From: Chitinophagaceae bacterium
GTDB taxonomy: Bacteria > Bacteroidota > Bacteroidia > Chitinophagales > Chitinophagaceae
Length of the DNA stretch: 32,939 bases
NCBI GenBank assembly: GCA_004173355.1
Contig: SEAD01000044.1
Coordinates: 1-32,939, forward strand
Reading direction: 5' to 3'
Part shown: positions 1 to 32,939 of the stretch, piece by piece
How positions within the stretch are numbered: the first letter of the stretch is position 1
How the letters are laid out: each line of letters starts with the position of its first letter
Notes under the pieces: model-generated
Database searches by the model: none
The model's input: the letters and a program-made list of their open reading frames with translations, nothing else
Told to the model about the DNA's origin: nothing
Made by a program: the position numbers and the translations under genes

Positions 1-1232
1 ATATAATAACCGGTTTTGGTCTGCTGTAAAGAACCGCCCGGGCGGTCAGCACCGCCATTAAACAACTGCACTTCCCGGTTGAGCCACAGCATCCCGTTCA
101 CAAATACGGTATTCATCATTCTGGGATCGCGGTTGGCATAAGGTGAGCCGGGATCATAGCCTGAAGCCGGATCAGTGATTGGCAGGCCATTCAGCATGGT
201 AAAGGAGTTCACGAGATTCTGGGTGGGGCTGGTAATACCGCTGCCCCCGGCAGATGTATAACCTACGGGTCCGTTGTTGGTCTCCACACTGGTACCGGCA
301 CCATCCTGTCTCCAGAAAATGGATTCCGTATTCGAGGCCACCGGTGCCCCCTGTGTGATAAACACATCCCGGAAGTCGGGCATCAGGCTATAGGAATTCA
401 GGTCGATTACTTCTTTGGCAGCATCTGCTGCAAGTTGCCAGCGTGCCGGATCGGCGTTGGTATAACCCGTCAGCGGATTGGCAGGATCGATATTTCCCCC
501 ATTGAATAAAGGGCTGGCTGCATAGAGAAGCACCCTGGCTTTCAGCGCCATTGCTGCTCCTTTTGTGACACGTCCATAGTGCGTGGCATTCATGGTTTCC
601 TTTGTACGGAGACTATCCCTGATATCATTGAGTTCATATACGATGTAGTTGATACAATCTTCAAAGCTCCGGCGTGGAAGCTCGATATTGTCATCGATCT
701 GGCGGATAGTATCACCGATGATCGGCACACCACCATAACGTTTTACCAGGTCAAAGTATAACATCGCCCGGAGGAAGCGTGCCTCCGACCGGTAGGCCGG
801 GCGGGCCGGGCGGCCATCCGGTAGCAGTTCCGCCAGTGGCACCCGGTTAATCAGGGTGGCAAAAATAGTCGCGCTGCGGATAGAATTATAGTTACGTGCC
901 CATACATTATCGCCGGTAGTATTGGTGGCCGAATAGGCCCCGGTGCGGAGGCGGTCGACCTCGGTGATATTTGCCCGCGATGAAATGGCATCATCCGTGG
1001 CAGCATCGAGATAGTTGCCATCAAGCCGGTTGTGCATGGTTGGCAACGCATCCGCATAGGTGGTCAGCAGGAATCGTAACGCATAGGTGCCTGCCGAATC
1101 CTTATCATCAAAGGCGAGCTCCAGCGGGATCTGTTGCCCCAGCGGCACTTCCTCGTACACCCTTTTGCAGGAAGGAAGGTAAATGGAAGCGGCAGATGCC
1201 AGGACCAGTACCAGTATTGAATGTTTTTTCAT
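1..1232 (-). CDS. SusD/RagB-family outer-membrane lipoprotein, partial (C-terminus beyond left edge)
   Basis: This is the glycan-binding partner of the SusC transporter just upstream. The frame stays open from an ATG at 1232 to the window edge, giving about 410 residues; the end is missing. The N-terminus is a lipoprotein signal with the lipid-attachment cysteine at residue 22 (YLPSC). Family hallmarks follow: SEARFLRAMLYFDLVKRYGGVP, then a KARVLLYAASPLF stretch, then ITDPASGYD and the late NRDPRM block. At the edge the sequence reads TGYY, which usually lies some distance before the SusD C-terminal helices. The gene starts 21 bases after the susC stop, the canonical susC-susD order. It is clearly paralogous to the SusD at 5942-7687, sharing the SEARFLRA, YGGVP-IGDT, AASPLFN and ITDPASGYD blocks. 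Family call is certain; the ligand is unknown, though the neighbouring rhamnosidase suggests a rhamnose-containing glycan. Confidence 0.93.
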   Translation of the reverse strand, partial: MKKHSILVLVLASAASIYLPSCKRVYEEVPLGQQIPLELAFDDKDSAGTYALRFLLTTYADALPTMHNRLDGNYLDAATDDAISSRANITEVDRLRTGAYSATNTTGDNVWARNYNSIRSATIFATLINRVPLAELLPDGRPARPAYRSEARFLRAMLYFDLVKRYGGVPIIGDTIRQIDDNIELPRRSFEDCINYIVYELNDIRDSLRTKETMNATHYGRVTKGAAMALKARVLLYAASPLFNGGNIDPANPLTGYTNADPARWQLAADAAKEVIDLNSYSLMPDFRDVFITQGAPVASNTESIFWRQDGAGTSVETNNGPVGYTSAGGSGITSPTQNLVNSFTMLNGLPITDPASGYDPGSPYANRDPRMMNTVFVNGMLWLNREVQLFNGGADRPGGSLQQTKTGYY

Positions 1233-1253
1233 ATCAGTTTATTTGGCGCTTGC

Positions 1254-4200
1254 TTAGATTTTAATGTTGATACCAAAGTTGACCACACGCTGTACCGGGT
1301 AGGACGGCATTGCCACCTCAGGATCCTGCACATCATAGGCTGCCCATGTGGCAAGGTTCTGTGCGGTAAAGAATAGTTTTACCCCGGATAATTTCAGCGA
1401 GCGGATCACCTGGTAAGGCAGGTTGTATTCAACACTCACATTTTTCAGGCGGAAATAGTTGCCATCATGAAGCAGTGCCGAGTTTGCCCCGAAACCGAGC
1501 GGGCTGTAGTTATAGGCATTGCCACCGGGTGTGAGCCTGGGGCTGGTTGCCGCTGTGCCGAGTTCAGGAATCCAGCGACCAAGTATCCGGTCATAAGCCT
1601 GCGAAAAACCATTGTTCTGTCCGATAAACCCGCGGTAGAGATAATCATCGCTCGTGTAGATGTCGCGGTTCGTTACACCCTGGATCAGTGCGCTCACGGC
1701 AAATCCCTTGAAGCTGAAGCCCATGTTGAGTCCGAATGTGATCAGTGGTTTCTGTTTGCCGATCGGTGCTACGTCGAACTGGTCAATCACCCCATCATTG
1801 TTGAGATCGCGGTATTTGTAATCGCCGACATGCAGTGTGTAACCGGTGATAGTGGGTGTATTCAGCAATTCCTCATTGGACTGGATAATACCATCGCTGA
1901 TGAGACCGAATGGTTGTCCCACCCGTTTGCCAGTGCGCTTGTTCCAGTCGTTGGGCTGGAACTGTTCGTCAATAAACAGCACACGTGACTGCTGGATCGA
2001 TGCATTGCCCGTAACAAAGAAATTGAAATCCCGGAAATGGCTCTGGTAGGTACCGGTGAATTCCCATCCGCTGAAGCGGTTGATCCCGATATTTTCAGGG
2101 ATGTACCTTGCGCCGATGAGTTCGATGCTTTTCCCACGCTCCTGCAGCATATCATAATAACGCTCGTAGTAATAATCAGCGGTGAACTGGATCTTGTTAT
2201 TGAACAGCGACAGATCTGCACCCGCATCAAATTTGTACGCCTTTTCCCAGGTTGCATTTACGTTGGCAAGCGTCTGGTTTCCGCTGCCGCCACCTTCTGC
2301 AAGCCCCCCGCCACCCGGGTAGCCATTGCCGATCGGGTAAGTACCGGCCACATCCTGGAAATAAGATCGATAGATATAATAACCGTAATTGTCAATATTA
2401 GCATTACCCGTGCGGCCAAAGGTGGCCCGGAGTTTCAGCAGATTGATCCAGCTGATATTGTCGGCAATGAAATTTTCCTTGGCTACATTCCATCCAAGTC
2501 CTCCTGCATAGAAGAAGCCAAACTGGTTGCCCGGTTTGTACCGGTTGTAACCACTGTAATTCAGTGCAGCTTCAGCCATGTACTTACCCTTGAAGTCGTA
2601 CGAGGCTTTTCCTGCTATATTGGTGAGTTTGCCCGGGATATCATAGTTGAGCAGTGTGGTTTTCTGGTCAAACAGTACCATTGACTGGATGCTGTGATCA
2701 CCGATCTTTTTGTCATAACCAAGGGAAAGCTGGGCAAAGGTGTAACGTGCCCATGATGTCGAGGTGAACATGTTGACCTGGTTGACCGGTGATCCGAACA
2801 GGTTATAGGAAGTATCACCGGAAGGTGCAACCACCATATTGTATACCGGTGCCACTTTGCTGCGGTTGATAAGTGAAGACGACTGCACCGATACGTTTCC
2901 GCGTCCGCGGAAATAAAGACCCGGAAGGAACCGGTCCAGTTTGTAGTTCAGGTCGAGGTTGGCCATCACATCATTGCTGTTGTCATTGATATAACCGGAG
3001 TTCTGCACCATCGACAGCAGGTTTGTGCGGTAGTTACTGTTGCCCCCATAAGAACCATTCGGGTTGACAGCGGGATATGCATTGTTAGGGGTGCGCAGCA
3101 GTGCCTGCATGATGGCGCTTGTCTGCGCGCCCGGCTGGTTTCCCTGCTGCAGGCGGCCAAACAATTGCAGTGCGATATTGAAACGATCGTTTACATCGAT
3201 ATCCACTTTGGAGTTGAGCAGGTAGCGCTTGAGTTCGAGGTTGGTATTGTAGGAATTGGCCGGGTCAGAACGGAACAGGCCATCCTGGTTGAGGTAACTG
3301 AGCGATACGATGTAGCGTGCCCTCGTGCCCCCTCCCTGCACGTTCAGGTTGTAACGTGACATCAGGGCATTATCCCTGAGGATGGTATTGTACCAGTTGA
3401 CATCCGGATGTCCCATCGGGTCGGATCCGGTGCGCCATGCTTCCAGGTCTTCGGCCGAGTAAGCTGCAGAGCGGCCTTCATTCAGGAGCGCTTCGTTTAC
3501 CAGGTAGGAGTGCTGGTATGCGGACAGCGGGTTCGGCATACCGAGTGCCGACTGCGAACCCACTTCAGCAGTAAATGACAGGTGTGGTGCGCCGAGTGTC
3601 GGGTTCTTCGTGGTGACAAGCAACACACCCCTGGAACTGTTTTGTCCCACGAGGATTGTAGCCAGTGCATCCTTGAGGATAGACACTGATTCGATATTCT
3701 GCGGGTCGATCGAATAGATTTCGCGCTGCACCCCATCAATGATTACAATAGGTGCCTGCCCATTGCTGCCGGCATGGCCACGCAGCTGCACAGCAAACTC
3801 GGTGTTATCACTGGGCCCCGAGCCGCTGTTGTTTTTTGGGATGTTGCCGACGAATATATCCACATCGATCTGCGGACTGGTGTTGGCTGAATAAAAACCG
3901 CTGTACTGGTTGATGTTCAGTCCCGCCAGCCTGCCCTGCAATGCAGAAAGATAAAGCGAAGAGGGCGTAGTGCGTAACTGGTTACCATATACGGTTGATA
4001 CGGAGCTGATAATATTGTCGGATGGTTTTGATTCATACAGGAGGTCAGTCCTGCGTTGTGTCTTGTTTACCAGTACGGCCGTATCGGCTCCGTTGGTGAC
4101 ACGCAGGTAAGTCTCGGTCATCCGCAGTGTAAATTCGGCGAACGAGCTGATCTTTTTTTCGCGCGTTTCGTACAGGGGATGGCTGAACAATACCGTTGCC

Positions 4201-4427
4201 GGGGCAGCAGTATTCAGTTCAAAAGAACCGTCGATGCCTGTGGTATCGCGCAGCGTTGTGCCTTTCACAGCAACAACCACTCCCGGCATCGGACGCGCAT
4301 AGTCGTCCAGCACGCGGCCATTGACACCAGCAGGCTTTGCGGCCGGATCCTGCGCCAGGAGGGCCTGGTTGGGGAGCACCAGCAGCAACGTGCAGGCGGT
4401 GAGTACTCTTAAGCAGTTATGGAACAT
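1254..4427 (-). CDS. SusC/RagA-family TonB-dependent outer-membrane transporter
   Basis: Energy-coupled outer-membrane importer for oligosaccharides, working with a SusD lid. The product is about 1057 residues. A signal peptide covers roughly residues 1-26 (TLLLVLPNQALLAQ). A carboxypeptidase-regulatory-like beta domain lies at about 35-100 (VNGRVLDDYARPMPGVVV). The TonB plug is at about 130-275, with VIIDGVQRE and the typical NIESVSILKDA and GVLLVTTKN stretch. The rest is the beta-barrel, ending in NFGINIKI. No extra N-terminal STN domain is present, so it is not an obvious sigma/anti-sigma signalling transducer. I chose the ATG at 4427 because it starts exactly at the signal peptide; the frame is also open from a GTG at 4496, but that would overlap the DUF4961 gene and mask the signal peptide. 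It sits 34 bases after DUF4961 and 21 bases before the partial susD. Confidence 0.95.
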   Translation of the reverse strand: MFHNCLRVLTACTLLLVLPNQALLAQDPAAKPAGVNGRVLDDYARPMPGVVVAVKGTTLRDTTGIDGSFELNTAAPATVLFSHPLYETREKKISSFAEFTLRMTETYLRVTNGADTAVLVNKTQRRTDLLYESKPSDNIISSVSTVYGNQLRTTPSSLYLSALQGRLAGLNINQYSGFYSANTSPQIDVDIFVGNIPKNNSGSGPSDNTEFAVQLRGHAGSNGQAPIVIIDGVQREIYSIDPQNIESVSILKDALATILVGQNSSRGVLLVTTKNPTLGAPHLSFTAEVGSQSALGMPNPLSAYQHSYLVNEALLNEGRSAAYSAEDLEAWRTGSDPMGHPDVNWYNTILRDNALMSRYNLNVQGGGTRARYIVSLSYLNQDGLFRSDPANSYNTNLELKRYLLNSKVDIDVNDRFNIALQLFGRLQQGNQPGAQTSAIMQALLRTPNNAYPAVNPNGSYGGNSNYRTNLLSMVQNSGYINDNSNDVMANLDLNYKLDRFLPGLYFRGRGNVSVQSSSLINRSKVAPVYNMVVAPSGDTSYNLFGSPVNQVNMFTSTSWARYTFAQLSLGYDKKIGDHSIQSMVLFDQKTTLLNYDIPGKLTNIAGKASYDFKGKYMAEAALNYSGYNRYKPGNQFGFFYAGGLGWNVAKENFIADNISWINLLKLRATFGRTGNANIDNYGYYIYRSYFQDVAGTYPIGNGYPGGGGLAEGGGSGNQTLANVNATWEKAYKFDAGADLSLFNNKIQFTADYYYERYYDMLQERGKSIELIGARYIPENIGINRFSGWEFTGTYQSHFRDFNFFVTGNASIQQSRVLFIDEQFQPNDWNKRTGKRVGQPFGLISDGIIQSNEELLNTPTITGYTLHVGDYKYRDLNNDGVIDQFDVAPIGKQKPLITFGLNMGFSFKGFAVSALIQGVTNRDIYTSDDYLYRGFIGQNNGFSQAYDRILGRWIPELGTAATSPRLTPGGNAYNYSPLGFGANSALLHDGNYFRLKNVSVEYNLPYQVIRSLKLSGVKLFFTAQNLATWAAYDVQDPEVAMPSYPVQRVVNFGINIKI

Positions 4428-4461
4428 ATAGTATGATTGTGGAAGTAAGTGGGTTGATGGT

Positions 4462-5448
4462 TTATTTACAGGAGAAAGTGAACAGGAACGGGTCACTCAG
4501 GCCACCGTACCCTACCCTGACGCTGCCATCGGCATTGGTAAAGAAATACTCCAGCCTCGCGATTGTCTGGGCTTCTGTCACCGAAAAGAACTGTCGCGGC
4601 CAGAGGTCTATCCGGAAGCGGCGCGCCCCGAGCGGGGTCGCCTTTGTTGCAGGTGAAGCCGTGCATACATCGATACGGTCACCGGTCGTTGTGATAGCAG
4701 TTGCACACAGGTAGATATCACCCACATTTTCCAGCGGATTGGCTGTCACACCGGCATCAAAGCCAAGGGTAATAATATCATTGTCCAGGGCAATCCGTGG
4801 CTCAACTGTTGAAAGTTGCGGATTGCAGAAGTCAATCAGGTCACCATCACCTTTTACTTCCAGGCAGGTAGGCGGGAATGTAGAACCGTAGTAGCGGGTA
4901 TCATCACCGATACCATCCGTGCTGTTGGCGATGGCATATCCCATTTTGAACAACAGGTTGTCCGGTGTGGTAGGTATGGTAATAAACACATCGGCAGTTG
5001 CCTCGTCATTGCCACCAAGGCTGTAAGATGCATTGGTGTAGTAGGCTATCCATTCCCAGTCGTCGATCAGGTTACCCCCGCCGCCGACCTTGGTAGCCAG
5101 GCGAGTTGACCAGTCAAGTCCGTCCCCGTTCGGAGCGGGTACACCGACTGCCACTGGCGCCATCGCCTGGACGCCGGTTGATTTGGTTGTGGTACAGCTC
5201 ATCCTTGCCTTTGTGCGTGCATTCCATGCCTTTGGCACCAGGATAGCAATCATGAGTCGTGATGACTGTGCCGAGTTGGAAGTGACTTTAACCTTCAGCG
5301 TGATGTTGAGATCTTCCCCGGCCACGATGCTTGCCGGCTGGTCAACAGTGGTAATAGAATGGCTGCAGCTGATGATCACAATAACCACTGCTGTGGCCAG
5401 TGCCCTTAAAAAGTAGTTGCGGAATTTCTTTGATTTGAGAAGTTTCAT
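4462..5448 (-). CDS. DUF4961-like SusCD-associated lipoprotein
   Basis: A 328-residue predicted lipoprotein: positively charged N-terminus, hydrophobic segment and lipid-attachment cysteine at residue 28 (VIIISC). The rest looks beta-rich, with repeated short strands such as AGEDLNITLKVKV and GDIYLCATAI, and several cysteines. This resembles the DUF4961 family, which is found beside SusC/SusD genes in Bacteroidota. That assignment is from memory of the family and has no motif-level proof. It lies 37 bases after the DUF5004 gene and 34 bases before susC, so it is almost certainly co-transcribed. The N-terminal part (residues about 35-75) looks like an immunoglobulin-type domain, so a surface glycan-binding or scaffold role is plausible. 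No catalytic motif is visible. Confidence 0.75.
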   Translation of the reverse strand: MKLLKSKKFRNYFLRALATAVVIVIISCSHSITTVDQPASIVAGEDLNITLKVKVTSNSAQSSRLMIAILVPKAWNARTKARMSCTTTKSTGVQAMAPVAVGVPAPNGDGLDWSTRLATKVGGGGNLIDDWEWIAYYTNASYSLGGNDEATADVFITIPTTPDNLLFKMGYAIANSTDGIGDDTRYYGSTFPPTCLEVKGDGDLIDFCNPQLSTVEPRIALDNDIITLGFDAGVTANPLENVGDIYLCATAITTTGDRIDVCTASPATKATPLGARRFRIDLWPRQFFSVTEAQTIARLEYFFTNADGSVRVGYGGLSDPFLFTFSCK

Positions 5449-5485
5449 ATTCCTGTGGCTTTAACCGTCGTGAATAAAATGGTGG

Positions 5486-5917
5486 TTATTCTTTTTCCAG
5501 GGTATAGGTGTATGAGTTCGATACACAACCCGGGCTGAACGAAATAATGATGTTACGGATCCCCTTGACCACGGGGTAATTCACCGATGATGTGGCCGAC
5601 ACGCCATTTTCAGCGCGGAAAAAAACCTTTGCCGGGTATTGCGGATCATCAAAACTCCAGTGCCCGTTCTTTGTTACGAGGAAAGGCACGGGGTTGGTCA
5701 GCGTATAACTGCTGTCGGAAAAAACAATCCGGAATTTTGAAAAGTCGAACCGGCTGGTGAGATCGGTCCCGTTACGGAGCGCCTGCACAATTTTCCAGGA
5801 GCCATCGATCGCCTTCTGCGGTTCCGCCGGCAGGCTGGTATTTTCCTTTTTGCAGGAATACAGCACAGCAGCAAGAACAAGCAGCAGTGCGGATATGAAA
5901 CATATTTTTTTCAGCAT
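5486..5917 (-). CDS. DUF5004-like small lipoprotein
   Basis: A 143-residue lipoprotein with the lipid-attachment cysteine at residue 22 (AAVLYSC). The mature part has IDGSWKIVQALRNGTDLT and GHWSFDDPQYP, a lipocalin-like small beta-barrel pattern (GxWxh near the start). This matches what I know of DUF5004, whose members are often encoded next to DUF4961 proteins in SusCD loci. The gene lies 24 bases after the susD stop and 37 bases before the DUF4961 start, consistent with one operon. No enzymatic residues are recognisable. An accessory binding lipoprotein is a guess. Confidence 0.72.
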   Translation of the reverse strand: MLKKICFISALLLVLAAVLYSCKKENTSLPAEPQKAIDGSWKIVQALRNGTDLTSRFDFSKFRIVFSDSSYTLTNPVPFLVTKNGHWSFDDPQYPAKVFFRAENGVSATSSVNYPVVKGIRNIIISFSPGCVSNSYTYTLEKE

Positions 5918-5941
5918 GGCATCACGTTTATGTGGTTGTGT

Positions 5942-7687
5942 TTAATACAATGGGTTCTGGAGGAGTTCCGGTGATTTGCTGATCTCTTTCAGTGGTAATG
6001 GCCAGAGATACATCGCCCGGGTGAAATTGTGTTTCCTCACATTGAAAATGTTGTAGGTCTTGACAGCACCGTTGCGGCGGATTTCCATGCCATGCATCAT
6101 CTGGTCCTGTGTCTGTTCGGCGATCATCCAGCGCCGTACATCAAAAAAGCGGTGGCCTTCATACATCAGCTCAACCTGGCGTTCGCGCCGGATCGCATCA
6201 CGCATCTGTTCTTTTGACAGTCCTGCGGGAAGCTCATATGGACGCAATCCTGCACGGCGACGGATACTTTCAACGGCTGAGTAAACCGAAGCATCCGGGC
6301 CTGGCAGGAATTCGTTCTGCGCCTCGGCGTAGTTGAGGAGTATCTCGGCGTAGCGGATCAGCGGAAGCTGGCGTTTACTTTCGCCAAGGCTGTTATTGAT
6401 GATTTCCCTGTCAACCATTTTATAAATATAAAAGCCTGTTGGGGTGCCCCGGAACACCGCGTCACCACTTGCGGATGTTGGCGGTGTGGTGGCAAGGTTT
6501 GTATACAGCAGCACAGGGCTCGCTGCGTTGGTTCCGAAAATCGGACGTAAGGTGGAGTCGTGGATAATGGTATAGTCAAGGCGCGGATCCCTGTTGGAGT
6601 ACGGATTCTGCGCGTCATAACCCGAAGCAGGGTCAGTGATGGCCAGGCCGTTTGCCATACCGAAAGCATCCACTGTTTCCTGGTATGGGAATGGTCCCCC
6701 GCTGCCTCCCCGTGAAGGCACATCCCAGAAACTCTCGAGGTATTTGTTATTGTTCATCATCCGCGAAATGATTTGTTCGGATGTGAAACGCTCCATAAAC
6801 TGGCGCTGGAACCCGAAACCCTTCTCTGCCGGATGGGTGGTCGAATCGTAATAAAGGGAATGTGCATTCAGACCGATGACCGCTGCGGCCGCATCGGCTG
6901 CAAGTTTCCAGCGGTTGTTGTCCGCATCCGGATAGGCCACGATCGAAGCGAGTGCACCACCCCCGGAGGTACCGCCATTGTTAAACAGCGGACTGGCTGC
7001 AAACAGCAGCACACGGGATTTCAGTGCCAGGCAACCCGCGCGGCTGATCCGGCCAAACTGGGAGCCCGACTGGATATTGGGAAGGTTGGAGGCAGCAAAA
7101 TCACACTCGGCCAGGATATAGTTCACACATTCCGCATAGGTATTGCGGATTGCCGGAATGGTGTTTTCAGCTGTATAAACGGTGTCGCCGATCAGGGGTA
7201 CACCACCGTAGTGCTGGAGCATCATTGCATAATACCAGGCACGAAGGAAACGCGCTTCCGATTCGGTGGCCGTTTTCTGCGAAGCAGAGAATGGCATACG
7301 ATACAGGTTGCGCAGGAAGATGTTGACCGCGCGGATGTTCTTATATGGTATTCCCCAGGCATCGTCAGGTACTACGGTAGGATTTACCGAAGCGGTGGCA
7401 AACTGGATGAAACCATTGGTACTGGACGCATTCGGACCCTCTGCCTCATCGGATGAAGCATCAAGACCGGCCGCATAACCGCCACCGCCGAACCGGCGGG
7501 GATCCTGGGTGAAACCAATGTCTGAATAAATCTGGCTGAGGAAAGCAATCGAGTTGGTGCTATCCGCAAATACCGTCTGCTCGTTGAGGCTGGAAGTAAC
7601 GGTCTGGTCGAGAAAGCCATTCTTGTTGCAGGATACAATAGCAACAACCAGCAGCGTCGTCAGTGGCAGCAAAAGTAATTTTCGCAT
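5942..7687 (-). CDS. SusD/RagB-family outer-membrane lipoprotein, first gene of the operon
   Basis: Complete 581-residue SusD-like lipoprotein, with the lipobox cysteine at residue 20 (VAIVSC). N-terminal TPR-like region: SEARFLRAWYYAMMLQHYGGVP. Central region: KSRVLLFAASPLFNNGG. C-terminal RagB/SusD region: RYAEILLNYAEAQNE, then RRRAGLRPYELP and RRERQVELMYEGHRFFDVRRW, and a proline-rich end (YLWPLPLKEI). The length is normal for the family. It is unusual because no susC precedes it; the next upstream gene on this strand is the ROK kinase, 313 bases away. It is followed by DUF5004, DUF4961, susC and a second susD. Two LacI-like operators lie in the leader region (7703-7722 and 7925-7944), so this is probably the first gene of a repressed operon. 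Confidence 0.95.
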   Translation of the reverse strand: MRKLLLLPLTTLLVVAIVSCNKNGFLDQTVTSSLNEQTVFADSTNSIAFLSQIYSDIGFTQDPRRFGGGGYAAGLDASSDEAEGPNASSTNGFIQFATASVNPTVVPDDAWGIPYKNIRAVNIFLRNLYRMPFSASQKTATESEARFLRAWYYAMMLQHYGGVPLIGDTVYTAENTIPAIRNTYAECVNYILAECDFAASNLPNIQSGSQFGRISRAGCLALKSRVLLFAASPLFNNGGTSGGGALASIVAYPDADNNRWKLAADAAAAVIGLNAHSLYYDSTTHPAEKGFGFQRQFMERFTSEQIISRMMNNNKYLESFWDVPSRGGSGGPFPYQETVDAFGMANGLAITDPASGYDAQNPYSNRDPRLDYTIIHDSTLRPIFGTNAASPVLLYTNLATTPPTSASGDAVFRGTPTGFYIYKMVDREIINNSLGESKRQLPLIRYAEILLNYAEAQNEFLPGPDASVYSAVESIRRRAGLRPYELPAGLSKEQMRDAIRRERQVELMYEGHRFFDVRRWMIAEQTQDQMMHGMEIRRNGAVKTYNIFNVRKHNFTRAMYLWPLPLKEISKSPELLQNPLY

Positions 7688-7702
7688 TCTGGGTGGTTTA
7701 TG

Positions 7703-7722
7703 ATAGTAAAACGTTTTAGCAA
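7703..7722 (-). promoter_or_regulatory. LacI-type operator A, upstream of susD operon
   Basis: Reads TTGCTAAAACGTTTTACTAT on the minus strand. The core TAAAACGTTTTA is a perfect 12-base palindrome centred on CG, the hallmark of LacI/GalR-family operators. It ends 16 bases before the susD start, so it probably lies in the 5' leader, where a bound repressor would block elongation. Confidence 0.65.
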
Positions 7723-7924
7723 CACGGACTAAAGAAAACCCGACAGGTTGATTGTCCGGCGCTGGCCGTATCAGATCGGGATACTAATAAAACTGGACAA
7801 GGGTGCAGGCGGAAGGGCCTGTTGACAGTGAGGTTTTTTGTGTCTCATAAGCAAGCAATTTGTTTTTGACCATAGCGGTCAGTTAAGTAGCAGTCGTGGT
7901 TCGTTGGCTGGCCTAAATTTGGGA

Positions 7925-7944
7925 TAAAAGAAACGATTTAGCAA
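7925..7944 (-). promoter_or_regulatory. LacI-type operator B (degenerate), upstream of susD operon
   Basis: Reads TTGCTAAATCGTTTCTTTTA on the minus strand. Ten of the first eleven bases match the motif of the other three sites, but the second half-site is weak. It lies 222 bases centre-to-centre from operator A. Confidence 0.5.
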
Positions 7945-8000
7945 ATTTCTGACAGTATATTCTTAAAAAATATTTATGTCACGCTAATGCTTCGCTACCA

Positions 8001-8894
8001 CTATCCCTGTTTTTCCAGACCAGCCGTTTGCCTTGAAGCCATACCGGCGGCACCCGTGAGTGCGGCATTTTCACCGAGACTTGAAAGGCAATATTTTGCA
8101 CCCGCGGCAACACGGGCAAGATAATTATCGATATGCGTTACAAAAAATCCGGCAGCTTTTGCAATGTTTCCGCCGATCACGATGTTATTGTATCCATGCT
8201 CCCCGTATTGCCCTGCAATGAAGCCGCCGAGGTTTTCGCCAAACTCCCGGAACACGGTGGCCACGGTGTCATCCTCCCCGCGCACCGTGGTCAGTTCCTT
8301 CACGCCGCTGATTTTTTTTCCCGTCAGTTCCGCATAACGTGCAACGAACCACCGGGTAGACAGGTAATCCTCCGCGATGCCGTCACGGTACGGAGCGCAC
8401 CAGAGGTCTGCATCCACCACATCGCCTCCCGCCCTGAAAGCCGACCCCAGACCGGTGCCCAGCGTAATACCCATGATATTGTCCTGACCCCGTACAGCGC
8501 CACCAAGCACTTCCCCTTCCAGGAAGGCACAGGCATCATTCATAAAATGTATCAGTGCCGGGTCAATGGAAAGACGTGTAGCAAGTTCCTGTTTCAGTTC
8601 CAGTTTATAAAGGGAGCGGAATTTATCCTGGTCGCGGATCAGGCAGATCCCGTTTGGATAATCGAAAGGACCGGGCATGGCGATACCAACGGCGATGTCC
8701 TTGTGTCGAAGGCTGTGGAGACTGGAGGAAATGGCATCAGACCAGGTACCAAGGATTTCATCTGCGGTACCGCGACTGTTCAGGTCGATCCTGTTACCGG
8801 AACCCTGGATGGGTAATCCCTCTTCAATACTGACCAGCGATGTGGTGATATGCGATCCGCCAATATCAGCACCCAGGATGGGAGTCGTGTTCAT
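8001..8894 (-). CDS. ROK-family sugar kinase / ROK protein
   Basis: A 297-residue cytosolic protein of the ROK (repressor, ORF, kinase) family, probably an ATP-dependent sugar kinase. Phosphate-1 motif DIGGSH at residues 10-15; GIAMPGP at 70-76; the ND of the catalytic loop at 119-120 (Asp120 as likely base); adenosine/phosphate-2 motif LGTGLG at 145-150; IVIGGNIAKA near 238-247. There is no N-terminal helix-turn-helix, so it is not a NagC-type repressor. The usual zinc motif (CxCGxxGCxE) is absent: the corresponding stretch is LWCAPYRDGIAEDY, with one cysteine. The frame also opens with a TTG at 8900, but I prefer the ATG at 8894, which leads straight into the first strand. The operator in front of it ties it to the rhamnosidase. 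The sugar is unknown. Confidence 0.88.
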   Translation of the reverse strand: MNTTPILGADIGGSHITTSLVSIEEGLPIQGSGNRIDLNSRGTADEILGTWSDAISSSLHSLRHKDIAVGIAMPGPFDYPNGICLIRDQDKFRSLYKLELKQELATRLSIDPALIHFMNDACAFLEGEVLGGAVRGQDNIMGITLGTGLGSAFRAGGDVVDADLWCAPYRDGIAEDYLSTRWFVARYAELTGKKISGVKELTTVRGEDDTVATVFREFGENLGGFIAGQYGEHGYNNIVIGGNIAKAAGFFVTHIDNYLARVAAGAKYCLSSLGENAALTGAAGMASRQTAGLEKQG

Positions 8895-8938
8895 AAGCAA
8901 TCAAAAAGTTGTAGTGCGCCAAAACGCATGACAAAGTA

Positions 8939-8965
8939 CAAACTATTGTTTAATCGTTTTAGCAA
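8939..8965 (-). promoter_or_regulatory. LacI-type operator C with overlapping promoter, upstream of the ROK gene
   Basis: Bases 8946-8965 read TTGCTAAAACGATTAAACAA on the minus strand; 7 of 10 positions pair across the CG centre. It is followed directly by TAGTTTG (8939-8945), close to the Bacteroidota -7 element. The first TTG of the operator lies at the right place to act as the -33 element. The predicted transcript start is near 8932, about 40 bases before the ROK ATG. The site is also 81 bases before the divergent lgt gene. Confidence 0.62.
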
Positions 8966-9046
8966 TTCCCCCGTATTTTTATAATAATTTTTTAATCCCG
9001 CTGTAAGTCGACGGATTTTTGATTGTTTTGCCATAGCCGAATAACC

Positions 9047-10213
9047 ATGTTTCCAACCCTGCCACACCTCATTTATTACTTTACCGGTTTACGGGTCGCA
9101 CTGCCGGTGCAGACTTTTGGTGTTTTTGTTGCCCTCGCTTTCTGGTTGTCCTACCTGGCTTTCAAATCAGAATTCCGGCGGAAGGAACGACAGGGGCTGA
9201 TTCTTCCCTTCCGGGAAAAAAACAGGGGCAACCGCGCTGCATCCCTCCGGGAAGTCCTGTTGTACGCGGTTTGCGGCTTCCTGATCGGTTACAAGGCAGT
9301 TTATGCTTTTGCCGGGTACAGCCGGTTTGTGCAATACCCGGCGGACACCATTTTCTCCATGAAAGGAAGTATTACGGGCGGACTGGCCTGTGCACTGCTG
9401 GCGGGCCTTTATATCTATGCCAGCCGTCGCGCCCTGCAGGGCACGGGTTCCATGGAAAAAGAGATAGACGTTTATCCGCATGAACGGACCGATCGTTTAT
9501 TGCTCTGGTGTGCCAGCTTCGGGTTTGCAGGCAGCCTGTTATTCCCGAAACTCGAAAATCTCAGCGGGCTTTTCCGCGACCCGCTTGCGTTCCTGACAAC
9601 CTTTGAGGGACTTGCATTTTATGGCGGTTTCATATTTGGTGCCGCTATCTTCCTCTATATCACCACCCGCCGGATGGGAATACAACTTATTGACGCCATG
9701 GATGTGGGAAGCCCGGGTATGATGCTGGCTTATGGTGTCGGCCGGATGGGCTGCCACCTTTCAGGCGACGGAGACTGGGGCCTGGTCAACAACAATGAAA
9801 AGCCCGGGTGGCTTGGCTGGCTGCCTGACTGGGCATGGGCATTTAACTACCCGCACAATGCCGAAGGACGTGGGCTTACCATCGATGGATGTATCGGGGA
9901 TTATTGCACGGTACTACCCGACCCTGTTTATCCCACATCACTTTATGAATCGCTGCTTTGTATATTGCTGTTTGGTTTATTATGGTCGCTGCGTTACCGT
10001 TTACGCCGGCCCGGTCTGATGTTCTTCCTCTTTATCCTGCTCAACGGACTCGAACGGTTTTTCATGGAGTTTATCAAACTCAACAAGCTCACCTGCATCG
10101 GCAATACCTGCCTGAGCCAGGCACAGTATATTGCCCTGGTGTTTATTATTACGGGTATCGCGGGACTGGCATGGTTTGTCCTGAACCCGCGCCGGGGAAG
10201 GTTTACAGCCTGA
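9047..10213 (+). CDS. lgt: Prolipoprotein diacylglyceryl transferase, paralogue 1
   Basis: Inner-membrane enzyme that moves diacylglycerol from phosphatidylglycerol to the lipobox cysteine of prolipoproteins. The product is 388 residues with about seven hydrophobic segments. Landmarks: FYGGFIFG at 191-198, GRMGCHLSGDGDWG at 232-245 (the Lgt signature region), LPDWAW at 259-264, and NGLERFFMEFIK at 333-344 holding the late conserved arginine. ATG at 9047 is chosen over the TTG at 9023 because it gives the normal short N-terminus. It is the only plus-strand gene in the window and is flanked by the ROK and rhamnosidase genes. Its stop lies 6 bases from the convergent rhamnosidase stop. A second copy exists at 31208-32386, so this is an extra gene in a locus encoding at least four lipoproteins. 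The family is clear; activity is not proven. Confidence 0.9.
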   Translation: MFPTLPHLIYYFTGLRVALPVQTFGVFVALAFWLSYLAFKSEFRRKERQGLILPFREKNRGNRAASLREVLLYAVCGFLIGYKAVYAFAGYSRFVQYPADTIFSMKGSITGGLACALLAGLYIYASRRALQGTGSMEKEIDVYPHERTDRLLLWCASFGFAGSLLFPKLENLSGLFRDPLAFLTTFEGLAFYGGFIFGAAIFLYITTRRMGIQLIDAMDVGSPGMMLAYGVGRMGCHLSGDGDWGLVNNNEKPGWLGWLPDWAWAFNYPHNAEGRGLTIDGCIGDYCTVLPDPVYPTSLYESLLCILLFGLLWSLRYRLRRPGLMFFLFILLNGLERFFMEFIKLNKLTCIGNTCLSQAQYIALVFIITGIAGLAWFVLNPRRGRFTA

Positions 10214-10219
10214 CAACCA

Positions 10220-12661
10220 TCAGATCACCAGTTTGTTGATACCCGGCCTGAGTATCGTTTTCTTCCCCCTCCACAGCAGCGTGCCGGTGGTACCCGGAGG
10301 CAGCGTGACCGTTGCATGCAACTGTGCAGACAGGAGTTTGTAATCCACGCTGAGTGTGCCGTTCGGATGGCTGATCTCCCCTTTTGCTTCTTTCAGTAAA
10401 CCCAGTTTTGGTTCGATGAGTACCGACGCAAAACCAGGCGCGGCACTTTCAATGCCCAGTACCGTACGGAACAGTTCAATATTCGGACTGCTTCCCCATG
10501 CATGGCAATCGGACCGGGAAGTGTTTACATTCGGTTCCTCCGCCCAGGTGGTCAGGCCGGACCGGATATTCTCCCTCCATACATCCAGCCAGGTAAGGTA
10601 ATCGTTGCCCAGTCCCGCTTTCACGAGCGCCTGGTGTAAATAGTATTTGAAATAAATGGTACACGCGGTCAGTGATTTGTCCGACAGCATCTGTCCGGCA
10701 AGTTGTTTCGCTTCCTGCCCCCTGATCAGGCCGGTAAGGATCGCGAGTGAGTTGGCATGTTGTGAAAAATGGGTTTTGTCATCGGTATCGGCAAACATTT
10801 TCTTCTCTGCATTCCAGTAACGTTTACGGATCGTCTGTGCCAGCTGGTCAGCCTTGCCTTTGTACAATGCAGCATTGGCGGGCATTCCCATTTTTCCTTC
10901 CATTTCCGCCATCCACTGGTAAGCCATCAGCAGCTGCAGGTCGATGATGGATGAGCGGCCTTCAGCAGACCTTGGTGGCGATCCGACAAACCAGTCCTTC
11001 CCTCCTGCCCAGTCTACAAATGTCCAGTAAGGCGTATGGCGCAGCGATCCGTCATCGGACTGGTACCTGCTGAAAAAATCCAGCACCGATCTTGCGCCGA
11101 TGAGTTTGTCTTTTACAAAACCTGCATCCGGCCTGTACATCCAGTAGTCGTGCAACATCCCGATATACCATAGTGAAAAAGTGGAAATGACCTGCGCACT
11201 GCGTGTGGGATAACGGCTGTAGGTAACGCCTTCGGGTAATCGGGAATGGTCCATCAGTGTCAGTGCATTCCGCGCGAGGCGATCATCACCCGCATAAAAA
11301 TAAGAGACCAGTGCCTGGATCCGGGTGTCGCCGATGTATTGCAGCTGTTCGTAGTACGGACAGTCCATATAGGTCTCCGTCGCATTCAGCCTTGCCGTGC
11401 GCCAGCCAATATCCAGGATCTCCTGCAGGCTGTCACCCGCTCCTTCAAATTTTGCAGCGGGGCGGAAAGGAAAACCGGTAAATGTGCCATACAGATCATC
11501 AATGACCAGCGGTTCGGCCGCAGTACGCACATATAACCGGATATACCGGTAGGTGCGGTAATTCAGTGTGGTAAAGGATTGTCCGTCTTTCCCGTTTGAC
11601 AGGAGGCTGTCCGTGCGACCTACAAAGTCTTTCCCCTCCACTTCATTCCGGTTTCCTTTTTTCATACCACCCTCGCGGTTTTTATCATACAGCGATTCAG
11701 CATAACCCAGTGACAGGCCTGCACCTGTTCCCTTGCTGAAACTGATGGTTAGATATGCATTGGTCAGGTAATCCTGGTCGAGTAACAGGGTGACGGAACT
11801 GTTGGCCGGGATGGTCAGCGGCTGCCTGTGCAACGGGAAACCTTCGGGCACCGTGATCCCGCTGGCGATCCGGACGCGGTTGATCCGTTGTTCCACCATT
11901 TCCATCGCAGGGATAGCGGATGGCACCAGCATCCATCCAAATCCATCGGATGTGCCCTTACGCTTTCCATCAAGGATCGCATTTGCCTGGGGCCATTTGC
12001 TGTCGTCAGTTGCCGGATCCCACCATTTCATCACTGACTGGTTCATGTCCACCAGTTGTCCGGTGCTTGCCGCAAAGAAAAACCCGGGAATGGGCAGATG
12101 GCCTTTGTCACGGATACATTTCCAGGACTTGTTGCTGTTGAGCTGCTGCTCCTTTACGGTAGCTCCCTGCAGGATAAAACCTGTACGGAAACTGATCTGT
12201 GCTTCGGGTACTGAATTGGCTTCATTCCAGACTACTGCTGTGATATTATTTTTCCCTGCCACCAGCGAAGCGGCGAGATCGACGGTTTCATAATTCCAGT
12301 GGGTAAGGTCTCCCCGGGCCGGACCCAGCGACACCTGCCTGCCATTCACAAAAAGTTTGTAGCGGTTGTCTGCGGTCACATACACGGGAAATGAGGCAGG
12401 GCGTGTGTCGAGACTGATATCCTTCCGGAAATAATACACCCCGTAACCACGACCATCATCGTCGGCAGCTGCGATCCACTGGGCATTCCAGTTTGCTTCG
12501 CCCTGCGTCCGGTCGCCGGGTCCAGGCGCTGCCGCAGCAGTCTGCAGTGACGGATCAGCTGCACGGGTCTTTTTATAAACGTCGGATGGAGGTACAGACT
12601 GTCCGGAAGAAAATAGCGGAAGCTGTAAAAAACAGAACACAACAGGCAGCAGTGGTTTCAT
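10220..12661 (-). CDS. Secreted alpha-L-rhamnosidase, GH78 family
   Basis: Inverting glycoside hydrolase releasing terminal alpha-L-rhamnose from glycans or glycosides. The product is 813 residues with a signal peptide (residues 1-20, ending FSSGQ), so periplasmic or exported. A jelly-roll sugar-binding domain lies at about 55-145 (NAQWIAA, YKLFVNGRQVSLGPARGD). A second beta domain lies at about 260-400. The (alpha/alpha)6 catalytic barrel lies at about 405-735. Asp433, Glu438 and Asp445 in DCPYYEQLQYIGD have the same spacing (0, +5, +12) as the catalytic residues Asp567, Glu572 and Asp579 of Bacillus GH78 RhaB. The late general-base glutamate matches Glu708 in TTWAEEP, followed by SDCHAW (717-722). 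A C-terminal beta domain ends the protein. ATG at 12661. An operator-promoter lies 39 bases upstream. It converges with lgt. Confidence 0.92.
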   Translation of the reverse strand: MKPLLPVVFCFLQLPLFSSGQSVPPSDVYKKTRAADPSLQTAAAAPGPGDRTQGEANWNAQWIAAADDDGRGYGVYYFRKDISLDTRPASFPVYVTADNRYKLFVNGRQVSLGPARGDLTHWNYETVDLAASLVAGKNNITAVVWNEANSVPEAQISFRTGFILQGATVKEQQLNSNKSWKCIRDKGHLPIPGFFFAASTGQLVDMNQSVMKWWDPATDDSKWPQANAILDGKRKGTSDGFGWMLVPSAIPAMEMVEQRINRVRIASGITVPEGFPLHRQPLTIPANSSVTLLLDQDYLTNAYLTISFSKGTGAGLSLGYAESLYDKNREGGMKKGNRNEVEGKDFVGRTDSLLSNGKDGQSFTTLNYRTYRYIRLYVRTAAEPLVIDDLYGTFTGFPFRPAAKFEGAGDSLQEILDIGWRTARLNATETYMDCPYYEQLQYIGDTRIQALVSYFYAGDDRLARNALTLMDHSRLPEGVTYSRYPTRSAQVISTFSLWYIGMLHDYWMYRPDAGFVKDKLIGARSVLDFFSRYQSDDGSLRHTPYWTFVDWAGGKDWFVGSPPRSAEGRSSIIDLQLLMAYQWMAEMEGKMGMPANAALYKGKADQLAQTIRKRYWNAEKKMFADTDDKTHFSQHANSLAILTGLIRGQEAKQLAGQMLSDKSLTACTIYFKYYLHQALVKAGLGNDYLTWLDVWRENIRSGLTTWAEEPNVNTSRSDCHAWGSSPNIELFRTVLGIESAAPGFASVLIEPKLGLLKEAKGEISHPNGTLSVDYKLLSAQLHATVTLPPGTTGTLLWRGKKTILRPGINKLVI

Positions 12662-12699
12662 TGTACAACGGCGTTTTTAATCGTTAATGCAGGAAGCGT

Positions 12700-12726
12700 C
12701 AATATACAACTAATTCGTTTTAGCAA
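12700..12726 (-). promoter_or_regulatory. LacI-type operator D with overlapping promoter, upstream of the rhamnosidase gene
   Basis: Bases 12707-12726 read TTGCTAAAACGAATTAGTTG on the minus strand, sharing TTGCTAAAACG with sites A and C. TATATTG (12700-12706) follows at once, giving the same geometry as site C: TTG, 17 bases, then TAnnTTG. The expected transcript start is near 12693, about 30 bases before the rhamnosidase ATG. Confidence 0.62.
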
Positions 12727-12766
12727 ACCGGCTAAAAATTTCCCCCCAGGCATTTACAGCGAGCGC

Positions 12767-12812
12767 AAAAAAAATCCGCCGGTACCAGGCGTTGAGCCAT
12801 TGACCAGCGGAT
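12767..12812 (-). terminator. Intrinsic terminator of rnpB
   Basis: On the minus strand, ATCCGC-T-GGT pairs with ACC-G-GCGGAT around a long loop and is followed by a run of eight T (12767-12774). It lies just after the 3' end of rnpB and before the rhamnosidase promoter, separating the two units. Confidence 0.75.
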
Positions 12813-12820
12813 GAAAAATA

Positions 12821-13254
12821 TTACAGGCCTGTAAGCCGGATTCTGTCGTGGACTATCATTTATCTGTCCGTCAGGTTACCCTGCCGGATCAATCTGCCTA
12901 CCCTCCATCATCGGGCGAGTAACCCTCAGGCGATGGTATATGTGGCATTTCAGCATGCAAGGTTTACCCGCGATCTATGTTACCATAAAAAGCCGTGAGC
13001 TCTTACCTCACGTTTTCACCTTTGCTTTGTCCACCGGAGCTTCAGCAGAAGCGGGCCTGGGACCGGATGTATTCCGGTCGCTGCCCTCCCGCGCTGAAGC
13101 CCCGGCCGATAAAGTAGCTATTCTCTGTGGCACTGTCTGTTCCGGGGTCCCGTATTGCTACGGTTCCGGACCCGGCTCTTCACCGGTGCAATACTCTGTG
13201 CTGTCCGGACTTTCCTCCCTCCCTTGCGGAAGTGCGATAGTCCGGCCTGTAATA
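12821..13254 (-). ncRNA. rnpB: RNase P RNA, bacterial class A
   Basis: Catalytic RNA of ribonuclease P, which cuts the 5' leader of pre-tRNA. On the minus strand the conserved GAGGAAAGTCCGGAC (13203-13217) lies near the 5' end. The matching 3' element ACAGAATCCGGCTTA (12832-12846) lies near the 3' end; together they form the catalytic core. GGGTAAACC and GTGAAAACGTGAGG loops lie in between, as expected. The ends pair: TATTACAGGCC at the 5' end with GGCCTGTAATA at the 3' end, an 11-base-pair P1 helix that sets the bounds. The exact ends may be a few bases inside the stated limits. The 5' end lies only about 14 bases after the stop of the upstream Smr gene, so the promoter must lie inside that gene or the RNA is cut from a joint transcript. 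The length, about 430 nt, is normal. Confidence 0.95.
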
Positions 13255-13267
13255 ATATTTTAAAGAA

Positions 13268-14287
13268 CTAATACTGGAAAAAAATCTCTGTGGCACCATA
13301 TCCGAACCGCGAATCATACTGGTTGACAAACGACTTTACTTCCCGTTTTGTTTTCAGTATTTCATGGATCTCATCTTTCAGTTTTCCTGAACCGAGTCCG
13401 TGCACCACCGTCAGCGAAGGCTGCACATGTGCAATGGCCAGATCATAAAACTTTTCAAAAGTCTTCAGCTGCAGGGTCAGGATTTCGAAGTTGTCCATCT
13501 TCTGCCATTCATCGGTCAGTTTCTCCGCATGCAGGTCCACTACCGATCTTGCGGCCTCCAGGTGCTGGCGGGCTTCCTTTGCATTGTACACCTTATAGCC
13601 CTTTGCCGAGAGTTTACTGGTGTCCACATAATCGGGTACAACTTTATCGGGATATTCCTTGAAGATGTTGAATGAAAATGTGGGCTGGTTCTTTTCCTTT
13701 ATTTCCTGGATCTTGTTGAACAGCTGTTTTGGCTTGAGTTTCAGGATCGATTCAAAATACTCCGCCTTCTTCTTGCTGGGTTCGGTCAGGGAAAACTCAA
13801 ACTCAAATGCGGGACTATCGTTCACGTTTTCAAAATCCATGTCGTGGATATAGAAATCCTGGAACGGCAGGATCACATTTTTCAGTTCAAAATTATTCTT
13901 CCCGGCCAGGTTGAGCAGGTAGGTAAAATGATAGGGCTGGGTGGTGCGGTTGACGAGATGGATTTTGAGCCGGTCTACCAGCTCATCCCCGAATTCATCA
14001 TTCGCAAATACGGGCAGCATGGTCAGCCATACGCCATCCACCACTTTTTCCACCGGCACATATTTCTCCCGTTTTACATCATCGATATACTTCTTTTCCT
14101 TTTTGGCAGGAACCAGTTTTTTCTCCGAAAAACGTTTGAAGTACGGGAAATCAATCTGGTCAAAGTGCACGGGGAATTTGACGCCCCTGACTTCCACCAT
14201 AGCCATCTTTTCATTAATAAAATCTACGATCCGCCCCTCCTCATTGGAGTGCATGATCAGCACGGTATCTCCTAACTGGTATTTCAC
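13268..14287 (-). CDS. DUF2027-Smr domain protein
   Basis: A 339-residue cytosolic protein. The N-terminal part (GDTVLIMHSNEEGRIVDF, a small beta-barrel) and the middle beta domain (about 80-170) match DUF2027 of Bacteroidota. The C-terminal Smr domain, about 248-339, has DLHAEK at 251-256 and HGLGSGKLKDEI at 296-307, the pair of motifs typical of MutS2-like Smr nuclease domains. Smr domains bind or nick nucleic acids, including RNA on stalled ribosomes, in known members; the role of this combination is unknown to me. The start is GTG at 14287; there is no upstream in-frame ATG before the promoter, and TATCTTTG ends only five bases before the GTG. The stop is right next to rnpB. Confidence 0.85.
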   Translation of the reverse strand: MKYQLGDTVLIMHSNEEGRIVDFINEKMAMVEVRGVKFPVHFDQIDFPYFKRFSEKKLVPAKKEKKYIDDVKREKYVPVEKVVDGVWLTMLPVFANDEFGDELVDRLKIHLVNRTTQPYHFTYLLNLAGKNNFELKNVILPFQDFYIHDMDFENVNDSPAFEFEFSLTEPSKKKAEYFESILKLKPKQLFNKIQEIKEKNQPTFSFNIFKEYPDKVVPDYVDTSKLSAKGYKVYNAKEARQHLEAARSVVDLHAEKLTDEWQKMDNFEILTLQLKTFEKFYDLAIAHVQPSLTVVHGLGSGKLKDEIHEILKTKREVKSFVNQYDSRFGYGATEIFFQY

Positions 14288-14291
14288 GGCG

Positions 14292-14299
14292 CAAAGATA
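14292..14299 (-). promoter_or_regulatory. -7 promoter element of the DUF2027-Smr gene
   Basis: TATCTTTG on the minus strand matches the Bacteroidota -7 consensus TAnnTTTG exactly. It ends four bases before the GTG start codon, so the message would have almost no leader. A clear -33 TTG was not seen. Confidence 0.5.
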
Positions 14300-14317
14300 A
14301 CACTAAGCGGGCTTTTC

Positions 14318-16276
14318 TCACTCGGCCCCCTGCTTCGCCAGTTTGCTGTTTTTGTGACTGTAGGTGAAGTAAACGACCAGTCCCAGTCCCAGCCAGATCA
14401 GGAACCGGATCCAGTTGGAATGGTGTTCCTGCGCCATCAGGTAAAGGCAACTGATCAGTCCCAGTACCGGAAGCAGCGAGAATGATTTCCGGAAAGCGAG
14501 TACCGCCATTACGATACTGACTACCCAGAACAGGAGCATCGGGAACGTTTCGGCGCTGAACAGGCCGGCGAAATACCGGAGCTTTACCGGTGTTCCGTTG
14601 TCGGAAGCGACTGAACTCACAGAGTTGATTTCCACGGAGGAGATCTTTTTGCCCGTCAGTGCGGGATCAATAATATAACTGGTATCACCTGTCCCGAGTG
14701 CCGGCACGTTGAAAACACTTGGCTGTACATTGCGTCCCGACACGTCGCCAATCATTACCGAACCGGTAGCGGACTCAAAAGCATAACCCGTATTATTAAC
14801 CACCTGCAGTGAATCGCTGGTCTCGCCGACCCGTGTGATACTGACATTTTTTTCCGGGGCACCGGGCTCCATGTAAACGATCAGTCCCAGCGCAATGACC
14901 AGCATCAGGGGCACAATAATTTTTCCATTTACAAACGGCACTTTGAACCGGGAGTGCTGCTGCTGGTTGCTGGTCTGTAATACCAGCACCCCGCCACAAA
15001 CCAGTACAAAGGCAAAAAGTGTCCCGATACTGGTCAGGGCCAGCACCACATTCAGGTTGAGGAATAGTGCGGGTATCCCAACGAGGCAACCCGTAAGGAT
15101 GGTAGAGAAGGAAGGTGTTTTATAAATCGGGTGGATCTTTGAGAAAATCTTTGGCAACAGTCCGTCGCGGCTCATGGCCATCCAGATCCGCGGCTGGCCC
15201 ATCTGGAACACCAGCAATACGCTGGCTGTTGCGATAATCGCACTGATGGCAACCACCTTGGCAATAAACGTCATACCCACTTTATCAAATACCATGGCCA
15301 GCGGATCGCCGACATTCAGGTTGGAATAATGCACCATACCCGTGAGTACCAGGGCGAGAATCACATAAAGGATCGTACAGATGATCAGTGAATAGATCAT
15401 ACCCCTGGGCAGGTCCCGCTGGGGATCCTTACACTCTTCTGCGGTGGTACTGATCGCATCAAACCCGATATAGGCGAAGAACACAGCCGACACACCTTTC
15501 AGGATGCCACCAACACCAGTGGGGGTAAACGGAGACCAGTTATCGGGATTGATATAGAATGAACCCGCAACAATCACCACAAAAATCACTGCCAGTTTAA
15601 GCAGCACCATCAGGTTGCTGGCATTCCTGGATTCGCGTACACCGCGGAACACGATAGCGGTGATCAGGATCACGATCAGCAGTGCAGGAAGGTCCATGAT
15701 CACCCGGAGATTGCCGAGTTGTGGGGCATTGGTCCAGGCAGCCACCTGTTCGGCTGCACCTTCGGTAAATCCGTCGCGGGCCGATACATAATCCATACTC
15801 AGCCATTCCGGCCAGTGGAAACGCAAACCGCCTATCTGTATACTATTGAAAATCCGGGTAAAATAATCGCTCCATGAAATGGCAACTGCGATATTGCCGA
15901 TGGCATATTCCATCAGGAGATCCCACCCGATGATCCACGCAAAAATTTCACCGAAGGCAACATAGGAATAGGTATAGGCTGAGCCGGCTACGGGAACCGT
16001 TGAGGCAAACTGGGCGTAACACAGGGCCGCAAAACCGCAGGCAATGGCCGTAAACACATACAGGAAAACCACGCCCGGACCACCGTCGGCAGAAGCTTTA
16101 CCAATACTGCTGAACACTCCTGCCCCGATCACTGCGGCAATGCCTAAGGCCGTCAGGTCCTTCACTCCAAGCACTTTTTTGAGACCGGATGTGTGGCCTT
16201 CCGCGTCACTGAGACCCATTTCAGCCTCTTTCAGGATTGTGGGGATTGATTTCTTGCGGAAAATTGTATTGGCCAT
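14318..16276 (-). CDS. APC-superfamily amino-acid permease (cationic amino acid transporter-like) with a late soluble insert
   Basis: Inner-membrane amino-acid transporter, 652 residues. The N-terminal GLKKVLGVKDLTALGIAAVIGAGVF and the unwound TM1 motif GIAAVIGAGVF are typical of the CAT/YfnA branch. Further landmarks: PVAGSAYTYSYVAFGEIFAWIIGWDLLMEY (95-124), FFAYIGFDAISTTAEECKDPQRDLP (266-290), and about a dozen hydrophobic segments. Between the segment ending near 469 and the next beginning near 578 is a soluble, beta-rich stretch of about 105 residues that is not part of the usual fold. Family members without it are typically about 450-550 residues. The gene stands alone: 126 bases after the polyprenyl synthetase stop, and followed by the DUF2027-Smr gene. 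The substrate cannot be read from sequence. Confidence 0.88.
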   Translation of the reverse strand: MANTIFRKKSIPTILKEAEMGLSDAEGHTSGLKKVLGVKDLTALGIAAVIGAGVFSSIGKASADGGPGVVFLYVFTAIACGFAALCYAQFASTVPVAGSAYTYSYVAFGEIFAWIIGWDLLMEYAIGNIAVAISWSDYFTRIFNSIQIGGLRFHWPEWLSMDYVSARDGFTEGAAEQVAAWTNAPQLGNLRVIMDLPALLIVILITAIVFRGVRESRNASNLMVLLKLAVIFVVIVAGSFYINPDNWSPFTPTGVGGILKGVSAVFFAYIGFDAISTTAEECKDPQRDLPRGMIYSLIICTILYVILALVLTGMVHYSNLNVGDPLAMVFDKVGMTFIAKVVAISAIIATASVLLVFQMGQPRIWMAMSRDGLLPKIFSKIHPIYKTPSFSTILTGCLVGIPALFLNLNVVLALTSIGTLFAFVLVCGGVLVLQTSNQQQHSRFKVPFVNGKIIVPLMLVIALGLIVYMEPGAPEKNVSITRVGETSDSLQVVNNTGYAFESATGSVMIGDVSGRNVQPSVFNVPALGTGDTSYIIDPALTGKKISSVEINSVSSVASDNGTPVKLRYFAGLFSAETFPMLLFWVVSIVMAVLAFRKSFSLLPVLGLISCLYLMAQEHHSNWIRFLIWLGLGLVVYFTYSHKNSKLAKQGAE

Positions 16277-16402
16277 CAGCAGTTGGTTGTTTTGAGGGGT
16301 TCAAAATAAAGAAAAAAACGGAAGTCGCCCGGTTAGATTCACCGGGTTACCGGCAGGCAGGCAAGCACAGGGAAATTGATACAATGCGTGTGCGGGTCAA
16401 CC

Positions 16403-17368
16403 TCAGTAGTCCCGCTGCACGAGGAAGCGGGCCAGCTCGCGCAGCGGCTGCTTCCGGATATTCATCACCGCTATATCTTCCAGGTGTTGCAGGGCTTCAT
16501 CGAGATAGCGGTCTTTCAGCTGCATCGCCCATTTGTCTACCTCACATTCGCGGTAGAGGTCCAGTACCTGCGCTACTTTACCGGGTGCGTTTCCTGCAAG
16601 CAGATCTTCCAGCCGCTCCCGCTGTTCTCCGGTAGATTCCTGCAGGGCATGGATCAGCAGGAAGGTTTTTTTGTTTGAAAGGATATCACCTCCCACCTGT
16701 TTGCCGAATTTACCAGGATCACCAAATGCATCAAGGTAATCATCCTGTACCTGGAAGGCCAGTCCGAGTTTTTTGCCGAAGGCGTAGATATGTTGCTGGT
16801 TCCCTTCCCCCGCGCCACCCAGGATGGCACCGAGCTGCAGGCTGGCAGCAAGCAGCACCGAGGTTTTGAGGCCGATCATTTCCAGGTAGGTTTCGAAAGC
16901 CACATCGGGCAGTTTTTCAAAATCCATATCCAGCTGCTGGCCTTCACACACTTCCCTTGCGGTCTGGTTGAACAGGTCCATCACACCATGGATATGCCGC
17001 GTGCTTACCTTGTTGAGGTACTCGTAAGCTTTGACCAGCATCACATCCCCGGCAAGGATGGCTGTGCTCTCGCCAAACCGCAGGTGCACGGTTTCCATGC
17101 CCCGCCTCAACGGCGCCTTATCCATGATATCATCGTGGATCAGGGAAAAATTATGAAAGAGTTCGATGGCCGTACCTACCTGCCAGGCGTCCTGGCTGAT
17201 TTCGGCAAAGAGTTCATTGCCCATCAGGCAGAGCACCGGACGCACACGTTTGCCGCCGATGGACAGGAAATATTCATTCGGTCCGTACAGGCTCGATGGC
17301 TGCCCGGGAAAATGCGCGGTATTGAAATAATCGGCGAACTGCGCGGATAACTGTTCAAAAGACTGCAT
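16403..17368 (-). CDS. Trans-isoprenyl diphosphate synthase (polyprenyl synthetase family)
   Basis: Condenses isopentenyl diphosphate onto allylic diphosphates; a cytosolic, Mg-dependent enzyme. The product is 321 residues, all-alpha. First aspartate-rich motif DDIMD at 79-83, second DDYLD at 209-213, plus GGKRVRP at 38-44 and KTFLLIHAL near 235. The residues before the first motif are Phe74 (position -5) and Ser75 (-4), without the two-residue insert of E. coli-type FPP synthase. A bulky residue at -5 usually limits the product to short chains (C15-C20), but this is inference. The gene starts 12 bases after the rnr stop, so it is probably in the same transcript as lpxK-rnr. Farnesyl or geranylgeranyl diphosphate synthase are the main candidates. 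Confidence 0.88.
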   Translation of the reverse strand: MQSFEQLSAQFADYFNTAHFPGQPSSLYGPNEYFLSIGGKRVRPVLCLMGNELFAEISQDAWQVGTAIELFHNFSLIHDDIMDKAPLRRGMETVHLRFGESTAILAGDVMLVKAYEYLNKVSTRHIHGVMDLFNQTAREVCEGQQLDMDFEKLPDVAFETYLEMIGLKTSVLLAASLQLGAILGGAGEGNQQHIYAFGKKLGLAFQVQDDYLDAFGDPGKFGKQVGGDILSNKKTFLLIHALQESTGEQRERLEDLLAGNAPGKVAQVLDLYRECEVDKWAMQLKDRYLDEALQHLEDIAVMNIRKQPLRELARFLVQRDY

Positions 17369-17380
17369 AGGGCGGGCCTG

Positions 17381-19384
17381 TTATTTCTTCTTGTTTTTTT
17401 TCGGTTTGTTATTTTCTTCGGTAAGCTCTTCATCGCTCAGCACCCATACATAATCCAGCTGGCGTTTGAGCAGGTTGGCCGCAGCCACCTTGATGCGCAC
17501 CTTATCACCCATCCTGAATTTTTTTCCGCTGCGCATACCTACGAGTGCGTAGTCGGTTTCCACATGGCGGAATTCATCATACTCAAGCAGGCTGTTGATG
17601 CTGACCAGCCCTTCGCATTTGGTATCCACCGTTTCCACCCAGAAGCCGAAACTGGATACACCACTGATCACGCCATCGAAATCTTCACCCACAAACTGCT
17701 GCATATACTGCACCTGTTTGTATTTGTTCGATGCCCGTTCACATTCCATCGCTGCGCGTTCGCGTTCGCTGCAATGTTTACATTTTTCCTCCATCGCCTT
17801 ATCGATTACGATGTCCTCATCGAGCACTTCCTGCAGGATCCGGTGCACCATGATATCGGGGTAACGGCGGATCGGGGAAGTGAAATGGCAATAGTGTTCA
17901 AAACCGAGACCGTAATGACCTACATTTTCAACAGTGTACTTGGCCTTGGCCATTGTACGGATACCCAGTTGTTCGAGTACATGCTGTTCGGGCCGGCCAT
18001 GCGCGGCTTTAAGCAGTTTGTTGAATGATTCGGCGATTGCCTGCGGTGAACTCATATCGAAGCCATGGCCGAACTTATTGGCAAAGGCGATAAACGGCAG
18101 CAGCTTCTCCTCATCGGGTGTATCATGCACGCGGTAAGGGAATGGCACTTCCTTGTTCTTGACTTTTATTTTCGCCACGATTTCGGCAACCGCGCGGTTG
18201 GCCATCAGCATGAATTCCTCAATCAGCTGGTGCGACTCCTTGCTTTCTTTTACCACGATCCCGATCGGGAAACCTTTTTCATCGAGTTTGAAGCGTACCT
18301 CGGTGGAAGAGAAATTGATTGCCCCTTTATTGAACCGGCGTTTGCGCATTTTCTGCGCAATCTCATTGAGGATAAGAACCTCTTCCGACAGTTCACCGGT
18401 GCTGGTCTCGATGATCTGCTGGGCATCTTCGTAGGTAAAACGCTTATCGGAATGGATAACGGTCCGTCCGATCCAGTGTGATTTTATTTCTGCCTTCGGG
18501 GTCACCTCGAAGATGGCGGAGAAGGTCAGTTTGTCTTCATGCGGACGCAGTGAACAGAGCACATTGGAGATGTGTTCCGGCAGCATCGGGTTTACGCGGT
18601 CAGGCAGGTAAATGGAAGTGGCGCGCTGGTAGGCGGCCTTGTCCAGCGGGTTGCCATACTCCACATAATGGCTTACATCGGCGATATGCACACCGATTTC
18701 ATAGTTGCCATTGGCCAGCCGTACAAACGAGATGGCATCGTCAAAGTCCTTGGCATCTGCCGGGTCGATAGTAAAGGTGAGGATGTCCCGCAGGTCGCGG
18801 CGTTTTTTGATTTCCCCTTCACTGATCACATCTGGGATCCGCGCTGCTACCTCGAGGGCATCATCGGGGAAGTCGAGGGAGAACCCTGCTTCCAGCATGA
18901 TTTCCTTCATGGCTGCATCATCGGCATTTTCCGGATCGAGTACGGCCAGGATTTCGCCCACCGGGCGTTTATCGCCATTATCCCACTTCACCATTTTTGC
19001 CACTACCCTGTCCTTATCCTTTGCCCCGTTGAGGCTTTGCATCGGGATAAAAAGGTCGGGCATTGGTTTGTCGGTTTCCGGGACGAAGAAGGCAAATGTT
19101 TCATTGAGTTGCAGCTGTCCGATGAATTCGGTGCGCTTGCGTTCGAGTACTTCTATCACATCCCCCTGCAGGCGTTTACCACCGGTGTTTTTGACACGTG
19201 CCACAACGATGTCGCCATGCATGGCAGTGGCGAAATCACCCGGTCGCACGATGATATCGGATTCCATCCCCGGCACGATGACAAAACCCATCCCTGAACG
19301 GGTGATATCGAGTTTGCCTTTGAAGGTTTTGCCTCCGGAGGTTTGTTGTTTCTGTTTTTTTGAATGGTTATTTTTTCTACCCAT
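17381..19384 (-). CDS. rnr: Ribonuclease R (RNB-family 3'-5' exoribonuclease)
   Basis: Processive 3'-5' exoribonuclease that degrades structured RNA in the cytosol. The product is 667 residues, shorter than E. coli RNase R (about 810). N-terminal cold-shock/OB domains lie at about 20-150. The RNB catalytic motif is IDPADAKDFDDAIS at 206-219, with the four expected acidic residues Asp207, 213, 215 and 216. HFTSPIRRYPDIMVHR lies near 500. A C-terminal S1 domain lies at about 570-645 (FDGVISGVSSFGFWVE). A lysine-rich tail (KPKKNKKK) and basic N-terminus (KKQKQQ) flank the core. The ATG overlaps the lpxK stop by one base (TAATG), typical of translational coupling. Confidence 0.95.
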   Translation of the reverse strand: MGRKNNHSKKQKQQTSGGKTFKGKLDITRSGMGFVIVPGMESDIIVRPGDFATAMHGDIVVARVKNTGGKRLQGDVIEVLERKRTEFIGQLQLNETFAFFVPETDKPMPDLFIPMQSLNGAKDKDRVVAKMVKWDNGDKRPVGEILAVLDPENADDAAMKEIMLEAGFSLDFPDDALEVAARIPDVISEGEIKKRRDLRDILTFTIDPADAKDFDDAISFVRLANGNYEIGVHIADVSHYVEYGNPLDKAAYQRATSIYLPDRVNPMLPEHISNVLCSLRPHEDKLTFSAIFEVTPKAEIKSHWIGRTVIHSDKRFTYEDAQQIIETSTGELSEEVLILNEIAQKMRKRRFNKGAINFSSTEVRFKLDEKGFPIGIVVKESKESHQLIEEFMLMANRAVAEIVAKIKVKNKEVPFPYRVHDTPDEEKLLPFIAFANKFGHGFDMSSPQAIAESFNKLLKAAHGRPEQHVLEQLGIRTMAKAKYTVENVGHYGLGFEHYCHFTSPIRRYPDIMVHRILQEVLDEDIVIDKAMEEKCKHCSERERAAMECERASNKYKQVQYMQQFVGEDFDGVISGVSSFGFWVETVDTKCEGLVSINSLLEYDEFRHVETDYALVGMRSGKKFRMGDKVRIKVAAANLLKRQLDYVWVLSDEELTEENNKPKKNKKK

Positions 19385-20466
19385 TATTGTTGTTTGTCCC
19401 GTTTCAGCGGGAGTTGTATAAAGTTAATGACAAGCCGGTTGAATTCATCCCCGCCATTAAATAAAAAATGGTGCTGGACGGGGATCACATACAGCGGCAG
19501 GCCGGTGAGTTCATTGTTGAATTTCTGCAGCCGCACTGCATCCTTTTCCGTGGTCAGGATGAGTTTGTTGGCAGAGGAGAGTCCGCTGAACTTATTACGG
19601 ATCTCCCGGAGATCATCGATGGTGAAGATGTGATGGTCTGCATACCGCAGCAGCGTGAATGATGCAGTCTGTTGTTCGAGCAGTTGCTGCAAGGGCCGCG
19701 GATTGGCGATACCTGTTACCAGCAGCACTTCCAGCGATTCGGAGAGGATGCTTTTATGTTTCTCCAGCAGGTGGTATGGTGTGCCGTAACGGATGCTGGT
19801 AAAAAATACGGATTGTTTTTCCAGGGGCCGGATTTCGCGGATGATCTTTTCCCTTTCGGTAACCGGGAGTGATGGCGGGCACTTGGTTACAACGATGATA
19901 TCCGCACGCCGGGCCGACGAACGCAGGTCGCGCAGGTCGCCGGTTGGCAGGTAAAAATCACGCGTGAACAGGTTGGAATATTCGGTAAGCAGGATATTAA
20001 AACCCGCGGTGATTGCGCGGTGCTGGAATGCATCATCGAGGATGATCACCTGTGTATCCGGGCGGTCATGCAGCAATTGCGGCACCGCTTCAATCCTTTT
20101 TTCCCCGACAGCTACCGGTATCCCCGGAAATTTTTCATGGAACTGCATCGGTTCATCGCCAATATCAAGCGCAGTGGTACCTGGTCCTGCCAGTGCATAA
20201 CCGGTAGTCTTGCGTTTATACCCGCGGCTCAGCGTTGCGATCTGGTAATGTTCTTTCAGCAGTCGCACCAGGTACTCCACCATCGGCGATTTGCCGGTAC
20301 CACCCACCGACAGGTTTCCCACACAGATCATGGGCAGGCCGAAGCTGGATGACTTTGAAATATTGCGGTCGTACAGCCAGTTCCGCACGGTTATTCCCAG
20401 CCAGTAAAGAAGGGCAAAGGGAAAGAGCAGTATGCGGAAGGATTTCAGGAAAACGTTAGAAAACAT
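19384..20466 (-). CDS. lpxK: Tetraacyldisaccharide 4'-kinase
   Basis: Phosphorylates the 4'-position of the lipid A disaccharide precursor at the inner face of the inner membrane, a late step of lipid A assembly. The product is 360 residues. The N-terminal hydrophobic anchor ILLFPFALLYWLG lies at about 12-24. The P-loop region GNLSVGGTGKSP lies at 50-61. LSRGYKR lies near 79-85. The DDAFQHR motif follows (Asp-Asp of the catalytic site). TTEKDAVRLQ is near 305-315. This is a standard LpxK layout. The gene start overlaps the MTHFS gene end by 11 bases, and its stop overlaps rnr by one base. It confirms a Gram-negative lipid A producer. Confidence 0.95.
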   Translation of the reverse strand: MFSNVFLKSFRILLFPFALLYWLGITVRNWLYDRNISKSSSFGLPMICVGNLSVGGTGKSPMVEYLVRLLKEHYQIATLSRGYKRKTTGYALAGPGTTALDIGDEPMQFHEKFPGIPVAVGEKRIEAVPQLLHDRPDTQVIILDDAFQHRAITAGFNILLTEYSNLFTRDFYLPTGDLRDLRSSARRADIIVVTKCPPSLPVTEREKIIREIRPLEKQSVFFTSIRYGTPYHLLEKHKSILSESLEVLLVTGIANPRPLQQLLEQQTASFTLLRYADHHIFTIDDLREIRNKFSGLSSANKLILTTEKDAVRLQKFNNELTGLPLYVIPVQHHFLFNGGDEFNRLVINFIQLPLKRDKQQ

Positions 20467-21025
20467 ATTGGTTATACGGTGTGATACAGAGGTTTAAAGG
20501 TACGTCAAATTCGTGCCTGTCGACGATCCGGTCAACCGGCTCAAAATAACTGAAGCCAACCTTAATACAGTCGGGCCGGCAGGAAGCCAGGTAAATATCA
20601 TAAAAGCCCTTGCCATAGCCAACACGGTACCCTTCGGTGTCGAAGGCCAGGAGCGGGACAAAAACAAGATCGATCTCCTCCGGCGGGATAATTTCCGTGC
20701 CCTGCGGTTCCAGGATATTCAGTTCATGCCGGGTAAATGGGGTATCAACGTCGGTGAGCACTGCCTGCATCGTCCGGTCGGTGAAATCGGCAACGGGATA
20801 ACAGACTTTCAGTTCAGGATTGCGGAAACGCAGGTATTCGGTGAAGAGGTGGCTATCCGGCTCATTGTTTTCTTCGATCGGCCAGAAACTGAGCAGGGAA
20901 TTGAGAAAAGGTATTCCGGCAGACTGGAACCCGATCAGCAGCAGGTCGTCCAGCCGCATGCGTTCCTGCTCACTGAGCTCCATTCGTTTGTCCCGGTAGG
21001 CTACGCGGATTTCTTTTTTATCCAT
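20456..21025 (-). CDS. 5-formyltetrahydrofolate cyclo-ligase
   Basis: ATP-dependent conversion of 5-formyl-THF to 5,10-methenyl-THF in folate metabolism. The product is 189 residues, normal for the family. N-terminal KKEIRVAYRDKRMELS is the typical opening helix. The substrate/ATP motif LLAFDTEGYRVGYGKGFYD lies at about 128-146 with the characteristic GYGxGFYD. PVADF near 78 is also typical. It opens the lpxK-rnr run, starting 74 bases after rsmD, and its last codons overlap the start of lpxK. There is no functional link to LpxK, so this is a housekeeping operon of convenience. Confidence 0.93.
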   Translation of the reverse strand: MDKKEIRVAYRDKRMELSEQERMRLDDLLLIGFQSAGIPFLNSLLSFWPIEENNEPDSHLFTEYLRFRNPELKVCYPVADFTDRTMQAVLTDVDTPFTRHELNILEPQGTEIIPPEEIDLVFVPLLAFDTEGYRVGYGKGFYDIYLASCRPDCIKVGFSYFEPVDRIVDRHEFDVPLNLCITPYNQYVF

Positions 21026-21099
21026 GGGTTTAACTGTTGGGAGGATGCTGCAAAAGCGAAGCCAATATATGGGGCCGGTAACAAGCGCTCAGGCGGGAT

Positions 21100-21651
21100 T
21101 TAATCCTTCGCGGCAGGCTCGTTGATAAACACCGAAAAAATAGTGGTGCCGTAATTTTTTTCAAAACTGTACAGGGGAAACGACTGGTAATTATTTCTCG
21201 GGGTATGCTCCAGTACAAACCATCCTCCCGGCGCGAGCAGCCCCTGTGAATGCACCAGCCTGGGAAGGTCATCAATATTCGTAAGGGCATATGGCGGGCC
21301 TGCAAAAATAAAATCAAACTGGCTCTGGCAGTCACGGATAAAACGGAACACATCCGACTTCATTATCTTCAGCGGTACGCGCAGTGTATCCGATGTTTTT
21401 TTGATAAACTCATACATCGTGGTATCCTTTTCCACGATCGTCAGGTCGGTGGCACCACGTGATGCCAGCTCGTAACTGATATTGCCCGTGCCGCCAAACA
21501 GATCGAGCGTCCGGAGGTTGGGGATATCCAGTTTATGCTGCAGCACATTGAACAATCCCTCTTTCGCGATATCAGTGGTGGGCCTGGTGTAAGGCATCTT
21601 CGAAGGCGGGTTGAATTTGCGACCGCCATGTTCGCCGCCTATGATTCGCAT
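21100..21651 (-). CDS. rsmD: RsmD-family 16S rRNA guanine N2-methyltransferase
   Basis: SAM-dependent methyltransferase for G966 (E. coli numbering) of 16S rRNA. The product is 183 residues, the usual length. N-terminal MRIIGGEHGGRKF, then RPTTDIAKEGLFNVL (23-37), the SAM-binding motif DLFGGTGN at 50-57, and the acid VEKD that holds the ribose (73-76). The catalytic motif, usually DPPY or DPPF, reads GPPY at 118-121 (codons GGC CCG CCA TAT). So the first acidic residue is replaced by glycine. The start overlaps the end of the DUF3822 gene by 13 bases, suggesting coupling. Confidence 0.9.
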   Translation of the reverse strand: MRIIGGEHGGRKFNPPSKMPYTRPTTDIAKEGLFNVLQHKLDIPNLRTLDLFGGTGNISYELASRGATDLTIVEKDTTMYEFIKKTSDTLRVPLKIMKSDVFRFIRDCQSQFDFIFAGPPYALTNIDDLPRLVHSQGLLAPGGWFVLEHTPRNNYQSFPLYSFEKNYGTTIFSVFINEPAAKD

Positions 21652-22457
21652 CTTGCCAGGTCATTTAACGAAGTGAAAAAATGCGAAGGGTAGTTTTCCC
21701 CTTTCACCCGTGGCCAGGCAGGAAGACGGAATTCGATGTGGAGGAAGTACTGGTATAATTCACGGTAAAGAATGGATTGTTTGTCCACCAGTCCCGAAAT
21801 ATAAAGCGTAGTCCCTTCTGCAGGCAGGTCAAATACCCGGCAGCATTGCAGCAGGTAATAAATCACATCCGACGGCGAGGTATAGGGAAATGTCTGTGCC
21901 AGTTTGAGATCGCTTCCCGCAGACACGAGTACGGCAAAATCATCGGCGCGGAAATCAACCAGTATGGACGCAGTGCCCTCACCTGCTACCAGGTTACGGA
22001 TTCCCACAGAATACTGGTGGGAGTATTTTGCCATCCTAAAATAACGCGTCACCCACTGGTGGATATCTGAAGGTACAGCGTAGGTGTTGCGGATCTGCCA
22101 GTTGCGGATGTTATCGGTAAATACCTCGTCGAATGAGGTGATACCATAGCCCGTTTCCAGCAGTTGCCTGTTGCCCTCTTCGTTAAAATACTCCATCGGT
22201 ACGAGGATGCTCTGCGGATGGTCATAACAGACGCGGACCCTTGTAAAATCCAGCGAAAGCTGCGGGTGCAGGCGGTACAGCTCTTCCAGTTCGGGCAGGC
22301 CAACTTTCTGGCCGGTGCACCACGACAGGTATTGCAGGGTGCCATCTTCCAGGTCGGTCAGCGAAAATCCGACATGGCGCTCCCCGATGCGGACAGAGAG
22401 CAATGAGTTCTCTGGCCGTGGCTGCTGGTCGGTTGATATCGTATACACCTGTTTCAT
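21639..22457 (-). CDS. DUF3822 family protein
   Basis: A 272-residue protein of unknown function with a Bacteroidota distribution; I recognise it as DUF3822 from its sequence style and its place directly before rsmD. It starts with KQVYTISTDQQPRPENSLLSVRIGERHVGFSLTD and has two halves (about 25-130 and 140-260) that look like actin/hexokinase-type sheets, e.g. ILVDFRADDFAVLVSAGSDLKLAQTFPY. No catalytic residues can be assigned. I use the ATG at 22457, which follows a TATATTTG promoter element; the frame also opens from a GTG at 22520 that would lie within folB. Confidence 0.82.
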   Translation of the reverse strand: MKQVYTISTDQQPRPENSLLSVRIGERHVGFSLTDLEDGTLQYLSWCTGQKVGLPELEELYRLHPQLSLDFTRVRVCYDHPQSILVPMEYFNEEGNRQLLETGYGITSFDEVFTDNIRNWQIRNTYAVPSDIHQWVTRYFRMAKYSHQYSVGIRNLVAGEGTASILVDFRADDFAVLVSAGSDLKLAQTFPYTSPSDVIYYLLQCCRVFDLPAEGTTLYISGLVDKQSILYRELYQYFLHIEFRLPAWPRVKGENYPSHFFTSLNDLARCES

Positions 22458-22469
22458 CCGGAATGAGTG

Positions 22470-22477
22470 CAAATATA
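22470..22477 (-). promoter_or_regulatory. -7 promoter element of the DUF3822-rsmD unit
   Basis: TATATTTG on the minus strand matches TAnnTTTG. It lies in the 31-base gap between folB and the DUF3822 start codon, 12 bases before the ATG, giving a very short leader. It supports the chosen start and a separate promoter for DUF3822-rsmD. Confidence 0.5.
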
Positions 22478-22488
22478 GGGAGAGAGAA

Positions 22489-22851
22489 TCAGTAAACTGC
22501 GTGGAAGCTGACGGAAGCACTGCCTTCGAAATTGTCGATAGGCGGGTTCAGCTTCTCCACCGAAACCATCACTTCAACCAGCTGGGGAAACTGCCTTACA
22601 GCCTCCTCGCCAATCGTCTGCACCAGTGTTTCGAGCAGGTCCACCGGCTCCTGCATGATGGTATTGATAATATTGAAGAGGGCCGAATAATCAACCGTAT
22701 CGCTGATCTCCCTGACTGGCAGCGCTGGTGCGGGATATCGTGCCCACATGTTTACCACAAAGTCATTTCCCTTCTGGCGTTCTTCGGGATAAAGGCCATG
22801 GAAGGCACGAAATCGTACGTTCCTGAGTTCAATGGTAAGCGTATGCGGCAT
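22489..22851 (-). CDS. folB: Dihydroneopterin aldolase
   Basis: Splits 7,8-dihydroneopterin to 6-hydroxymethyl-7,8-dihydropterin in folate synthesis; cytosolic. The product is 120 residues, normal for FolB. Near the N-terminus RFRAFHGLYPEERQKGNDFVVN holds the conserved HGxxxxE segment (Glu at about 23 and 24). In the middle DTVDYSALFNII (51-62) gives the family Asp-Tyr motif. LLETLVQTIGEEAV (73-86) holds the pterin-binding LLE. KLNPPIDN with its conserved lysine lies near 100. The gene lies 16 bases after trxB, so it is likely co-transcribed with it. Confidence 0.93.
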   Translation of the reverse strand: MPHTLTIELRNVRFRAFHGLYPEERQKGNDFVVNMWARYPAPALPVREISDTVDYSALFNIINTIMQEPVDLLETLVQTIGEEAVRQFPQLVEVMVSVEKLNPPIDNFEGSASVSFHAVY

Positions 22852-22867
22852 TCGGTTGTTTTATTGA

Positions 22868-23818
22868 TCAGTGGAGGCCACTGGCACTCAGGTAACGTTC
22901 GGCATCCAGCGCAGCCATACATCCGCTGCCCGCAGCCGTTACAGCCTGGCGGTAAATTTTATCCTGCACATCCCCTGCTGCAAACACACCCTCCAGGTTG
23001 GTTTTCGATGTTCCGGGGGTGGTCTGGATATATCCTTCCGCATCGGTAGTCAGGTAATCCCGGAAGATATCCGAATTGGGATGGTGGCCGATAGCGACAA
23101 AGAAACCGTTGATAGCGATCTCCGATTTTTCACCGGTTTTATTGTTGCGGATCCGGACGGCCGATACGGTTTTGTCACCAATGATCTCATCGGTTTCGGT
23201 ATTCCAGTAGACTTTGATATTCGGGGCATTCAACACACGATCCTGCATCACTTTGCTGGCGCGCATTTCATCCTTGCGGATAAACATGTGTACCGTGCTG
23301 GTGAGTTTCGAAAGATAAAGTGCCTCTTCGGCAGCAGTATCCCCTGCCCCCACGATGGCCACTTCCTTGTTGCGGAAAAAGAACCCGTCGCAGACCGCGC
23401 AGGCGCTCACCCCAAACCCATTGAGACGCTCCTCACTTTCCAGTCCGAGCCATTTGGCACTTGCCCCGGTGGAAATGATGACGGCATCTGCCTCGATCCA
23501 TTTTTCCTCGTCAATCTGGACCTTGTACGGCCGGCTGCTGAAATCAACCTTTGTGGCCAGGCCGAAACGGATATCCGCGCCCATACGAACCGCCTGCTTC
23601 TCGAAATGCACCATCATCTCCGGCCCCTGGATCCCATCCGGATAACCCGGGTAATTTTCCACTTCAGTGGTGATGGTCAGTTGTCCGCCTGGCTGGATCC
23701 CCTGGTAAAGCACGGGTTTCAGGTTGGCGCGGGAAGCATATATGGCAGCAGTGTAACCAGCGGGTCCACTACCAATTATGAGGAGGGAAACTTTTTCGTT
23801 CGCAACGGTCGATGTCAT
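22868..23818 (-). CDS. trxB: Thioredoxin-disulfide reductase
   Basis: NADPH-dependent flavoenzyme that reduces thioredoxin. The product is 316 residues. FAD-binding GSGPAG lies at 16-21. The redox pair CAVC is at Cys140-Cys143, followed by Asp144. The NADPH-binding GAGDTAAEEA lies at about 155-164. The C-terminal FAD motif GVFAAGDVQDKIYRQAVTAAGSG is complete. The ATG at 23818 is chosen; the frame is also open from a TTG at 23842, inside the promoter element. A TAnnTTTG element lies at 23840-23847. It heads a trxB-folB unit, and may serve the thiol-redox system together with the bacilliredoxin at the right end. Confidence 0.96.
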   Translation of the reverse strand: MTSTVANEKVSLLIIGSGPAGYTAAIYASRANLKPVLYQGIQPGGQLTITTEVENYPGYPDGIQGPEMMVHFEKQAVRMGADIRFGLATKVDFSSRPYKVQIDEEKWIEADAVIISTGASAKWLGLESEERLNGFGVSACAVCDGFFFRNKEVAIVGAGDTAAEEALYLSKLTSTVHMFIRKDEMRASKVMQDRVLNAPNIKVYWNTETDEIIGDKTVSAVRIRNNKTGEKSEIAINGFFVAIGHHPNSDIFRDYLTTDAEGYIQTTPGTSKTNLEGVFAAGDVQDKIYRQAVTAAGSGCMAALDAERYLSASGLH

Positions 23819-23839
23819 TGAATCGGTGTTTTTAATCGG

Positions 23840-23847
23840 CAAAAATA
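23840..23847 (-). promoter_or_regulatory. -7 promoter element of trxB
   Basis: TATTTTTG on the minus strand is an exact TAnnTTTG match, 21 bases before the ATG at 23818. It lies within ACTTATTTTTGCC, which is identical to the sequence before the sigma factor gene. The -33 position is weak (GTTA). Confidence 0.55.
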
Positions 23848-23933
23848 AGTGAATTAACGGTCCGGTTAACGCTTATTGCCCTGACGTTACTGCCTGTTAA
23901 TAAAACAGACAGGGGAACAGAAAGTTCTGGGGA

Positions 23934-23968
23934 TAAAAAGGGGAATGCCGGCGGCTGCCGGCATTCCC
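23934..23968 (-). terminator. Intrinsic terminator of the RND efflux operon
   Basis: A perfect 12-base-pair stem, GGGAATGCCGGC (23941-23952) with GCCGGCATTCCC (23957-23968), and a four-base loop. On the minus strand it is followed by CTTTTTATCC. It lies 23 bases after the pump stop codon, before the trxB promoter region. Confidence 0.85.
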
Positions 23969-23991
23969 TGGTAAATTGTGAATTATCGGGC

Positions 23992-26900
23992 TTAACCGTG
24001 ATCGATTATCTTTTTGTCCACTTCTTCGAGGCTCTTCCGCTCTTCGGCCAGTTCCTTCAGCTTCTTGCCATAGGCAAGTTTGGTGATCAGGGCAAACAGC
24101 ACCGGCACCACAAAAATTGCCAGGGTGGTGGCTGCAATCATCCCGCCGAAAACCGTCCAGCCAATGGTCTGCCGGCTTTCTGAAGCCGCACCGGTCGCGA
24201 TCATCAGCGGTACCACCCCGAGTATAAAGGCAAGGGAGGTCATCACGATCGGACGAAGCCGGAGGCGTACCGCCTGCAGGGTGGCATGCACCACATCAAT
24301 GCCCCGGTCGACCCGCTCCTTGGCAAATTCCACGATCAGGATGGCGTTTTTCGCGGCCAGACCGATCAGTGTAATCAGACCGATCTGGGCATAAACGTTA
24401 TTGCTGAGTTTTGGCAGGAGGATCAGGGTCAGGATTGAGCCAAAGGCCCCGATAGGTACGGCAAAAAGTACAGAGAATGGAATCGACCAGCTTTCGTACA
24501 ATGCGGCCAGGAAAAGGAACACGAATACCAGCGAGATCGCAAAGATCGACGCCTGCTGGCCTCCTGCCTTGATTTCCTCCCGGCTCAGGCCGGAAAATTC
24601 ATATCCGTAACCGGCAGGCAGTGTGGCGGCCACTTCCTGCAATGCGGTAATTGCTTCACCACTACTGAATCCAGGTTTGGGTGTACCTGTTATTTCCACC
24701 GAACGGTATACGTTGTAATGGGAAATCACCGCGGGCGCTTCAATTATTTTTGTAGCGACCAGTGAACCCAGTGGCACCATGGCACCCTGGCTGTTGCGCA
24801 CGTAAAACTTTTCAATATTCGACAATGATCCGCGGTACGCACTGTCTGCCTGGGACATCACTCGGAAGTTGCGACCATAAAGGTTGAAGTCATTGACATA
24901 ACTGCTACCCAGGTAATTGGACAGCGTACCATATACTTCCGATACCGATACACCCAGTTTCTTTGCCTGTTCGCGGTCCACATCGAGCTGGTAGCTCGGC
25001 GTGCGCGCGTTGAAGAAAGTGAACGCCTGTCCGATCTCCGGACGCTGGTTGAGTTTGCCCAGGAAATCCTGTGCCACTTTCTCAAAGGTCTTGATATCGT
25101 CGGTACTGCCGGTCTGTTGCAATTCAAAAGTGAAACCCGCGGCTGCACCAAGACCCGGAATCGCCGGTGGTGCGATCGGGATAACCCTCGCTTCCCTGAT
25201 ATCCGCCGTGATCGCCCGGATCCGGTTGATCACTTCAGCCGCAGTATGTTCCTTCCCTTTGCGGTCGTCCCACGGTTTAAGGCTCACGAACATGGTTCCC
25301 ACGTTGGCTTTGTTGGAGAAGCTGATGATGTTGAGGCCGGCGAGGCCACCCACTACCTTGACTTCTTCCATTTTCTGCACGCGCCCCATGATCTCTTTCA
25401 GCATCGCCACGCTCCGGGTGGTGGATGCGGCTTCCGGCATTTCATAGGTCACCAGTACACGGCCTTCATCTTCCGTCGGGATAAAGCCGGTTGGTTTGCT
25501 GCGGAACATGAAAAACAGTCCCACGAAAAGTGCCAGCATACCAGCTACCACAAATGGGGTACGGCGGATCCACGAACCCACGCCTTTTGTATAACCAAGG
25601 GTAAGCCGGTTGAACCATTTATTGAACCATACAAAAAATTTCTCAAGCAGGTTTTTCTTCGCACCTTCCGGTTTGGATGGTTTCAGCATGAGCATACAAA
25701 GCGCTGGTGTCAGCGAGAGTGCCACGAAGGCCGAGATCAGTACCGACACCGCGATGGTAATGGCGAACTGCTGGTAAAGCCGTCCCACGATGCCCGGTAT
25801 AAACCCTACCGGCACAAATACCGCTGCAAGGATCAGGGCAATCGCGATAACAGGTCCGGAGATATCTTTCATTGCCTTTACAGTTGCCTGTTTGGGCGTC
25901 ATCTTTTCATGGTCGATATTATGCTGCACGGCTTCCACCACCACGATGGCATCATCCACCACGATACCGATCGCGAGTACGAAAGCGAAGAGTGTGAGGG
26001 TGTTGATGGTAAACCCAAGCGGGCCAAAGAAGATGAAGGTACCAATCAGTGATACCGGGATCGCCAGTACGGGAATCAGCGTTGCGCGCCAGTTCTGGAG
26101 GAACAGGAAGACCACGATCACCACAAGAAGCAGCGCTTCCACCAGTGTATGAACCACCTCGTTGATGGATACTTCCACCACGGTAGCGGTTTCCAGCGGG
26201 ATCAGGAAGTCCACATCTTTCGGGAACACCTTGCGCATGTTGGCCAGTGCATCCTGCACGCCCTGGTAGGTATCCAGCGCGTTGGCACCCGGTGCCAGGT
26301 ATATCAGCACGAAGGCCGCAGGTTTACCGTTTACAAATGCGTTGGCCGTATAATCAAACTTGCCCAGTTCCACACGTGCCACATCCCGGAGGTACACGAT
26401 ACTTCCATCGGCGGGGCGCGCACGGACAATAATATTTTCAAACTGTGTCGGGGTCGACAGCCGGCTGTTGGTCAGGATGCTGTATTCGAAGGTCTGCATG
26501 TTCGGCTGCGGGTTACCACCCACTGTACCGGCTGCCACCTGGAGGTTCTGTTCCTGCAGTGCCGCGTTTACTTCCGCCGGTGTCATACCCAGTGCCGCGA
26601 GTTTTTCCGGGTTGAGCCAGATCCGCATACTGAAGTCATCCGAACGCGAGAAGATATCACCCACGCCTTTCACCCGCAGCAATGCATCCTTTACGTAGAG
26701 GTTGACATAGTTACCGATAAAGGTGGGGTTATGGGATCCTTCAGGTGAATAAAATGCCAGTGCCATCATGATACTCGGATTCCGTTTCCGCACGGTCAGT
26801 CCGAGTCGTTTTACCGCATCAGGCAGGCTTGGTTCCGCCACGCTCACCCGGTTCTGTACATCGAGGGTGGCGATATCGATATTGGTCCCTACTTCAAAGT

Positions 26901-27180
26901 TGACCGTAATGCTGCTTTGCCCTGAGCTGGTACTATTACTGCTCATGTAAGTCATACCCGGTGTACCGTTGATCTGGGTTTCGATCGCGGTAGTAGTGGT
27001 CTGTTCCACGGTCTGTGCATCCGCACCGGTAAAGTTACCCGTCACCGACACGGTGGGCGGTGAGATCTCCGGGTATTGCGCAATTGGAAGGTTCCTTAAT
27101 GATATGACACCCACCAGCACGAGCACGATCGAAATGACGATGGCGGTAACGGGGCGTTTTATAAAAGTATCTGCTATCAT
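23992..27180 (-). CDS. RND-family multidrug efflux pump, inner-membrane component (HAE1/AcrB type)
   Basis: Proton-driven drug/proton antiporter of the inner membrane, forming a trimer with an adaptor and TolC channel. The product is 1062 residues, normal for AcrB-like pumps. It starts MIADTFIKRP, the usual short cytosolic helix and TM1. Two large periplasmic loops are present. The proton-relay pair is Asp409-Asp410 in GIVVDD (405-410). The TM10 lysine lies in GLAAKNAILIVEFAKE (about residue 950). The AcrB-like stretch TVEQTTTTAIETQINGTPGM near 57-77 is typical of the hydrophobe/amphiphile efflux-1 branch rather than heavy-metal pumps. It is last in the operon, 73 bases after the adaptor, and ends before a strong terminator. 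Substrates are unknown. Confidence 0.95.
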   Translation of the reverse strand: MIADTFIKRPVTAIVISIVLVLVGVISLRNLPIAQYPEISPPTVSVTGNFTGADAQTVEQTTTTAIETQINGTPGMTYMSSNSTSSGQSSITVNFEVGTNIDIATLDVQNRVSVAEPSLPDAVKRLGLTVRKRNPSIMMALAFYSPEGSHNPTFIGNYVNLYVKDALLRVKGVGDIFSRSDDFSMRIWLNPEKLAALGMTPAEVNAALQEQNLQVAAGTVGGNPQPNMQTFEYSILTNSRLSTPTQFENIIVRARPADGSIVYLRDVARVELGKFDYTANAFVNGKPAAFVLIYLAPGANALDTYQGVQDALANMRKVFPKDVDFLIPLETATVVEVSINEVVHTLVEALLLVVIVVFLFLQNWRATLIPVLAIPVSLIGTFIFFGPLGFTINTLTLFAFVLAIGIVVDDAIVVVEAVQHNIDHEKMTPKQATVKAMKDISGPVIAIALILAAVFVPVGFIPGIVGRLYQQFAITIAVSVLISAFVALSLTPALCMLMLKPSKPEGAKKNLLEKFFVWFNKWFNRLTLGYTKGVGSWIRRTPFVVAGMLALFVGLFFMFRSKPTGFIPTEDEGRVLVTYEMPEAASTTRSVAMLKEIMGRVQKMEEVKVVGGLAGLNIISFSNKANVGTMFVSLKPWDDRKGKEHTAAEVINRIRAITADIREARVIPIAPPAIPGLGAAAGFTFELQQTGSTDDIKTFEKVAQDFLGKLNQRPEIGQAFTFFNARTPSYQLDVDREQAKKLGVSVSEVYGTLSNYLGSSYVNDFNLYGRNFRVMSQADSAYRGSLSNIEKFYVRNSQGAMVPLGSLVATKIIEAPAVISHYNVYRSVEITGTPKPGFSSGEAITALQEVAATLPAGYGYEFSGLSREEIKAGGQQASIFAISLVFVFLFLAALYESWSIPFSVLFAVPIGAFGSILTLILLPKLSNNVYAQIGLITLIGLAAKNAILIVEFAKERVDRGIDVVHATLQAVRLRLRPIVMTSLAFILGVVPLMIATGAASESRQTIGWTVFGGMIAATTLAIFVVPVLFALITKLAYGKKLKELAEERKSLEEVDKKIIDHG

Positions 27181-27253
27181 TGCTTAAATCTGGGCGTTAT
27201 TAATCGGGTCATCTGTTCCGGGGTATCCGGTATCCATTCACTTGCTTCCAGTC

Positions 27254-28396
27254 TTATTTTTTTGGCGCTGCGGCGGGTGCTGCCTGTGGCGCAGCGGTAT
27301 TGACCACCGAACCTTCACGCAGGTTCTGCTGTCCCTGTGTCACGATCTTCTCCCCCGGTTTCAGGCCCTCCTTCACGATGATATTCGCGCCGATCGGTGT
27401 GCCCAGCTGGAGTTTACGTTGGGATACCTTGCTGCTGTCGCCGATCACGTACACAAAAAATTCACCCAGCTGTTCGGTCACTGCCTTATAAGGGATCATC
27501 ACTGCCGCTGTGCTGGCCGTATTGAGCACACGCACCGAAGTGGTCATACCCGCCTTCAGCATATTTTTTTCATTGGGAAAACTGAGCCGCGTGCGGATGG
27601 TACCCGTCTGCGGATCCACGGCCCTGTCGATCAGGTTGACCCTGCCTGGCACCGGGTAGATATCAGTACCGAAAGCCAGTGTAAATGTGGAATCCCCCTT
27701 TTTCGCTGACTGCTGCAGCTGGGTGAACCGGTAAATTTCTTTCTGGTCAACGGCAAAGTCAACAGCGATCGGGTTATCGGTAGATACTACATTGAGCACT
27801 GTTTGTCCGGCCACTACCGAAGTCCCCTCGCGCACCTGGGAGATACCGATGGTACCGGTGAAGGGCGCATAAATTGTTGCGAAGCTGACATTGGCGCGTA
27901 CTGCATTGGCAGCGGCCTTGGAGGCGGCAACCTGTTTTTCAGCGGCTGCCAGTGAAGCATCCGCATAGTCTACCTGCTGTTTGGCAATCGCATCCTGTTT
28001 ATCCAGTTCATGGTAACGGTCTGCATCTTTTTTCGCACGCTCGAGTGCTGTTTCCTGCACCGCAATATTGGCGAGTGCCTGCTGGTAGTTCGCCGAATAC
28101 AGCTGCGCATCGATGGAATAAAGTTTCTGTCCCTTCACCACTTTCTGGCCGTCCTTGAAATAGATGCCGGTAATATATCCGGTTACCTGCGGGCGGATTT
28201 CTGACTGGTTGAGGGCAACTACAGTTCCGGGGTATTCATCATGGTAAACGGCATCGGTCGACTTCACTTCTTCGGCCGTCACGGACACTGCCGGCGGTGG
28301 TCCCTGTTGCTGTGCTTTGTCCTTGTTGCCGCAGGCGGTGAATACAAGGGCCGCGAGTACCGGAACCATAATGGATTTAACTGACTTGAATGACAT
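27254..28396 (-). CDS. RND efflux periplasmic adaptor (membrane fusion lipoprotein, AcrA type)
   Basis: Bridges the inner-membrane pump and outer-membrane channel. The product is 380 residues and a lipoprotein, with the cysteine at 22 (ALVFTAC) followed by GNKDK. After a short linker (PPPAVSVTAEEV) come a barrel-sandwich half (VVALNQSEIRPQVTGYITGIYFKDGQKVVKGQKLYSID), a coiled-coil hairpin (about 95-165, rich in A, Q, E and K) and the second lipoyl half (FAPFTGTIGISQVREGTSV-like segment). A beta-barrel and membrane-proximal domain follow, ending in an Ala-Pro-rich tail. It lies between the TolC-like gene (41 bases) and pump gene (73 bases). The short leader before the ATG is CAACAA-rich. Confidence 0.95.
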   Translation of the reverse strand: MSFKSVKSIMVPVLAALVFTACGNKDKAQQQGPPPAVSVTAEEVKSTDAVYHDEYPGTVVALNQSEIRPQVTGYITGIYFKDGQKVVKGQKLYSIDAQLYSANYQQALANIAVQETALERAKKDADRYHELDKQDAIAKQQVDYADASLAAAEKQVAASKAAANAVRANVSFATIYAPFTGTIGISQVREGTSVVAGQTVLNVVSTDNPIAVDFAVDQKEIYRFTQLQQSAKKGDSTFTLAFGTDIYPVPGRVNLIDRAVDPQTGTIRTRLSFPNEKNMLKAGMTTSVRVLNTASTAAVMIPYKAVTEQLGEFFVYVIGDSSKVSQRKLQLGTPIGANIIVKEGLKPGEKIVTQGQQNLREGSVVNTAAPQAAPAAAPKK

Positions 28397-28437
28397 GTTG
28401 CTGTATTGTTGTTGTCTGATAATTTGTTGTTGGCTGC

Positions 28438-29790
28438 TTACTGTGCGCTGATATTACCCAGTGCCACCTGCACATCGATTTTGCTGGACAGCACGAGATA
28501 AAGTGCATTGAAATAATTGACCTGTGCGGTACGCAGGTCCGATTCCGCCACCACCACTTCGAGATAGGTGCGGATACCGCTTCGGTACTGCAGGTTGATC
28601 ACATCGTACACTTCCTGCGCCAGCGCCATATTTTCCTTCAGTGCTTCATAGTTGGCGAGGCTGGATTTATAGCCGGCCAGTGCATTGTAATATTCCGAGT
28701 TGATACTGTTTTCCAGGCTCTCTATATCCAGCTCTGTACGTTTCAGCTGGAGTTTTGCCGCGTTGAGGTTGTATTTCCTTTTACCACCCTGGAAAATCGG
28801 GAGGCCGAGTGTGACACCGGCGTAGGATTGCGGGAAGGCCTGGGTGTACAATTTGGAAAAACGGTCATCGAGGAACTGGCGGATATAACCCCCATTGGCA
28901 GAGAATGTGGGCAGGTAACTCCACCGGTTGTACTGCACATTTGCCTCCTGCAGCCGGCGCTGGGTCTGCAATTGCTGGAATTCGATCCGTCGTGATTTAT
29001 CCAGCCCCTGCAATGTGTCCACCGGGATTTCATTTTCCAGGGTTGCGCTGTCGTAGGAAATCACGAGTTGCTGCGATACCGGGTAGTCGATCAGCGATTT
29101 CAGGTACTCTGTTTTTGCCAGCAACGACTCCTGGTTGTTTTTCAGCAGTGCCCGGGCATTATTGAGTGCAATGGTCGCCCGTTTGTAGTCGGTCTTGTCA
29201 ACGATTCCGGCATTGTATTGTGCCGTGGCATCTTTCAGGCTGCGTTCCAGCCGGGTAATATTGGTCAGGGATACATTGATCTGCTCTTTGGTTGCCAGCA
29301 CATCATAAAAGGCTTTCGACACGTTGGCAATCACATTGATTTTTGTGTTAGTCACCTGTTGTTCTGCCTGGCGGCGCACATCGGTCCGCGTACGGCCCGC
29401 AAGAAGAAGGTCCCGGTTGAAAATATTCTGGGTGGCCAGCAACTGCAGGGCAGAGGTATTATTGACACCCAGCTGCACCGCGTTTCCCCCGATGATATTG
29501 GTCTGCACCTGGAAGTTGTGCTGGTAGAGGTAATTGAAATTGATCTGCGGGTACCAGTCGGCCAGCCGGCTCTTCACCTGCTGCTCGGTGATTTCCCTGT
29601 CGATGATGGACTGCCTCACAACGGGCTGGCGTTCCAGCGCATAGTTAATGATATTGGGCAGGGTCGCCTCGCTGAGGAGACTGTCTTTCTGCTGCGCCAT
29701 GACCGCGAAAGGTCCGGTAATGAGCAGGGCGAGTACGAGGCCGGCATGACGGTAAACCCGTGCCGATGTTGAATTGAAAGCTAATGGCAT
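28438..29790 (-). CDS. TolC-family outer-membrane efflux protein
   Basis: Outer-membrane channel of the tripartite pump; first gene of the operon. The product is 450 residues with a signal peptide (about 1-32, PFAVMA then QQ). Two repeated long helical halves of the TolC fold are visible: one near 40-230 (TEQQVKSRLADWYPQINFNYLYQH and KTDYKRATIALNNARALL), the other near 240-450 (LQEANVQYNRWSYLPTFSANGGY and RSGIRTYLEVVVAESDLRTAQVNYFNALY). Members of this family form trimers. The first gene position is less usual than last, but is common in Bacteroidota efflux operons. A TAATTTTG promoter element lies 112 bases upstream. No TetR-type regulator is adjacent. Confidence 0.94.
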   Translation of the reverse strand: MPLAFNSTSARVYRHAGLVLALLITGPFAVMAQQKDSLLSEATLPNIINYALERQPVVRQSIIDREITEQQVKSRLADWYPQINFNYLYQHNFQVQTNIIGGNAVQLGVNNTSALQLLATQNIFNRDLLLAGRTRTDVRRQAEQQVTNTKINVIANVSKAFYDVLATKEQINVSLTNITRLERSLKDATAQYNAGIVDKTDYKRATIALNNARALLKNNQESLLAKTEYLKSLIDYPVSQQLVISYDSATLENEIPVDTLQGLDKSRRIEFQQLQTQRRLQEANVQYNRWSYLPTFSANGGYIRQFLDDRFSKLYTQAFPQSYAGVTLGLPIFQGGKRKYNLNAAKLQLKRTELDIESLENSINSEYYNALAGYKSSLANYEALKENMALAQEVYDVINLQYRSGIRTYLEVVVAESDLRTAQVNYFNALYLVLSSKIDVQVALGNISAQ

Positions 29791-29901
29791 AAAAATAATG
29801 CTGTTCAGGAATGGTAATGGCAGGGCAAATCGTCGGGGGTTATACGGGGTATAACAGATTCTTCAATAGAATGTTGGGAGGTGGGGTAAAAAATTCTAAT
29901 G

Positions 29902-29909
29902 CAAAATTA
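29902..29909 (-). promoter_or_regulatory. Possible -7 promoter element of the efflux operon
   Basis: TAATTTTG on the minus strand matches TAnnTTTG. It lies 112 bases before the TolC-like start, giving a long leader. No clear -33 TTTG was found, so this is tentative. Confidence 0.35.
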
Positions 29910-29962
29910 AGGGATACAGGACGTTGTATATGACGCCTGCCCGGTATTTTACCAGCGGTGCG

Positions 29963-30004
29963 AAAAAAAAACAGCTCCGGTCCAGAGGACGGAGCTGTTT
30001 TTTT
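29963..30004 (-). terminator. Intrinsic terminator of the sigma factor gene (bidirectional in form)
   Basis: The stem ACAGCTCCG (29971-29979) pairs with CGGAGCTGT (29990-29998), extended by a T-A and two C-G pairs next to a bulge. It is flanked by A and T runs on both sides. On the minus strand it lies 57 bases after the rpoD stop and gives a T run of about eight. Confidence 0.88.
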
Positions 30005-30054
30005 CTAAAAATTCCCACCGAATTTCTGCCGGGAGACCCGGCAGATCTGCTATT

Positions 30055-30912
30055 TTATCCGAGGTAAGCCTTGAGTGCGCTGCTGTACCTGGCTTTCTGT
30101 AAACGTTTGATTGCGCGTTCCTTGATCTGGCGGATTCTTTCCTTGGTGAGGTCATACTTCTGGCCGATCTGTTCGATGGTAACACCCTGTTCACCATCCA
30201 GGCCAAAGTAGGCATTTACGATTTCTGCCTCACGGGGGCTGAGCGATTTCAGTACACGACGGATTTCATTGCGCAACGAATCCTTCATTACATCGTCATC
30301 GGTATCGTCGCCACCCTCGAGCAGGTCACCCATCGCCACATCTTCTGCTTCGTGCACGGGTGCATCCAGTGAAGTGTGACGGGTATTGCTCTGGAAAATA
30401 TTATTGATCTCTGTCTCACTCATTTCGAGCAATTCAGCCAGTTCTTCCGTTGATGGTTCACGTTCATGCTCCTGTTCGAAGGCCATGTACGCTTTATTCG
30501 CCTTGTTGTAGGTACCGATCTTGTTCTGTGGCAGCCGTACCAGGCGTCCCTGTTCTGCAAGGGCCTGGAGAATCGACTGACGGATCCACCATACTGCGTA
30601 AGAGATAAATTTAAAACCCTTTGTTTCATCGAAACGCTGGGCCGCTTTGATCAGGCCGAGGTTACCCTCGTTGATCAGGTCACTCAGGGACAGGCCCTGG
30701 TGCTGGTATTGTTTTGCCACAGATACCACGAAACGAAGGTTCGCCTGTACGAGTTTATCAAGGGCCTTCTGGTCGCCCATTTTGATCCGCTGTGCCAGTG
30801 TTGTTTCTTCTTCCGGGGTGATCATCGAAATCTTGGAGATTTCCTGCAGATACTTTTCAACCGCCTGGGAGTCTCTGTTGGTGATCTGGGTAGCAATTTT
30901 GAGCTGCCTCAT
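30055..30912 (-). CDS. rpoD: Primary sigma-70 factor, short Bacteroidota RpoD/SigA type
   Basis: Housekeeping RNA polymerase sigma subunit. The product is 285 residues, much shorter than E. coli RpoD but the normal length in Bacteroidota, whose primary sigma lacks the long N-terminal region 1.1. Region 1.2 is DSQAVEKYLQEISKISMITPEEE. Region 2 covers about 55-125 with DLINEGNLGLIKAAQRFDETKGFKF and SYAVWWIRQSILQALAEQ. Region 3 is about 130-200. Region 4 carries the helix-turn-helix VTIEQIGQKYDLTKERIRQIKERAIKRL at about 244-271. The ATG at 30912 is followed by RQLKIATQITN, the typical start. It is transcribed alone, with promoter TATTTTTG upstream and a strong terminator after it. Confidence 0.95.
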   Translation of the reverse strand: MRQLKIATQITNRDSQAVEKYLQEISKISMITPEEETTLAQRIKMGDQKALDKLVQANLRFVVSVAKQYQHQGLSLSDLINEGNLGLIKAAQRFDETKGFKFISYAVWWIRQSILQALAEQGRLVRLPQNKIGTYNKANKAYMAFEQEHEREPSTEELAELLEMSETEINNIFQSNTRHTSLDAPVHEAEDVAMGDLLEGGDDTDDDVMKDSLRNEIRRVLKSLSPREAEIVNAYFGLDGEQGVTIEQIGQKYDLTKERIRQIKERAIKRLQKARYSSALKAYLG

Positions 30913-31007
30913 AATGAATCAGGGTGTTTAGAATTCGAGTAATAGACAGTCTTAACTTGCCAGGTATTGCAATGGGGAAGTAAATTAGAACCGTCCAAGT
31001 CCATTGG

Positions 31008-31015
31008 CAAAAATA
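31008..31015 (-). promoter_or_regulatory. -7 promoter element of rpoD
   Basis: TATTTTTG on the minus strand matches TAnnTTTG, about 95 bases before the rpoD ATG. The surrounding ACTTATTTTTGCC is identical to that before trxB. The remaining part of the 295-base gap (30913-31207) holds no visible gene; a short inverted CCGCC/GGCGG near 31170 is not followed by a T run. Confidence 0.5.
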
Positions 31016-31207
31016 AGTCACAAATCCGGATTCTCATAGGGATTGTTGATATTTCTTGTGTGATGGACACGAAGTTACGCCCGGTTCAAACCGCCTTATC
31101 CCCTGGAAGCCTTACCTGTCAGATATTCCAGCCAGTTATAATAACAGCGGCGGGGGATAAAAGTTCTGTCCCGCCTGGCGGATCCGCGGTTTTCAGGACC
31201 CCGATCC

Positions 31208-32386
31208 CTACTTGAGTTTCACTCCGGCGGGCACAACCTGCTTTGGGTTCTTCTTTTTCAGCACAAACCAGAGTACCAGACCGGCCAGGAACAGCAGGGC
31301 CGAGATGATTTCCGCCTGGGTAGCCGTGATGCCCAGGAAAACCTGCTTTTCGTTGACCCGGATTTTTTCGATAAAAAAGCGTTCGAGTCCGTTCAGCATC
31401 AGGTAGAGCGCAAACAGCCGCCCGGGAATCCGGATCTTTTTGCGCACAGCCCAGAGGATCAGGAACAGGATAAAACAACCCACGATTTCATAAAGCGGGG
31501 TTGGCCAGTGACCGACCCTCAATTCGTTGCAGTACTTGCCAACACAACCTGCAATCGGTTCGCCCGATTCATTTACGTTGTGCGGGTAAGTGTAGGACCA
31601 TGCCCAGTCAGGTAACCAGCTGTAGGGGTTTGGCCGGGGGTTTTCAACACCCCAGTCCCCGTCACCCGATACCTGGCAGCCGATACGGCCGAGACTATAG
31701 GCGAGCATCATGGTGGTGGCCAGTGAATCATTGAGGTGCCAGAAGCCAATTTTATGTTTGCGGGCATACACCCAGATAGCAATTGCTGCGCAGATCAGCC
31801 CACCGTAAAAGGTAAGACCGGCCGGCGATAACAGGAAGTCAGAGGGTTTCTGGAGAAACTTGCTCCAGTTTTCGAATATATCAAACATTTTTGCACCCAG
31901 CAGGCCAAACACCAGCGCAATGATGGTGATCTCCCCTACCCGGTCATGTGGCCAGATCCGGATGGTCCGTTTTTCCGGCGCCGGCAGTTTCTGTTTGTTT
32001 TTTTCATACCATTTCAGACCGGCAAATACAAGTCCTACCAGTATCCCCGCCGGCCAGCTGCCGATAGTGGAAAAGATAAAAGCCTGCGGGTCTTCCGTGG
32101 CTGAACTGTCCATCACAAACAGCGCGATGATTTTATATCCGAGCAGGAAACCTAGCAGGAAATTGAGCAGGATCTCGCCGGCAGTTGCGGGATGCCCGAC
32201 AGTGACCTGGATCTCTGTTGGCTGAAGCAAACCTTCCTTACCCTTGCGACGGAGTTCCGCAGCAAGTACCAGCGCACAGACGATAAATGCTATGGCAACA
32301 AAGAATCCGAATGAATTGACAAAACGCAGGAAGGACCACTCTACACCAAACAGGTCTTTAAAGGCAAAGTAAAGGTTGGGATACAT
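31208..32386 (-). CDS. lgt: Prolipoprotein diacylglyceryl transferase, paralogue 2
   Basis: Same enzyme family as the gene at 9047-10213 and probably the housekeeping copy, since it sits among conserved genes. The product is 392 residues with about seven transmembrane segments. Landmarks: LTFYGGLICA at 191-200, SLGRIGCQVSGDGDWG at 231-246, LPDWAW at 258-263, YPHN at 267-270, GCVGKYC at 280-286, PTPLYE at 295-300 and NGLERFFIEKIRVN at 332-345. ATG at 32386 is preferred over a TTG at 32422, which lies before the likely transcript start. In both paralogues the classic Lgt signature GNF-N is replaced by GC(H/Q)(L/V)S. The gene is 108 bases after the bacilliredoxin gene and its terminator. Confidence 0.93.
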   Translation of the reverse strand: MYPNLYFAFKDLFGVEWSFLRFVNSFGFFVAIAFIVCALVLAAELRRKGKEGLLQPTEIQVTVGHPATAGEILLNFLLGFLLGYKIIALFVMDSSATEDPQAFIFSTIGSWPAGILVGLVFAGLKWYEKNKQKLPAPEKRTIRIWPHDRVGEITIIALVFGLLGAKMFDIFENWSKFLQKPSDFLLSPAGLTFYGGLICAAIAIWVYARKHKIGFWHLNDSLATTMMLAYSLGRIGCQVSGDGDWGVENPRPNPYSWLPDWAWSYTYPHNVNESGEPIAGCVGKYCNELRVGHWPTPLYEIVGCFILFLILWAVRKKIRIPGRLFALYLMLNGLERFFIEKIRVNEKQVFLGITATQAEIISALLFLAGLVLWFVLKKKNPKQVVPAGVKLK

Positions 32387-32411
32387 GGAACAGTGGTTAA
32401 TGTTAAGCTGG

Positions 32412-32444
32412 CGAATATACAATGGAAATGCAACCTACCGCAAA
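32412..32444 (-). promoter_or_regulatory. Promoter of lgt paralogue 2
   Basis: On the minus strand TTTG (32441-32444) is followed after 21 bases by TATATTCG (32412-32419), matching the Bacteroidota -33/-7 layout with one -7 mismatch. The transcript would start near 32405, about 19 bases before the ATG at 32386. Confidence 0.55.
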
Positions 32445-32473
32445 TAAAAGTGCCTTTCCGCTAAGAAAGGCAC
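32441..32473 (-). terminator. Intrinsic terminator of the bacilliredoxin gene
   Basis: A perfect nine-base-pair stem GTGCCTTTC (32450-32458) and GAAAGGCAC (32465-32473) with a six-base loop. On the minus strand it is followed by TTTTATTTG. It lies 21 bases after the stop codon. Its T tail overlaps the -33 element of the lgt promoter. Confidence 0.85.
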
Positions 32474-32494
32474 CACTCAATTAATCACTGTGGA

Positions 32495-32911
32495 TCAGGC
32501 ACAATGCTCTTCAAAAGCACCGATCAGGTTGTGCGCGATCATCTGTGCAGGACGGCCCTCAATCATATGACGCTCGATAAAATGCACCAGCTGGCCATTC
32601 TTGAACAGCGCTATCGCCGGGGATGAAGGAGGATAAGGAAGCAGGTGCTCGCGAAGGGTTTGCACCGCAGCCACATCAAAACCAGCAAAGCTGGTGGTAA
32701 GGAAGTCAGGCTTGTGCTGCGCATTGGCAACCGCCATCAGCACTCCCGGACGCGCGCTGCCGGCCGAACAACCACAAACTGAATTGATCATCACCAGTGT
32801 TGTACCGTCTTTCTTCAGCTGGTCATCCACTTCAGAGGAAGTCACCATTTCAGTAAAACCGTTATCTGTCAGTTCCTCTTTCATCGGAACTACAATGTCT
32901 GCAGGATACAT
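32495..32911 (-). CDS. Bacilliredoxin BrxA/BrxB family (YphP/YqiW) protein
   Basis: Small thioredoxin-fold protein, 138 residues. The family redox motif CGC lies at Cys46-Cys48 within NSVCGCSAGSARPG, fully conserved. In Bacillus, BrxA/BrxB remove bacillithiol from oxidised proteins; related proteins occur in Bacteroidota, where a similar de-thiolation role is inferred. The N-terminus MYPADIVVPMKEELTDNGF is typical of the family, and SPAIALFKNGQLVHFIERHMIEGR near 94-117 forms the usual C-terminal half. The ATG at 32911 fits. The upstream promoter is cut by the window edge, and a strong terminator follows. Confidence 0.93.
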   Translation of the reverse strand: MYPADIVVPMKEELTDNGFTEMVTSSEVDDQLKKDGTTLVMINSVCGCSAGSARPGVLMAVANAQHKPDFLTTSFAGFDVAAVQTLREHLLPYPPSSPAIALFKNGQLVHFIERHMIEGRPAQMIAHNLIGAFEEHCA

Positions 32912-32939
32912 AGTCTGTAAATATTTAGTAGTTATGGAA

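Follow-up and report, generated by a model that had tools for sequence, protein, structure and literature searches.

Glycan locus and extra lgt gene

The window analysed here is the whole stretch of 32,939 nucleotides from a Chitinophagaceae bacterium. It carries two lgt genes, and one of them, LGT2, lies inside a glycan locus. SusCD polysaccharide-utilisation loci (PULs) of Bacteroidota combine SusC, SusD, lipoproteins and glycosidases with conserved upstream motifs. The genes concerned are as follows.

3..1232, minus strand: second SusD-like protein, open at the contig end (lipobox by eye; family from position and resemblance)
1254..4496, minus strand: SusC-like TonB-dependent transporter (Pfam plug and CarbopepD_reg_2 above cut-off, barrel domain just below cut-off)
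4462..5448, minus strand: DUF4961 lipoprotein, marker of the locus type (Pfam PF16328, 327 bits; lipobox)
5486..5917, minus strand: DUF5004 lipoprotein (Pfam PF16395; lipobox)
5942..7687, minus strand: SusD-like lipoprotein, first gene of the core operon (Pfam SusD_RagB; lipobox)
8001..8900, minus strand: ROK-family protein, divergent from LGT2 (Pfam ROK)
9047..10213, plus strand: LGT2, extra lgt, 388 aa (Pfam LGT; key residues retained; same position in a second species of the genus)
10220..12661, minus strand: rhamnosidase-like 6-hairpin glycosidase, convergent with LGT2 (Pfam Bac_rhamnosid6H)
31208..32386, minus strand: LGT1, housekeeping lgt, 392 aa, outside the locus and given for comparison (groups with housekeeping copies; rpoD-like and BrxA-like neighbours)

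The SusC-SusD pair and the glycosidase genes that a SusCD locus requires are both present according to Pfam. A first-pass annotation had described LGT2 as the only plus-strand gene, placed between ROK and rhamnosidase genes and close to at least four lipoproteins. Indeed, all other annotated genes and an RNase P RNA lie on the minus strand, and Pfam agrees with the two flanking genes. Four lipoproteins are found nearby: SusD, DUF5004 and DUF4961 pass a simple lipobox rule, and the fourth, at the contig end, was recognised by eye. The RNase P RNA (RF00010, 223 bits) is located at 12816-13253 on the minus strand, directly past the rhamnosidase-side end of the locus.

LGT2 is intact and scores 126.2 bits against Pfam LGT (PF01790, cut-off 24.9). 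Members of this family have seven membrane helices and move diacylglyceryl from phosphatidylglycerol onto the cysteine of a lipobox. The existence of a second lgt at 31208-32386, also noted in the first pass, holds: when searched, the window's assembly, with 372 contigs, 5.36 Mb and 99.5% completeness, yielded exactly two lgt genes, LGT1 and LGT2, a third row being a second piece of LGT2. The two proteins share 37% identity. LGT1 is the housekeeping copy and LGT2 the extra one: in a 71-row tree LGT1 clusters with the housekeeping copies of the family, and its gene is neighboured by an rpoD-like sigma-factor gene and a BrxA-like gene, likewise in the second species of the genus (G001; contig SDZZ01000201.1, Chitinophagaceae bacterium isolate PMG_180) and in G020. 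A BrxA-like gene is also found near the housekeeping lgt of G010. Several relatives (G032, G027, G035, G014, G036 and others) harbor a shorter Lgt-like class of about 250-290 aa, and G036 has seven Lgt-family matches.

Among the residues given as important for Escherichia coli Lgt in an excerpt of PMC13251419, R143, E243, R239, D129 and G104 are kept in LGT2 (R233, E341, R337, D219 and G193), as is G145 (G235), while H103, N146, E151 and Y235 correspond to Tyr, Cys, Asp and Asn (Y192, C236, D241 and N333). LGT1 has the same residue at all of these positions. At the position of R246, LGT2 has Lys344 whereas the housekeeping rows have Arg. The phosphate-binding arginines, R143 and R239 in E. coli, are kept in 27/27 extra rows. 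Cys236 and Asp241 are found in 45/45 housekeeping rows and Tyr192 in 41/45; in one group of extra copies (clade C, below) Leu replaces Tyr192 in 7/10 rows. Because Y/W/F at H103 and C at N146 are reported in other Lgts (same excerpt of PMC13251419), Tyr and Cys at these positions are not decisive against Lgt membership. Among solved structures, E. coli Lgt (PDB 5azb, 5azc) is the sole sequence match (E 2e-5). It is also the best, though weak, Foldseek match of an AlphaFold model of LGT2 (probability 0.98, E 0.041, TM 0.29/0.37), a weak model whose pLDDT of 68.9 is too low for active-site geometry. The Pfam score and the residues shared with LGT1 bear out the first-pass view that the family landmarks are retained, and LGT2 is presumably a working Lgt paralog.

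A 14-nt operator-like motif recurs around the locus.

7709..7722, plus strand: operator-like motif, first of two upstream of susD (sequence kept in G001)
7931..7944, plus strand: operator-like motif, second of two upstream of susD (sequence kept in G001)
8937..8966, no strand assigned: 30-nt block in the ROK-LGT2 gap, identical in the two species, containing the motif at 8952-8965 (operator C)
12713..12726, plus strand: operator-like motif upstream of the rhamnosidase-like gene (its G001 counterpart is beside the Smr gene)

In the window, AWWCGWTTTAGCAA occurs at four sites (7709, 7931, 8952 and 12713) against 0.00 expected from 100 shuffles; this figure is optimistic, as the pattern was derived from the same sites, and the independent test is conservation in G001. 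The window's own genome contains six sites of AWWCGWTTTAGCAA, against one for the reversed pattern: two upstream of susD, one in the ROK-LGT2 gap, one ahead of the rhamnosidase-like gene, and a further two preceding other SusC and SusD loci. In G001 the motif is found seven times (control, one). Three of these sites are at the LGT2 locus with identical letters, one is beside the Smr gene as in the window, one precedes a SusC, and two are on a contig matching one other locus. The 8937-8966 block is identical between the two species while its flanks differ. Thus the adjacency of LGT2 to operator C, pointed out in the first pass, involves a motif that is conserved and more frequent than chance. 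The motif is also present in the lgt-susD gap of another genus (G168, L090); the gaps of L093-L095 contain a related form only, and in most other lgt-susD gaps none was seen. It also stands before two other SusC/SusD loci of the window's genome and their G001 counterparts (L205, L206, L207, L208), a pattern suggestive of a small glycan regulon. The appearance of the site makes a LacI-type regulator our guess. The predicted operator in the block may act on LGT2, ROK or both; being located between two divergent genes, it may serve ROK alone.

Gene order in G001 is the same: rhamnosidase, LGT2 on the opposite strand, ROK, SusD, DUF5004, DUF4961 and SusC. The two species share 72% protein identity in LGT2, 86% in LGT1, 81% in SusD and 70% in DUF4961, and dN/dS for LGT2 comes to about 0.07 at saturated dS. 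LGT2 is under purifying selection; it has been retained and is evolving at roughly the pace of its locus.

Extra lgt genes beside glycan loci in the family

LGT2 was used to search 394 genomes of the family, with matches listed down to about 157 bits. From the matches listed, plus L052/L053, G510 and G387, 27 extra copies (the window's LGT2 excluded) and 40 housekeeping copies were picked by hand. SusC or SusD is found near 21 of the 27 extra copies but near none of the 40 housekeeping copies, as picked among the matches listed and with housekeeping stretches of about 19.5 kb each. The six extra copies with neither gene in the stretch read are L035, which shares a contig with DUF4961 at a distance of about 23 kb, L103, which lies amid GH92, GDSL and acetylesterase-like genes, L088, which is close to a contig end, and L038, L089 and L184. 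Two relatives of LGT2 by score, L050 and L051, have no SusC/SusD nearby; they were left out of the 27 as their status as second copies is not established, and L050 adjoins clade A in the tree.

In separate lineages the extra gene sits immediately upstream of susD and points away from it: clade A (L090-L096), pair B (L105, L106) and part of clade C (L052, L053, L107). In the window and G001, the ROK gene lies between lgt and susD. In other members of clade C (L100-L104, L035), lgt follows an acetylesterase-like gene on the same strand, and in G510 (L183) it follows SusC. The constant lipoproteins of loci with lgt are SusD, DUF4961 and DUF5004, with ordinary lipoboxes. Enzymes of the related loci, namely GH92, GH38, GH106, rhamnosidase-like, GDSL and acetylesterase-like enzymes and a sulfatase, suggest an acetylated glycan with mannose and rhamnose.

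In the family, the extra lgt recurs in one rare kind of PUL, SusD-DUF5004-DUF4961-SusC. Of the 394 family genomes, 35 encode DUF4961, each a single time. Five genomes in a set of 395 from the phylum (the window's own included) have it, one of the five by a weak match. It is rare and single in each carrier, though such genomes can hold many SusC/SusD loci. In the literature searched, with most subscription papers outside it, no paper on DUF4961 was found, and its function seems unpublished there; for DUF5004 there was one paper. The 35 family loci together with those of G510, G514 and G783 give 38; a weak, partial match in G674, whose single lgt is on another contig, was left out. In 20 of the 38, DUF4961 and an lgt are no more than 25 kb apart (G000, G001, G008, G082, G088, G089, G095, G142, G168, G172, G173, G185, G231, G310, G339, G364, G380, G408, G510 and G514). 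None is found within 25 kb in the other 18 (G003, G019, G079, G129, G139, G147, G209, G215, G248, G257, G290, G292, G297, G329, G331, G381, G397 and G783), although the absence is not firm for G147 and G215, where the contigs are short at this locus. In G079, G215 and G381 an extra lgt is located away from the DUF4961 locus; in G079 it has a different SusC-SusD pair for a neighbour, at most about 12 kb away.

Conversely, 25 genomes have an extra long-class lgt among the matches listed, and 21 of them carry DUF4961, against 35 of 394 overall; the exceptions are G010, G218, G377 (66% complete) and G387. By genus, it is present in 12 of the 14 genera with an extra lgt and in 17 of 101 genera in all. 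The Fisher p values for this co-occurrence, 7e-22 by genome and 4e-10 by genus, are rough figures rather than strict probabilities, since the genomes are related and any extra lgt outside the matches listed (below about 157 bits) counts as absent.

The extra genes do not share a single origin. In the 71-row Lgt tree, clade A comprises the copies of the window, G001, G215, G168, G089, G231, G339, G310, G408, G364, G173, G095 and G185, clade C is nested among the housekeeping Lgts of the family, and B is a long-branched pair from G142 and G380. Grouping of the 26 extra rows in one clade is rejected (dlnL 127, p-AU 7.7e-10), as is one clade of the 20 PUL Lgt rows. A and C are separate, and the exact count of origins is unsure because of long branches. 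Outside the tree, the lgt near DUF4961 in G514, of another family, resembles by eye another Lgt class (SHG motif). The pairing of lgt with the glycan locus arose more than once, a hint that clusters of this kind come equipped with a lipid-anchoring enzyme.

Lnt and LspA in related loci

Some related loci carry an lnt as well. An Lnt match is found within 3 kb of the extra lgt in G231, G339, G310, G408, G364, G082 and G008, and in these seven genomes it is the only Lnt match; Pfam LNT_N and CN_hydrolase were confirmed on one of the seven. Within 27 kb, Lnt accompanies 13 of the 38 DUF4961 loci, the seven and those of G019, G089, G168, G172, G209 and G329. Thus lgt and/or lnt is nearby in 23 of the 38 and neither in 15; with 18 lacking lgt and 15 lacking both nearby, the DUF4961 locus type can do without these enzymes.

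One deep clade unites the 13 PUL Lnts with four others and is separate from 19 ordinary rows (two being the same gene). Of these four, one lies near glycan genes and SusC and another beside a DUF5005-like gene; the remaining two have neither for a neighbour. The members of this subfamily are mostly in or near DUF4961 loci (L091-L095, L100, L035, L178-L181, L185, L186, and additionally L230-L233). The Glu, Lys and Cys columns, which we take to be the Lnt triad, are kept in 17/17 PUL-type and 19/19 ordinary rows. A gene for a DUF5005-like or type-IX-tailed secreted protein adjoins the PUL-type Lnt in 12 of the 17, as judged by a one-sequence profile (L091-L095, L035, L154, L178-L180, L230, L231); Pfam on three such genes gave DUF5005 and the tail in two and the tail alone in one.

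In the window's own locus, no Lnt is found near LGT2. The sole Lnt of its genome, on contig C112, groups with the ordinary ones, so an Lnt belonging to the locus can be dismissed, and G001 likewise has one ordinary Lnt away from the locus. A duplicated LspA completing a lipidation set was not found in 24/24 genomes, each of which has a single LspA.

Possible role of the locus-borne Lgt

On balance, LGT2 is probably a diacylglyceryl transferase dedicated to its locus, made together with it and anchoring its lipoproteins. When the locus is switched on, LGT2 would be made and would attach the diacylglyceryl anchor to the two SusD-like proteins, DUF4961 and DUF5004, while LGT1 would serve the remaining lipoproteins of the cell. 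We infer the activity of LGT2, its induction with the locus, its preference for the locus lipoproteins and the benefit of a dedicated enzyme from gene content, placement and conservation. As the reason for such an enzyme we favour control by the locus over the lipid anchor of its lipoproteins, which it would secure or tailor, because related loci recruit Lgt and Lnt but not LspA. Going further, the repeatedly recruited Lgts and the separate Lnt subfamily might set the anchors of the locus's surface lipoproteins apart from those on the rest of the cell's lipoproteins; such locus-own chemistry is a tentative proposal.

Alternatively, LGT2 could share the specificity of LGT1 and do no more than raise Lgt capacity at times of high lipoprotein output from the locus. 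Its placement, motif and residues are equally compatible with this, yet we regard it as unlikely. Recognisable lipoproteins number 4.0 per stretch with lgt (16 stretches) and 4.3 without (14 stretches), which is no difference, though these are gene counts and not protein amounts; L154, L158, L164, L169-L171 and others were left out of the comparison. Under a simple rule the lipobox letters are also the same in the two sets, so that neither more lipoproteins nor a changed lipobox distinguishes loci with lgt. This equality argues against plain capacity and against an altered acceptor motif, while the recruitment of Lgt and Lnt without LspA argues for something about the lipid. Moreover, LspA would be required in equal amount, but it is never duplicated in the 24 genomes, and a general recruitment of lgt by SusC/SusD loci is unsupported in the 40 housekeeping stretches and the 394 genomes. 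Of the locus-induced, lipidation-boosting Lgt proposed in the first pass, the association with the locus and the shared conserved motif fit, while the boost is unsupported. A new function, in which the PUL Lgts (and the PUL-type Lnt) use another acceptor or lipid, for example a secreted locus enzyme or a glycolipid, is less probable still. The deep clade of the PUL-type Lnt, its DUF5005-like or type-IX-tailed neighbour and the Leu at the H103 position in most of clade C would suit it, but LGT2 differs from LGT1 in the residues considered only by Lys at R246, and the constant partners of lgt loci are ordinary lipoproteins with ordinary lipoboxes.

The first-pass annotation had also offered an exchange by rearrangement unrelated to the locus, which random positions in relatives would have favoured. 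The family survey, along the lines that annotation had proposed, shows 21 of the 27 extra copies near SusC/SusD instead. With its placement conserved in the genus and the same association in separate Lgt lineages, LGT2 is not a random insertion or an unrelated exchange. The related idea that an lgt copy landed by the locus by chance and was carried along without a role in it could draw on L038, L088, L089 and L184, which are not near SusC/SusD. It is disfavoured and seems very improbable, because the association recurs in distinct lineages and families, lgt and susD are arranged divergently, LGT2 is under purifying selection, and extra copies co-occur with DUF4961. Finally, a precedent for an inhibitor-insensitive spare enzyme is the extra lspA in the myxovirescin cluster, lspA copies in a natural-product cluster being described in an excerpt of PMC8689077. 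For LGT2 such a role is hardly credible: no biosynthetic genes for such a compound are found among the annotated locus genes, where many neighbours are unannotated, and its partners are glycan-uptake genes.

As for known systems, LGT2 is best read as analogous to lgt2 of the lgt2-lit2 operon, a precedent for a condition-linked second Lgt. According to an excerpt of PMC8275575 (citing Armbruster 2019), this is a copper-induced copper-resistance operon of Listeria monocytogenes and Enterococcus. Both are second lgt genes in a condition-linked accessory locus, the condition of the LGT2 locus being our inference. In lgt2-lit2, lgt is paired with an enzyme leading to N-acylated lipoproteins, as some related glycan loci pair it with lnt. 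They differ in that lgt2-lit2 is a copper-resistance operon on a mobile element of Gram-positives with Lit as the partner, whereas here a glycan-uptake locus of Bacteroidota is concerned, with Lnt as the partner in relatives and no N-acylating partner in the window's locus. Mycobacterium smegmatis MSMEG_5408 is, like LGT2, a second Lgt beside a major one. MSMEG_5408 and its partner differ at Y26 and N146, whereas at N146 LGT2 and LGT1 have the same residue, and the excerpt concerned mentions no glycan locus, unlike the setting of LGT2 (PMC13251419).

Ordinary SusCD loci share the SusC-SusD pair, lipoproteins, glycosidases and upstream motifs with the window's locus, and the lgt inside it (in relatives also lnt) is the difference. 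No paper on lgt or lnt within such loci was found in the literature searched, which holds few subscription papers. A second, condition-linked Lgt is already known, and its repeated recruitment into a glycan locus appears to be new. Lgt is usually regarded as a single all-purpose enzyme, in many cases essential, and as a target for drugs. Should glycan loci have an Lgt and an Lnt to themselves, the lipid anchor could vary with locus and nutrient, with consequences for how SusD-type proteins are displayed at the surface and for the design of inhibitors, and whether the lipid anchors of individual lipoproteins are tailored would become directly testable. The DUF4961 loci that have lgt and lnt and those that lack them provide a natural comparison set.
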